NCBI GenBank assembly: GCA_037178675.1
Contig: JAYMGJ010000499.1
Span: 91,809 to 155,808 of the forward strand
DNA: 64,000 nucleotides
Direction of reading: 5' to 3'
Origin: Scleroderma bovista
Lineage: Eukaryota > Basidiomycota > Agaricomycetes > Boletales > Sclerodermataceae
Below the pieces are notes generated by a model. That model was not told the DNA's origin, made no database searches, and saw only the letters and a list, made by a program, of their open reading frames with translations. Position 1 is the first letter of the stretch. Each line of letters opens with the position of its first letter. Both the position numbers and the translations under genes were made by a program. This document shows positions 1-64,000 of the stretch, one piece after another.

Positions 1-1
1 G

Positions 2-2674
2 TCCTGGGCTGAGGCTTCGCTTGGGGTCCGGCTTCTTAAATTGTGTTCGGATCGTGGGGGAGAATTTAGGACGAATGAGTTTTCTGCATTCATGCGCCAG
101 TCGGGCATAGAGCAGCAGTTTTCTTCGCCTGATACTCCTCAGCAGAATGGTCGTGCTGAACGATTTAATCGGACGATGGTTGAGAAGGAAGAGGCTATGC
201 AACATTCCGCCTGCCTTCCACCAAATCTCTGGCAACATGCTCTGGAGACTTCCGTCCATGTTTATAATCGCCAACCCTTTCGCAGATCTCTTTGGAAAAC
301 CCCTGTTGAGCTATGGAAAGGCAAAGTACCGGATGTCTCTTACTTCCGTGTCTTTGGTTGCCTTGCTTATGTATTCATCAAAAAGGACCAACACAATAAA
401 CTCGAACCAAAATCCCGTCCTATGATATTTCTAGGTTACGAATCTGGCTCGAAAGCGTATAGGTTCCTAGATGAAGGAAGAATTGTTGTATCCGCGAACG
501 CGATATTCGATGAAACAATCTTTCCTCGATGTGTAAAAAGGATCGAAGCACCACGTCAAAATGAAGTTAGCCGTGAAGACCACGATGAAGAGGATCATGA
601 AAGTGAAGTGGTGGTTGCTCCACCAGTCACTAGTAATGAATCAAATATTCCCTACTCGTCCACATACAATCCACCACAATCTAGTGTGCAGGATAATGAT
701 GAGCCGTCAGTTATACCTTCTGAAAGTAGTGCTCACCCTACTAGGATTCCACCAGCGGTAAGGGGGACTGTTTCTACCCCTAAACCTACCATGGAGAGAG
801 AAAGGTTTAAACCTTATCCTGATCCATCCGTTCCTAGACGATCTGGTCGAGTTAGGGTCATACCGACTAGACCTGATAACGTTTATGGAGAGAATGCACA
901 TCCTGTAGAGGCTGAGAAACTCGCCGAAGCAGAGAGTAATAAAGTGCAGGAGGATCCAATGACCTTAGGATTTGGGACTCAAGGAGAGAGTCATGACCTT
1001 GTGGATTTACATCGCTTACATCATGAGTTTGGTTCAGATTTCTTGAACTTTCTGATGGCAAAAGCTGAACCACTTGCTCCACGGATTCCAGTACAGTATA
1101 GGGATATTTTGAGATTACCAGCCGACGAAAAGAAGGCTTGGGATAGTGCTTGTCAAGATGAAATTGACGCACTTTGGAAGCGTCAAGTTTGGTCGCTAAC
1201 CAATCTTCCTCCGAATCGTAAACCAGTTAAGTGTCGCTGGGTTTTTGCCGTAAAATCTGACGGTCGCAAACGAGCACGTCTAGTGGCAAAAGGTTTTTCA
1301 CAGGAATACGGAGTGGATTACGAAGATGTATTCTCACCCGTTGCAAGATTCGAGTCTGTTCGAATTATTCTTGCCCTGGCTGTGCAGAATGCTTGGAGTC
1401 TTCAAGCTTTGGACGTTAAAACTGCCTTCCTATATGGTAACCTCGAAGAGGAGATCTATATGGAACAGCCAGAAGGCTTTGTCAAGAAGGGAAGAGATGA
1501 GAAGAAGGTTTACCGTCTCTTGAAAGCTCTTTATGGTTTGAAGCAAGCTGCTTTAGCGTGGAATATCGAGCTTCACAAGTCCCTTCAACGACTAGGCTTC
1601 ACCCGCGTCGTTTCTGATGCAGGGATTTATGTTCACCATGGAGTAACTGGGAACAAAAAGGTCAAAGTTATTCTCATCCTGATCATCTACGTTGATGATG
1701 TTCTCTTTACTGGCTCTGACCAGAAATACCTTGGGATGATGAAAGAGAAGTTCATGAAGGTCTGGGAATGCCGCGACCTTGGGGCTGCAAAGGAGTATCT
1801 TGGGATGAAAATCCAGCGAAACCCATCGACAGGTTCTTTAATCGTTGATCAGGTGGAGTACCTGGACAAGATTCTCAAACGCTTCGATATGCAAGATTGT
1901 AATCCTGCAAATACCCCACTTCCAGAGAAGTATGATCCAGTAGCGAGTATGGGGGAGTCTACTCCCAAATTACGCTCACAGTATCAATCTGTTATAGGAT
2001 CCCTTCTCTATCTTATGCTCGGAACGAGACCTGACATTGCGTTTGCTGTCATCAAGATGTCTCAGTTCTCTGTGAGTCCAACAGAGGATCACCTTAATCA
2101 TGCCAAGTATATCTTTCGCTATCTTCGAGCAAATAGAGAGTATGGCATTGAGTTTAAAAGGGATTCCTCGTTGCGAGTGGAAGGATATGTCGATGCCGAT
2201 TGGGCTTCTGACAGAAATGACCAGAAATCCTGTACTGGTTTTACCGTGTTGTTTAATACCTCTCCAGTTTCCTGGGTTAGCCGGAAACAGAAGACCGTTG
2301 CCACTTCAGCCACCGAAGCTGAGTATATGGCTCTTTCTGACGCTGCGAAACAGATATGTTGGATCAAGTCTTTACTTGAGGAGTTGTCTTTTGACATTCC
2401 ACCCATCGTATTATACGAGGACAATATGGGCTCCATTTTCCTGGCACAAAATCCTGCTCAGGAGAGACGAACGAAACATATCAATATTCGTCATCATTTT
2501 ATTCGCAAATGCATTCAAGAAAGAAAGGTCATTCTATTAAGACATATCTCTACTGATAAACAGTTAGCAGATGTCTTTACTAAAGCCCTTGGCAAAGTCA
2601 AGTTCCAGGGTTTTAAGAGTTTTCTTGTTACCGACTTGACACGTCTCAAGTCTGGGGGAGTGTTGAGAAAGTAA
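2..2674 (+). CDS. Ty1/copia polyprotein, 3' part (integrase, reverse transcriptase, RNase H); open at window edge
   Basis: The frame is open from base 2 to a stop at 2672-2674, with no internal stop, so this is the best preserved pol in the window. It starts inside the integrase core: a catalytic Asp in SDRGGEF, then PQQNGRAERFNRT with the catalytic Glu, then the GYESGSKAYRF segment at the integrase C-terminus. A low-complexity linker (about 560-1000) leads to the RT (WVFAVKSDGRKRARLVAKG, VKTAFLYGNLEEEIYMEQP, catalytic YVDD near 1690). RNase H follows with YVDADWAS, ATEAEYMAL and YEDNMGSI. The copia order integrase before RT is what separates it from gypsy. Gag, protease and the integrase zinc finger lie outside the window. 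The last codons run through the polypurine tract, and the stop lies 14 bases inside the LTR. Codon use and CpG content look undecayed, suggesting a young and possibly active copy. Confidence 0.95.
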   Translation, partial: SWAEASLGVRLLKLCSDRGGEFRTNEFSAFMRQSGIEQQFSSPDTPQQNGRAERFNRTMVEKEEAMQHSACLPPNLWQHALETSVHVYNRQPFRRSLWKTPVELWKGKVPDVSYFRVFGCLAYVFIKKDQHNKLEPKSRPMIFLGYESGSKAYRFLDEGRIVVSANAIFDETIFPRCVKRIEAPRQNEVSREDHDEEDHESEVVVAPPVTSNESNIPYSSTYNPPQSSVQDNDEPSVIPSESSAHPTRIPPAVRGTVSTPKPTMERERFKPYPDPSVPRRSGRVRVIPTRPDNVYGENAHPVEAEKLAEAESNKVQEDPMTLGFGTQGESHDLVDLHRLHHEFGSDFLNFLMAKAEPLAPRIPVQYRDILRLPADEKKAWDSACQDEIDALWKRQVWSLTNLPPNRKPVKCRWVFAVKSDGRKRARLVAKGFSQEYGVDYEDVFSPVARFESVRIILALAVQNAWSLQALDVKTAFLYGNLEEEIYMEQPEGFVKKGRDEKKVYRLLKALYGLKQAALAWNIELHKSLQRLGFTRVVSDAGIYVHHGVTGNKKVKVILILIIYVDDVLFTGSDQKYLGMMKEKFMKVWECRDLGAAKEYLGMKIQRNPSTGSLIVDQVEYLDKILKRFDMQDCNPANTPLPEKYDPVASMGESTPKLRSQYQSVIGSLLYLMLGTRPDIAFAVIKMSQFSVSPTEDHLNHAKYIFRYLRANREYGIEFKRDSSLRVEGYVDADWASDRNDQKSCTGFTVLFNTSPVSWVSRKQKTVATSATEAEYMALSDAAKQICWIKSLLEELSFDIPPIVLYEDNMGSIFLAQNPAQERRTKHINIRHHFIRKCIQERKVILLRHISTDKQLADVFTKALGKVKFQGFKSFLVTDLTRLKSGGVLRK

Positions 2675-3111
2675 GTGCTTAGTCATCAATAGCACGTGAC
2701 TTTCCTAGAGCCTTGACACGTGATGTGTCTGGACTCGCCAACTTCCATGTGATACTTCTGTCACATGACTGGTTATCAAAGTACCAACTAACCGGAGTCA
2801 TATCTCTTATCTATGACATCATCAAGATAAGTAGAGATAATGTTCCTTCTAGAACGTTCCTATGAGGTCAATCTAGACTGTTTCTTATCTCTTATCTTAC
2901 CTGTGACTCACTGTGGTGTTCTACGAGATTCTACGAGTTTCCACAGGATACTATGTTAGGAAGGTACTTATCTACCTATCCATTTATGGACTCTTATGGC
3001 CACTCTACTTTTACATGGTCTGTGCACAGCTCAGACGTATAAATACCCTCATGCTCCGTTGTAGCAAAGTAGGATTTTACCCACCTGTTTTATCCTCTGT
3101 TGTTATCAACA
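2661..3111 (+). mobile_element. 3' LTR of the copia element
   Basis: The LTR begins directly after the polypurine tract tctgggggag (2651-2660) with TGTTGA and ends with TCAACA at 3106-3111, a perfect 6-bp inverted repeat with TG...CA ends. A TATA-like box TATAAATA lies at 3038-3045. The 5' LTR is outside the window, so the target duplication cannot be checked and the 3' boundary is inferred from the inverted repeat. Confidence 0.7.
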
Positions 3112-3599
3112 AACTCTCAAACCACCTTCGGTTATTACTCCAAGTTAGAACCATCTACCCAAGTGAGTTAAAGACTTCATATCATTTGTGTAGAGCCCGC
3201 TGCGTAGTGTCCACGTTCTCCTATTGTGGACATTGCCTCCCGTTAGGTGTGACCTCATAATATCACATCATATGTGAGCATATTGCACAAGATGCACAGC
3301 AGCACACCAGGATATGACCAGATATGTGCAGGTATGATTATACAAAAAAAATGATATATTGTAATACAGGGTCATGCCCCAGCATACTACGTCAGTCTCA
3401 TGGTACGACCCAGTGTGATCCAATGTGACCACATCTGACTTTTTTCATTAAGTCCATATAAGTCATATCTTGTCACACCACATCATACCAGGTAATAGCC
3501 AGTTTTCACTGGGGATCATGGGTCTACATCTCCATGGATGGAGGAACTACGGGGTAACTATGGCTCAATCTCCTTGCAGGTATAAATCATGTTTGAACA
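3112..3599. other. Intergenic, no recognised feature
   Basis: AT-leaning sequence with repeated CACATCA/CATATC-like words. I see no reading frame with similarity to anything, and no LTR ends. Confidence 0.4.
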
Positions 3600-4226
3600 G
3601 AAGCCACCCTACAGACACCAGACACAACCCTGGGCTGGTGTATGATACATAACCGACTAGGTACTAGAAACTCCCAAACCCAAGTGGGCTACAGTGAATG
3701 GCACTTAAAGGCTGGCTGTGTACGAATGTGAAAGGTGAGAAATAAAGCTCCTTAACCCTGGAGTCCAGGTATAGCTCCCTTTATAAGACTGGGGAACAGT
3801 GCGTGGTAGACAAAGTGGTAATGGGTAGATTCGAGCTCTAGTGAGACAACCCTAAGGGCAAATAACCCAAAGAACTACCACATGTCGAGACTCTGAGGAG
3901 GAAAGTAGGAACCGAGTGTCTTAGAGCAAAAACCCAAAGAGAGCTTGAATGGAGAGCCTCTGGGTGCTGGATTGCAGCAGTATATATACTACACTACACA
4001 TGTCCTATGCAAGTCCATAAGGCTATATGCCATACGAGGCAGTGAATACAGCTGCCATCCTGTGGTAAGGCTATGCTAACGATGTCAAGAGATACAGCAT
4101 GCACAGCATGAGGCTGTGGTCCAGACAGGTCTACGGATAAGATGCACTAGATAAGATACTACACTACAATAAGATAAGATGTCATCTAATCAGAGATTAG
4201 ATAAGACAAAAAGTTGGACTGTTACA
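3600..4226 (-). mobile_element. Gypsy-A fragment: LTR (3842-4226) plus 5' leader (3600-3841), minus strand
   Basis: Reverse-complemented, 4226 to 3842 reads as a gypsy-A LTR: it starts TGTAACAGTCCAAC, has the TATATATAC box near 3980, and ends CTAGGG-like ...TCTCA. Bases 3841 to 3600 match the leader that follows the 5' LTR of the complete A element (15448-15670), including GAGCTCGAATCTA just inside the LTR and CCAGGGTTAAGGAGCTT. The element is cut off before gag. It gives an independent copy of the A leader. Confidence 0.8.
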
Positions 4227-5584
4227 AAATGCTAGTAGCTGGGGTCAAGGGATCTTATCACAAGCATGTACCACTGGTCAGGTAGTTTCTCATAGGCAAG
4301 AAGTTCAGCAGCATGTTGTTTGCAGGAGAAGAAAAGGTGGACATTACATGAGCACCTCTTTATAAATCTGATTATTGGCTCTTCACTGTCAGTTTTTGAG
4401 ATGATCCCTAAGGTTTTGTTCTGAATTAAAAGTGAATATGCATCAGCTGTGGTTTAAATTGACACAGTACTGTTAGTATGGAGTATTAGAACTCCATTAT
4501 GCATGAAATGTGATTGGTTTTGGGTACATATTCTTCAAGTTCTTCAATGTGGTCCTGAGAGAATTTAACATATGAGCTGCCATTTTTTGCATGTTGTCTG
4601 ACACATGGCATAATAGGGTATTATTGGCACACAGATTTCATGCTAGATTTTCATAGCCTTAATCATGAAGTCTAGGTATCATTGCCTTATAATGCTAGAT
4701 GAGTCCAGATGGAGGAGAAATAGACAGGAACATAAACAGAGGCAGGAAAATAAACCAAAGTGGAAGCAAACACAAGGAACTGGAGTTACAAAGACAGTGT
4801 AAGAAATGCAGGAACAAGTGTGGTAAAGGAAACTAGATCAGAATGGGACAGTAAGAACTCATCATAGGCAGCAAACCATGCTCCAGGCTTCCTTTGGAGG
4901 CATATAGATACAAGGGCCTGCCAGGCAGTAACAGGATTGTCCTAGGTGGAACTAATATGGACCCTCTCAGAGGTCAGCCTCAATGTTCAATATCATCTCA
5001 CCTGCAGTCTTGTCTGCTTTAGCATCCCATTTATCTTGAGCTCCATCAGTATTGTCTGCAGAGCAAGTCATCAAGTAGGCTATTCAGTGGCCCTTGAGGC
5101 ATAGATCACATTGGTCCAGCACTCAAAGAGATCAGACCAGAGGATAATGAGTTATGAGAAGCAAGAGGTGACTGATTTGTGCACTAAGAGTTTCCCTAAT
5201 GCTCCCAATGATGCACAGAGTGTTCCAACAGCTCAATCTCCACCAAACTTGATCTCTGAGGTTTTCAGGTCCTAGGAAGACAATGACACAAGTTGTGAAA
5301 GAGCAGGACAAGATCCTGAGGAAGGAGAGCAATATTGAGCTTTAGGGGGAAAAAGGGGTGTTGAGAGAGATCAAAAGGAGGTCTCTCAGATCAGAGTAGT
5401 AGATTGAGGTTTTAAAGGATGGGAAACCTGATAGAGGTAGTTTCAAGGCAATCAGAGCATGCAATGAGTGCCTAGAGTGCAGGGCTTATCTTATCTAATA
5501 CCTTGTTAGACGAAACTTACCATTATTAGATAGACATACATAGTAGGAAAAGGCATATCAAGTTTGCAGGAGGCATGTCATAGT
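4227..5584. mobile_element. Decayed region with LTR remnant of the B/F type (about 4690-4870)
   Basis: The segment 4700-4860 (aggaaaataaacc, ggaactggagttacaa, gcaggaacaagtg) resembles the central part of the LTRs at 34220-34370 and 21030-21180, but CpG has been lost. The rest of the stretch, including short minus-strand ORFs near 5130-5330, shows no recognisable domain. Confidence 0.4.
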
Positions 5585-7200
5585 GTTCCATAGTATCTTT
5601 ATCTAGTACCAACTACCAACTAGTACTACACTTTTGCAACACAACTTATCATTTTTGATAATAGGCCTGTTGACACTAGACTACAGTATAATAGCCTCGT
5701 GCATTAGGTTAAGAAGTGTAGTCATAACTAGGTTTAGTACTGTAGTCTCACTTCTAAGGTAATATATAACACTATATAGTTTGCCACATACATGCTGTAT
5801 CCACCTTTCTCCTGCTTGTTCACTCCCTCTACTTTTGCACTTCCTCCAGTCTGGACATTACTCCAGGTTTAGCATTAGTTAAGTTCACCTCCATTTTAAT
5901 AGGTGGTTGTGAATGTCAGTGGTGGGCTGCAGACAATGTAATGTGGGGGTGCCTACCACTTCTGTTGCCATTGCCATTGGTGTTAATGCTAGGGGTGCTC
6001 TTTGTTTCTGCAGCTGAAGTGGTGGCATCATTGTCAATGCTGGGGCTGTTGTGGACATTAGTAAGGAGGTGCATAGTGGTGCTACATACCTAATAGCAGT
6101 GGTGGTGGTGGTGATGGCTGTTGATGTATTGTTGTTGTTGTTGATTCTAGGGTTGTTGTGATTGTTAGTGAGAGGGTACATGGTATTAGTACATCCTAAT
6201 ACCAATGCCAAGGGCTCACTGGAGGTGATGGTGAAAGGGACACAAAGGAAGGGGAGGTAGAGTAGTGAGGCTGTAGGACTTAGAGAAAATTTGAAGTGTG
6301 GTGATGACAAAGCATGTTTCAACACTATTGTGATTACAAATCACATTTGTAAACACAACAGTTTAAATTTTCTTTAAGTCCTGCACACTCTGGAACAAAA
6401 CAATGGTCAGCTGTATATGTAGTGATGCATTGTTCAATTACCAACAAATTCAGAGATAGTGCTCAGTAGGGCAACTACCACTTCTAAATGAAAACAAACA
6501 CTACATCACACTTCCACTACAACACAACAATTACTAATTGACACTACACATTTTTGGTAATCAACACTACACTTTTATTGGACTTTTACTATACATTTAC
6601 TACACATTTTGGTACACTTTTGGTACACTTTGTACTACACTTTACTATGCATTTTTACACATTTATTATGCTTATTTGGTACACTTTTACTACCCATTCA
6701 CTACCCATTTTTGATACACTTTTGGTACACTTTGTACTACACTTTTACTACACTTCACTATGCTTTTTTGGAACACATTTACTACACATTTTTAGTACAC
6801 ATTTAGTATACTTTTACTATGTTTTTTTACTCCACTTTTTACTACACTCTGACCCCACTTTTTATTACACATTTTGGTACACTTTTGATACATTTTTACT
6901 AAACATTTTTGATACACTTTTACTACACTTTTACTACACTCTGACTACACTTTTTACTACACTTTTGATACCCTTTTACTACACTTCTACTAAACATTTT
7001 TGATACACATTTACTACACTTGGACTACCCTTTGGGTATACTTTTTTGATGCACTTTTACTACACCTTTACTATGTTAAGGATGGTAGTCATGATTAGGT
7101 TAAGAAGTGTAGTTATGAGTAGGATAAGGTGTGTAGTAGTCATGAGTAGATTAAGAAATGTAGTTTGGACATAGGTGTAGTTATGACTAGATTAAGTATT
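5585..7200. repeat. AT-rich repeat region with degenerate TTTTACTACAC array (6480-7080)
   Basis: About 600 bases at 6480-7080 are built from variants of ttttactacactttt and ttttggtacact, spaced irregularly at roughly 10-25 bases. Flanks at 5690-5760 and 7080-7195 carry a second repeated word, gtagtcatgactaggttaag and variants. The 149-residue frame at 6554-7003 is a translation of the array and not a gene. A short related piece (accaactggtactacacc) recurs at 58600-58660, so this belongs to a dispersed family. Confidence 0.7.
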
Positions 7201-7328
7201 TTATAAAAGGTAGCCTATAGTGATAAATGGTTACTTAGGTGTCCCTTGTATGTTAAAAGTTGTTTATGTACATCAATGGAAAAACCCATTTTTCCTGATG
7301 TGTATTTGGATGAGTTTCAATTCTCTAT

Positions 7329-8112
7329 TCAATATGAACATATTAAGTGTGTGTTAAATGGCTTTCTGATTTGCAACCTATTCACTGCACATATCATAGA
7401 ACCCAATGTTGTTGACTCGAAAGAATTGAAGAGAATGTTACAAAATAGTAAGTGTGTCATAAATCTGTATGCTACATTGGAAATTAAATCTGAAATTAAA
7501 TCTACATTTGTATTGTATGCCTGTGCAGTTATCTTGAGATTTATATCCATTTCTTGTTCCCAGCACTACCTGCCAGTGTTACTCTGCACAGTGAAATGGC
7601 CTCCTCAATATTAGCATTTATACAAGTCTTAGGAATTTGCAAATTAACTGAGGGAGTTTTCAAAGTTGTTGAGAGCAAACATAATCTGAGGAGAGGACAG
7701 ATCATTTTGCTGATGTAAGTTTCCATGTTATTTGAAAGACAGCACTGACCAACAATGTGCAGGGGATACAGGTAGTTGACATAAAAGCTCAATGATAGCC
7801 AACATGACCTCATATGATGTAGGAGATGCTATACTCACTGTGAGCCTGTCTGAACTGATGCTTGTGGCACTTTGTTGCACCACTCTTATTATACATCAAT
7901 AACAGTCCAATTCCTTTCAAGGGGGGGGTAAAGGAAACACACTCCAAGAATGGGTTTATGGTATGTTTGATAGAGTCAAAATCAAGTGTGAACATGCATG
8001 CATTTGTATCCAGCATGTCTGCAGCCTGCAAAGGGTTGACTGCTATACAATATTCTATATCATTGTATATATCTCCCCCTGCCTGTACATTAGAATTTGT
8101 GTGCTGAAACAA
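7329..8112 (-). pseudogene. Possible gene remnant, unrecognised
   Basis: Three overlapping or adjacent minus-strand frames (8112-7810, 7813-7541, 7550-7329) give non-repetitive, gene-like protein with normal composition. A GTGAGT donor-like site sits in the first near 7840, so they may be exons of one gene joined across a short intron and a frameshift. I recognise no domain. A plus-strand frame at 7246-7614 overlaps and is an alternative. The 3' part of the region contains no LTR ends. Confidence 0.25.
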
Positions 8113-8179
8113 TTCATGTGATCATGATGGGTTGGTGGATGCAAACCAGGTCCAAATGTGATGAATACTATGCACAGTA

Positions 8180-8466
8180 TGTTAGTTTTGATGATTTCCA
8201 CCTCTTCTTATGACTCTATTGCTTACTATCATGGTCTACTCCACTTACTACCAACTGGTTAAGCTTCATAGCTGCATTGTAGTGCTAACAGTGCCCTTAA
8301 CTTGTTTCCTTCACTTGTTGTTTACATTTGTTTACCCAGAAGCACACATCCCCTGTAGAGTTCTGTGTTTATGCTCTTCAGTGACTCACACTGGACTCTA
8401 GTCTGGATCTTACCTGAGCAGCTCAGCAGCACTTTGTGTGCTTACAGCAAGTTTTGGCTTCAATAT
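8180..8466 (+). mobile_element. LTR D, solo or fragment
   Basis: It starts TGTTAGTTTTGATGATTTCC and ends in a mutated form of the family end TTTTGGCTTGAACA (here ...ggcttcaata). The family is recognised from several copies in the window with the same ends. It interrupts a small piece at 8121-8179 that resembles the 193-bp LTR at 8890-9082. Confidence 0.75.
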
Positions 8467-8518
8467 GTTGGAAAGTGTATGTTCTGCACTAATCCTAGAA
8501 GTGCCCTCAAGTACCTGA

Positions 8519-8590
8519 AGTCCAGTAGCTTAGTGGTTAGAGCACCTGGATATATGTCAGGAGGTCCTGGGTTCAAATCCTAACTTGGTC
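8519..8590 (+). ncRNA. tRNA-like sequence (probable tRNA-derived SINE head)
   Basis: Contains an A-box-like tagcttagtggttagagc and a B box ggttcaaatcc at the spacing of a tRNA gene. The anticodon stem-loop is readable as CCTGG-ATATATG-TCAGG. The acceptor and T stems are imperfect, so it is more likely a tRNA-derived repeat than a working tRNA. Two related sequences occur at 54353-54520. Confidence 0.55.
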
Positions 8591-8673
8591 ATATTTTCCT
8601 GTAATTATGCACTGCCTAAGCAACAGGGGGTTTAGTTAGCCCTGAGGTCACATGTGTTAATATTGAGTGTTTA

Positions 8674-9215
8674 TGTTCAAGCCAAAACTTGCTGGAAGTG
8701 CACAAAGTGCTACTGAGCTACTCAGATAAGATCCAGACTAGAGTCCAGTGTGAGTAACTAATGATATAGACAGTTGTGGAGAGGTATACAGCACCTAGAG
8801 TCCAGTGTGAGTAACTGAAGAGGAGAAACACTGGACTCTACAGGATATGTGCACTTCTGGGTAAACAAATGTAAACAGCAAGTGAAGGATGTTAGAATTC
8901 GTGGGCTGGGGTGATCAGGGTGGCCATGATGGGTGGATGGGTGTGAACCAGGTCCAAACATGATGATTATACACAGTATGACTATGGACTATTTATCTTG
9001 TAGGTAGAATGATCAATATATCAAAACTAATAACAGTAATTAATCTTTTAAGTTTGCCATGTAGCGGCCGTATATTCTGACAAAGGAAACAAGTAAAGGG
9101 TGCATCTAGCACTACAATGCAGCTATGAAGCTAAAACAAGTTGGTAATAAGTAGGGTAGACCATGATAGTAAGCAATAGAGTCATAAGAACAGGTGGAAA
9201 TCACCAAAACTAACA
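8674..9215 (-). mobile_element. LTR D, minus strand, interrupted
   Basis: On the plus strand it reads tgttcaagccaaaacttg ... caccaaaactaaca, the reverse complement of the D family. It has an internal duplicated word (tagagtccagtgtgagtaac, twice) as in other D copies. The insertion at 8890-9082 carries its own AAGGA duplication. Confidence 0.8.
8890..9082. mobile_element. Short solo LTR (193 bp) with TSD AAGGA
   Basis: Begins TGTTAGAAT, ends ATTCTGACA (imperfect inverted ends) and is flanked by AAGGA at 8885-8889 and 9083-9087. It retains CpG sites (gcggccg), so it is young. Removing it restores the D LTR. Confidence 0.8.
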
Positions 9216-9469
9216 GTTTCTGCACTCTTGTTGTGCTTATGGACACCTTTTTTTAGTGATTACTTCAGCTCCTTCCTTTTATGGTTCATCACATGATTTG
9301 TGGCTTGTGTTTTCCTTTGTTTCTCCTTGTTTGCTTTGTTTGTAGACATGAAATATTTGTGCCCAGAGTCCTTTCTCTTCAGTCTCTGACACTGGGCACA
9401 AGAGTGCTCCATTGTGGTTTATCTTAACAAAATCAGTCTAAGAGAGACTCATCCTCCCACTTCCTGATG

Positions 9470-9783
9470 CCAGTGTTTGTGCCCTCTTGTTGTGTTGTGT
9501 GGCACATTTGCAGTGATTACTTCAGCTGTTTCCTTTCCAGGATAATCAGGTGATCTGTGGCTTTTGTATTACAGTGTTTTTCCTTGTTTGCTTTGTTTGT
9601 ATAGTTGAAATTTTCATGCCCAGAGTCTCTTCCCTTTAGTCTCTAACACTGGGCATGCAATCTTGACTTTTTGTTTACATTTGTTCACCCACAAGCACAC
9701 ATACCCTATAGAGTGCAGTATTTCTCATCTTCAGTTACTCATACTAGATTCTAGTCTGGACCTTATTTGAGTAGCTTAATCTA
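9470..9783 (+). mobile_element. LTR K fragment (9470-9660) joined to an LTR D fragment (9667-9783)
   Basis: The first part matches the K family (gtgattacttcagctgtttcc, ctttgtttgtatagttgaaa, ctctaacactgggca). The second matches the downstream half of D (gtttacatttgttcaccca, tactcatactagattctagt). Neither has complete ends. Confidence 0.65.
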
Positions 9784-10251
9784 TCAGCATGAAGAGCTAC
9801 CATTTGCTGGCAGCACCAGTGATACAATGAGGCATGGCACTGTAGGGTGAGATCTGTGCTTACTATCCAGCCCCATGCCTGGGTTGTCATATTATAATTA
9901 CCCACTTGTGAGGTGACCCTAGGTGAAAACACCAAGGACCTTACTACATGCAGAGACTTTGAGAAGATAGGAGTCGAGAAGCTAGGGCAAAGACCCAAGA
10001 TGAGCTCAAATGGGGAGCCTCCAGGTGCTGGATTGCATGGTATATATACTACTCTACACGAGGGCTATGCAAAGCTATCCATGAGGCTATGCAGGATGAT
10101 ATCAAGAGTGGCAGCATGTACAGCATGAGGCACTGGTCTAGACTAGGTAGATAAGATATGGCTGTATACTAAGATAAGATAAAAAGTTAGTCCGTTACAC
10201 CACTCCCCCCTTAGGTGCAGGATTCCAGACTGCAAAACTGAGGATCACATA

Positions 10252-10798
10252 TAAAGTTTAAAAGTCCAGTCCATAGGACCACAAAAGACTGGAAACTGAA
10301 CTGGATCAGACTGTTTGCAACTGGACTGCAGTTGCCAGTTGCCTACTTTTGAGAATGATGAAAAAGACTGGTTGCAACCAGTTGCAACCACATTATGTAA
10401 GCAATACATATATGGTATAAAAACTCCTATATTACAGACTAATTTTGGCCTGCGGTGGGTCTTAAGGGGTGTAAAATTGATCTTTTTGGATGAAATATGG
10501 CACAAATAAATATTAATGACTTGTATATAATTACTACAGTCTATAAATAGTATTTAGATGCTATCTGACACACTTTTGATGTGAAAAACATCAATAAAAT
10601 GCAAAAAACTGGTTTTTTAGTGGTTTGGACTGGTTTTTTAGTGGCTTTGGACCAGTCTTTTTGAAAACTGGTTGCAACCACTTTGGATCAGTCTTTAAGC
10701 AGTCCATGAACCATTCCCAGGCTTCCAAAAGCGGTCCAGTCTGGTCCTCTTCCAAAAAAAGGCAAAAAAACCAGACTGGACTGGACTTTTAAACTCTA
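10252..10798. mobile_element. hAT-type MITE, copy 1 (547 bp), TSD ATCACATA
   Basis: Terminal inverted repeat TAAAGTTTAAAAGTCCAGTC ... GACTGGACTTTTAAACTCTA, flanked by an exact 8-bp duplication ATCACATA (10244-10251 and 10799-10806). An 8-bp duplication and a TAGAG-type end are hallmarks of the hAT superfamily. There is no transposase frame. The inside carries repeated gactggttgcaacca-type words. A sister copy lies at 56868-57396. Confidence 0.9.
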
Positions 10799-10859
10799 AT
10801 CACATACCATAAGGTTTTCAGGGATAAAACTAAATAACAACTTAAAGTCTGCTTGGGCC

Positions 10860-11446
10860 ATACAAAGCTTTCAAGGAGCAAAGGGGTTTTCTTGATAAAA
10901 GTGCTCAACTACCAGAGGAGAATTCTTTAATTTTGACGAGAGTTCCCAAGTTCTCTCGTGTTCTTTGTATCCTTTCCAGTGTACTAGGTACTGGAGTTGC
11001 CTTTTATAAATATGTGAGGCCACAATATAGCCCACTTCATACTCCTCATTGCATTCTTCAGAAACATGTACCAGACTGGGCCAGGAGACAGGTTGACCAG
11101 GAAGAGGACCTAAATAAGGCTTAACTCATGACACATTCACAACCAGGTGAATCTGAAGGGTCTTCAGAAGCTTAAGCCCAACTGCATTCGGGATAACATG
11201 AGTGACCTCATAGAGGCCAATCTACTTCTCTGTAAGCTTCTTAGAAGCGTGATTTAGCATCTGAAGGTTGTCTGTAGAAAGCCAAACTTGTTGGCCCATA
11301 ACATAGTCCAAAGTGGGACTCCTGTGCTTATCTGCCTGAAGCTTTATAATACATTTAGCCTTCTCAGAAGATTCAACAACTTTATTAAATATAGTGGCAA
11401 AGTCCTTGGCCACTGGGGCCACTGAGTCCATGGATTCTACACTCAT
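10860..11446 (-). pseudogene. Gypsy-A integrase C-terminus and chromodomain, broken
   Basis: The minus-strand frame 11446-11222 gives the integrase C-terminal segment (ATIFNKVVESSEKAK, ADKHRSPTLDYVMGQQVWLS), nearly the same as 22464-22655 of the complete A element. Then 11110-10870 gives a chromodomain with VGYIVAS, KRQLQYLVHWKGY and RTWE. Chromodomains at the integrase C-terminus bind modified histones and direct chromovirus insertion to heterochromatin. Frames change between the two parts. Confidence 0.75.
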
Positions 11447-11484
11447 CCTAGGAGAATAACTTCAAGTGATTCCAAATGGTGTGA

Positions 11485-13179
11485 GCCAAAGTGAGGGTTT
11501 AGGTTGAAACAACAAGGTTTGCCTATGCAGAATCCAGACAGGAGTTGGGTTGAAATCGGGGGTGCTACACAGAGAGGGAAGTGCAGCAAGGGGACAGAAA
11601 TGCCTCAGACGTCCAGAGGTGAGGAAGATTGACTTGAATGAAGCCTAGACTCCACTTGAGCCTAGTAAGAAGAATAGATCTTGAATAACTTGGATGAACT
11701 TGATGATATTGAGCCTTTAGACCTTCACTGAAGCCTACAAGGACTCAAGGACTTGAAGAGATACAAGAGAGAGAGATTGAGAGAGGGATAATTTCATACT
11801 ATTGGGTCTATGATCACTGGGCTGAGCCCAGGGGGTTTAAATACATGGGGGGGCACAGCATAAAGTACAAAAAGAGAAGGGAGTAAGCAAAATTTGTCAA
11901 GGATTGGTAAGGGATTTGGTAAAAGCTTTGTAAGGGGTTTGTAAGCGATCAGTAAGCAAGGGATAAGCATAAATGAGTAAGCTGCATGACAAGATTGATT
12001 GGTAAGGGAGTGAGTCATCAGCTGAGTAATATACCAAAAATGCGAAAGGGATAGAGTAATACTGATGACAAGAGAGTATCAGTAAGCAAGGGATGAGTCA
12101 CTGCACAGCAAGAGGAGTCATTGATGCACAGCCATGGGAGGCTGTGTACCACCAGGAACTTGATGGGGCCAACAATGGGGAAGATCTGAGATAAATAGGG
12201 GAATTGATCTGAGACAGTACAGCCACAAGAAGGGTACCAGGGGTCCAGAGGTCTTTGGGGGGGTCAGCATACACTAAAGTATAGTGCATATGTTCTAGCA
12301 CCGCTGAAGTGCAACCATGGGCTCCCTTGATGAGCTCTCTTCTTGGAAAGAACAAGAGAGGGTTCTTCTTCCTAACAGCACTATAAAATGGGGGTATAAC
12401 TGTCATGGTGCTAGAGGACACTGTCTGAAAGTAGGAAAGTGGATAGAGTATTGAATTTGGCACATCTAGGAAAGCAAGATGAATGACAGAGGAAGATGGA
12501 CATAGCAGGGGTCTTGGAGGAAGAGACCATAGGCAGAGGGATCAGGAAACACAGAGACAACCAGAGAAGACTTTTCAAGCTTGACAATAGACCTAAGATG
12601 ACCAAAGTACGTCCATGATGCAGGACTGACGAGGAGAACATGCTGACCGAGAACAAGAGTGACTGAGGGAGCAGGCTGGGAAGATATGTGCCAGGCAGTG
12701 CACGGGAACTCTGGGAGAGGCTGTCCTAAGAGTAGGACATAGTGGAGATCTGCAGCAATAGTGGAGAAATGATCCAGAGAAAATACAGACTCCATAGTGA
12801 GTGATGAAGCAAATGTCTAGGTTGCGGGGGGAATATCTCCGTGGGAAATGAATGGATTTGTGTCGGAACTTGACAGGCAGATAGACCATGTTCTAGGCTC
12901 TCTGATGGTATAGTCACATGCCTGATAGCTTCAGAAATGATGGAGCTATTCAAATTATTGGAATGCCAGCACCGAGCGCCTAAAAATGACATTTGAGTGC
13001 TAAAAATTGTTTCTTCTCTTTCTCCTTCATTTCTCCATCAATTCTTCAGTTTCTTTGATCATTCTGGTATGGGAGTTGGACTGCAGAAGTGTGCATTCCT
13101 TTCTCATATCATAATTGATGTTATTCCTTCAGTTTCTTCTGCTTCTTGGTGGTTCTTGTGCAAGGGCTGAATCACAGTT
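11485..13179 (-). mobile_element. Family G element fragment, minus strand (unclassified)
   Basis: Shares its sequence and order with 38300-40500 and 59870-60790 on the plus strand. Read on the minus strand: an LTR-like segment (13179 to about 12855: ccaccaagaagcagaagaa, tgacatttttaggc-like, ctatctgcctgtcaagttcc), then an ORF (12795-12466), then a tail with stacked CTTACC/CTTACT words and a TATTTAAA box near 11835. The LTR-ORF-tail order suggests a retroelement, but no pol domain is visible, so I leave it unclassified. Confidence 0.6.
12466..12795 (-). CDS. Family G ORF1, 109 residues, unrecognised
   Basis: Starts MESVFSLDHFSTIAADLHY and continues LLLGQPLPEFPC, QPAPSV, VLLVSPASW, YFGHLRSI. 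Two other copies in the window (39162-39569 and 60189-60785) preserve the same peptide pattern although the DNA has diverged, which suggests that it coded for protein. It begins shortly after the LTR-like segment, the position of a gag. I see no zinc knuckle or other named domain, so the function is unknown. Confidence 0.5.
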   Translation of the reverse strand: MESVFSLDHFSTIAADLHYVLLLGQPLPEFPCTAWHISSQPAPSVTLVLGQHVLLVSPASWTYFGHLRSIVKLEKSSLVVSVFPDPSAYGLFLQDPCYVHLPLSFILLS

Positions 13180-13182
13180 CAT

Positions 13183-13425
13183 TTACATTAACATATTGAA
13201 CTTTACATTACATACTGGGGTGTTATCTTGAGCATCTCTTCTGAGTGCTGCTTCTTTCTCAAGCCTCTGTGTCTTTGCCTGCAAGGCTGCCCTGTCTTGC
13301 TTTTGCTTCACAAGAATTTGTATAATAGCATATGATCTTTTTGCTGAGCAAAACCACTTATGGCATGATTGGACTGCTGGTGTAACAAAACTACACTTGA
13401 AACCTATGCAAGTAATGCCTGCCAT
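13183..13425 (-). CDS. Small ORF with coiled-coil-like segment, uncertain
   Basis: Eighty residues. The middle (KQKQDRAALQAKTQRLEKEA) is charged and heptad-like, as in a coiled coil. No homologue is recognised and the neighbours are repeats, so it may be an exon of a dead gene or chance. Confidence 0.2.
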   Translation of the reverse strand: MAGITCIGFKCSFVTPAVQSCHKWFCSAKRSYAIIQILVKQKQDRAALQAKTQRLEKEAALRRDAQDNTPVCNVKFNMLM

Positions 13426-13579
13426 TAGTAGGAAAATATCTACATGACATCCTCAGTAACATGAATGACTGAATCTGTGAGGAACTTGAATCAGTGTCCT
13501 GATTTTTGACTCCAACAGCTTACAGGCTCTGTGCCAAGTTCAATCTCTGACTTGTAGCCCCTTACCCTCTACCATCACC

Positions 13580-14053
13580 ATGTCTGACATTGAACCTGAC
13601 ACAGAACACCAGTGTACTATTCTCACCTTCTCAAAACTTCTTGATTATATTCTTGGCAAATCTAAAGATGATTGGTGAGATGATACACACTATCTGAGTG
13701 GTCACAGCATGCTGATAAGCCATAGCACATTTTGCTCATTCAAGAAGATGGTGTACTTTTTTCCAATGAGTGTTAACCCATTCATGAACTTTGAGCAGGT
13801 TTTATTTCAAGCACTGCAAAGTGAGTATGAAGCAAACAAGGAGAATGAAACCAGTACTAAGAGGTAAGTACCATTCCTCTTATTCTCCACTATGTTCTTG
13901 CTGACTCATTATTGTCAATATTGTAGTCAAGGTGGAAAGGACTACTATAACTAACTCTATAGAAGGTTCCTTGAGCAGGTCCTAGGAACTATCAGTGAGT
14001 TCCCTTTATGATTTGAACAACATTTTGAGGGCCTGATAGCTTTCATGGATGAG
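13580..14053 (+). pseudogene. Intron-bearing pseudogene, unrecognised
   Basis: From an ATG at 13580 (context accatcaccatgtc) one frame runs as MSDIEPDTEHQ ... LLDYILGKSKDDW, then a TGA where CGA is likely, and on through MVYFFPMSVNPFMNFEQVLF to 13863. A 63-bp intron follows (gtaagt at 13864, ttgtag ending at 13926). The same frame then resumes as SQGGKDYYN-stop-LYRRFLEQVL ... EQHFEGLIAFMDE, with a second gtaagt donor at 14054. The three stops are explained by single C to T changes (CGA, CAA, CGA). The consistent frame across the intron supports a real former gene. I do not recognise the family. Confidence 0.5.
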
Positions 14054-14627
14054 GTAAGTGCATATATGCACTGCTTGGCCATATGTTCACATTATTTCAT
14101 TCATTCAAGCTTTTAAAGGCCACATCATAGTCATGTACAAACAATTGTGCTAGCATCAAATGAAACACCCTTATGTATATGCTTCAAGATCCAACAAAAC
14201 AAGGTGTCCACCCACTGATCAGCAAGGGGCAGCTGAAAGCTCTCTGAGGATGGAATCATCCCATGACCATGAGAAACCTTTTCCAAATGGCATACCTCAA
14301 TATATTTGATTAGGACACTCAGTGCATACATATTATTTATAGATCATTCTGTATCACTGATCAGCTTATCTGAATAGGGAATTCATGAATTAAGTTAACA
14401 ATGAGACTGCAAAATCACACACCCATTTCTTATCATGCTTTTATGATGTTACAATGTACAGTCTGCAAAACAAGAAGCTAGGCTTCATGGAAGATGAGGG
14501 TATCATAAGGGCAAGTCATCTCATTTATTAAACTGTCATATCATTTACTAATACATTTTTCAAAATCTTTCAGCACCTGTTCATATCACCATCTTCAGCA
14601 CTAAATCTAGTGTCAACATGTACAAGC
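14054..14627. other. Unassigned, possible continuation of the pseudogene
   Basis: Follows a donor-like gtaagt. No further exon can be fixed with confidence. A 66-residue minus-strand frame at 14131-14331 has ordinary composition but no recognised domain. Confidence 0.25.
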
Positions 14628-15076
14628 TGTTAGCTTTGATGATTTCCACCTCTTCTTATGACTCTCACTGCAAGAATTTCTCAATGTTTCACCACAAAAC
14701 ATTGTAAAAAAATAGAGGAAAGAGATACTCTGTTATTTACAATTTTGTTTGACAAAAAGACAAATATCATACAGTATTATCTTTGTCATTTTTGTGCCAA
14801 GACATGATTTGAGACCATTTCTTCTTTTGAGGAAGTAAAAAATTTAATCTTTTTCTTCTGCCTATCCTTTGCAAAACAAAATAAAGAAAAGACATAACTT
14901 TTCTTGTATCGAGAGACTTAAAATCACAATGTTTTGTGAAAAAAAATTGTAAATCACATACAATATATACTTGACAAAAACATTTTATAGTCATAAGGTA
15001 TATTCTATTAAATACTACCTTAAATAAACAGTCCTTTTCTGACAATAAACAATATATGCATAATATCATTTTATTG

Positions 15077-15447
15077 TGTAATGGACCAACTTTTTATCTT
15101 ATCTAATCTGCAATTAGATAGTGTTTATCTTACCTTAGTGTACAGCCATCTCTTATCTACCTAGTCTAGACTAGTGCCTCATGCTGTACATGCTACCATC
15201 CTTGATGTCATTCCACATAGCCTTAGCTCCACTGTGACATCATTAACATAGCATTGCACAGCTGCATAGCCTCATGGATAGCCTTGCATAGACCTTGTGT
15301 ACAGTAGTATATATACAATGCAATCCAGCATCCAGAGGCTCTCCATTCGAGCTCATCTTGGGTCTTTGCCCTAGCCTCTTGACTCCTATCCTCTCAGAGT
15401 TTCTACATGTAGTAAGGTCCTTGGTGTTTTCGCCTAGGGTTGTTTCA
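15077..15447 (+). mobile_element. 5' LTR of gypsy-A (371 bp)
   Basis: Begins TGTAATGGACCAAC and ends CCTAGGGTTGTTTCA. A TATATATAC box lies near 15310. The sequence just inside, tctgagctcgaatcta, is shared with the copy at 3842 and probably holds the primer site, but I cannot match it to the 3' end of a particular tRNA. Confidence 0.9.
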
Positions 15448-17473
15448 TCTGAGCTCGAATCTATAACATCTACATGCTCTACTACATGCTCTCCTAGCCT
15501 TATAAGGAAACTATACCTGAACTCCAGGGTTAAGGAGCTTCCTTTTCACACCTTGTATTTCATTCACAGCCAGCCTTTAGTGCCATTCTCATAGTGCTTT
15601 GATATTGGGAGTTTTTAGCACCATATCCTTTATATACTGTACACCAGCCCGGGGTTGTGCCTGGATGCCTCTTGTACCTCAACCACTACCTTCCCCTTTG
15701 GGACAGGCCTCCACCACACCCAAGCACCAGTGTTTTCCCTCATCACCATGCACGATCTGTCTCTCAGAGATTGGAAAGTGCTACCATGCCTTTCCCAGAG
15801 GCACCTTTCACTCTTGATTTGCTCCCCCTACAGTCCCCCGCTCGGTTCTCCAACACGTTGATGCTCACCCTTTCTTCTGGTCCTGGACCACAAAGGCTGG
15901 CCCTAACATCAGCAAATCATTCGCTGTCCCCACTGTCCTGACCTCATGTCCAAAGGACAGTCCTAAGGCTGTCCTGTGGATAGTCTCTATTTTCCATGCA
16001 TTCAAATCCCAGCTCACCCTCCAGGTGCTAGACCAGGTGACGGGTAGGGTCCTCTCCACATATGTCAAGCTTTATCAAAACAACATGCTGATGCACCTGC
16101 GTGCTCAGCTGGCCTGCCTTCATGCGGGCAAACTGTCTCCCTCTGCCACCCCCCCTCGTGCCGCCCCCCAGTCAGCTGTGCCCAAATCCCCCCAAATCCC
16201 CCTTAATGTCATAGCAGAGCTCCAAAGGGAGGTCATGGCCCTCCGGCTCTTGCACAAGGCATCCACTATGCCCCCCCTTCCTCACGTACTGCCCCCACGG
16301 TGGTGCCCCCTCATCCTCCCTTCTCTTCTGCTGCCTCCTCTATGTCCATAGTACAGGAGGGAGTTGCCCACCCAGATCACTAGTGGCTGCAGGCAATCAT
16401 TGACAACCAGTACTGCCCACCAACATTCAAATACATTGACTCCTCTATGGTCCCAACCTATCCTCTTGTCATCCCCAAGGACATACAACAGGTCTTGCAG
16501 GTGATCTATGAAGTGGACATCCAGTTTGTGGGTTTCAACTCTAACAGTGACCTCTGTGTTGCCATCTGGTCCCCTGCCAAGCTGATCATCGCAGCAGTTG
16601 TTGTCCAGGTGGGTGCTCTCCCTCTGCCCCCCACCTATTAGCCCATGAGGCCCCTACCCTCCCCCTCCCCCTTCTTTCCTGCCCAGCTCCATGGTTCCCT
16701 TGATCACATAGCACTCAGGGGGCGGTGTATACCCTCCATAGCCCATGTGGCTAGAAATCAGACTCAGTTGTTTGTGCATAGGTACAGTAGACACATCACA
16801 TGTGTAGGAAGTGGAGTGTGATATGGGGATGATTCCCCGAGTCACTATAATACCTATTGAAAAAAAAAAAGGTTGTGCCTGGTGTCTGAAGGTCGGTGCC
16901 CGTTCAAGAGTTGTTCATAGCCACAAGGTGATTGAGACATAGTTACTTCATAATTCCTGCATCCGTGCAGAGGTAGACCTGTGATCTGCAGCCACTAGCC
17001 ATTACTCTGCATAGCTGTGCCACTGCCCTGACCCAGCAAGAGCAACAGGCACACAAAATCTTACACTTAGTTTAGTGGAACACCTATGAGGATCTAGTCT
17101 CATATAGCTCTACACCTACCTTACCCCATATAGTTAGCCACCATACCTTACCAGTTCCCTTGTCAGCTTGTCAAAGCACAACAGGAGCGCTTGGCAATCA
17201 TCTACAGTCCTCACTCTGTCACAAGTGCTGAAGCACAAACAAGGGAGTTGGCAGTTGACAAAGAGCATCAGTTCACCTACACCATTGCCGCCTACAGTCA
17301 CCTTGTCAGCAACTTCAAAATCCAAGTCTTCCTTGGCCTCCACCATTCCTTCCTGTCCTGCCCCTTCCAGACCTCCCTCTCGCTTGCTGCTGCACATTCT
17401 GGTCCTCCTGTCTCTGACCAGTTCAGAAAAGACCTACCTCTTACTCCTGTCTCCACCCATACTAGTTCAGGAT
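15448..17473 (+). pseudogene. Two-kilobase leader of gypsy-A with extra broken ORF
   Basis: Between the LTR and the gag ATG lie 2 kb with coding character that are not gag. One frame gives FFWSWTTKAGPN ... VLTSCPKDSPKAVLWIV and TGRVLSTYVKLYQNNMLMH (to 16351). A second gives DIQQVLQVIYEVDIQFVGF (16480-16610), followed by a GTGGGT...CTGCCCAG intron-like gap to 16684. A third gives QQERLAIIYSPHSV and NFKIQ (17150-17320). I recognise no retroviral domain. It could be an additional element ORF or captured host sequence. Confidence 0.45.
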
Positions 17474-18842
17474 GGCAGACCCTCTCCAGGTGCTCCTTGC
17501 ACAACTCATCCAGGGTCAGATCAATCTTCAGAACAATATCACAGTCCTTACAGCTGCACAGCCTGGACCACCACTGCCATCGCACAAGAAGGTGGTCACA
17601 GATCCCAGCTCTTTCAATGGTTCTCCCACAAAGTTCCATGAGTAGTGGAGTAAGCTCAAGGTCTGGATTGAGATCTCAATGCAGGGAGCCAATGATGCAA
17701 CAGTGGCAGCCACTGTCTATTCTTGGCTCACAGGCCCAAAGGCTGGTCGGTGGGCTCAGGTCTGCCTTGATTAGTGCATGGTGGCCACAGCCACCCTTGC
17801 AGCTGCTCCACCACTTGCCCCAGGAGCAGTACCTCCACTGCCAGCATGGCCCACCAGGGCACAACTCAAGGCAGAAATAGAGGGGTTCTTCCTCTTGGAA
17901 AACAACCAGGAATGAGCAAGAGTCCAGCTTTTGCATCTTCGTCAAGACCCTCGTCAGTTTATCAATGATTTCTTAGTGCAGTTCGAAGTGCTTAAGGTTC
18001 AGGGTCAGTGCATGATGATTATGCAAAAGACCTCCTCAAAAGAGCACTGCAGAGGAAACTTTTGGAGCAAATTTACATTCAAAATATGCATAGAGAAACT
18101 TATGCCCAACTAAGCATGTTGGCTAGGGAAATAGGGAGAGCACAGGAGCTCTTCCTAATCAACACACTGTTACGGACCAACTTTTATCTTATCTAATCTA
18201 CGGTTAGATAGCGTTTATCTTATCTTAGTGTACAGCCTCTATCTTATCTACCTAGTCTAGACCTGTACCTCGTGCTGTACACGCTGCCACCCTTGACATC
18301 ATTACGCATAGCCTTAGCTCCACAGTGATGTCATTACATAGCCTTCTGCCTGCACGGAGCCTCATGGATAGCCTCGCGTAGCCCTCATGTATAGTAGTAT
18401 ATATACCGTGCAATCCAGCACCCAGAGGCTCCCCATTCGAGCTCATCTTGGGTCTTTGCTCTAGATACTCGCATCCTATCCTCTCAGAGTCTTAGCGTGT
18501 GGTCGGATCCTTGGTGTTTGCCTAGGGTCGTCTCACACACAGTCACAGTCACTGACCTGGTATTTCCAGGGCCAAAATTATTCATCATCTTCAGCCTTGG
18601 GCAGTAGCATGCCCATGGACATCAGTGCTGCTGACACTACTCAGCAAAGGGGTAAAGGGGCCCAATGTTACAACTGCCAACTCTTTGGCCATATTGCACA
18701 AGAGTGCACCAAACTTTGTTGCCCTCGTCATGGGCAACAACAAGCATGGGTAACACAAGCTCAACCAGAGGATGACCAGCTAAATGCAGTTCGGGGAATG
18801 ATGTTTGCAAAGATGCAAGCATTCTTCCATGATTTAAAAGAT
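17474..18842 (+). pseudogene. Gypsy-A gag, broken by stops and a solo LTR
   Basis: The likely start is ATG 17474 (MADPLQVLLAQLIQG), with VTDPSSFNGSPTKFHE-stop-WSKLKVWI, the typical gag opening, then SWLTGPKAGRWAQ, RTRAQLKAEIEGFF-like and QDPRQFINDFLVQFE. A solo LTR (18168-18535) separates capsid from nucleocapsid. The latter resumes at 18541 and carries a CCHC zinc knuckle, CYNCQLFGHIAQEC, spaced C-X2-C-X4-H-X4-C (about 18663-18706), for binding RNA. Three stops replace expected Trp codons (TGG to TAG or TGA). The protein would package element RNA. Confidence 0.85.
18168..18535 (+). mobile_element. Solo LTR of gypsy-A inside gypsy-A gag, TSD CACAC
   Basis: 368 bp, TGTTACGGACC ... GGGTCGTCTCA, flanked by CACAC at 18163-18167 and 18536-18540. 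It retains CpG sites lost in the host element's LTRs, so it is younger. It is a case of a family inserting into its own older copy and then losing its interior by LTR recombination. Confidence 0.92.
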
Positions 18843-19260
18843 TAAAGAGTGAGGACATGTTGGGCACCCTTGCTCTCAAATCTTCTTTGGACACAGCTGT
18901 ATGTATTTTGGACTATAGACTATCTCACACTACTACTCCTGTGGTGCAGAAAATATTTAAGTATCACATTGCCTTGTTATGTAGTAAAATTAGTAAAACC
19001 TACAAAAAAGTCTCTTCTGTAGTCTCTCCTGTTTCTGTTTCTCCTGGCTGCTACTCTGTTCTGTCTATTGATACCATGGACTGTGATATGGACTGTTCTG
19101 TACCATCTAAGGGGGTCCCTGCAAAGAGCTCGGCACTGGATGTAAAATTGAGCATGCTTAATTTCTGATTGAATAATTTTTTTTTTCTTTGACATCTAAG
19201 GAACTGGAAAGTCCTGCCAGCAACTTGGAAGTTTCTATGGACTTATGAAGGTCCTTCACA

Positions 19261-19680
19261 ATGGAACATGAAGTGACAGTACTGGTCTGCATCCGTGGAC
19301 CCCTTAATACTATTGAGGTAGACGCTCTGCTAGACAGTGGTGCTATTGGTTGCTTTGTTGACAAGAGTTGGGCTCTTGATTGACACCTACAGCTATCTAA
19401 GCTGGTGAAGCCCATTCCAGTGCTTAATGTAGATGGCACCAGGAATCAGGAAGGTGACATCACGCATTATATATTGTTCACAATCAGTATTGGAAAGCAT
19501 GCTGAAAAACTATGGTGTACTGTCACTTGACTTGGAAAGGTTCTGCTTATCCTCGGCCACACTTGGCTTCAGAAGCACAATCCCAATATAGATTGAGTAA
19601 CTGGCAAAGTTAATTTAACTTGGTGTCCCTCAAAGTGCAAGTCACTTTTGGAAACACACTTTGCTAAATTATTACAAGAA
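19261..19680 (+). pseudogene. Gypsy-A aspartic protease, broken
   Basis: The frame from 19261 (EHEVTVLVCIRGPLNTIEV) reaches the catalytic DSG (ALLDSGAIGCFVDK, DSG at 19333-19341) and hits a TGA at 19379 where CGA is expected before HLQLSKL. The downstream parts of the fold continue in other frames. The enzyme would cleave the gag-pol polyprotein. Confidence 0.75.
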
Positions 19681-19816
19681 AATGAATCTTAGAAAACTTG
19701 AGTTTAAGCTTTGAAGACCCACAAGTCAAAGGTCGCTATTGATGAGTCAACTCTAGAAGAAGCCCAGAAGCAAGTACCTAAGGAATACTAGACATATTTA
19801 GTAAAAAGTCATTGGA

Positions 19817-21600
19817 GTGTATGCCACTAAGGAAACCTTGGGATCATGGATCCTGCTCTCTGTTGATGAACAAAAGGAAGTTGAATCCTTCCTAGATGAT
19901 CAGCTGGAAAAAGGATATATTTGGCCTTCTATTAGTCAACAGATGTCACTGGTCTTCTTTATCCTGAAAAAGGACAGCAAAAAACACATGGTACAGGATT
20001 ACCAATATGTAAACGACTGGACAATAAAAAATAACTATCCGCTGCCACTTATCTCTCAGCTTGTTGACAAGCTCAAGGGTTGTAAGCTCTTCATGAAGAT
20101 GGATCTTCATTGGGGCTATAACAATGTGAGGATTTGCAAAGGTGATGAGTGGAAAGCTGTGTTTGTAATGCACAAAGGGGCTTTTGAGCTGTTAGTTATG
20201 TATTTTGGTCTCTGTAACTCACCCACAACATTCCAGAAGATGATGAATGAGATCTTCCATATGTTGGATGTCTACATGGTGTACATCGATGACCTTATGA
20301 TATTTACAAATATGGATGATCAGGAAAAGTATGATAGAATTGTGCTAGAAGTTTTGAAATGGTTATATGATAATGATCTTTACGTCAAACCCGAGAAGTG
20401 TTGCTTCAGAGTCACCAAAGTTGACTTCCTCAGAATGATTGTCTCACATGATGAGATCAAAATGAACCCTGAAAAGGTTAACACTGTTTTGAAGTGGCCA
20501 GAGCCAACAAAAGTTAAGCAGGTCTGTGCATTCTTAGGCCTTGGCAACTTCTATAGACGGTTTATTAAGGATTATGTGATCATGGCTAGGCCCATGACAG
20601 ACCTTACCTGTAAAGACACTGTATTTAACTTCAGAGAGAAGGAACACACTGCATTTGAGGCTTTGAAAGCTGCCTTTACTCATGCTCTGTGTCAAATCCA
20701 GGTCCACTCCAGACAAAGTCTGGACGAAATCTGGTTAAGATCTTGAACGAGGGAGGGGCAGAGGTTGGCCTAGGCCAGGAATTGCTCAGGGGGGCAGGAT
20801 AGACCAATTGGGTACAACAACAGAAGTCAAGTGTTGACCCCTTGCATGGATTCTGGTCAAGACAAGAGAGAGTAGGGAAGGGAGATACAGAGTGGGTGAC
20901 TTAGTTGATTTCAGACTCAAGATACAGGACTGAGTACAGGACTTTATATATGGAGGCAGAACTAACCTGAGTATATACAGTGACAAGTAAACAACCAGAA
21001 ACCGGAACAAGGAAACGAGAGTGAAAGGAATAGGTCGGTAAAATAAACAGGGACAGGAAAATAACCAGGGAGTCAGGCTCAAAGCAGACATGGGGAACTG
21101 GAAGTATATAGGATCGATGGAACGGGTGCAGGAACAATGTGATAAGTGGAACTAAACCGGATTGGAAAGATGGATAGAGATGAGTACGGACTTAGCAGAT
21201 ACTATGTGTGTGAACCTAGTCCGGGACCAGGGATGAAGTGCAAGGGCCGGGATCGAGCTGCATAGCTGTGATGAAGCCAGAGTAACCAGGCGAGCAACCG
21301 GAACTGGTCATGGTCATGACACTCTGGTACTTCAGTACCCTGATCAAGACCATGAATTCTGCCTTAAAACAGATGTGTCTGAGTTTGCCATTGGGGGAGT
21401 GATATCCGTAAAGTATGAAGACAGCGAATTCAGATCCATCACATACATGTCACATTTCATGACACCTCCTGAATGAAACTATCCTATTCATAATAAAGAG
21501 ATGCTGACCATCATAAAAGCAACTGAAGCCTGGCACCACTATCTTGAAGCCACTCCTTATGCTTTCAAGATTTATATGGATAGCAGATTCAGACCTATAT
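19817..21600 (+). pseudogene. Gypsy-A reverse transcriptase and RNase H, split by a solo LTR
   Basis: RT runs 19817-20689: VQDYQYVNDWTIKNNYPLP, FMKMDLHWGYNNVRI, the catalytic YIDD near 20282, EKCCFRVTKVDFL and LGLGNFYRRFIKDY. At 20690 a solo LTR enters after AFEALKAAFTHAL. RNase H resumes at 21327 (YPDQDHEF, LKTDVSEFAIGGVIS, IHNKEMLTIIKATEAWHHYLE) and ends near 21600, where a deletion fuses it to the integrase zinc-finger tail. The catalytic residues of RT are intact, but the protein cannot be made as one chain. Confidence 0.9.
20690..21321 (+). mobile_element. Solo LTR B in gypsy-A pol, TSD CTCTG
   Basis: 632 bp, TGTCAAATCCAGG ... GGTCATGACA, flanked by CTCTG (20685-20689 and 21322-21326). 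It has the TTTATATATGG promoter-like box near 20945 and the GTGACAAGTAAACAACC word shared with other B LTRs. It is moderately decayed compared with the copies at 44166 and 54799. Confidence 0.92.
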
Positions 21601-21609
21601 AAAGCACTG

Positions 21610-23023
21610 TCAAAAGTGCCAACAATCCAAAGTGTTGAATCAAAAGATTTCTGGAAGTCTTGTCCCTCTACCTACCCCTAGTGGCCCATGGCTTGATGTC
21701 ACTATATTTTGTTAGATGGCTCATGCAGGGAACTAGCTCAGAGGCAAACTCAGTGTCTCATTTGGAACACTATCTGTATGATAACTAACCTAGCTCAGAG
21801 GCAAACTAATAAGTAGGTTAGTACTGAGTAAAAGAGAGTGGTGACTAGATGTCTTACCTCAGTGTCTCATTTGGAACACTGAGGTGAAAGAAATCCTTGA
21901 GTGGATGAAAATACTCTGTGCTTACATAAGGATGCTTGATGCACAAATAAGGAAACTAACACAAGTCCTAAAGAATGGTAGTGACTGAGTAGGAATTTCA
22001 ACACTATGGACTTTACCAAGATGCTGAAATCCCTCAGTTACAATTATATATTAGTGATTGTTGATCAGTTCTCCAAGGAGGTTGTGTTTGTGCCTTGTAC
22101 AAAGGAGGAAACCTGGTTGCCTTGTCAACCATTGAGTTATTTAGAGACCATGTTTGGTGTCAGCACAGACTCCCATCTTCTGTTGTGTCTGACCATGGAT
22201 CAGTCTTTGTGAGCAACTTCCTGGGGGAGTTGTATAGACTTTTAGGCATGAAAAGGAAAATGTCTACAGCATTTCACCCTCAGACCGATGGGCAAACAGA
22301 GCAGTTGAACTGCGAAATTAATCAGTATCTCTGAACATATGTAAATGATCATCAGAACAAATGGACTAAATGGATGAAGATTGCCTAGTTTGTTTGGAAC
22401 AACATGGTTTCAGAAGTTACTACTGATTCACTGTTTGGAATCACTTGAAGTTATTCCCCTAGGATGGGTGTAGAACCCATGGACTCAGTGGCCCCAGCAG
22501 CCAAGGACTTTACTGCTATATTTAATAAAGTCATTGAATCTTCTGAGAAGGCTAAACATAATATGAAGCTTCAGGCAGATAAGCACAGGAACCCTGCCCT
22601 GAACTATGTTGTAGGGCAACAAGTTTGGCTTTCTACAGACAACCTTTGTATGTGAAATCACACTTCTAAGAAACTTACAGAGAAGTGGATTGGCCCCTAT
22701 GAGGTCACTTGTGTTACCCTGAATGTGGTTGAGCTTAAGCTCTCAAAACCCCTTTGGATTCACCCAGTTGTGAATGTGTTGTGCTGCAGGTTAAACCTCA
22801 TTTAGGTCCTCTTCTCAGTCAACCTGTCTCCCAGCCTGGCCCAGTGCATGTTTCTGAAGAACATGATGAGGAGTATAAAGTGGGCTATATTGTGGCTTCG
22901 TGTATTTATAAAAGGCAACTCCAATACCTAGTGCACTGGGAAGGATACGAAGAACACAAGAGAACTTGGGAACCCTCATCAAATTTAAAGAATTCTCCTC
23001 TGGTAGTTGAGCACTTTTACTGA
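21610..23023 (+). pseudogene. Gypsy-A integrase with C-terminal chromodomain, broken
   Basis: Only the end of the zinc finger survives (HCQKCQQSKV, 21605-21640), followed by LPTPSGPWLDVT, then the 297-bp insertion, then MDFTKMLKSLSYNYILVIVDQFS (22008). The core continues with a frameshift to VVSDHGSVFVSNF and FHPQTDGQTEQLNCEIN, holding the second Asp and the Glu of the DDE triad. The C-terminal part is DSVAPAAKDFTAIFNK ... VVGQQVWLSTDN. A chromodomain at about 22886-23022 (VGYIVAS, QLQYLVHWEGYEE, RTWEPSSNL) marks the element as a chromovirus. Several stops are present. Confidence 0.88.
21706..22002. mobile_element. 297-bp insertion in integrase, direct repeat ACTAT
   Basis: ACTAT occurs at 21701-21705 and 22003-22007. 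Removing the insert with one copy joins GPWLDVT to MDFTKML in frame, the expected integrase sequence. Inside, two segments are repeated (ctcagaggcaaact and tcagtgtctcatttggaaca, each twice). Near-terminal TGTTAGA and TTCAACA resemble LTR ends, but the family is unknown. Confidence 0.7.
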
Positions 23024-23147
23024 GAAAACCCCTCAGCTTCTTGAAAACTTCATATGGCCCAAGTGGACTTTAAGTCGTTATTTAGTTGTATCCCTGAAAA
23101 CCTTACAGTTTGCAACCCTTAGTTCTGCAGTCTGGAATCTTGCACCT

Positions 23148-23160
23148 GAGGGGGGAATGA
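23148..23160 (+). promoter_or_regulatory. Polypurine tract of gypsy-A
   Basis: gaggggggaatga lies immediately before the 3' LTR start TGTAACAGAC at 23161. It is the site where plus-strand DNA synthesis starts in LTR retrotransposons. The same tract is recognisable at 10200-10218 on the minus strand. Confidence 0.8.
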
Positions 23161-24129
23161 TGTAACAGACTAACTTTTTATCTTATCTTAGTGTACAGCC
23201 GTCTCTTATCTACCTAGTCTAGACCAGTCCCGCATGCTGTACATGCTGCCACCCTTGATGTCATTCCACATAGTCTTAGCTCCACCATAACATCATGTCA
23301 AGACTGGTTCTTCACCAATCTGATCTCTATGAGGGGTCAGGGGTTCAGGGGTTGGTCTAGCAGTAAGACCAAGATGCTACATAGCATAGTTGCACTTCCC
23401 GAGTAGCAGGAAGGCTGACCGAGGGTTATATGGAGAGTCTGAAGGTAAACAGTCAACAACCAAGTACTTGAACAAGACAGAGACAGAGAGTGCGAAGGGA
23501 GAACAGAGGAGAAGTATCTTATTCAATATTCGAACTGAAACTACAACAGACCAAGTATCTAGGTATTTATACTGAGTGGAACGGAAGAGGCGATGTATGG
23601 GAAGTCAGGATTACCAATGAACGACGAGCGCAGTCGCGCTGCATGCTGAGTAAGTATGGTAAGTGCGATAACCGGATTACCAATAGGTATCATATTAGTA
23701 AAGCAATGGGACGGGAACGTATAGTAACTGGAAACAAGAAAGAAAATATATTAGGTAATCATACAGAGAGATAGAACAGACAATGTGCTCACTGATCGGT
23801 GGCGATACAGGACAGATAGAGAGAAATGAAAAAGGGAGTACATATTATAAATGGGCGGCGAACATGTGGATGCAATCAGACAATAGGGTACAGGGTGATC
23901 AGATGTCATGGTCGTGACACATCATTAACATAGCATTGCATAGTTGTATAGCCTCATGGATAGCCTTGTGTAGCCCTTGTGTAGAGTAGTATATATACAG
24001 TGCAATTCAGCACCCAGAGGCTCTCCATTTGAGCTCATCTTGGGTCTTTGCCCTAGCCTTTCAACTTCTATCCTCTCAGAGTCTCTGCATGTAGTAAAAT
24101 CCTTGGTGTTTTCACCTAGGGTCATCTCA
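23161..24129 (+). mobile_element. 3' LTR of gypsy-A, interrupted by solo LTR E
   Basis: TGTAACAGACTAAC ... GGGTCATCTCA. Without the nested LTR (23296-23919) and one CATCA it is about 340 bp. It lacks some 30 bp near the start that the 5' LTR has (the tctaatctgcaattagat part). The two LTRs also differ by many transitions, so the element is not young. Confidence 0.9.
23296..23919 (+). mobile_element. Solo LTR E, TSD CATCA
   Basis: 624 bp, TGTCAAGACTGG ... GGTCGTGACA, flanked by CATCA at 23291-23295 and 23920-23924. It is rich in intact CpG (gaacgacgagcgcagtcgcg), unlike the LTR around it, so it is one of the youngest insertions in the nest. A TATTTATACT box lies near 23563. Confidence 0.92.
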
Positions 24130-24428
24130 TATTGCCCAAATCAAATTTTAAAAGAACTCAACATGTTTATGGCCAGAACAAGGAGTATGTATTTTTAATG
24201 TTTTTTGTTGAAAATTTAAGCTGGGGTTGTGGTGGTCAGAGATGCATGGTGGTCTTGTGATTGTGGTGACAGTCATGGTTGTGCTGCAGCATGTGTACAT
24301 GCTGGTGCTGGGATCATTGCTGTTGTACCACTGTTGTAGTGGCACTGGGGTCAGGTGGTGGTCATGTTGGAAAAATATTTTTTGGTTTGCCACTGGTTGT
24401 AAGCAATTTGTTATGACCATGTGACTCC

Positions 24429-24890
24429 TGTCAAGACCAGTTCTTCACTGATATGATCTCTACCAATGGTTAGAGATTGGCCTAGTGATAGGACCAAGCT
24501 GCTACATAGCATAGTTTTGCTTCTGAAGTGATGGAAAGGCTGACTGAGACAGAGACAGACAGTGCAAACAAGAACAAAGGAGAAGTGTCTTGTTAATATT
24601 TGAACTGAGCAATAACAAACCAAGTGTCTAAGTATTTATAGTACAGTAGAATGCATGAGGCAATGTATGAGAGGCAGGATTACTGATGAATGATGAGTGC
24701 AGTCATGCAGAGTAAGCACGGTCAATATTGTAGTTGAATAACCAATATGTACAGTATTAAGTAAGGAGATGGAACAGTAACAAGAAGAAACTGAGAAATG
24801 GATAAGAAACATATTAGGTAATTGTAAAGGGAAATAGAATGGACAACATGCTCACTGATCAGTGGTGATACAGGACAGATAGAGACACTG
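24429..24890 (+). mobile_element. LTR E, truncated and decayed, inside T1
   Basis: Starts TGTCAAGACCAGTTCTTCAC and follows the intact copy at 23296 through gaccaagctgctacatagc, gtattt-atag and gatacaggacagatag, then stops near 24890. CpG sites of the young copy appear here as TG or CA. Just upstream (24367-24412) is a truncated copy of the Tc1/mariner-like MITE found at 35015. Confidence 0.75.
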
Positions 24891-25550
24891 CACTCACTCA
24901 CCACCATCACCACCCCCCTCACATCAAGATGCACATGGCCAATACCATGGTAAAGACAGTGACATGAGTCCAAGCTGAACCAGTGACACCATTAACTTTG
25001 TTGCATATTACTGTACATCTCTCACCCTCTCTCACAGAGATTCTTGGCAAGCAAAGGTTGACTGATTGTTTAACAACCCTCATGTCAAGCTGTTTTTGAC
25101 ACTGATAATGACTTGGACTGCTAGCTTCTGCATTGGAGACCATCTCTGTTGGCAAAAACACAATGAGGGTCCAGATGACACTGTTAACAAGACAGATTCA
25201 ATTCAAACTTAGTTCTAGGGAGTATATAGGCTCATAGGTATTCTATTCAGTTGTATGTTACATACTCCAACAATCTCCACCTCCTATACCATAGAATCCT
25301 TCTGTGTGGATGTCCTCCATTACTTGGTATGAGACTTTGAGTCCAAGTTGAACTGGTAATGACTTGGACTGCTAGCTTCTGTATTGAGGATCATCTTCAC
25401 CCTCCTACATCATAGAATCCTCCATATCTGGTGGGCAGGTTCATTTTGGAGTTGTTTCTATCCTGAATATTTTCCAGGCCATCTCCTTGGCCCTCTTGAG
25501 TGAGTGTATTTCTGTCATTCAATGGTGCCTCTGGTGTTAACACTCACACT
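24891..25550. mobile_element. T1 interior with possible copia 3' end remnant (25182-25290)
   Basis: On the minus strand, ggaggtggagattg (25273-25286) looks like the polypurine tract that precedes copia LTRs, and 25272-25182 reads TGTTGGAGTATG ... TTGTTAACA with TG...CA ends, but there is no matching duplication. The word aatgacttggactgctagcttctg occurs twice (near 25108 and 25355). Coding content is not convincing. Confidence 0.35.
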
Positions 25551-26449
25551 CATGCACATTGCAACAACAGCAACCATAGCAATGACCCCAGCATCAGCAT
25601 GCACATATGCTGTAGCACAACCACCACACCATCACTGGCATCACAATCCCAGCACAATTTTTCAGCAAAAAACATTGAAAAGAAATTCTCCTTGTTCTGG
25701 TCATAAATATTCTGAGTTTTAAAAAAAATTGATTTGGGCAATAAAATGATATTATGCATATAATGTTTATGGTCAGAAAAGGGAATGTTTATTTAAGATA
25801 GTATTTAATAGAATATACATTATGACTATAAAATGTTTTTGTCAAGTATACATTGTATGTGATTTACAATTTCTTTTTACAAAACATTGTGGTTTTAAGC
25901 TCTCAATATAAGAAAAGTTACATTGTCTTTTCTTTATTTTGTTTTGCAAAAGACAGGCAGAAGAAAAAAGTCAAAAATTTTACTGCCTCAAAAGAAGAAA
26001 TGGTCTCAAATCATATCTTGGCACAAAAATGACAAAGATAATGCTGTATAATATTTGTCTTTTTTGTTAAACAAAATTGTAAATAAAAGAGTATCTCTTT
26101 CCTCTATTTTTTTACAATGTTTTGTGGTGAAACATTGAGAAATGCTTGCAGTGTCTATTGCTTACTATCATGATCTACCCTACTTACTACCAACTTGTTT
26201 CAGCTTCAGCTGCATTGCAGTGCTAGATGTGCTCTTAACTTGTTTCCTTCCCTTGTTGTTTACATTTGTTTACCCAGAAGCACACATACCCTGTAGAGTC
26301 CAGTGTTTTTCCTCCTCAGTTACTCACACTGGACTATAGGTGCTGTATGCCTCTCCACAACTGTCTATATCATTAGATACTCACACTGGACTCTAGTCTG
26401 GATCTTATCAGAGCAGCTCAGCAGTATCCAGCAAGTTTTGGCTTAAACA

Positions 26450-26807
26450 GACTACATGCCTTGAAGACAAGGTGGTGCATGACTGATGAAAGGAGGCAAT
26501 GTTGGGGATGGGTGCAGCATGGCAGCAATGCCTGAGGTGTCCATAAGGTGGGACTTGTGTGTGACTAACTTTTGTTACAGGGAGTCATTGAACAATTCTG
26601 TTGCACTGCCAAGCTGCTAGGGTATACAAACCAGCATTCATTAACTCTTTACAGCTGCACACTTTGCAACATTTGCAACAGAGTCCAACCCAAGTTACAC
26701 TAGCTTACAAGATATGATAATCAAATTTTGTCCATGTTCAGGGTGGAACAAGATTGATGCTGCCCAAAAAGAGCAAGACTTAGCAAGACTTGTGCCTCCT
26801 GTTGCAC
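26450..26807. other. Unassigned
   Basis: Non-repetitive sequence between LTR D and T2. Short gene-like words occur (for example around 26640-26760), but no frame or domain can be supported. Confidence 0.3.
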
Positions 26808-28208
26808 AGTCACTGCAAGCATTTGTGGATGTTTTGTGACAAAACATTGTAAAAAAATAGAATAAAGAGATACTCTTTTATTTGCAATTTTGTTTAACAC
26901 AAAAGACAAATATTATACAGCATAATCTTTGTCATTTTTATCTCAAGACATGATTTGAGACTATTTCTTATGTCAGGGCAGTAAAAAGTTTAATTTTTTT
27001 TTCTGCCTATCCTTTGCAAAACAAAATAAAGAAAACACAATATAACTTTCCTTGTATTTAATGACTAAAAACCATAATGTTCTGTGAAAAAATATTGTGA
27101 ATCACATACACTATATACTTAACAAAAAAAGCCTATAATCACAAGGTATATCCTAATAAATGCTACTCTAAATAAACATCCCTTGTTCTGGCCATAAACA
27201 TTACATGCATAACATCATTTTATTGCACAAATCATTTTAAATAAAACTCAACATGTTTATGGCCAAAACATTACATGCATAACATCATTTTATTGCACAA
27301 ATCATCTTTAAAAAAACTCAACATGTTTATGGCCAAAACATGGAGAATGCATTTTCAATGTTTTTTGTTGAAAAATGATATGGATACCTGTGAGACCTGA
27401 CTATCTAAACATGGACTGCCTCAAACATGGTGGTGAGGAAGACACCTAGGTAGCTAGTGGAATAGTGATTGTTGTCATGCTGGTGGGTGGGGCTGTTGAC
27501 ATTTGTCAACAGGGGTGGTGGCAGTGGTGGTGCTGGTGTCAGGTGTCATTGTTGTGCTGGTGCTGGAGGGACCATAGTTGTCATGCTGGTAGTGGGTAGG
27601 GCTGTTAAGTTGTCATTGCCTGGCTGGTGAGGCTTGTATATGCTGCAATACAATCATTTGTACCAAATATTGTTGCAGATGGAGGTGATGCTTACCCTCT
27701 GAAGAACCTCTGATGGATCTCCCCACAATGTTGTCAATCTTACTTGATAGACCCAATAGACTGGTGGGAGGGATGTGATACCCTCAGTGCACCTTCCTCA
27801 CAATGTTGATTGGGCCCAATAGACTTCTGTCAGGGGCTCTCAACCATTTCGGGAATTGGCATTGGAAGAGGGCATATATTAGGTACATTGTCAGGTACAC
27901 AAAAATTATTATATCTAAAGACCATGGGAACACAAACAAACTGCTGCCAAAAGTGGTGCCATGCCACTGGTGTGTTACTGATCTTTCCTCAAGAGATCTG
28001 GGGGTCAGGTGTTGGCCTAGCATTAAGGCCAAGGTGCTATGTAGCATAGTTGTGCTTCCCAAAGATTAGAAAGGCTGAACAAATACTTAAGCATGAGACT
28101 GAAGGGTATGGTCAAAGACTGACTTAGTATGAGTGCAGACACAGTGAGGGGAAAAGGCACATTACATATGGTAAGAGTTCCCAAGATTGATTTAGCCATT
28201 GGAATTAA

Positions 28209-28577
28209 AGCTCCATGAAAAACTCTAGCTGGGAGTTATTGATGCAACTCTGGATGGCAGTGGCCAGCCAACACCGCTATGACAAAAACCAACTTATGTG
28301 TTAATGTCAATGGCTCAACCACCTGTGAGCATGATGGCAAGTGCCAACACTACTCACTACAGACAACACCACTACTGTCCATGGCTGTTGATGTGGACAG
28401 CCTGACCACCACATGAGCATGCCAAGCATGAGTGCCACCACAGCTTATTGCTGATGACACCACTGCCCCAGCTATCAATAGAGTTCAGCACTACGATGAC
28501 CATTGACATCTTTCAGCCCTGAGTTATTGACATGTTAATACTAACTAGTTAATAACGTGGGAGTTTTTCATGGAGCC
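28209..28577. mobile_element. Small inverted-repeat element (MITE) inside T2
   Basis: AGCTCCATGAAAAACTC at the left is matched inversely by GAGTTTTTCATGGAGCC at the right, about 370 bp apart. The target duplication is unclear (flanks ggaattaa and ataattgg). The superfamily is not determined, and no coding capacity is seen. Confidence 0.55.
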
Positions 28578-31500
28578 ATAATTGGCATTGTCCTCATGGT
28601 GAAGTAATGAGTAATGACTACAACTTGCTAACTCTGATGAGAAGTATAGTATTCACAATCACACTCAGTTAGGGAGTGGTACAGGTCAACTCATGGGTGT
28701 CACCAGTCCTGACAGAACCCATGATCTGGCCAGGTTGCCAGTTATCTATATCCACAATCATGGCTACATGCCCACACCACCAATACCATCAATACCACAT
28801 GTTACATCCACATCCACAGCCTTCTCCAGACAATTTTCAAATAACTCCAGATGTATTTCAGATTGAGCAGATACAGGACAAGCATAGACAAAAGTCTGGT
28901 AATACTCATTATGGGAGACTGATATTAGACATATTTTCCACACTATTTTTAGAAAGTCAGGTCTCACAGATATCCATATCAACACATGTGATTTTTAAAC
29001 TAAAAACATGAAAAATGCATTCTCCATGTTTTGGCCATAAACAGGACCATTAGTCATGTTATTGCTGTTGACAGCATTGTCTGGCATGTGTGGGCTTTGG
29101 TGATGTGGACAAAGTGTTCCGGAGAAAACACCAGGAGTCAGGACAAGGAGTCTGATGACACAGGAGGTCCAGAGTTTTGAGTTGCAAGCAGGGAACTGCA
29201 AGCAAGAGTCAAGGCAGGGAAGCAGATGGCTCCGGAGATAATACGAGAAATCCGGAGTTTTTTAGATATGGACCAGAGATCACAAGCAGGAGTCAAGACA
29301 AGCAGTCAGATGAATCCACAGATGATACAAGAAGTCCGGAATTTTTTGGTGCAAGCTAAAGATTGCAAGCACAAGTAGTACTGACAGAGAGTCTGATGAC
29401 TCTGGAAATGACACGGAAGTCCAGAATTTGAGTTTCAAGCTGGAGATCACAAGCAGGGTGTCAGGAGAGGGAGTCAGATGACTACAAGGGTGACAAATAA
29501 AGTCCAGAGTTGCAAGTCGGAGATCGCAAGCAGAACTGCTAGAGGCGTCGACAAGGACAGAGGACAAGATGTCCAGAGTTTTGAGGTGCAAACCAGACAA
29601 CAAAGCAGAGCTGCTGGAGGTGGGTCAGATGACTCAAGAGGTGAGGCAAGAGCTCCGGAGTTTTGGATAGAAACCGGAGATGCAAAGCAGGACTTGCGGA
29701 GATGTCAGAGAGACAGAGGGTCTCGAAGGAAGCACCAGGAGTTTGGACAAGAAGTCGGGTGACTTAAAGAATGTCCAGGGGCAAGATGCAAACCGGAGTT
29801 TGCAAGCAGGACTGCTAGAGCTGACCAGGACGTGACCAGGAAGTCCGCCGGAGTTAGACAGGTCAAAAGCGGAACTGCAGGAGATGGTCAGAACTTGACC
29901 AGGGAGTCTGGAGATGGACTGGAATGATGACCAGGAGTTAGAATAGACTGTCAGATTGCGCATAGAGACAAGCAATGTCTCGAGTCCAGATGCAAACCGG
30001 AGGTCGCAACCGGAGATGCTAAAACTGACCAGGAGTTGACCAGTAAGTTCAGAGCTGGGCTGGAGTTGACCACAAGGGCCGGAGAGACCAGGAATGGTCC
30101 GGAAACAGATTAGTGCAACTGGGGGAGGCACAGATTAAAAGCGCAGACAAGTAGTATAAGCTCAAGGAGCAAGATGCAGGTGGCTGTAGAGCCAGAGTGA
30201 CCAGAAGGTCGGGAACAGGGAATGTCCAAGCTATAGGAACCAGTGGCCGGAGAGTGGCCATAGAGTGACCCTAGAGGTTACTGACAAGGAGGGAAAATGG
30301 TCCGACAATTTCCGGGCAAGTACTCAGCTTTCCTGTGGAAACAGTCCGGAGTTTTGAGTACAAAGTAGTACAGTTGACCGGAGAAAGCATGGAGTTGATC
30401 TGGAAGTGGTAGGATCAGTTGGCCGAGAGCCTAGATGGGTCAGGAGTCCACAAATATCAGCAACAAGAGAGAGAGTCGAAGGTTGAGGTTCTGGGTGTGC
30501 GGAAGAGAGCCGGAGTTGGGGTGCAAGTACTGCCAAGTGACCGGAAGTCCGCTAGTAGGGCCGGACAAGGATGGGACAGTTGGTACTAAGGTAGTCAGCA
30601 GATACAAGCAGGCTAGCACAGAGGACATAGTTTTGGTGAGCCAGCGCAATGCTGTCTCGGTTGGTCGCAGAAGATTGACACAGCTGGAGAGAAGCCTCCA
30701 AGCTAGAGAGCGACCGGAGATTGGGTCAGGAGTTCCGGACTGGCCGGAGACGCAGTCGGAAAGGTGAGTCAGCATGACACTGTCTCAGTCGAGAGGGTTG
30801 GTATAGGACCAGGAGTACCAGACTGGTTGGAGACACAGTCGGAAGAGTGAGTCAGCGCAAAGCTGTCCCAGACAGGAGTGTTGGCACGAAGCCAAACGAG
30901 CTAGCTAGTAGCTGGAAACAGAGTATGAGGTTCCAGACTGGCCGGAGATGCGACCGGAAAGGTCAGATACAGACTACGATAACAATAAAAAGTGACTAAA
31001 GGTTGGCTGGGGCGAAGCCCTTATCCCCTTCTTTGGGTAGATGTCCCATAGTCTACCCTCAGGGTAATGGGGTCAAAGCACCAGATGGCCAGGTCCGAGA
31101 GCAGGTAGTGCAGATGCACCAAAGCAATACTTGAGGCTAGCAAGCATAAAGCGGGTTAGGTAGAACAGCAGAGGATGGTGCTGTGGAGTGAGTAAAATCC
31201 GGAGTATTGACAACAAGGTCCGGAGTATTGACAAGAATAGTCCGGAGTAGTGATTACAAAGTCCGGAGTTTTGACAAAGAGGTCCGGAGCAGAATAGCAC
31301 AGAGTGCAGTTGTCCAGGTGGACAACAACCGGAGTTACTCGAGTAGTCAGGGATGGTGACGAGAGGTAGCACAGGTATACGGAGACAAGAGAGTAGCGAA
31401 TGGAAGGGTGAGTCCGAGTTGGTGAAACTGAAGACAAGGTCTTAAGTGGTAGCGGGTGGTTTCCAGGCAGAGGTGGTTCCTTCCAATCAAGGAAGAACTG

Positions 31501-32154
31501 GAGTTGCTTTCAAAGTTAGATTGCAGTCATGGGGGTTAGCCATCGCAAGCTGGATAGAAGCAGGTGGGTTTGCCCGGAGTTACCAGGAGTTCAACTGGCT
31601 AGTCGACAAGGGGTCAGAGAGAGCAGGAGGCGGAAGTAAATTCCGGAGTTTTGGAAACTAGGTTCCCAGGGGATGACGTCAGGGGCTTGGCAAACACTGC
31701 AAGGTATTTGGTGATAATACAAACCAATACCTAATTGATCAACGGATCCTCGTAGGTGGTATGTTATGTTTCGAAGTTACTCCTATTAGTAGTTCCCGAG
31801 CGAGGGTTGTGCACGGAGGCACAGATTTGTGCATATAGCACCAGATTGCACCGGAGGTGCAGATTGTGCAAAAGAGCATGAAGGTTTGTGTGCAGAGACA
31901 CAGAGGTGTGCGCAGGGGCACGGAGAGAGTTTGTGCGACGATGCCAGAGGAGCAGAGATGACCGGAGTTGACAATTTCAGAAAGGACAGACTCGGAGGTT
32001 GACAAGATAGTCAGAGGCAGGCAAAAGGGGTCAGAATGACAGACTGGATGGCAGGACAGTGCCGGAGTTCCGGAAATAGGGGTTTCCGATGGGTAACAGC
32101 AAAGCCTGTTAGTCTGGGTAGGTGGAGAAAGTCCAGAGATACCAAGCAATCAAG

Positions 32155-32470
32155 TGGAGATGTGACCGGAGTTAGCACACAGGGCACAGGAGGTGACCGG
32201 AGTTAGTGCGCAACCACAGGAGTTGACCGGAGTTAGTGCGCAGCCACAGGAGATGAGAAGAGTTGGTGCACTGGGCACAGAAGGCAACTAGAAGTAGTAT
32301 GCAGGTCACAGGAGGTGACCGGAGTTAGTGCACAATCACAGGAGTTGACCGGAGTTAGTGCGCAGCCACAAGGAGTGACCGGAGTTAGTGCACAACTACA
32401 GGAGTTGACAGGAGTTGGTGTGCAACCACAAGACACAACCGGAGTTAGTGTGTGGTGCACAAGAGATGAC
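32155..32470. repeat. Minisatellite, about 33-bp period, in the CCGGAG block
   Basis: Eight to nine units of the form gtgaccggagttagtgcgca followed by accacaggagt repeat head to tail, with the unit ends varying. It is the only part of the block with regular tandem order. The translated pattern (TGVSAQPQ) is a consequence of the repeat. Confidence 0.85.
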
Positions 32471-33647
32471 TGGACAAGGTCTAGATACCACAGACAAGAG
32501 TGTCAATGGTGCAAAGAGCGACTAGAAAGGACAGACACAAAGGACAGACAGAAGGACAGACACAAGACTGTCAAGAGCAAAGGTAGGGAGCAAAGACTAG
32601 TGGATGGCCTGCTGCATAGGTCCGGAGTTGGCTGGAGTTTCCACAGAGCGGAAAGAGTTCTGAGTGCAAGGAGTGACATTTTGACTAAAGGGAGCCCAAG
32701 TGAACAGTAGGGCGACCGGAGTTTTGAGCTAAAACATCGGAGTTGGTTATAGAGTGTTCCAAAGCACTGCGGAGTACTTCTAGTGGAGTCAGGGAGCCGG
32801 AGTGGACCAAGATGCCGGAGTACCAAGGTGTTAGACACCCAAGTAGCTGCAGAGAGACAGGATATGATGTCCGAGATTGCTGAAGGCAGTGAGGTGGACG
32901 AGGACAGCAGATCCAATGCCTAGAGATGGCTACAGAGTGTAGACAGTGATTTCCGGATAGAGCGGGAAGCCGGAAATTCAAAAGTCCGGAGTAGCCAAGA
33001 GTCTTGGTAGACAAAAGGAGGCAAGAGGCAGACAGAGGCAACAGACACAATGCCAAAGAACGGCTGCAGAGTGCGGACAAGGTTTCCAGGTGGAGCGAAG
33101 AGTTTCCCAGTCCCGGAGAAGGGACAACAAGCCGGAAAACCAAAAGTCCGGAGTTGACGAGGGTCAGAGCAGCCAAAGGAAGGCAAAGGTAGGTGCAGGC
33201 AGCAGAGCTGGTGACAAGCCAAGGCAACAGAGTGTAGACAAATACTTCCGAGTCAGCCAGAGAGTTTCCGAGTCCAAAGAAAGGACAAGAGGGCGGAAAT
33301 TCAAAAGTCCGGACCAAACAAGGGTTTGTAAAGCCGGAGTAAGATAGGGGTGACCGGAGTTGATGCCCTAAAGAAGAGCAGTCATTGGAAATAAAGTACA
33401 AAGGACTTAGAGCAAAGTCCAGGAGTAGTTGCCAGTCAATGCGGGTGACCGGAGATGGTCAGAGCAGAAAGTCCGGGTAGGACAAGTCATAGAGCGCGAT
33501 GCTCAGGAGTACAGAGGCCAAGATTGGCCGGACATGAGAGGACATGAGTGACAGACAAAGAGTGTGAGTTTATGCATACTGTCAGAGACAGTAAGTTCAG
33601 AGCCATGGCGGATGAATTTGCACGAGTTTTGGTGAGATCAAATCTAC

Positions 33648-34896
33648 TGTCAAAACCGGTTCTCCTCAAAGATCTTACTAGGAGGTCCAGAGGTGCAGGG
33701 AACTAATGAGAAGGTAAGTCCAGACACTAGTAGGTGCTAGTTAGTGCGGAGAGTCAAGTCCGGGTCAAATGAACAAAGTCCGGGCACTAGAGGAGCACAG
33801 GGAGTAAGTCCGGGTTTTTGCGGAGTAAGTCCGGACTGCGGGAAAGTGGTCTGGAGTTGAGCGCAGCTTGTCTGGAGCAAAGGACATCCCAGAGGTGGGA
33901 TAAGTCCTGAGAGGTCTAGCGTCGAGTCTGGGACAGAGGTGGCTTTTGCCCTCGTGCAAGTAGGAGACTTGCTAGGATCAGACATAGGACCAAGGGGACG
34001 AGATAGGACGGAGGCCGGAGTTGGCCGGAGTTCAGGAGTTCAGATGAACAGATGGATTAGGAGAGCATAATGGGTAGTACAGAGTGGGGAGTATCTTAGT
34101 CGAGATTTGATCTAAGGATCTACTAGGCCGGAGTACGGTAGTTTATATAGTAATGAGAACTAGGGTGAGTACATACGGTGACAAGTAAACACCTTAGTTG
34201 GGACAAGAGATGGAGCAGAAGCAGACAGGAAAATAAACCAGGTACAAGAAAATAAAGCAGGGACAAGAAAATAAACCGGAGCGGAAGCAGAAATGGGGAA
34301 CTAGGATTACAGGGACTACGGAGCAGATGCAGGGACAAGTAGGTAAAGGGAACTAGGTCGGAAGAGGACAAGTAAGGGTTGGAGGTGGACTTAACTAATG
34401 TTAAGTCCGGAGCGATGTCCAGGACCAGAGGAAGCGGGACCGGAGGAAGTGCAAGAGTGGAGGGAGTGCACAGGTGAAGGAAGGGTGGAGTAGCCGGAGG
34501 AAGGTCCGGAGTTGGACATGGAAATGTCCAAGGCCATTGGTTGACCTATCAGAGGGAGTGGAGTGGAACAGGAGCAGACCTGAGCCAGAGTTGGATGTAC
34601 CAGCCGGAGTTGGGCTAGGTCGCAGACTAGACAAAGGGAGTGGCCAGACTGAAACCGGAGTAGCGACTAATGGTAGGTACAGGTCCGACATGGAGGAGTT
34701 AGACTGCAGATGTGTCTAGAGGAAGACAGGGGTTAGTCCTGAGGTGGAGATGGACGTAGTGACCGGAGTTGAGCTGGAGTGCAGCTATGGGGCTGGAGAT
34801 GGCCGGACTAGATCCGGAGTTGCGTCTATGCCTAAGGAGAGGTCAGGCAGGCCAGGGTTAGACTGGAGTTGCGACTGGAAAAGTATGGATATGACA
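33648..34896 (+). mobile_element. LTR F (about 1.25 kb), related to LTRs B and E
   Basis: Starts TGTCAAAACCGGTTCTCC, close to the E start TGTCAAGACTGGTTCTTC, and ends GGATATGACA. Inside are TTTATATAGT near 34142, GTGACAAGTAAACACC near 34175 and repeated aggaaaataaacc words shared with LTR B. The flanking bases (TCTAC, CCATG) do not match, so it may be one LTR of a larger unit rather than a clean solo LTR. Confidence 0.55.
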
Positions 34897-35014
34897 CCAT
34901 GTCTGTTCATGTATCTGATATCCCTTGTGCCCTCCACATGATGAAGATGTTGATGGCCCTACCAGCCAGGCAATGACAACTTAACAGCCCTACCCACCAC
35001 CAGCATGACAACTA

Positions 35015-35298
35015 TGTCGGAAAAAAGTTTTTTGGGTTGCTACCAGTTGTAAGCAATTGCAACTCCTAAATGTACAGGTGCCTTGCAATACTACCCAAAA
35101 TTTACTGTAAGTAACTTGGAATACCAGTCCAAATGAGGTTGCAATCAGGTTAGAATTTGGTTCCAAGCAATGGGCCTGAAATTGCAGCCCAATTTTTCCA
35201 TTATAGTAAGGTGCCAAGCAAAGAATATGTAAATAAATGAGTCTAAATGGTGTCTAAATATGGTATGATTGCAACAGGGTGTTTTGAAACTTCCGACA
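35015..35298. mobile_element. Tc1/mariner-like MITE (284 bp) in right arm of T2, TSD TA
   Basis: TGTCGGAA at the left pairs with TTCCGACA at the right, with TA on both sides (35013-35014, 35299-35300). Removing the insert plus one TA restores the arm (actatggtcc), which matches ggaccatagt in the left arm at 27571. A TA target duplication is typical of Tc1/mariner elements. A truncated relative lies at 24367-24412. Confidence 0.85.
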
Positions 35299-36034
35299 TA
35301 TGGTCCCTCCAGCACTAGCACAACAATGACAGCTGACACCAGCCCCACCCACCAGCATAACAACAATCACTATTCCACTAGCTATCTAGGTGTCTTCCTC
35401 ACCACCATGTTTGAGGGAGTCCATGTTTAGATAGTCAGGTCTCACAGGTATCCATATCATTTTTCAACAAAAAACATTGACAATGCATTCTCCATGTTTT
35501 GGCCATAAACATGTTGAGTTTTATTTAAAATTATTTGTGCAATAAAATGATGTTATGCATGTAATGTTTATGGCCAGAACAAGGGATGTTTATTTAGAGT
35601 AGCATTTATTAGGATATACCTTGTGATTATAGGCTTTTTTTGTTAAGTATATAGTGTATGTGACTCACAATATTTTTTCACAGAACATTATGGTTTTTAG
35701 TCCCTAAATACAAGGAAAGTTATATTGTGTTTTCTTCATTTTGTTTTGCAAAGGATAGGCAGAAGAAAAAGTTTAAATTTTTTACTGCCCTGACATAAGA
35801 AATAGTCTCAAACCATGTCTTGAGATAAAAATGACAAAGATTATGCTGTATAATATTTGTCTTTTGTGTTAAACAAAATTGCAAATAAAAGAGTATCTCT
35901 TTATTCTATTTTTTTACAATGTTTTGTCACAAAACATCCACAAATGCTTGCAGTGAGTGTGATGTTGAGGTTGTCAGCAGGATTAACACTGCCATCTCTC
36001 AGATAGATGCTTAGTTTGACACTGACCCACATTC

Positions 36035-36613
36035 AAGTTTGAGGCTGTACTGCCTATGTGCATGTGCAGAAGGACAAGAGGTGGCCACTGGAGTCCCACA
36101 TGTAGAAGTGCACCTTTCTAGGCTATCCTGAGGGTTTTTCAAGTGTACTCTAATCTCTAAAAGGGCTAATTTCAATGAAAGGTATTAATCAATGTCCTGA
36201 AGGTCACCCTTGCCTCCCAGCCTCTCCCTACTATCTCTGCTGTTGTCTCATCTTTACCCCCTGTTGAATACTACAACCCTGGACTCTGAGAATGATAGCA
36301 ATGAGGTACTGGATCATGAGGGGGAGTCTATACCTTTACCTGCTAATCCAGTGTTAATATTGGGTGTTTGTGCATCTCTTATTGTCTTATGTGACACATT
36401 TTTAGTGATTACTTCAGCTTATTTCCTTTCAAGGTTTGCCACTTGACCTGTGATTGTTGTTTTTCCTTGTTATCCTTTGTTTGCATTGTTTGTATACTTA
36501 AAAATTTCATGCCGTGTCTTTTTTTCAGTCTCTGACACTGGACACAAGTGTGATCACTGAACATCTAGAACCTCCTACTGTTCTAGATGAACCTATTGTG
36601 TCTTCTGTGCACA
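36035..36613 (+). pseudogene. Copia pol fragment (integrase C-terminus and linker), split by solo LTR K
   Basis: Reads GCTAYVHVQKDKRWPLESHM then KCTFLGYPEG, followed by NTTTLDSENDSNEVLDHEGE and PLPANP. The same region occurs on the minus strand at 55985-55430 with FLGYPEGYKGWKFYNP. The GKGYS-like FLGYPEGY motif ends the copia integrase. The frame shifts several times. A K LTR interrupts it at 36352-36563. Confidence 0.75.
36352..36563 (+). mobile_element. Solo LTR K, TSD TCCAG/TCTAG
   Basis: 212 bp, TGTTAATATTGGGTG ... ATCACTGAACA. The flanks TCCAG (36347-36351) and TCTAG (36564-36568) differ by one C to T change. Removing it rejoins the copia sequence ...AATCCAG/AACCTCC as in the minus-strand copy near 55655. 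Confidence 0.85.
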
Positions 36614-36892
36614 TGTTATTAATATTGAGTGTTTGTGCATCTTTTGTTGTGTTGTATAGCACATTTCCTGTGATTACTTCAGCTGGTTTCTTTCTAGGTT
36701 GATCAGATGATCAGTGACTTTTGTATTACACTGTTTTTCTTTGTTTGCTTTGTTTGTATACTTAAAATTTTTATGACTAGAGTCTTTTCTCTTCAGTCTC
36801 TGATACTGGGCACAAGGTCTGTACTGTGTAGCTTTCCTCATAATTTAGTTCCTGACAGGTACAAGAGTGTTCCTTTGTGGTTTATTTGAATA
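36614..36892 (+). mobile_element. LTR K, second copy
   Basis: TGTTATTAATATTGAGTG ... GTTTATTTGAATA, with the family end GAACA mutated. It shares gtgattacttcagctgg and ctttgtttgtata with other K copies. An LTR B begins directly after it. Confidence 0.75.
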
Positions 36893-36894
36893 CA

Positions 36895-37421
36895 TGTCAA
36901 GTCTGGACAAAAGCAGACAAGAGGAAGGGTTAGAGATTTGGACAGAGGTTAGCCTGGGCTGGAGTTGTAACCAATTGGATTCAATAACAAGGATATCAAG
37001 TGTTGATCTGCATAGGTTCTGGTCAGATGGAGATGGAGACAAAGATGGACAAGGATTAGGAGTAGTAACTTTGATGATTTCAGACTGAGGAGTACAGGAT
37101 AATCTACAGATTACTTATACTAAGTGAGAACTAGGGACAAGTATATACAGTGACAAGTAAAAAACCTAAAAGGTGAACAAGGAATAATCAGAGTAAGGGC
37201 TAGGTCTGGTCTGGTAAAAATGATACAAGGTATAGGATATATTGAGTACATGGAGAACTCACATCAAGGCAGGGTAGATGGCAAGGTGTGGTAAGGACTA
37301 AATAGAGGTTGTATCCAGGGTTGTGCTTAATAGAGGTGTATCTGCATAACTGTAACCAGAGTAACAATGAGCAATCAGAGTTGAACTACACAGCTGCAAT
37401 GTGACTGGAGTGACCGGTGTT
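36895..37421 (+). mobile_element. LTR B, decayed
   Basis: Starts TGTCAAGTCTGGAC and follows the young copy at 54799 over its length, including gatttcagactgaggagtac and atggagaactcac, but most CpG sites are TG or CA here (for example gatggcaagg for gacggcgagg). The end runs into a family G LTR at about 37424. Confidence 0.8.
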
Positions 37422-37423
37422 AT

Positions 37424-38623
37424 GCACCAAACATGTTTGATACTGTGGACATGGAGAAAGTTAGCTGATGAAACTAATGTGAAGAATGCACCCAAGATCT
37501 ATGAAAAGATTGTCCTGACTTAAGGGATACAAACAGCCCTCACTATCCATATCATGCAAAGTCAAAACTATCCTTATGTGAAGAATGAATACAAGCTCAT
37601 CATAGCCATCTATTGAACAAAAATGACTATCCTGGAGCAAGAGATGAATATTCACTGCAAGCATTTCTCAATGTTTTATGACAAAACTTTATAAAAATAT
37701 AGAAGAAAGAGATACTCTTTTATTTACAATTTTGTTTCACAAAAAACACAAATATTATACAGCATCATTTTGTCATTTTCTTTGCCAAAACATCATTTGA
37801 GATCATTTTATAGCAAACATTTCAAGAATGTCAGTATGTTTTATTAGAAATAAGATACTATATCACTTCTAAAAACATGTTGAAAGAAAACAATAGATTT
37901 TTCTTCAAGAAACATGATTGTTTCTCGATACTGATTGGCTGGCTAGAGTGTTATGACCAAAAATATATAGCATATTTCCTAAACATTTATTTTTGTAAAA
38001 TAGAGTATCTTTTGATTCAAACTTTCACTGCAGAAAATTGAAAATTCTTGCTGTTGGAAAATTTACATTGTTATTTCTTTATTTGTTTTGCAAGAAACAG
38101 GCAAAAGAAAAAAGTTATATATTTTATACTCTCAACATAAGAAATGATCTTAAATCATGTCTTGATACAAAAATGACAAAAATAATGCTGTATGATATTT
38201 GTCTTTTTTATTGGACAAAATTGTAAATAAAAAAGTATCTCCTTCTTCTATTTTTTTACAATGTTTTGTTATGAAACATTGGGAAATGCTTGCAGTGTAA
38301 TACTGATGTCTGGCAACCATCTCCTGCACAAGAATTGCCAAGAAGCAGAAGAATCCAAGGAATGAATGAATATTTTGGCATGAGAAAGGAATGCAACCTT
38401 TTGCAGTCCAACTCCCATACCAGAACAACCAAAGAAGCAGAAGAAAGAATGGAGAAATGAAGGACAAATAGAAAAATGATTTTTAGTGCCCAAATGTCAA
38501 ATTTAGGTGCCCAGTGCTGGTATTGCTAGCTCCACTGTTTTTGAAGCTATCAGGCAGATGACTATACCATCATGGAGCTTAGACCATGGTCTATCTGCCT
38601 GTCAAGTTCTAACATAAATCCAT
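37424..38623 (+). mobile_element. Family G LTR-like segment, interrupted by T3
   Basis: Starts TGTTATGCACCAAA, as at 49020 (TGTTACGCACCAAA), and passes ctcatcatagccatctatt and, after the T3 insertion, gccaagaagcagaagaa, gtgcccaaatgtca, gaagctatcaggca and ctatctgcctgtcaag. Shared order with copies at 49020-49397 and 59716-60185 defines the family. Confidence 0.65.
37653..38297. mobile_element. CACTA-type MITE T3 (645 bp)
   Basis: CACTGCAAGCATTTCTCAAT ... CATTGGGAAATGCTTGCAGTG-like ends with long imperfect arms related to T1 and T2. Flanks ATT and TAA do not form a clear 3-bp duplication, probably through mutation. No coding capacity. Confidence 0.75.
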
Positions 38624-39098
38624 AAAAGATCTATATGAGTGTGGGAAAGCTCAGTTGTGCACGATACAGCGACAAACATCTAATGTATTACCTATATGAG
38701 TGCAGGAAAGTAGGCAATACAATCAGTATATGAACATATAACGCGGGAACAAAAGGGTTATGCCCACCTCAGTCGCGCGCGATACAGTGACAAACGTCTG
38801 AGGTGGGAGCTCTACAGTACGAGACTATATATACGAGCTAATAGAACAAAGAATGAAACAACAAGGCACGGATGTTGGATCCGTGCTGTACAGTATGTGA
38901 GACCATGTTGGACAGTACAACAGTAACCTAGACATGTTACAAGGAAAGAGTGAGACTGAAAAGGACAATAAGGAAACTAAAATGCGCTCCGAGTCGTATC
39001 ATATGTTATGACCAGGTGCATGTTACATAATCATTCCGTGACTAAAGTGAATGCGTCAATTAGCAAGGAATAACTATGGACGACTTGCCAATTTCAAC
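38624..39098. mobile_element. Young 475-bp insertion, direct repeat AATCCAT
   Basis: AATCCAT flanks it (38617-38623, 39099-39105), and the family G sequence continues on both sides. It is CpG-rich (gtcgcgcgcgatacag) in CpG-poor surroundings. Two segments occur twice: ctatatgagtg..ggaaag and cgatacag.gacaaac.tct. A TATATATACG box lies near 38826. It lacks inverted ends and the type is unknown. Confidence 0.6.
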
Positions 39099-40500
39099 AA
39101 TCCATTTATTTCCCATGGAGATATTCCACTTGCAATCCAGACACTCACTTCATCAGTCACTATGGAGTTCACATTTTCTCTGGAACATTTCTCTACTATT
39201 GCAGCAGACCTCCACTACATCCTGCTCTTGGGACAGCCTCTCCCTGAGCTCCTGTGTACTGTCTGGTACATATCTTTCCAGCCTGCTCCCTCAGTCCCTC
39301 TCATTTTCAGTCAGTGTGTTCTCCTTGTCAGTCCTGCATCATGCATATACTTTGGTCATCTCAAGTCTATTATTAGACTTGAAAATTCATACCTGGTTGT
39401 CTCTGTATCTCCTGAGTTGAGTTTTCTGCATACGGTCCTTTCATCCCAGAGTCCTGTCACATCCATCTCCCTCTATCATTCATCTCACTTCTCTGTACAT
39501 GTTGAATCCACTATTCATGTTTCACTTCCCTGCTATCCTGCAACAAACACAAATGAAACAGTGCTCTAGAACCCTTTGTTCTACAGAAGCTTAACCCAAG
39601 GGATTTGTGATACTCTGTGACCAGCTGTGACTCTACTTGTCATTCCAGGCCCCCTGACACTGCTCTTCTGGTCAGATCAATTCTTTTATTATCCCCCAGC
39701 CACTCCCATCAGTGGCACTGCTTCAGAAGCTCATCTCCAGATCTAAAGTTCAACCAGTCACAGGTTGTGCTTCTCTTCTGTCTGAGTCACACAGAGTCAC
39801 TCTGGCTCACTCTGACTCACTCTGCTGCACATTATTCATCCCCTCTTGGCATTACTAATCTCCATTATCCCCCTTACCAATCACTTATCAATCATTCTAC
39901 AAATCATGCTTATTATGCTGCTTATCAATTAATGACTCATGCCTCTATGATTCATATGCATTATATCATCACATATGCTCATTTAATTTTGATCTACTCA
40001 TCCCATGCTTCCCCCCCCATCTTTTTTGGGCCTCATGCAATGATTTTCCCATATTCTTGATTCTGCACCTCTTTTTACCTATGTTTTTGCTCATTCCCTT
40101 GGTTCAATAGCTTGTTCAGGCTCTCCCTATTGATGACTTAGCCTGATTACACTACTTATCAATTGCTTACCAATCTCTTACCAAGCACTTAGTCATTTGT
40201 GCTTACAGGACCACAGCTCTTCCTGTATATAAACTAGCAGCCAAAGGCTGCAAGGAAGTGTCTGCTCCCCCCTCAATAAAGCGACCACATTCACTCTCCC
40301 TCACTCTCTATAAACTTCCTCTTTGTCTTTGGACTTGTAGGTCACTCAGTGCTGGCCTAAAGCTTCACTATTGTTATTTGTTAGATATACTTGATATCTG
40401 ATCAGTTCTCTAGGCTGAAGCACAGTCTAGCATATCTGTCCACTCCATCCCATTACTGTCCATTGCATTCTTGAAGCAGGAACTGTCCGCTTGCTTCCCT
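39099..40500 (+). mobile_element. Family G internal region and tail
   Basis: Contains ORF1 (39162-39569), then a tail with many CTTACC/CTTATC words (39860-40200), a TATATAAAC box near 40222 and AATAAAG near 40275, the arrangement of an LTR promoter and polyadenylation signal. It matches the minus-strand copy at 12995-11485 in order. Confidence 0.6.
39162..39569 (+). CDS. Family G ORF1, 136 residues, unrecognised
   Basis: The ATG at 39162 aligns with the start of the minus-strand copy at 12795 (MEFTFSLEHFSTIAADLHY against MESVFSLDHFSTIAADLHY). It preserves LLLGQPLPE, QPAPSVPL, VLLVSPAS, YFGHLKSI and LVVSVSPE and ends in LPCYPATNTNETVL. The frame is also open upstream to 39051, but that part lies in the 475-bp insertion. 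The function is unknown. Confidence 0.5.
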   Translation: MEFTFSLEHFSTIAADLHYILLLGQPLPELLCTVWYISFQPAPSVPLIFSQCVLLVSPASCIYFGHLKSIIRLENSYLVVSVSPELSFLHTVLSSQSPVTSISLYHSSHFSVHVESTIHVSLPCYPATNTNETVL

Positions 40501-41116
40501 GTTGCTCTGTCACTGCTATTACACCCCTATTTTCCATCCATCATCACTGCTTAATCCCAGGACTCTTCCTAACCACTGTGGTAGGCTGAAGAGAAGTCAA
40601 TACCATCCCCAGTTGCATTCATTCCACATCAGAGGCCCTTCCCTTCCCTCCTGCACCTTGCCTAAAGGCATGCAGCACATTCCCCTGCAGAGATTAAATA
40701 CCAGAACCACAAAGGAAGACCACCACTTGCTTTTGTTGTCATTTGGTGTTGGTTGTTGGTTGTTCTGACCTCTTTCCTCACTTAGGCACACACTGGATAA
40801 GACCCAGAGTTGGACATGGTTGTACATCAGGAAAAACTGGTAATGCCATATATCAATATATATTGCTATATATTGCTATTATTGCTATTTTTTACACAAA
40901 GTGCAATAATTGCAATATGACATCTATTGCATACTCCCTTATCTATAGTGCACTATAGCAATGTATAGCAACATATACCTAGTGAAATACAAGGGTTAGC
41001 CTAACCTGTGTAGGTCACAGGTCCAACATTTCCCATATTAAGGCACCTGTATACCTATAGTGCTTAGCTGACTCAGCACAGGCAAGTCTCATCCTGATTA
41101 ATTTTGCAGATTTAAC
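40501..41116. other. Unassigned, with a short AT microsatellite-like stretch
   Basis: Around 40845-40900 the sequence is made of tatattgctat words. The rest shows no domain or LTR end. It may belong to the end of the family G copy. Confidence 0.3.
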
Positions 41117-41395
41117 TGTTCAGATAAACCACAAAGGAGGACACTAGTGCCCAGTGTCAGAGACTAGATTCAGAGGATAGCTACAGGATACAGATCTAGT
41201 GCCCAGTGTCAGAGACTGAAGAGAAGAGACTCTGGGCACAAAAATTTCAACTATACAAACAAAGCAAACAAAGAGAAACAAAGGAAAACATAAGCCACAA
41301 ATCATGTGATGATCCATGAAAGGAAGGAGCTGAAGTAATCACTAAAAAAGGTGTCCATAAGTACAACAAGAGTGCACAAACACTCAATACCAACA
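41117..41395 (-). mobile_element. Solo LTR K, minus strand, TSD TTAAC/TTGAC
   Basis: On the plus strand TGTTCAGATAAACC ... CAATACCAACA, 279 bp, flanked by TTAAC (41112-41116) and TTGAC (41396-41400), one transition apart. Confidence 0.8.
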
Positions 41396-42562
41396 TTGAC
41401 TCCATCTCTATGCATATACATTACTAGGTGACACAGGTTTATACACTAATATGACATGCAGGATACCGTGTGCACTGCATATGGGTCAGGGATGAAGCCC
41501 AGGGAGGCAGGGGAAGTGGATACCAAGGGTGGGAAATATTGCCAGTCAACTATTGCCATATATAGACAGATTCTGAGTGGAGTGACACTGCTGATGCTTA
41601 TGTAATCATGTTTGGACATGTGCTAATGAATACTATTACATTTCCTAATGAATGCTATGCAATTTTGCTAGTCAAGATAGGGGCTATTATTTTTTTTGTG
41701 ACCTACATATTTAAAATTATTTTGGTCATAGCTCCATCAAATCCTAATGAATTGCTTAGGTAAGATCATATATGGATTCCCCTGATCAGTGGCTATGACT
41801 TTGACCTCTATTTCCTTTTTTGGAAATTGTGGCTGTGTTTGCCAGTCTGGTCTAATGACCCCCTGTCATAGGGCTACTCCTAATTTAAGACTTTCCTCTG
41901 ACTTGTGGCTATGACTCTGACCCCTATTTCCATTTTTGAAAATGGTGGCTGTGTTTTCCAATCAAGTCTGATGATCCCCATACAAATATCTGGTATACCT
42001 GGACCACCCAGGAAATGCTTATTAAGCACTAAGTATAATGCAGGTGGTTGGCTGCCTGGTAGTTGTCAAGGGCTTTGGTTATAAGTCCCCTGTAGCAGGC
42101 ACTGGTAGTTGCTATTTCAAGGATCAAGAGGTTCTGTGGTAATTGCCCAATCCATTAAGGTAGACCTTAAACAGTTTCAATGCATATCATGTAATGTGAC
42201 CGAGTGTGACAAAGGGTTAGCAATGGTCAAGAGGGGCAGTGACTCTGGAGCCTTGCATTCATAATAGGAAATGTGAGGCTCCAACTTTTGGTGTAGTCAA
42301 TTAGAAGATTGTAGCATTATTATAGTATGCTACTTGCAAAAGAATTAGTTTTCCTTTTTTTATTATCAAAATCATCTAAGATTGTTGATGGCAAAACCTG
42401 GTGCTCATGATACTTCTCGCACAAAATCCACCATCCCCAATGGTCACATGTGCTCAGGTGCCCCCAGCAAATGGTGAATGGTGAATTGTGTGATGGTGAC
42501 AATTGTAATGATTGCCTGATTGCCTGATATGTTGATGACCCCCCCACATTCACCTCACCCCC
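41396..42562. other. Unassigned
   Basis: No LTR ends and no long frame. The phrase gtggctatgactttgacc / gtggctatgactctgaccc recurs at about 41790 and 41905 with similar flanks (ttggaaa, gtggctgtgtt), a diverged direct duplication of about 115 bp. Confidence 0.35.
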
Positions 42563-44160
42563 ATGAAGCCTGATGGCACCTCATATTTATGGCATTGGCA
42601 TGAAATCAACCATGTCCAACCTGCCACTCCCCTTCCTCTCTCTCTCCCCATGCCCCCATGCCCTCTCATACAGATTTTGTCCTATTCCCATCAATATCGA
42701 CCCCCAGCTGATCTGTTCCAGCATGCAAGCACAATGCTCCATTCATCTGATTGGGCAACTTTCGGGACACAACATTTTTGAAGTGTTGCATGGTCACGCG
42801 GTCACTGGGGGGTGATTCGTCCTGATGATGATGGCCATTGTCTCATCCCATGCATTACATATAGTAGTCTCTCCCCCTACCTTCTGGTTGACTTGATTCT
42901 GACTCCTGATCTTCTTCCTTTGTCATTGTCTTTTTCTTCTTCTTTTTCTTCTTTTTCTTCTTTTTCTTCCTTGCCTGTTTTCTCTGCTTTGCTTCTTTCC
43001 CCTGGCACTGACCCATCCTTCCCTTCCCCTTCTCTCTTTCAAGGCTTGGCCATGCTCCAACCTGGATACTGATGGCAGCATGACATCATGCCTCGCCACT
43101 CACACTGGGGTGGACAGGGGCACCATCTTGGATGACAGCAGTGGTGGATTGCCTCCCACTCTCATTGTCCCTGCTGCCCTTGTTCTCGTGCTGCTGGCAC
43201 TCGCTGCTAACATTGCCTGCCATTAGTTCATCACAAGCAGAAGCAGCAACAGCCCCAAACCCAAATGCAAGCCAAGAGCCTTTGCCAAGTTTGTCCTCCC
43301 TTCTGGTTGCCGTCCCTTTCTTATCCAGGTACAGCCACTGCCACAGCAGTGGTCCTCCCATGTGAGGATGACTGGCTGCCTCCCCTGCAATGCATCATTT
43401 TCAGATCTTTTGTCAGTCACCACCTCAACCTCAACCTCATTCTCAGATAATTCAACTACCATGGTCATGGCCAAGCCTCCTCAGTTGGACCCCAGCAGCA
43501 GCAGCATTGGCTGCCTCCCCTCCAACACATCATTTCACAACTTTCAGTCACCACCACTTCAACTTTGCCCTCTGACAACTCGACTTCCACAGTTATGGTT
43601 TGACAAAACAAGCGCCCCCTTCCACTTGACAATGCTGATGATGCAGACCCAAGCACAATAGGGCTTGCTTCCACAGGACTTCTGGACCTTGACACCTCAC
43701 AGCCCCTCATGTTCTCTGGAAAGCTGCTCCCCAGGGGAGTGATCAAGACACAGTATCTGAATGTCTAAGTATTTTTTTTCAGCTGCTTGAGTGTGAGTGG
43801 CATGCTAACTGCACCCTTGGCCCAACTCAACCCAGACATGCAAGGTCCTTCACACATGGTGCAAGGACTTCAGGCTCAGCACCAGCAGCACCAAGCATGC
43901 CCTCCAACAGTGGCTGGCCAAGTTCAGTGTCACTGGTGAGCAGGAGTGGCAGGCCAGCCTCAGGGTTGGTGTTTGCTGCCAGCACAAGGGCCCACACACG
44001 ACAACCAACACAGGTGCTGGCCCACACAACCAAGCTGAAGCTGTCACAGCTTCAGCGAGAGAAGCTCATTGCCTCACTGGGCTCAAACAGCACTTTGGCT
44101 GGCCCATCAGAGGCCCAGCCTGGCTGCACAGCCAATCTCTGAGACAGAGCACTGTAGAGA
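42563..44160 (+). pseudogene. GC-richer gene remnant, part 1, unrecognised
   Basis: Gene-like peptides appear in shifting frames: SVTTTSTLPSDNSTSTVMV, PLDNADDADPSTIGLAS and FSGKLLPRGVIKTQYLNV (43555-43765), then APSMPSNSGWPSSVSLVS and LKLSQLQREKLIASLGS (to 44142). A direct duplication of about 130 bp around ggctgcctcccctccaa (43375 and 43510) lengthens the Ser/Thr-rich part. A TTTTTCTTC array lies at 42927-42976. The composition is unlike the surrounding repeats, so this may be a host gene fragment. No domain is recognised. Confidence 0.4.
42927..42976. repeat. TTTTTCTTC tandem repeat
   Basis: Five to six units of tttttcttc in a row, a pyrimidine-only tract on this strand. Confidence 0.85.
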
Positions 44161-44165
44161 CAGTC

Positions 44166-44805
44166 TGTTATGACCATGTCCAACTCCGGATCATATCCGG
44201 TTACTCCGGTCACATCGCAGGCCTACAGCTCTACTCCGGTCGTTCTCAGTTACTCCGGTCAATGGTCGCGCAGATAACCTTCCGCTAACTACGACCCTTG
44301 GTCTATACTCCATTCGCTCTTACTACACCTCGCCGTCTACCCTGCCTTGACGTGAGTTCTCCGTGAACTCGATATATCCTATACCTTGTAGCATTTTCAC
44401 CGGACCTGATTTATTTTACACGGACCTGACTTTATTTTCACCGGACCTGACCTAGTCCTAACTCCGGTCATCCCTTGTCCGCTATTAGGTTGTTTACTTG
44501 TCACCGTATGTACTCGACCCTAGTTTCTACTTAGTATAAGTACCCTCTAGTTTATCCTGTACTCCTCAGTCTGAAATCAACTTAGTCACTACTCCAGTCT
44601 CTGTCTGTCTTCGTCTCCGCCTCCATCTCTATCACCTTGACCGGAACCTACGCAAGGGATCAACGCACGTCGTCCTTGTCGTTGAATCCAAGCGGTCACC
44701 AACTCCGGCCGGACTAATCCCTCGTCCAGCCCTCTGCCCTCTTCCTTCGTCTGCGCTCGTCCGGACTTGACCGGACCCCCTACCGGAGTAGACCCGGACT
44801 TGACA
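44166..44805 (-). mobile_element. Solo LTR B, minus strand, young, TSD CAGTC
   Basis: 640 bp, TGTTATGACC ... GGACTTGACA on the plus strand, flanked by CAGTC (44161-44165 and 44806-44810). It is nearly identical to the inverted copy at 54799-55426 and has kept its CpG sites, including several CCGGAG motifs. It separates the two gene-like blocks. Confidence 0.95.
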
Positions 44806-45133
44806 CAGTCCTTGTGTAGATTGGTAGTACTGATACTGGACTCTTACCTTAGCTATGTAGGCTTGTACTTAGCTTACTAAGCAATATCCTTCTCTTCAGT
44901 GTATATCTTTGAGCTCAGTCTTGGAGTGACTGAACCACCCTTGCACTCTTTAGTTTCCTAGTCTCCTTAGTCCCTGGGAGCCTTGCCAGACCTCCAGAAG
45001 TCCCTGGGTCGAATGCACCTCATCTGAGGGAGCAGCCACCCAAACACATAGTTATCTTTTCAGCGCTCAAGAGACAGCAGGACAGCAGACCAGGTTGCCA
45101 CCCTTCTGTCTTGAGTGAGCACTCCCATCCACT

Positions 45134-46214
45134 GTGTCCATCCTTGCTGCCCTGCTGACTGACAAAACCTACCCCCAGGCAAGGTCATTCACATCAAGGC
45201 ACCCATATATCCCATCTCTGCTGCCTTTACCAACTGGCCCACTCCCCCCCTTCCTCCTGCTGCCACCATGGCTTTGCTGCCATTGCTGCTGCCTCACTCA
45301 CCACCCCACCCCTCCTGCCCCCCTGACAATGGTCCCATGGCCCCCAAGCCCAAGTAATCAGCTGGTGATCCAGCCCAACCAGGTCAAAACCCTCATCCAG
45401 TTGGTCCTTGCTGGGCTGGCAGCAGCAGCACTCAGAAACCCCCTCGCTCCAAGTGAGGAACTGTGGCCCCTCCCCCCTCTCCTATGGGGTCAGCTGGGGC
45501 TGTTGAGCATGCACAGTCCCAGCCTGCTGCCATGCCCTCCCCTGGTACTGCCAAGGCCCAGACTCAGCTGCACTCTATCATGCTCAGGTTCGTGGCCAGG
45601 GAGCCCCTTTCTGTGGACATGAATGACATCCCCAATCCCCTGCATATCATGTTTACAGGTGGCATTGAGGCTGTCAAGCGACTCAATGCCATATGGGATG
45701 ATGACCCCAACCACTGGTCAGGGGTGGTGCCCTTCACCATCCAAGGCCATTCAATTCCTCTGGTGCATTGGAAGGCACTGTATGGCCATCAGGGCCAGGC
45801 TGCATGGGGGCATGTGAAGACAAGGTGGAACCAGTGGAAGGTAAATGCTGGCTGGGCTACCATGCCAGAACACAAGACTGACTGATGCTCTCACACACAG
45901 ATGTTGGTCCAAGTGTTTCACAAGTGACCCCTGAACAGTTCGAGTGCACCTTCGCTGGTGAGAGTGAGTTCCCATGCTATTCTACCCTTGTCGACAAGGT
46001 CAGGAAACACTGCCTGCACAGGAAGAGTGAGGTGCTCCAGCACCTTTGCATCTCCCATGGTCCCAAACTCACCAGTGCCTTGAAGTACCACAAGGGTTCG
46101 CAGATCATCATAATAAAGAAGATCAGGTCAATGGTGAAAAAGCTGCTCACACTTGGTGGCTCCTTGGCAGGCCATCCACAGGCCAACCAAGAGAATGTGC
46201 CTCCATCATGGTAG
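45134..46214 (+). pseudogene. GC-richer gene remnant, part 2, unrecognised
   Basis: The frame 45463-45840 encodes FVAREPLSVDMNDIPNPLHI, GGIEAVKRLNAIWDDDPNHW, PFTIQGHSIPLVHWKALYG and HVKTRWNQWK. A GTAAAT...CTGACTGAT...CACACAG intron-like sequence (45841-45900, 60 bp) follows. The next frame (to 46214) encodes VTPEQFECTFAGESEFPCY, LVDKVRKHCLHRKSEVLQHL and SMVKKLLTLGG. The codon phase across the intron does not fit by simple splicing, so a frameshift or another junction is needed. It looks like the conserved 3' end of a fungal protein of unknown function, perhaps the same gene as 42563-44160. Confidence 0.5.
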
Positions 46215-46500
46215 ATACCAGTCTGCTACTAGGGGTACAATACATGATGGTACACTGGTAGCTGGAGTAGATCTCCAGCCAGGAAAGTAGGGGGTGCAGC
46301 AGTGCTTGCGATGACACATGTATGCACTGCAGCTACTATGCTGCAATTTCTGGTCACTTAAAATACATGTATGTATTACAGTTATGACATCTATGATTCA
46401 TCAAAAAGATTCAGAGGGCTGGAGCATGGACATACTCACTTAACATGCAAGCTGGTGGTGCTGGCAGTCATGTAATTTACATCATCCTTGCCAGAATCAC

Positions 46501-46773
46501 ATGAAATTGACACTATCAATCCTTGCTCCTATCTCACCAGCCACAAACCAGAGTTCCTCATCTGTGTCTCCTGAAAAGCCCCTGGAAAAACCCAGGAAGA
46601 AGCAGAAGGTGCCTGCTATGAGGGACCTACCAACCCTACAAGAAGCCCAACAGATAAAAGATGATGGCAAACAAACTCACCAACTAGCACCAAAAACAAG
46701 GGAAATCTATGACAGACATATCTGCTAGGCATGCACCTGGTTGTAGAGCCACTATGCAGTAAATGGCACCTTG
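46501..46773 (+). pseudogene. Possible tyrosine-recombinase-like N-terminal fragment
   Basis: The frame gives PEKPLEKPRKKQKVPAMRDL, then LAPKTREIYDRHIC-stop-ACTWL-stop-SHYAVNG. The segment TREIYDRHI..A..WL..H resembles the N-terminal helix of fungal tyrosine recombinases of the Crypton kind, preceded by a basic stretch. It is cut off by LTR D at 46774. The similarity is short and from memory of the pattern only. Confidence 0.3.
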
Positions 46774-47073
46774 TGTTCAAGCCAAAACTGGATAGAAGTA
46801 CACAAAGTACACTGAGCTGCTTAGTTAAGGTCTAGACTAGAGCCCAGTGTGAGTAACTGATGATATAGACAGTTGTGGAGAGGTATCTAAACTCTATAGA
46901 GTATGTGTCCTCCTGGGTAAACAAATTTAAACAACAACTCAAGGAAACAAGTCAAGGGCACATCTAGCACTACAATGCAGCTATGAAGCTGTGACAAGTT
47001 GTTAGTAAGTAGAGTAGACCATAATAGCAAGGAATAGAGTCATAAGAAGAGGTGGAAATCACCAAAACTAACA
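46774..47073 (-). mobile_element. LTR D, minus strand
   Basis: Plus strand TGTTCAAGCCAAAACTGG ... CACCAAAACTAACA, 300 bp. The flanks CCTTG and GAATG do not match, so it is not a clean solo insertion. Confidence 0.8.
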
Positions 47074-47865
47074 GAATGCTGCCTCACCACCACAGCACAC
47101 CTCTTAGAGAGTGACAAAATCACAGACAACTTCTGAACATCTTGAGAATGATACTCTAATACTTTTTGCACAGTCAAAAATTTGTTTGGGTTTACAATTA
47201 AGCCAAATAGGGAGGATTGCAGTAAGTTAATGTAACTGACTAGTTCCACCATAGTAAGAGATCTTGAATAACCTTCCTACAGTTTCAGTGTTTTTGAAGA
47301 AATCAATAATGTTGTTATATAAGACATTGTAGTTGAATTCACTGTCAATGATCCACTGACTATGACAGCTGCACAGAGCAAAACAAAGAAGTTATTTCTG
47401 GTGTTTCTTTAAAGGAAGTAAATAAGTTGCTGAGTTGCAATCACAATAAACTCAATAATATTGCCTGACACACCCTGCCAAGCAGTATACTCTTGAATAG
47501 ACTGTTGCTAGGACAGTTTGGATCATATCTTCCTTTTTTATATAGGAATGTTTGCCAGGAGTATGCAGTAACAAGGAATTCAAGGTGGTAGTCACATATT
47601 GCTGCATGATGACTATCACAACCACTCAGCTTAAGAACATTTAAATCAGATATGAGAAGTAACTCACTGAAGGTTATTCCAATTGTAATTGACAGAGAAA
47701 AGTAATGACCAGTAGATCAAATACTCTCCCATCTTTTACATCTTGTTCAGGCAGTGGCTCTGGCTTTGGTTCTGCTGACATGAGCTACTACATAACCATG
47801 GGCTTGGAGCTGGTCCCATTATCACAGCTGTGAAATATCAGTATGTAACTCACTGATAAGACTAT
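47074..47865. other. Unassigned
   Basis: A 70-residue minus-strand frame at 47040-47252 partly overlaps LTR D. Otherwise AT-rich sequence without recognised frames or ends. Confidence 0.3.
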
Positions 47866-48129
47866 AAATATTGGGTGTTTGTGCTCCTCTTATTGTCTTA
47901 TGTAATGTTTTTCTAGTGATTACTTCAGCCCATTTCCTTTCAAGGTTTGTCATCTGACTTGTGCTTGTTATTCTTTGTTTGCTTTGTTTGTATACTTAAA
48001 ATTTTCATGCTCAGTGTCTCTTCTCTTCAGTTTCTGACACTGGACACAAGGTCTGTATCCCATAGCTATTTTCTCTATACAGTCTGTGACACTGAGCACA
48101 AGTGTGATCCCTTATGGTTTCTTTGAACA
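47866..48129 (+). mobile_element. LTR K
   Basis: Matches K from attgggtgtttgtgctcc through gtgattacttcagccc and tttgtttgtatacttaaaat to TTCTTTGAACA. The first bases are diverged and no target duplication is visible. Confidence 0.75.
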
Positions 48130-48277
48130 AGGAATCCTGATGATGACTTTACATCTTTGTAGGTGCACATCCCCTTCAGATTCAAACACCCTCCATAGCG
48201 CAGGCTGGTGGCTCAGCAGTTCATTGTAGGCCTTGAACATACAATCCTGTCTATAAAACATATCAGAACAATAAACA

Positions 48278-48550
48278 TGTTCAAGCCAAAACTTGCTAAA
48301 AGCACACAAAGTGCTGCTGAGCTGCTCTGATAAGGTCCAAACTAGAGTCCAGTGTGAGTAACTGAAGAGGAAAAACACTGGACTCTACAGGGTATGTGTG
48401 CTTCTGGGTAAACAAATGTAAACAACAAGTCAAGGGCACATCTAGTGCTACAATGCAGCTATGAAGCTGAAACAAGTTGGTAGTAAGTAGGGTAGACTAT
48501 GATAGTAAGCATAGAGTCATAAGAAGAGGTGAAAATCACCAAAACTAACA
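48278..48550 (-). mobile_element. LTR D, minus strand
   Basis: Plus strand TGTTCAAGCCAAAACTTG ... CACCAAAACTAACA, 273 bp, with both family ends. The flanks AAACA and CTATG do not match. Confidence 0.8.
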
Positions 48551-49019
48551 CTATGACCAAAGTGATGAGTAACCATTCATTAACAAAGTTTTTGACTTGA
48601 GCAGTCAGAGAAGCAAGTCTTCAGATGCAATGACCAGCCATCATAACATTAGTTTTATGGCTGAAGCAGAGTATTTAGTCTATACACATTCCAGATCTTT
48701 GAAAACTTGCAGTCTTCTTTTCTGACTGGTACAAAAGGTTTCAATTTGTTCCTCAAGCTTAGTAATCCAGTGCTTCCAGGCTGGGACAGTCATGCTAGCA
48801 CCTTTAGGTTGATCTGTGAATGTGAAAAAAATGCAGCATGGCACATGCAGTCTACACAGTATCATTTGAATATATGTACAATTTGTTGGCTCTGTTCTGT
48901 CTCATTCACCCAATATGGATGCCAATGTGCATTCCCTGCCATCAGCTGATCACTTTTTTTTTTTGATTTTCATTAGCTAGGAATTGGAGCTAAACATCAG
49001 TTACCTATGAACCTTGGTG
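48551..49019. other. Unassigned
   Basis: A minus-strand frame at 48680-48865 encodes WKHWITKLEEQIETFC and similar normal-looking protein, but no family is recognised. A T-rich run lies at 48953-48967. Confidence 0.3.
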
Positions 49020-49397
49020 GTGTTACGCACCAAATAGGTTTGGTACAGTGAACATGAAAGACAATGACAATATCAAATGATTCTGATGTGAAGGATGAGC
49101 ATGATGGAGCCTCATTGTAGCCATCTATTACACAAGAAGACTATCCTGATGCAAGAGGTGACTGCCAACATCTAGCAGTCATGACTCACACAAGAACTGC
49201 CAAGAAGCAGAAGAACCAAAGGAATAATATCCATTATGGCATGAGAAAAGAATGCACACTTCTGCAGTCTGACTCCCATACCAGAATGAGCAAAAAAGCT
49301 GAAGAATTGATGGAGAAATGAAGAAAAAAAAAGAATAAACAATTTTAGTGCCCAAATGTCATTTTTAGGCACCCAGTGCTGGCATTCTGATTTCTTG
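49020..49397 (+). mobile_element. Family G LTR-like segment, cut off by LTR A
   Basis: TGTTACGCACCAAATAGG ... ggcaccc-agtgctggcattctg, following the copy at 59716 closely. The sequence stops at 49397 where a gypsy-A LTR starts. Confidence 0.7.
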
Positions 49398-49562
49398 TGT
49401 AATGGACCAACTTTTTATCTTATCTAATCTGCAATTAGATAGCACTTATCTTATCTCAGTGTACAGCCATATCTTATCTATCTAGTCTAGATCTACACTT
49501 CATGCTGCATATACTGCCTCCCTTGATGTCATACCACATAGCCTTAGCTCCACCATGACATC
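49398..49562 (+). mobile_element. Gypsy-A LTR, 5' part only
   Basis: TGTAATGGACCAACTTTTTA ... ctccaccatgacat, then an abrupt change to gypsy-2 gag-like sequence. It corresponds to the first 165 bases of the LTR. The junction probably reflects recombination or deletion. Confidence 0.8.
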
Positions 49563-49570
49563 TCGCACTT

Positions 49571-50781
49571 GTGTGGGTTCACTATCCCAAACCTCATACG
49601 CATATCCAGTTCCATTTCCTTATGACCATGACTACATGCTCTCACGCTTGTACCGTGGTGGCACTTGCTGAAAAAGCAAGTGCAGTGGATGATCTCCACC
49701 TCTCTGCCACTCAACAAGCCCTGTCTAACCGCAGGCAACCTCCAGCTTCTGTAAGCCAATTTAGGAGCTTCACAGCTTGAAGTCCAGCAGTGTCAATGAC
49801 TCTGCATTGCGATGCTGCATCTCAGAGCCTTTGTAGTTCTACAGACCCTGGTCACCATGGATCCGTTTCTGGTGACAGCTTTCCATACCATCGCGACTCC
49901 ACTCTGGAACGTCACAACCCCAGCTGTTACCAATGGTTTGGCCCCGAGGACGGACCTGGAGATGATCCAGATGGCTCCGGAAATGGTGATAATGATGACA
50001 ACAACAACAGCAAAGAGTTTGTCGACGCCACAGAGGAGCTAGACCCTAGTCTAGCCGTTTTCCACAATCTCGCTCTCACTGTCAACTGCCTCTCTCATTC
50101 CTCCTGCTGGACCAACAACTCCTCATCTCCTGTGCCAAAGTCCGTGAACTGGACACCTTCAACAGCACAGATCCCAAAAAGCTCAGGACCTTCCTGGTCC
50201 AGTGTGAGCTATGTTTCCAGGATCATGCCAAAGTGTTCCACCTTGATAGGGCAAAGGTAACTTTCGCCCAATCATATCTAAAAGGAATGACCCTAGAATG
50301 GTTCGAACCAGACCTGCTTAACTCCAGTGATCTGGCTGACCACCCACACTGGATGGACAGCTGGATCCACTTTGTGGCTGAGTTTCAAAGCACCTTTGGG
50401 CCTCACGACCCCATCACTGATGCTGAGCATCAACTCAAGCATCTCCGGATGAAGGATGCTCACTGCATTACACAGTATATAGTAGACTTCAACCAACTCG
50501 CCTTGCAGGTTCAGGACTACAGGGATGGCGTGCTCCACCACCTGTTTTACTCTGGTCTCCCGGATCATGGCAAGGATGAAATTGCTCGAGTTGGGAAGCC
50601 CCTGACTCTGCATGGGTTGAGAGCTCTCTGCCAAGAAATTGATGCATGCTATTGGGAGCACAAAGACGAGATCTCTCGCACAACAAAGACCCAGTCCACC
50701 TCATCCCCAACCAAGTCCTCCAACTCCAGAGGCAACTCATCCAGCTCCAGTCAGGAGAAATCCAAGACCAGAAACTCCTAG
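49571..50781 (+). pseudogene. Gypsy-2 gag (capsid part), broken
   Basis: A first frame (49571-50095) has one stop at 49778 and contains WFGPEDGPGDDPDGSGNGDN and an acidic, Asn-rich linker. After a frameshift near 50095 the second frame gives LLISCAKVRELDTFNSTDP, KLRTFLVQCELCFQDHAK, FAQSYLKGMTLEWFEPDLL, EFQSTFGPHDPITDAEHQL, YIVDFNQLALQVQDY and HHLFYSGLPDHGKDEIA, the typical retrotransposon gag core, then a Ser/Thr/Lys-rich tail to 50781. The sequence is better preserved than gypsy-A and clearly a different family. Confidence 0.88.
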
Positions 50782-50849
50782 TCCTCCTCTGGTTCCAGAC
50801 CAGACTTAACCAACAAGCTTGGTAAGGATGGGAAGCTAACCACAGATGA

Positions 50850-51024
50850 GTGCAAATGGTGTCTGGTCAACAACCTCTGCATGTTCTGCGGAGGCACTGG
50901 ACATTTTGTGGACAACTGTCCCAAAAAGATCAAAAAGGCCAAAGCTCGTGCTGTGGCAATTGCTGCTGAGTCCAGTAAGATGGACTCCAACTCGGGTGCC
51001 AACTCCAAGTCAAAAAAAGAGTAA
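50850..51024 (+). pseudogene. Gypsy-2 nucleocapsid zinc knuckle
   Basis: CMFCGGTGHFVDNC (C-X2-C-X4-H-X4-C) followed by basic PKKIKKAKARAVAIAAE is the RNA-binding end of gag. A stop and frame change separate it from the capsid frame ending at 50781. Confidence 0.85.
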
Positions 51025-51119
51025 GCAGCTCCCAGCCCTCCGCACAACTGGCGAGCTGCGTTGACTCCGGAAGTGCACCCAAGGAGGCTTGCATCAACGT
51101 GTCCACTCTTTACGATCTT

Positions 51120-52215
51120 AATTCTCTTATGCCCCATGTTTCCCTCTTATCTTTGGACTTACCTAAAATTTGCACACTTGTGGACACTGGATCCACCCAT
51201 TGTTTTGTAGACAAAATTCATGCACAAAAACAAATTTACAACCTACTCTGTAACTCCGATTGTACTCTGGCTTTTTGATGGATTTTCAAACTTTGTAATC
51301 ACAGAAGCTATCAACTTAACAGTGCAGTTCCCCGCTACCAGTGATGTCACCCCCATGACCTTTTACCTCACTCCATTGGATTCTGAATGCATTATCGTTC
51401 TCAGACATAACTGGCTCACCCACTACAATCCATTGATTGATTGGGTATTGAGCAGCTTAATGTTCTGGACTCTTGCAGGAAGTTTGCCAGCACCCCTGCC
51501 AACTCCCTCTCTGGTTCTGCCTAGTAACCCTGTCTCTGGCCTTCCTGGCCAATCTGACTCCAGCCTTGCGCCATCTGTCGACACTCCAGTCTGCAACCCT
51601 CCACATATCTCTTTGATAAACACAGCCACATTCGTGCATGCATGCAAATTAGAGGAATCAATGAAATACCAACTTCAGCTGCATCCCTCTGACTCAGTGA
51701 ATGCCCATTCTTCCTCCTCATCCACCCCTCCGGTTCCGGACATTGTTCCTCCGGAGTATCACAATTACGCAGATGTATTCAGTAAGGCGAAGGCCTCTGA
51801 ACTTCCCCCGCATTGCAACAACGACCTGAAGATCAACCTTGAAGAAGGTACCTCTCCACCTTTGAGAACTCTTTACTCACTGTCTCTGGTTGAGCTCTCC
51901 GCTCTCTGGACTCTCATCAATGAGAATCTTAATACAGGTTTCATCTGCCCTACCACTTCCTCCCACACTGCTCCAGTCCTCTTCATTAAAAAGAAGGATG
52001 GCTTTCTCTGCCTCTGCGTTGACTTCCGAGGTCTTAACAAAATCACCAAAAAGGATCGCTACCCACTTGCTCTCATTTCTGACCTTTTGGACTCTCCCAG
52101 CCATGCCAAGATCTACTTCAAGATCGACCTCCGGCATGCCTACCATCTCATCTGGATTGCTCCAGGCAATGAGTGGAAAACTGCCTTCCGCACGCACTAT
52201 GGGTCCTACAAGTGA
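51120..52215 (+). pseudogene. Gypsy-2 protease and 5' half of reverse transcriptase
   Basis: The protease active site LVDTGSTHCFVDKI (51175-51220) lies in one frame and the rest continues in the frame 51220-52215: LTVQFPATSDVTPMTF, LDSECIIVLRHNWLT. RT begins VPDIVPPEYHNYADVFSKAKA, ELPPHCNNDLKI, then SSHTAPVLFIKKKDG, CVDFRGLNKITKKDRYPLAL and KIDLRHAYHLIWIAPGNEWK. The frame stops at TGA 52213-52215 where Trp is normal before LVMPF, a single G to A change. Confidence 0.92.
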
Positions 52216-53418
52216 TTAGTCATGCCCTTCAGCCTCACTAATGCCCTTGCAGCCTTCCAGCATTTTGTCAACACCATCTTTGCTGACATGCTGGATGTCT
52301 GCGTCGTCGTGTACCTCGACGACATCCTCATCTACTCCGAGGATATGGAGTCCCACCAGCAGCACGTCCGAGAAGTGCTCCGCCATCTCCAGTTGCATGG
52401 CCTCTTTGCCAAACTGGAGAAATGCGAGTTCCACTCAGACTTGGTAGAGTATCTTGGCTACCGCCTATCTCCGGAAGGTTTGACTATGTCTCCGGACAAA
52501 ATCCAAACCATCTCCGACTGGCCTGAACCACAAAAGGTAAAGGACATCCAGTCCTTCCTAGGCTTCGCCAATTTCTACCGCCGGTTCATCTTTAACTACT
52601 CCAACATTGTGGTCCCCCTCACCCAGCTCACCTGGCAGGATGCTCCCTGAAATTTCTCCAAGGACTGTCGGTGTTTATTCAATGCTCTTAAGCATGCTTT
52701 CACCACTGTGCCCATTCTCACTCACTTCATTCCGGACACTCCTATTATTGTGGAAACTGATGCCTCTGACTACACTGTCGCTGGTATCTTGTTTATTACC
52801 TGCACTCAGGGAGAGATCCGTCCAGTTGCCTACTCCCAGACTTTGACTGCTCCAGAGTTAAACTACAACACCCATGATAAGGAATTATTAGCTATCTTTG
52901 AAGCATTCTGGAACTAGCACCACTACCTTGAAGGCTCCACCACTACCTTGAAGGCTCCACCTCTCCTATTGATGTTGTCATGGACCACAAGAATCTCGAG
53001 TATTTCTCAACCTCAAAAGTACTCTCCTGCCGGCAAGCCCAGTGGTCCGAATTTTTATCTCAGTTTAATCTTGTCATTCGCTTCTGCCCTGATAAGCTCG
53101 GTGCCAAGCCTGATGCTCTCACTAGACGATGGGACGTCTACCCCAAAGAGGGGGATAGTGGCTACACCTGGGTTAACCCCCAAAATCTCTGGCTGGTGTT
53201 CACTCAAGAACAGCTCTCTAACTCACTTCGCACTACCTATCTAGAACTCCTGGTCCTCCGTGCCATTGCAATCATGGATGTAGAAACACTCCATCACGAC
53301 ATGCTCTCTGCACTACCCTCTGATCACATTTCCCAGATCCACCTTGCAGACCCTCCAGACTCTCGCTGGTCTGCTGATGAAGTAGGATTCCTCTGGCTAG
53401 ACGGCCATATCTACATAC
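52216..53418 (+). pseudogene. Gypsy-2 RT second half, RNase H and start of integrase, cut by a copia LTR
   Basis: Continues after the stop with MPFSLTNALAAFQHFVN, the catalytic YLDD near 52312, EKCEFHSDLVEYLGYRLS and SFLGFANFYRRFIFNYS. A TGA at 52648 and a TAG near 52916 again replace Trp. RNase H follows: IIVETDASDYTVAGILF, ELNYNTHDKELLAIFEAF, HHYLEG (with a 17-bp duplication near 52935), [20 protein letters not shown], and [12 protein letters not shown]. The integrase zinc-finger region starts ([19 protein letters not shown]) and is cut at 53418 by the LTR K that begins a copia element. Confidence 0.92.
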
Positions 53419-53699
53419 TGTTGATATTGAGTGTTTGCACTCTTGTGGTGTTGTGCACACTGGCGCATTTGCAGTGATTACTTCAGCTGTTTCCTTTCAA
53501 GGTTGATCAGGTGATTTGTGGCTTTTGTGTTACACTGTTTTTCCTTGTTTGCTTTGTTTGTATAGTTGAAATTTTCGTGCCCAGAGTCACTTCTCTTCAG
53601 TCTCTGACACTGGGCACAAGGTCTGTATTCTGTAGCTTCACTCTTAATTTAGTCTCTGACACTGGGCACAAGAGTGCTCCTTTATGGTTTATCTGAACA
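53419..53699 (+). mobile_element. 5' LTR of a copia element (family K)
   Basis: TGTTGATATTGAGTG ... GTTTATCTGAACA, 281 bp, directly followed by a primer-binding site and a copia gag. This copy identifies the K LTR family as copia. Confidence 0.9.
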
Positions 53700-53716
53700 G
53701 GTTATGAGCCCTGCGC
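53700..53716 (+). promoter_or_regulatory. Primer-binding site complementary to half of initiator-Met tRNA
   Basis: GGTTATGAGCCCTGCGC begins at the base after the LTR. It is the exact complement of GCGCAGGGCUCAUAACC, the 3' part of the D arm and anticodon arm of eukaryotic initiator tRNA-Met. Drosophila copia is known to use such an internal half-tRNA primer. A shorter match follows another K LTR at 56244. Confidence 0.8.
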
Positions 53717-53801
53717 TCCAGGAACTTTAGGACTACTCTTTAGACCACCCAGAACTCGCTCTCCAGTCCTCCCATCACATCCTCAGTCCATTCCTGTCCT
53801 C

Positions 53802-54275
53802 ATGGCCAACAACTCTACCAGTTCCTCAACTCCCTCCTTCCCAAAACTCTCCTCCTCCAACTACTCGACCTGGAAGGGGGAAATTAAGGCTTTTCTGTGT
53901 ACCAAAGGCCTCTGGACCATTGTCAGTGGTGCTGAGAAGCGCCCTGATGACTCCCAGTCTGATCTCCAGGCTAAGTGGGACCTTAGAGCTGACAAGGCTA
54001 CTGGACAACTCTACCTATTGCTTTCTGCTGAGCAAAGGACCCATATAGACGCTGTCCAAGACAACCCTGCACAAATCTGGTCCACCCTTGAGTCTCTCCA
54101 CCTCCAACAGCATCCTGAAGCTCGCTTCAATGCCTGGGATGACTTCTTCTCAATTAGGAAGAAGCAGGACAAGTCCCTAACCTCCCTCATCGCCAGGATT
54201 GAGGACTCCATGTCCAGAATCCAGCAGCTTCGCCCCAAGGACACCTCCAGCCCTAATACCATGATGTTGAGTGGT
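53802..54275 (+). CDS. Copia gag, N-terminal part, truncated
   Basis: ATG 53802 lies 102 bases after the LTR. The frame reads MANNSTSSSTPSFPKLSSSN, then YSTWKGEIKAFLCTKGLW, SAEQRTHIDAVQDNPAQIW, STLESLHLQQHPEARFNAWD and SLTSLIARIEDSMSRIQQLR, the layout of copia gag (UBN2-type capsid). The homologous part stops near 54275, where unrelated sequence with tRNA-like units starts. The nominal frame runs on to 54362 by chance. No stops are present before the truncation. Confidence 0.85.
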
Positions 54276-54352
54276 GTAATCTCAGCACCTCACCTCACTA
54301 GTTCTCAAGCTAGTACTTGGGTTAAACCCTCCCAAGTAAGCCATGTACCCTT

Positions 54353-54428
54353 GATCATATAGCTCAGTGGTTAGAGCACCTGGTATAGACCTAGGAGGTC
54401 TAGGGTTCAATTCCCTGTCTGGTCACAT
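54353..54428 (+). ncRNA. tRNA-like sequence, cloverleaf nearly complete
   Basis: Acceptor gatcata pairs with tctggtc at 6 of 7 positions with wobble. D stem GCTC/GAGC, anticodon stem CCTGG/CTAGG, T stem TAGGG/CCCTG with loop TTCAATT, and consensus A and B boxes are present. The anticodon loop TATAGAC lacks the conserved U33, so decoding is doubtful. Related to 8519 and to the next entry, hence probably a tRNA-derived SINE head. Confidence 0.55.
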
Positions 54429-54448
54429 TACTTTTAACAAAAGTATAA

Positions 54449-54520
54449 TCAAGCCAGGATTTGAACTCAGGACCTCCTGGCATATACCCAGGTACTCTAA
54501 TCACTGAGCTACCTATTAAG
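54449..54520 (-). ncRNA. tRNA-like sequence, minus strand, facing the previous one
   Basis: On the minus strand TAGCTCAGTGATTAGAGTAC, a perfect anticodon stem CCTGG/CCAGG with loop GTATATG, and the B box GTTCAAATCC. The acceptor and T stems are weak. Together with 54353-54428 it forms an inverted pair with a spacer of about 20 bases. Confidence 0.55.
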
Positions 54521-54521
54521 A

Positions 54522-54715
54522 TAAACCACAAAGGAGCACTCTTGTGCCCAGTGTCAGAGACTGAAGAGAAAGGACTCTGGGCATGACAATTTTAAGTATA
54601 CAAACAAAGCAAACACAGGAAAACAGTGTAACACAAAAGCCACAAATCACCTGATCAACCTGGAAAGGAAACAGCTGAAGTAATCACTGCAAATGCACCA
54701 CATAACACCACAACT
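54522..54715 (-). mobile_element. LTR K, minus strand, truncated
   Basis: Plus strand gataaaccacaaaggagc ... aatgcaccacataacacc. It shares ctgaagtaatcactgcaaat with other K copies and lacks the outer start (caatatcaaca). Copia pol follows at once. Confidence 0.75.
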
Positions 54716-55985
54716 GGTGAGTGGCTAGCTTCTCCAAAGCAGCCTGTCTCCACTTTTCTGCATCAGGACGAGTCAGAGCCTCTGCAAATGTGAGTGTGTG
54801 TCAAGTCCGGGTCTACTCCGGTAGGGGGTCCGGTCAAGTCCGGACGAGCGCGGACGAAGGAAGAGGGCAGAGGGCTGGACGAGGGATTAGTCCGGCCGGA
54901 GTTGGTGACCGCTTGGATTCAACGACAAGGACGACGTGCGTTGATCCCTTGTGTAGGTTCCGGTCAAGGTGATAGAGACGGAGACAGACAGAGACTGGAG
55001 TAGTGACTAAGTTGATTTCAGACTGAGGAGTACAGGATAAACTAGAGGGTACTTATACTAAGTAGAAACTAGGGTCAAGTACATACGGTGACAAGTAAAC
55101 AACCTAATAGCGGACAAGGGATGACCGGAGTTAGGACTAGGTCAGGTCCGGTGAAAATAAAGTCAGGTCCGTGTAAAATAAATCAGGTCCGGTGAAAATG
55201 CTACAAGGTATAGGATATATCGAGTTCATGGAGAACTCACGTCAAGGCAGGGTAGACGGCGAGGTGTAGTAAGAGCGAATGGAGTATAGACCAAGGGTCG
55301 TAGTTAGCGGAAGGTTATCTGTGCGACCGTTGACCGGAGTAACTGAGAACGACCGGAGTTGAGCTGTAGGCCTGCAATGTGACCGGAGTAACCGGATATG
55401 ATCCGGAGTTGGACATGGTCGTAACAGTGTGGCTCATTAGGGAAAGATGCAGCCATAGCCAATTCATCATCACTGTCCTCCATCTCATCTGGTTCATCCA
55501 GCTGCACAGGAGAGAGCTTCCACCACTCTCTAGACTTCTGTCTGTTGCGCATAGGCAGCCTGGCACCAATTCCGATGGGACTAGATGATCTGGGACATGG
55601 TTCTGGGGATGGAGTGTGCAAGGAGGTTCAGGAGGTTTATCTGGCATAGCAGGAGGTTCTGGATTAGCAGGTATAGGTATAGGCTCCCCCCCATGATCCA
55701 GTACCTCATTGCAATCGCTCTCAGAGTCCAAAGTTGCGCCAGGGTTGTAGTATTCAACTGGGGGCAAAGGTGGGACAATAGTAGGGGGAGGCTGGGAGGG
55801 TGAGGGTGATCTTTTGGACATAGGGAAGTACCTTTCGTCAAAATCAGCCCTTTCAGAGATTACAGTGTGCTTGGAAGTGGGGTTATAGAACTTCCAGCCT
55901 TTGTAACCCTCAGGATAGCCTAGAAAGACACATTTCTCCATGTAGGACTCCAGAGGTCGCCACTTGTCCTTCTACAAATGCACAT
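54716..55985 (-). pseudogene. Copia pol fragment (integrase C-terminus to start of RT), split by solo LTR B
   Basis: Read on the minus strand from 55985: QKDK-like then PLESYMEKCVFLGYPEGY, KGWKFYNPTSKHTVISE, RADFDERYFPMSKRS, a Pro-rich linker with EVLDHGGEPIPIPANPEPP, and an acidic MEDSDDELAMAASFPNEPH. A solo LTR B intervenes (55426-54799), and TLTFAEALTRPDAEKWRQAALEKL opens the RT domain (54798-54716). The join across the LTR is seamless apart from the duplication. The Pro-rich linker changes frame once. Confidence 0.85.
54799..55426 (+). mobile_element. Solo LTR B, young, TSD GTGTG
   Basis: 628 bp, TGTCAAGTCCGGG ... GGTCGTAACA, flanked by GTGTG (54794-54798 and 55427-55431). CpG-rich. Tandem caggtccggtgaaaataaa-type units lie at 55140-55200, and CCGGAG motifs cluster at 55335-55415. 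Nearly identical to the inverted copy at 44166-44805. Confidence 0.95.
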
Positions 55986-56015
55986 GTTAGGCAGTTCAGC
56001 CCCAAACTCAAAGGT

Positions 56016-56243
56016 TGTTGGTATTGAGTGTTTGTGCACTCTTATTGTGCTTATGGACACCTTTTTGGGTGATTACTTCAGCTCCTTCCTTTATGAGTTG
56101 ATCACATGATTTGTGGCTTGTGTTTTTCCTATGTTTCTCTTTGTTTACTTTGTTTGTATAGTTGAAATTTTCATGCCCAGAGTCTCTTCTCTTCAGTCTC
56201 TGACACTGGGCACTAGTATGCTCCTTTTTGGTTTATTTGAACA
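56016..56243 (+). mobile_element. LTR K followed by primer site
   Basis: TGTTGGTATTGAGTG ... GTTTATTTGAACA, 228 bp, followed by GGTTATGAGCCCTG at 56244, a 14-base version of the half-tRNA primer site. The element interior stops shortly afterwards. Confidence 0.8.
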
Positions 56244-56329
56244 GGTTATGAGCCCTGTGTGCTAAAGTGGTGATGTTTCTGATAAGTCCTAGTGTCCTAG
56301 TAAGCCCTTTAAAGGAAGGCATCCCCCAT

Positions 56330-56765
56330 GGGGTTAGTAAGACCTACCATCAAGGCAATGGACCTGATTAGGCAATGAATTCCCATGCCTGCACTTTGTA
56401 GTAGTGATGTGCTGGATTATATCATCATCCTGCTTCTTTGCTATCTTCCTCAGCTTCTTCAGCAAGATACCAGCACACACAAGCTCCCTGTGTATTGTAG
56501 TGAAGTGAGTTGCAATAAACTTGTTGGTATTGAGCAAGTCAAGAAGCTCATCAAGAAACCAGGTGGGTGGTGATTCACAAGCCAGATAAGGTAGTTGATG
56601 TCATCAAAGTGAAGGCATGGGTTCAACTGGAAAGATCTATGAGATGGTTGACAATGTCACCTGTCACTCTCCAGAGCTTCTGCATGTGCCAAAAAGTGCT
56701 TTCTGAGAATCCAACACAGTCAGGAATTTGTTTGAGAGATGGAAAGTCATGTTCATAGAGATTCA
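56330..56765 (-). pseudogene. DDE transposase N-terminal remnant (IS630/Tc1-mariner type)
   Basis: Read on the minus strand from 56765: MNLYEHDFPSLKQIPDCVGF and SESTFWHMQKLWRVTGDIVN form a helix-turn-helix of the kind that binds transposon ends. After a frameshift it continues LHFDDINYLIWLVNHHPTWF then LDELLDLLNTNKFIATHFTT and IHRELVCAGILLKKLRKIAK. The order and the pattern HP.WFLDELL.LL and T.IHREL..AG...KKL.KIA are those of fungal IS630/Tc1-like transposases. The catalytic DDE domain is not present downstream (below 56330). Recognition is from the family pattern, not a search. Confidence 0.65.
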
Positions 56766-56867
56766 TCACTTTGTTCTGAACAGTTCTGGACAGTGCCACA
56801 CAGAGCCACAGAGTTCTCAGCTTAGTCCATATTGGACAGCTCTGTCCAGATAGACATAGATTGTGGA

Positions 56868-57396
56868 TAGAGTTTTAAAGTCCAGTCCATAGGATCACAA
56901 AAAGACTGGAAACTGGACTGGACTGCAGTTGCCAGTTGCCTACTTTTGGGAATGATGAAAAAGACCAGTTGCAATTAGTTGCAACTGCATTATGTAAGCA
57001 ATACATATATGGTAGAAAACCCCCTATATTACAGGCTAATTTTGGCCTGCAGTGGGTCTTAAGAGCTGTAAAATTGATCTTTTTGGATGAAGTATGGTAT
57101 AAATAAATATGCAATGACTTGTACCTAATTCCTACAGTGTATACATAGTATTTAGATGCTATCTGACACACCTTTGATGTGAAAAACATCAATAAAATGC
57201 AAAAAACCTGGTTTTTTAGTGGTTTGGACCAGTTTTTGAGTGGTTTTGGACCGGTTTTTTGAAAAACTGGTTGCAACTGCTTTGGACCAGTCCTTAAGCA
57301 GTCCATGAACCATCCACAGGCTTCCAAAAGCAGTCCAGTCCAGTCTATTTCCAAAAAAGGCAAAAAAACTGGACTGGACTGGACTTTAAAACTCTA
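56868..57396. mobile_element. hAT-type MITE, copy 2 (529 bp), TSD ATTGTGGA
   Basis: TAGAGTTTTAAAGTCCAGTC ... GACTGGACTTTAAAACTCTA, perfect at the tips, flanked by ATTGTGGA (56860-56867, 57397-57404). It is collinear with the copy at 10252-10798. Its more perfect ends suggest it is the younger copy. Confidence 0.92.
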
Positions 57397-57404
57397 ATTG
57401 TGGA

Positions 57405-57755
57405 CTTCTGTGAAAGTCATTACAGCTCTCCCCAGTTCTCCTCAGATGTACAGAATCATTAGTGAAACTAGTACACACTTACCCTTAGTACTCCTTTGCA
57501 AAACAAATACTAGGCTTTGTCCAAAAGCCAATTCAAAACTCTCATAGCAATAGCACTCATGCAGACTCTTATGGCACTCATAGCAGTTTGTATAGCACCA
57601 AATATATTATCAATTACTAGCTACATACATGGTGTATTGACTACTAGTACCAAAAACACTGCTCCAATGAAGCAATACTAAGGTTGAATTAGTTACAAGC
57701 TAGATCAAGCTAAACAAAAAGGACTTACAGGGTGGTTGACAATTTCCAGCAGGAA
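57405..57755. other. Unassigned
   Basis: AT-rich, with repeated ctcatagca words (57540-57600). No frame or element end is recognised. Confidence 0.3.
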
Positions 57756-58465
57756 AATAACCTCTAATCATGCTTGACCATAGTTAAATAACCTATTAGT
57801 ACAATTGTTAGACAAGTTGATAAGTAATGGTGGTGAGAAACTTACCATTAGCTCTGGCACTAGCATTGATTGTGTAGTCAAATAACCTATTGGTACCATT
57901 GTTAGACAAGCTAATATGGTAGTTGAGACAACCCTAAGGGCAAACAACCCAAAGAACTACCACATGAAAGACTCTGAGGAGGGTAGGACTAGAGATCTTA
58001 GAGCAAAGACCCAAAGAGAGCTTGAATGGAGAGCCTCTGGGTACTGGATTGCAATGGTATATATACTACACTACACGTGTCCTGTGCGAGGCTATCCATG
58101 AGGCTGTATGCTGTACAAGGCAGTGGACACAGCTGCCATCCTGTGGTAAGGCTATGCTAATGACATCAAGGGATACAGCATGTACAGCATGAGGCTGTAG
58201 TCTAGACAGTTTCTACAGATAAGATGCACTAGATAAGATACTACGGTACGATAAGATAAGATGTCATCTAATCACAGATTAGATAAGATAAAAAGTTAGA
58301 CCGTTACAGTAGTAGTGTCAGGAAACTTACCATTAGCTCCAGCACTAACATCTGTCATGTAGTCAAATAGCCTAATAGTACCATTGTTAGACAAGTTAAA
58401 ATGTAATGGTAGCAGAAAACTTACCATTAGCTCTGGCACTAACATTTGTGGTGTTGAGACCACTC
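57756..58465. repeat. Tandem repeat of about 105-bp units, interrupted by a solo LTR
   Basis: Units share cttaccattagctctggcac, gtagtcaaataacctattgg and taccattgttagacaag. Three full or partial units can be read once the LTR at 57924-58308 is removed. The flanks show that the array existed before the LTR arrived. Confidence 0.8.
57924..58308 (-). mobile_element. Solo LTR of gypsy-A, minus strand, TSD GTAGT
   Basis: 385 bp. The plus strand reads TGAGACAACCCTAAGG ... AGACCGTTACA, flanked by GTAGT (57919-57923 and 58309-58313). Confidence 0.92.
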
Positions 58466-58930
58466 TTACATAGTAGGAAAAGGCATTTGTTTGGTCTGGG
58501 TGCCTTGTTGTAGAAGAGGTGTGACAAACAGTGTCCACAATATCATGTTTTTCATAATTCTGGAAACTTAGTCAAATTTCAGACACACAGTGGCAGTACC
58601 AATTACCAACTGGTACTACACCTTTGCTACACAACAATTATACTATGCATTTTTGGTAAATGGTGATCTTCCACCATCCTTTTCATTCCGCAATAAATGA
58701 TGCTCTTTCTCCTATACAATAATCTGCTTCTGCCTCAAATCCACTGCCCTTGGACAAGTCCAAGTCCAAGTTTGATACCCTTGTCTTGTCAACAGCCAAT
58801 GGAAGCAGTGCTCTTGTGCTCACTCAGTTTCCCTGCGCAAGCCCTCCATGCTTCCATACACCTTGGTCACAGATGCACCTATCCTCCATGCATTTCTCTT
58901 AGATTCTTGAGCAAGCCTGAGCCTACATCT

Positions 58931-59454
58931 TGTTAGTTTTGGTGGTTTCCACCTCTTCTTATGAGTCTATTACTTACTATCATGGTCTACCCTACTTACT
59001 ACCAACTTGTTTTAGCTTCATAGCTGCATTGTAGTGCTAGATGTGCCCTTAACTTGTTTCCTTGACTTGTTGTTTACATTTGTTTACCCAGAAGTGCACA
59101 TATCCTGTGGAGTCCAGTGTTTCTCCTCTTCAGTTACTCACACTGGAGTCTAGTCTGAACCTTATCTAAGCAGCTCAGCAGCACTTTGTGTGCTTCTAGC
59201 AAGTTTTGGCTTGAACAAATTTGACCAAAGACTAGAGTCCAGTGTGAGTAACTGAAGAGGAGAAACACTGGACTCTATAGGATGTGTGCACTTTTGGGTA
59301 AACAAATGTAAACAACAAGTCAAGGAAACAAGTTAAGGGCACATCTCGCACTACAATGCAGCTATGAAGCTAAAACAAGTTGGTAGTAAGTAGGGTAGAC
59401 CATGATAGTAAGTAATAGACTCATAAGAAGAGGTGGAAACCACCAAAACTAACA
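58931..59454. mobile_element. Inverted pair of LTR D copies (58931-59217 plus, 59233-59454 minus)
   Basis: The first copy is TGTTAGTTTTGGTGG ... GGCTTGAACA. After about 15 bases the second reads tagagtccagtgtgagtaac ... CACCAAAACTAACA, so the two face each other tail to tail. The second is the 3' LTR of a minus-strand copia whose end follows at 59455. The pair forms a potential hairpin of about 220 bp. Confidence 0.8.
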
Positions 59455-59620
59455 CTCCCCCATGATTGTGCACCTCTGATAGCCTAACTCCCCCCTAATA
59501 GCACCAGTCCAAGCATTTGACAGAACTACTGCACCTTGACTCAAGCCAAAAGCTTGGTCAACAGGTCGGCAGGTGTCTCAGTAGCGGGGACAAACACAGG
59601 CAAAATAAGGCCTTGCTGCA
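59455..59620 (-). pseudogene. Copia polyprotein C-terminal end and polypurine tract (family D)
   Basis: On the minus strand the frame gives LGILQQGLILPVFVPATETP then ADLLTKLLA-stop, the usual copia ending (...NPADILTK.L). About 100 bases later catgggggag precedes the LTR start TGTTAGTTTT. This shows that LTR D belongs to a copia element. The rest of the element is missing. Confidence 0.7.
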
Positions 59621-59715
59621 ATATTCCTAATGTAAGTCCCATTTCCCATTTCCCATGTCCTTCCCTCTCTGTCACTGAGTATTAAGTGTCTCTGTTGTCA
59701 TGGCCACAAGCAAGT

Positions 59716-60785
59716 TCTCACACACACCAAACAGGTTTGGTACAGTGAACATGGAAGATAACACCTATATCAAACAATCCTTATGTGAGGGATAAGCACA
59801 ATGGACCCTCATCATAGCCATCTATCACACAAGAAGACTATTCTGATGCAAGAGATGAATGCCAATGCTAGCAGTCATCCCTCACACAAGAACCACCAAG
59901 AAGCAGAAGAAAGTGAAGGAATAACATCTATTGTGGTATGAGAATGGAATGCATACATCTGTAGTCCAACTCCCATACAAGAACAAGTAAAGAAGCTGAA
60001 GAATTGATGAAGAAATGATGAAGAAAGAGGAGAAACAATTTTTAGTGCCCAAATGTCATTTTTAGGCACCCAGTGCCAGCATTCTGATATTTTGAATAGC
60101 TCTGTTGTTTTTGAAGCTATCAGGCACATGATTATACCATTAGAGAGCCTAGAGTGTTGTCTATCTGCCTGTTAAGCTTTGACATGAATCTGTTCATTTA
60201 CCAGTCCATATTTTCTCTGGATCATTTCTCCACTATGTCATGCTCTTAGGACATCCTTTTCCAGAGTTCCCATGCACTGCCTGGCACATATCTTCCCAGC
60301 CTGCTCCCTCAGTCCCACTCATTCTCAGTCAGCATGTTCTCCTCGTCAGTCCTGCATCAAGTGTTAATATTGAGTGTTTGTGCACTCTTGTGGTGTTGTG
60401 TGATGCATTTGCAATGATTACTTCAGCTGTTTCCTTTCCAGGTTAATCAGGTGATTTGTGGCTTTTGTGTTACACTGTTTTTCTGTGTTTGCTTTGTTTG
60501 TATACTTAATATTTTTGTGCTCAGAATCCTTTCTCTTCAGTCTCTGACACTGGGCACAAGAGTGCTCTATTGTGGATTCTTTGAACATCAAGGACATACT
60601 TTGGTCATCTTAGGTCTATTGTCAAGCTTGAAAAGTCTTCTCTGGTTGTCTCTGTGTCCCCTGAGCCCTCAGTCTATGGTCCCTTCCTCCTAGATACTTG
60701 CCATGTCCATCTTCCTCTGTCATTCATCTCACTTCCCTGGATGTGTTGAATTCAATACTCTATCTGCTTCCCTACTTTTAGACAA
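59716..60785 (+). mobile_element. Family G fragment with ORF1 remnant, split by solo LTR K
   Basis: The LTR-like part (caccaaacaggtttgg, gccatctatcacacaagaag, gaagctatcaggcacatg, ctatctgcctgttaag) is followed by ORF1 peptides LLLGHPFPEFPCTAWHI, QPAPSVPLILSQHVLLVSPA. The K LTR (60362-60587) interrupts, and TYFGHLRSI-like, SSLVVSVSPEPS and HLPLSFIS follow to 60785. The copy lacks about 100 bases before ORF1 compared with 39099. Confidence 0.65.
60362..60587 (+). mobile_element. Solo LTR K in family G ORF1, TSD TCAAG
   Basis: 226 bp, TGTTAATATTGAGTG ... TTCTTTGAACA, flanked by TCAAG (60357-60361 and 60588-60592). Confidence 0.92.
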
Positions 60786-62465
60786 TGTCCCCCAGCATCA
60801 AATGTTCAACACCACTGATAAATACAAGGTGCCTTTCACCAATGAACAATGGGTTACAGACCTCAAGGGCATTATAAATATAATATTGGGCCAGTCAAGT
60901 CAAGTTGGCTAATTGTACTGGCACTGATTCATCTGTCCTTTTCCCTGCATGCCCTGACATCCATTTGCAAGATATGCTTACAAGTTCCACATTCAAGGAG
61001 TTGAAGAATGCATTTTGGAGTGCCTATTGAGTCCTTAGAGCCACTGCCATCCAGTGGCAGGAATTCACCACTGAAAAGCTGACCCAGACCTTTCTTCTTG
61101 CCACCATTCAAGTTGATCATAATAACCACCTTCATTGTACTATGTGGGAGATGCTCACCATGTAGGTTATATGATAGAAGCTCCAATCCTTGCTTGCAAA
61201 AATGGCCAGCTCTCTGATCAATCCTTTCAATGGTGAGAAGGTATCATTGACCCTCCCACTCTTCTTGAAAACAATCTGCATCTTAATGTTACCTGTTCAT
61301 AACAAAGTGGAGTCTATGGGTACATATGTCCAGCATGCTGTCATTGTTCAACAGCTTAAGTCCAACACTAAGGACACCCTTACAACCATTTATAATATTG
61401 CTCTTAAAGAAGGGTTGGGCATACATGTATGCTAAATCACTCACCGGGCACTTGCTCCCATATCCTTCAAACAAGTAAAGTGGGTGAAGAAGCCCATTTA
61501 TAATCTCACAGAGCATGTCAAGTGTGACAACAAGACAGGTCATCCAAAGTTTGGGCTTTGGAATTGCTCTTGAAAGAATCTTAGGAGTGTCCCTGTCACT
61601 TCTTTGCAACAGGCTGCAGAGTATTGGTGAGTGAGAACTGAAGAAGAATTGGAATCTGCCAGCATTCCTAGAGGCAAGGGCACCATATTGTTTATGCAAA
61701 AGACCATGAAAGAGTATGGCAGGCCAATCTCATTGCTGCTCATATGTAGTGTATGTCCAAGGTTCCTGTGACCTTGGTCATTAGAAAATATAGTGCCTTT
61801 CACATGAACTCTGATCTTGAAAACCAGGAGACCATAAGTGGTGCCAGCTCACCCACAATGTCCAGCTCCTTTTGATTTGACTTCTTTTACAGGATAACAT
61901 GAAACTAGCAGAAATGTTACTTCTCCAGTCTCCTTCATCAATAAGTAGATTTTAATGGTGTGTGTACATCCACAACTTCATCCTATCATATAATACAAAA
62001 CACTCCTTGGGTGAACACATTTGAGTCTTCCAAGTTCCCAAAAGCCTGGCCCTTCTCAATTAACAGCAGTCTACTAGAATAAATAGAGATCCCACTGCCT
62101 GGAAGAGCATTATCTCTGCCCTGCATCATGAACCCACTCCCCATTCAGACTCACCAAGTCCACATCTAGTCCAGTTATTGTTTGACTTGTGTGAAAGTAT
62201 TGCAGACAAAGGAAAGAAGTTACTGGTGGGATGATACAAGGGACTCAAACACTACCCTACCAATTTAAGACTGATGTGATATTTGATCATGTGACAAGAA
62301 TTTGAGACTGGAGAAGATAGTAAGGCCATGCTAACCAATGGACTTAACAAGTGGAGGTGTAAGGTCAATAGGGGCAAAGGCAAAGGTGGCCAAGAGAGTT
62401 CTGATAACAAATCTGATGGTAGTGTCAGTAGCAGCAGCAGTAAGATGGACACTGATGATGATTAA
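60786..62465 (+). pseudogene. Gene remnant, unrecognised
   Basis: Coding-like peptides occur in changing frames: NTTDKYKVPFTNEQWVTDLK (60806), LQDMLTSSTFKELKNAFWSA, ATAIQWQEFTTEKLTQTFLL (61040-61110), LKSNTKDTLTTIYNIALKEG (61350), RDPTAWKSIISALHHEP and LLVGWYKGLKHYPTNLRL (62085-62270), and an acidic Ser-rich end SSDNKSDGSVSSSSSKMDTD with stop at 62463. The regular composition and an acidic tail look like one decayed gene of about 1.6 kb, but I cannot name a family; it could be host or element. Confidence 0.4.
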
Positions 62466-63067
62466 ACCATAGTATCTATTTGTAACTTGTGCTATATTTT
62501 ATGTCATGTATAATAGTGACATGAAATCATGTGTTGATGTTTGAAGTGCATTCCCATGCAGGAAGCAAATACTGGTCATCACTGGCCATCAGTCTGATAA
62601 TCATCAAGAGGAGTCATTTTGATAACCAATTTAGTATATGCATATGCTAAATTTATGTAGCTATGCAGATGTAAGAGTCCTGTTTTACAATTTACATAAG
62701 CTCACACTGTGAAATATGGCTTTGAACTAACTTACCAGCAGAGTATCAAATTCTGATTAAAGTAGTTGAGTCTCTTCCAGGGCAACTTGAAAGTTTAGTG
62801 TCCCTTTTTGTTTCATTTGTTCTGAACATTGATATGTAGGTGACAGGGATATTTGCTTGGTTTTACCCATTGGTAAATATGGTGGTGGAGCATTTTTCAT
62901 TTTCATGATACAACATATTTCAATCTTCATTACAAGGGATCCTGTGCCTTTTTTGTACTTTCAACTAGTTGCACATTTGAAGTGTGGGAGGGTATGGACA
63001 ATGGATTGTCCATCAATCAATTTTTTTTCATTCTCTAATTACTTTGTGACACCTTACAAGATATAAG
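62466..63067. other. Unassigned
   Basis: AT-rich, with no recognised frame or repeat end. A 69-residue frame at 62857-63066 is hydrophobic and unremarkable. Confidence 0.3.
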
Positions 63068-63346
63068 TGTTCAAATAAACCACAAAGGAGGACACTTGTG
63101 CCCAGTGTCAGAGACTAAATTATGAGGAGAGCTACAGATTACAGACCTTGTGCCCAGTGTCAGAGACTGAAGAGAAAGGACTCTGGGCACGAAAATTTCA
63201 ACTATACAAACAAAGCAAACACAGAAAAACAGTGTAATACAAAAGCCACAAATCACCTGATTAACCTGGAAAGGAAACAGCTGAAGTAATCACTGGAAAT
63301 GCGCCACAACAACACAACAAGAGTGCACAAACACTCAATATCAACA
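63068..63346 (-). mobile_element. Solo LTR K, minus strand, TSD ATAAG
   Basis: 279 bp, plus strand TGTTCAAATAAACC ... CAATATCAACA, flanked by ATAAG (63063-63067 and 63347-63351). Confidence 0.93.
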
Positions 63347-63533
63347 ATAAGATGTGATAGGTTTCATCTGAAAGAAAAGTCTCAGCATAGGAGTTACTAG
63401 CATTAAACAATTAAGGGTGTTTGGTGAGTGTAGCAACCTCAATAACATTGGCAAGCAAGTCCAAATTGAGGACAGATAATGTTCAGTTGCCAATCTTTAT
63501 ATGGTCTTTCAACAGGACTTTTAAACATGGTAC

Positions 63534-63876
63534 TGTTATTTTTGTGATTCCCACCTCTTCTTATGAGTCTATTACTTACTATCATGGTCTACCCAACTTA
63601 CTACCAACTTGTTTTAGCTTCATAGCTGCATTGTAGTGCTAGATGTGCCCTTAACTTGTTTCCTTGACTTGTTGTTTACATTTGTTAACCCAGAAGCACA
63701 CATACCCTGTAGAGTCCAGTGTTTCTCCTCTTCAGTTACTCACACTGGACTCTAGGTGCTGTATACGTCTCTACAACTGTCTATACCATCAGTTACTCAC
63801 ACGGGACTCTAGTCTGGACCTTATTTGAGCAGCCCAGCAGCACTTTGTGCACTTCCAGCAAGTTTTGGCTTGAACA
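63534..63876 (+). mobile_element. Solo LTR D, TSD GGTAC
   Basis: 343 bp, TGTTATTTTTGTGATTCCC ... GGCTTGAACA, flanked by GGTAC (63529-63533 and 63877-63881). It has the internal duplicated segment (agttactcacactggactct twice), giving the longer form of the family. Confidence 0.92.
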
Positions 63877-63908
63877 GGTACTGGTCTCTGAGATTTAGAG
63901 TGCATAGG

Positions 63909-64000
63909 TTAATAGACTTACTTTATCTTATCTAATCTGTGATTAGATGTCATCTTATTTTATCATACCATAGTATCTTATCAGGCACCTATCTATTCAA
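63909..64000 (+). mobile_element. Gypsy-A LTR, start only, cut by window edge
   Basis: tatcttatctaatctgtgattagatgtcatctta matches the beginning of the A LTR seen on the minus strand at 58308-58250. The first bases are diverged (gttaatagacttac). Confidence 0.65.

Follow-up and report, generated by a model that had tools for sequence, protein, structure and literature searches.

A gene-less LARD-type LTR retrotransposon of Scleroderma bovista, dense in a short word of a Ty3/gypsy family, and a candidate element-encoded reader of that word

The window analysed here, a 64,000-nucleotide stretch of the Scleroderma bovista genome, includes a block that represents, in truncated form, a non-coding LTR retrotransposon of the LARD type present in multiple genomic copies. 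The complete element is ~7.5 kb long with LTRs of 1.25 kb, and both its LTR and its internal part are dense in the word CCGGAG (CTCCGG in the sense orientation), an array that could let a mobile element tag itself as self. We lean towards the view that the block is a non-autonomous parasite of Ty3/gypsy elements. Its most likely partner is Y, an autonomous family of the same genome, with a putative word-binding Y protein acting in trans.

A sequence-only reading of the window had reported more than 50 CCGGAG words where one or two would be expected, and had proposed a comparison with shuffled sequence. The excess is confirmed: at 29089–34896 the word is found 57 times on the plus strand and twice on the minus strand, far above the mean (1.8) and the maximum (6) of 300 dinucleotide-preserving shuffles, which rules out plain compositional bias as its source; a second-order Markov model gives an estimate of 11.6. 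The 57 words are split between the internal part (45) and the LTR (12). In sense, the internal region (29105–33647) contains 45 CTCCGG and two CCGGAG words, and 59 CCGG against 9.1 in shuffles. Arrays of 21, 30 and 83 bp are present in the block (Table 1), and most of the words lie beyond tandem arrays, amid varied neighbours. The same reading had described the words as mostly not in tandem and this too is correct, two arrays containing just 7 and 5 of the 57.

Table 1. Coordinates of the block, its parts and the family Y remnants in the window
Feature	Position	Strand	Remarks
Non-autonomous LTR retrotransposon, truncated	29105–34896	-	Genome-wide copies start and stop at these points
Internal region, non-coding, pyrimidine-rich in sense	29105–33647	-	
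Tandem array, 21 bp, 4.5 units	31194–31289	-	5 CCGGAG
Tandem array, 30/60 bp, 9.5 units	32162–32450	-	7 CCGGAG
Putative primer-binding-site position, GTAGATTTGATCTCACC	33631–33647	-	Directly after the LTR; 17 bases identical in the window and 7 other copies
5′ LTR in sense orientation (LTR F), 1249 bp, TGTCAT...TTGACA	33648–34896	-	12 CTCCGG in sense; copies occur as LTR pairs and as solo LTRs with 5-bp target-site duplications
TATATA, presumed LTR promoter box	34144–34149	-	Edge of the ~70-bp stretch 34146–34212
Old LTR of autonomous gypsy family Y	44165–44805	+	~83% to the intact copy at C19
Family Y gag-pol, old remnant	49562–53420	+	82–84% to C19
Second old Y-family LTR	54799–55428	-	Opposite orientation

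A search for other genomic copies, also suggested in that reading, defined the ends of the element; since these copies span the whole block, an origin in several unrelated insertions can be excluded. Copy numbers are lower bounds because the genome searches score the best candidates only (the best 40 of 480 LTR candidates and the best 150 of 750 reverse transcriptases). Full copies have two LTRs with TGTCA...TGACA ends, a polypurine tract (AAGAGGGGGATAC, minus strand) adjoining the 3′ LTR, and a 336-bp segment before the second LTR. The window copy has a single LTR and lacks the final ~336 bp and the 3′ LTR. Its sense strand is the minus strand of the window, as the polypurine side of the 336-bp segment matched gypsy elements in antisense. 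Perfect 5-bp target-site duplications flank four of six full copies and six of ten sampled LTRs, the others comprising one without a duplication and three whose far end was not found. An LTR, called F, had been placed at the end of the block, and genomic LTR pairs and solo copies support it; the idea of a hugely expanded LTR falls, the LTR being limited to 33648–34896. By its polypurine region and by LTR ends that it has in common with families X and Y, the block, which has no protein, is probably a Ty3/gypsy element.

The block had been said to contain no credible ORF, and we agree. None of eight ORFs of the block has a Pfam match at E ≤ 0.1, and the longest (257 aa, minus strand) is kept in two of four other long copies (C190 and C335) and reduced to 151 aa in C313 and 175 aa in C442. 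These results rule out a protein-coding gene; a structured RNA of known family is ruled out by an Rfam search, in which the internal region has no match.

The link to family Y begins within the window. A relation of LTR F to two further LTRs, B and E, which we assume to be 44165–44805 and 54799–55428, had been noted: ~70 bp at 34146–34212 are 83–84% similar to them, B and E are old LTRs of the related family Y, and the CCGGAG words reported in B are found in both. Throughout family Y, from the LTR through gag and pol to the 3′ region, CCGG and CTCCGG are in excess. In pol both orientations exceed synonymous shuffles (CTCCGG 19 vs 5.7; CCGGAG 6 vs 2.1), and the excess persists when protein, codon usage and codon junctions are all preserved. 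The word is present in all three phases of the Y coding sequence, and under a stricter null, by which phase 0 is fixed, CCGG is in excess in both phases free to vary. In the sister family X, CCGA takes the place of CCGG (pol against synonymous shuffles: CCGA 69 vs 42.7; TCGG 31 vs 23.1), whilst family Z has a weaker excess of CCGC, in pol only. A family-specific short word along the element is thus clear in Y and X, and seen in Z in pol only. In pol the families avoid one another's words, and the excess reaches flanks beyond the CpG itself (CTCCGG, TCCGGT).

Host codon-context bias is ruled out by a control on five host chaperonin loci, each represented by its two longest plus-strand frames, in which no comparable excess is seen; one frame alone has a CCGC z of 2.8. 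Eight of these ten frames score above the chaperonin cut-off, another is weak and the last has no match. A single 157-aa control piece, which we take to be copia gag, gives z values of 1.6 for CCGG and -1.8 for CCGC. One scan of viral contigs with part of Y pol returned no relatives.

Zn(II)2Cys6 domains follow the pattern C-x2-C-x6-C-x(5-12)-C-x2-C-x(6-8)-C and read CGG/CCG triplets, and fungal zinc-cluster regulators bind CGG triplets. In one examined member each of Y, X and Z, a Zn2Cys6-like cysteine cluster is encoded in antisense between pol and the 3′ LTR. That of Y fits the six-cysteine pattern exactly (x2, x6, x11, x2, x6), whereas those of X and Z depart from it in the first loop (x8, x9). 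The Pfam Zn_clus (PF00172) gathering cut-off is not reached (best 15.6 of 21 bits): sub-threshold matches occur in X, P0048, P0065 and P0149, and none in Y and seven of ten relatives. The Y protein matches TAF4 and ATP19 alone, and the X exon pieces match Zn_clus and a few low-complexity or coiled-type families, all below cut-off; no further regulator domain rises above it. Sequence searches of solved structures gave no matches, or weak ones to unrelated chains (gp130, designed coiled coils, histone H2B), and no zinc cluster. Among the open-access matches listed, no title or abstract opening names a zinc-cluster gene or a family-specific word code in an LTR retrotransposon.

We propose that the zinc-cluster protein of each family would bind that family's dispersed CCGN word along element DNA, and that the parasite would retain a dense array of Y sites without the gene, the Y protein acting in trans. 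Least certain is the outcome of binding, which might be protection from silencing, as with VANC, activation of transcription from the LTR, or both. Of the earlier suggestion of an expanded LTR or regulatory, protein-binding array, the first part is lost; the second, a putative binding-site array, is strengthened by the CCGG-cored word being in excess in autonomous Y, coding sequence included, and by the Zn2Cys6-like gene of Y. A methylation-sensitive role of CCGG, likewise suggested there, would be a separate possibility; between copies, CpGs within CCGG show fewer differences than other CpGs. Going further is more tentative: each fungal gypsy family may possess a self-identity code, a private CCGN word throughout its DNA, synonymous gag-pol sites included, with a candidate antisense-encoded zinc-cluster reader, exploited by gene-less word-array parasites.

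The strongest of the alternatives, though unlikely, is that sense CUCCGG serves, at dispersed sites, as an RNA signal for packaging or processing, read by the family Gag and copied by the parasite for packaging. The sense bias of the word (57:2 in the block; 41:10 summed over the LTR, gag, pol and 3′ region of Y) would fit, as would CMFCGGTGHFADNC of Y Gag, presumably a CCHC-like zinc knuckle. However, both orientations exceed synonymous shuffles in pol of Y and X, and in the LTR and 3′ region of X the antisense orientation is the commoner (4:9, 3:11, 14:20).

It is improbable that the word is a remainder, CpGs in other contexts having been methylated and lost faster. Between block copies (Blast pieces of <88% identity or <300 bases excluded), CpG to TG/CA differences affect 17% of CCGGAG, 22% of other CCGG and 29% of other CpGs, and in the old Y copy of the window the loss is 0.42 for CCGG and 0.52 for CpGs overall, as such survival would predict. 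A host-wide CpG context effect is nevertheless ruled out, since within one genome the preferred context varies by family, the pol of each family avoids the contexts favoured by the others, and the excess covers flanks beyond the CpG. The slower-changing context also tends to be the family's own: in pairs that are not independent, Y pol changes at 0.11 for CCGG and 0.24 for CCGA, and X pol at 0.14 for CCGA and 0.25 for CCGG (the latter only 8/32), although several other contexts in X are as slow (0.13–0.15).

Highly doubtful is neutral accretion, by which short tandem duplications arising in reverse transcription enlarged the non-coding interior and the word was inherited from the founding unit. 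The 21-, 30- and 83-bp arrays would fit, but most words lie outside them, Y coding sequence has its own excess of the word, and between copies the AG of CCGGAG is preserved at 98.5% against 91.3% for other AG. Least likely of all is a host transcription-factor site exploited by LTRs with no element-encoded reader. The word is located in LTRs, and fungal zinc-cluster regulators read CGG triplets; against this, the word extends over entire elements, pol among them, it varies between sister families of one host, and a candidate reader is encoded by each of these families.

If the link between word and protein holds, fungal LTR retrotransposons evolved an element-encoded protein with a matching dispersed word, presumably independently of plant VANDALs. 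It would supply a function for antisense ORFs between pol and the 3′ LTR and explain a synonymous-site bias beyond codon usage and codon-junction composition. The families would also provide a ready-made set of zinc-cluster proteins that differ in their targets, of use in the study of protein–DNA co-evolution and, possibly, in targeted epigenome editing.

LARDs have long LTRs and a long, conserved, non-coding internal part, and are mobilised in trans. The block resembles them in its long LTRs, its long, conserved, non-coding interior and, presumably, its mobilisation in trans, but differs in that this interior is densely packed with the word of a partner family. Like fungal Zn(II)2Cys6 regulators of the Gal4 type, the Y protein has two C-x2-C-x6-C halves and a candidate target with a CCG/CGG core; unlike them, the family proteins fall below the Pfam cut-off and the first loop is longer in X and Z.

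In plant gypsy elements, passages of two sources describe antisense ORFs between pol and the 3′ LTR (Grande gene23, RIRE2, Retand), of which that of Grande has its own promoter and a nuclear protein, and the TRP28 domain of Retand is predicted to bind DNA (PMC7264820, PMC11963269). The brtn gene of Botrytis Boty is mentioned as an additional antisense gene, and the role of such ORFs is termed unknown in the plant review passages compared. In the plant cases, position and orientation are as in the cluster ORFs of Y, X and Z; unlike these, neither a target word nor a zinc-cluster pattern appears for the plant ORFs or brtn in those passages.

VANDALs are DNA transposons of plants. In the parts compared of the Arabidopsis VANDAL/VANC study, a transposon-encoded protein is paired with a short family-specific word that recurs along the element, tandem repeats are often formed by the target sites, related families have different words, and the VANC21 motif lies in non-coding regions and is missing from two coding probes (Hosaka 2017, PMC5735166). 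Set against those passages, the gypsy word differs from that of VANC21 in being dense in gag and pol, and the candidate reader, whose binding and any removal of DNA methylation are putative, is a fungal zinc-cluster-like protein. The Y and X proteins have below-cut-off Pfam matches only, none marking a VANC-type protein, so that, judged by Pfam profiles, the reader is at most an analogue of VANC. What the gypsy families have in common with VANDAL/VANC, as there described, is the pairing of a candidate element-encoded reader with a family-specific repeated word.

The sequence-only reading claimed that the word CCGGAG is in large excess in one block of the window, and this is borne out: the block carries it 57 times on the plus strand and twice on the minus strand, against a mean of 1.8 and a maximum of 6 in 300 dinucleotide-preserving shuffles. 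In the window beyond 29–35 kb the corresponding counts are 9 and 16. The genome-wide copy search that it had called for, made with the block against the 51.8-Mb genome, gave at least 89 matches (best 25 of 979 candidates scored).

A complete copy is made up of a 1.25-kb repeat with the termini TGTCA...TGACA, a 336-bp segment that is not present in the window copy, a 4.5-kb internal part and a second 1.25-kb repeat. Perfect 5-bp target-site duplications flank four of the six full copies examined (C106, C313, C442 and C411, each named by its contig) and were not found in the others (C190 and C17). LTR–LTR identity is 97.5–98.1% in four full copies and ~91–95% in the two without duplications, in each case over up to 1.17 kb of LTR. 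Six of ten further repeats, sampled from near the top of the genome match list, proved to be solo LTRs, each between perfect duplications; of the other four, one lacks a duplication and for three the far end could not be located. These paired repeats, duplications and solo LTRs show that the block is an LTR retrotransposon, truncated at 29105 in the window copy. Its flanking inverted repeats are 97.7% identical over 468 bp and 95.2% over ~250 bp, as though its insertion site had been within or close to a palindromic arrangement.

Features in and around the block (window coordinates unless a contig is named)
Feature	Position	Remarks
Block	29089–34896	rich in CCGGAG
Element proper	29105–34896	
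LTR	33648–34896	family common genome-wide: 480 first-look candidates, best 40 of 480 scored 96–98% alike
Inverted repeat pair	26805–27508, 35327–35961	flanks block; older, CpG-poor
Older relative of Y LTR	36896–37221	77%
Degenerate tandem-like stretch	6543–7073	~73–78% between shifted copies
Intact Y element	C19:2600–12900	nested in apparently solo block-family LTR; flanking duplication GGTCC

Within the 336-bp segment, a polypurine tract adjoins the LTR only when the minus strand is read. The final 40–57 bases of the segment match 21 other genomic places at 84–93%, and these were set by eye against the reverse-transcriptase matches listed (best 150 of 750 scored). Six (C449, C436, C163 twice, C145 and C37) lie 2.7–3.6 kb downstream of, and antisense to, a Ty3/gypsy reverse transcriptase, and on C30 this layout recurs at a distance of 7.9 kb; that on C656, 6 kb from a reverse transcriptase on the same strand, is a misfit, and for the rest none was noted nearby among the matches listed. 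Two fetched ends of the gypsy family X, with a polypurine tract and then the LTR, confirm the arrangement. The block LTR also has a TATATA in minus-strand orientation. Together these features make minus the sense strand, on which the word reads CTCCGG.

A genome pattern search for paired CCGGAGTT words, 4–34 bases apart, gave 179 forward and 179 reverse occurrences, the reversed control pattern giving none in either direction. Five of the places listed (C19, C138, C198, C58 and C30) are ~1.28 kb upstream of, and antisense to, gypsy reverse transcriptases, and that on C19 is within an intact element of family Y, with 623-bp LTRs 99% alike and a 1247-aa pol frame. This frame has 19 CTCCGG words (4, 10 and 5 by phase) against 5.7 in synonymous shuffles, a count reached in 0 of 400; when codon-junction dinucleotides are also kept, the shuffles give 7.5 for CTCCGG and 40.6 for CCGG, which occurs 59 times, and neither count is reached in 150. 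Four further Y pol frames behave in the same way, and Y gag has a smaller excess (7 against 3.4, reached in 5 of 400). The word belongs to a family, Y.

Pfam (eight frames) and Rfam gave no match in the block; of four other copies, two retain its longest frame and two have lost it. We infer that the element must be mobilised in trans. As to which element does so, the signs are divided: its polypurine side is closer to X, its LTR and word closer to Y.

Both X and Y have an antisense frame between pol and the 3' LTR, with a predicted intron and a TATA-like box 58–68 bases ahead of the ATG. The protein comprises an N-terminal part, a six-cysteine cluster and a tail; judging from the letters, the first looks coiled-coil-like and the last acidic. 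A fetched 0.8-kb piece of a third gypsy family, Z, has a similar cluster, and the pattern is absent from both strands of the block. The Y cluster fits Zn2Cys6 spacing, and in X and Z the first loop is longer; matches to Pfam Zn_clus stay below cut-off, and the Y protein has not even one of these. In public protein sets the Y search found 47 relatives and the X search 129, of which 120 are listed; the six named all come from the X search and are hypothetical proteins of Scleroderma citrinum, which would place the host close to the Boletales. At least 90% of alignment rows retain the last three cysteines. Most Y-set rows lack the first, because the database proteins begin downstream of it, and in a few relatives more of the cluster is absent.

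Zinc-cluster proteins read CGG/CCG triplets. The simplest joint explanation would be that the candidate cluster protein of each family binds its own CCGN word, dispersed along the element; the block would then be a parasite of which only the LTRs and a Y-word array remain. Against this family-specific model count its basis in three families, one of them weak, and the sub-threshold zinc-cluster domain. The word's strand bias, seen in both the block and Y, would suit an RNA signal too. If the word is instead bound by protein, a first guess at the effect is protection from silencing, because a CpG lies at the centre of the word and less often differs between block copies (17% in CCGGAG, 29% in other CpGs) and because slow-changing CpG context tends to follow family (X numbers are small, other X contexts are equally slow and pairs are non-independent). 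Activation via the acidic tail is as possible. The candidate readers would parallel VANC in Arabidopsis in logic, not in descent.
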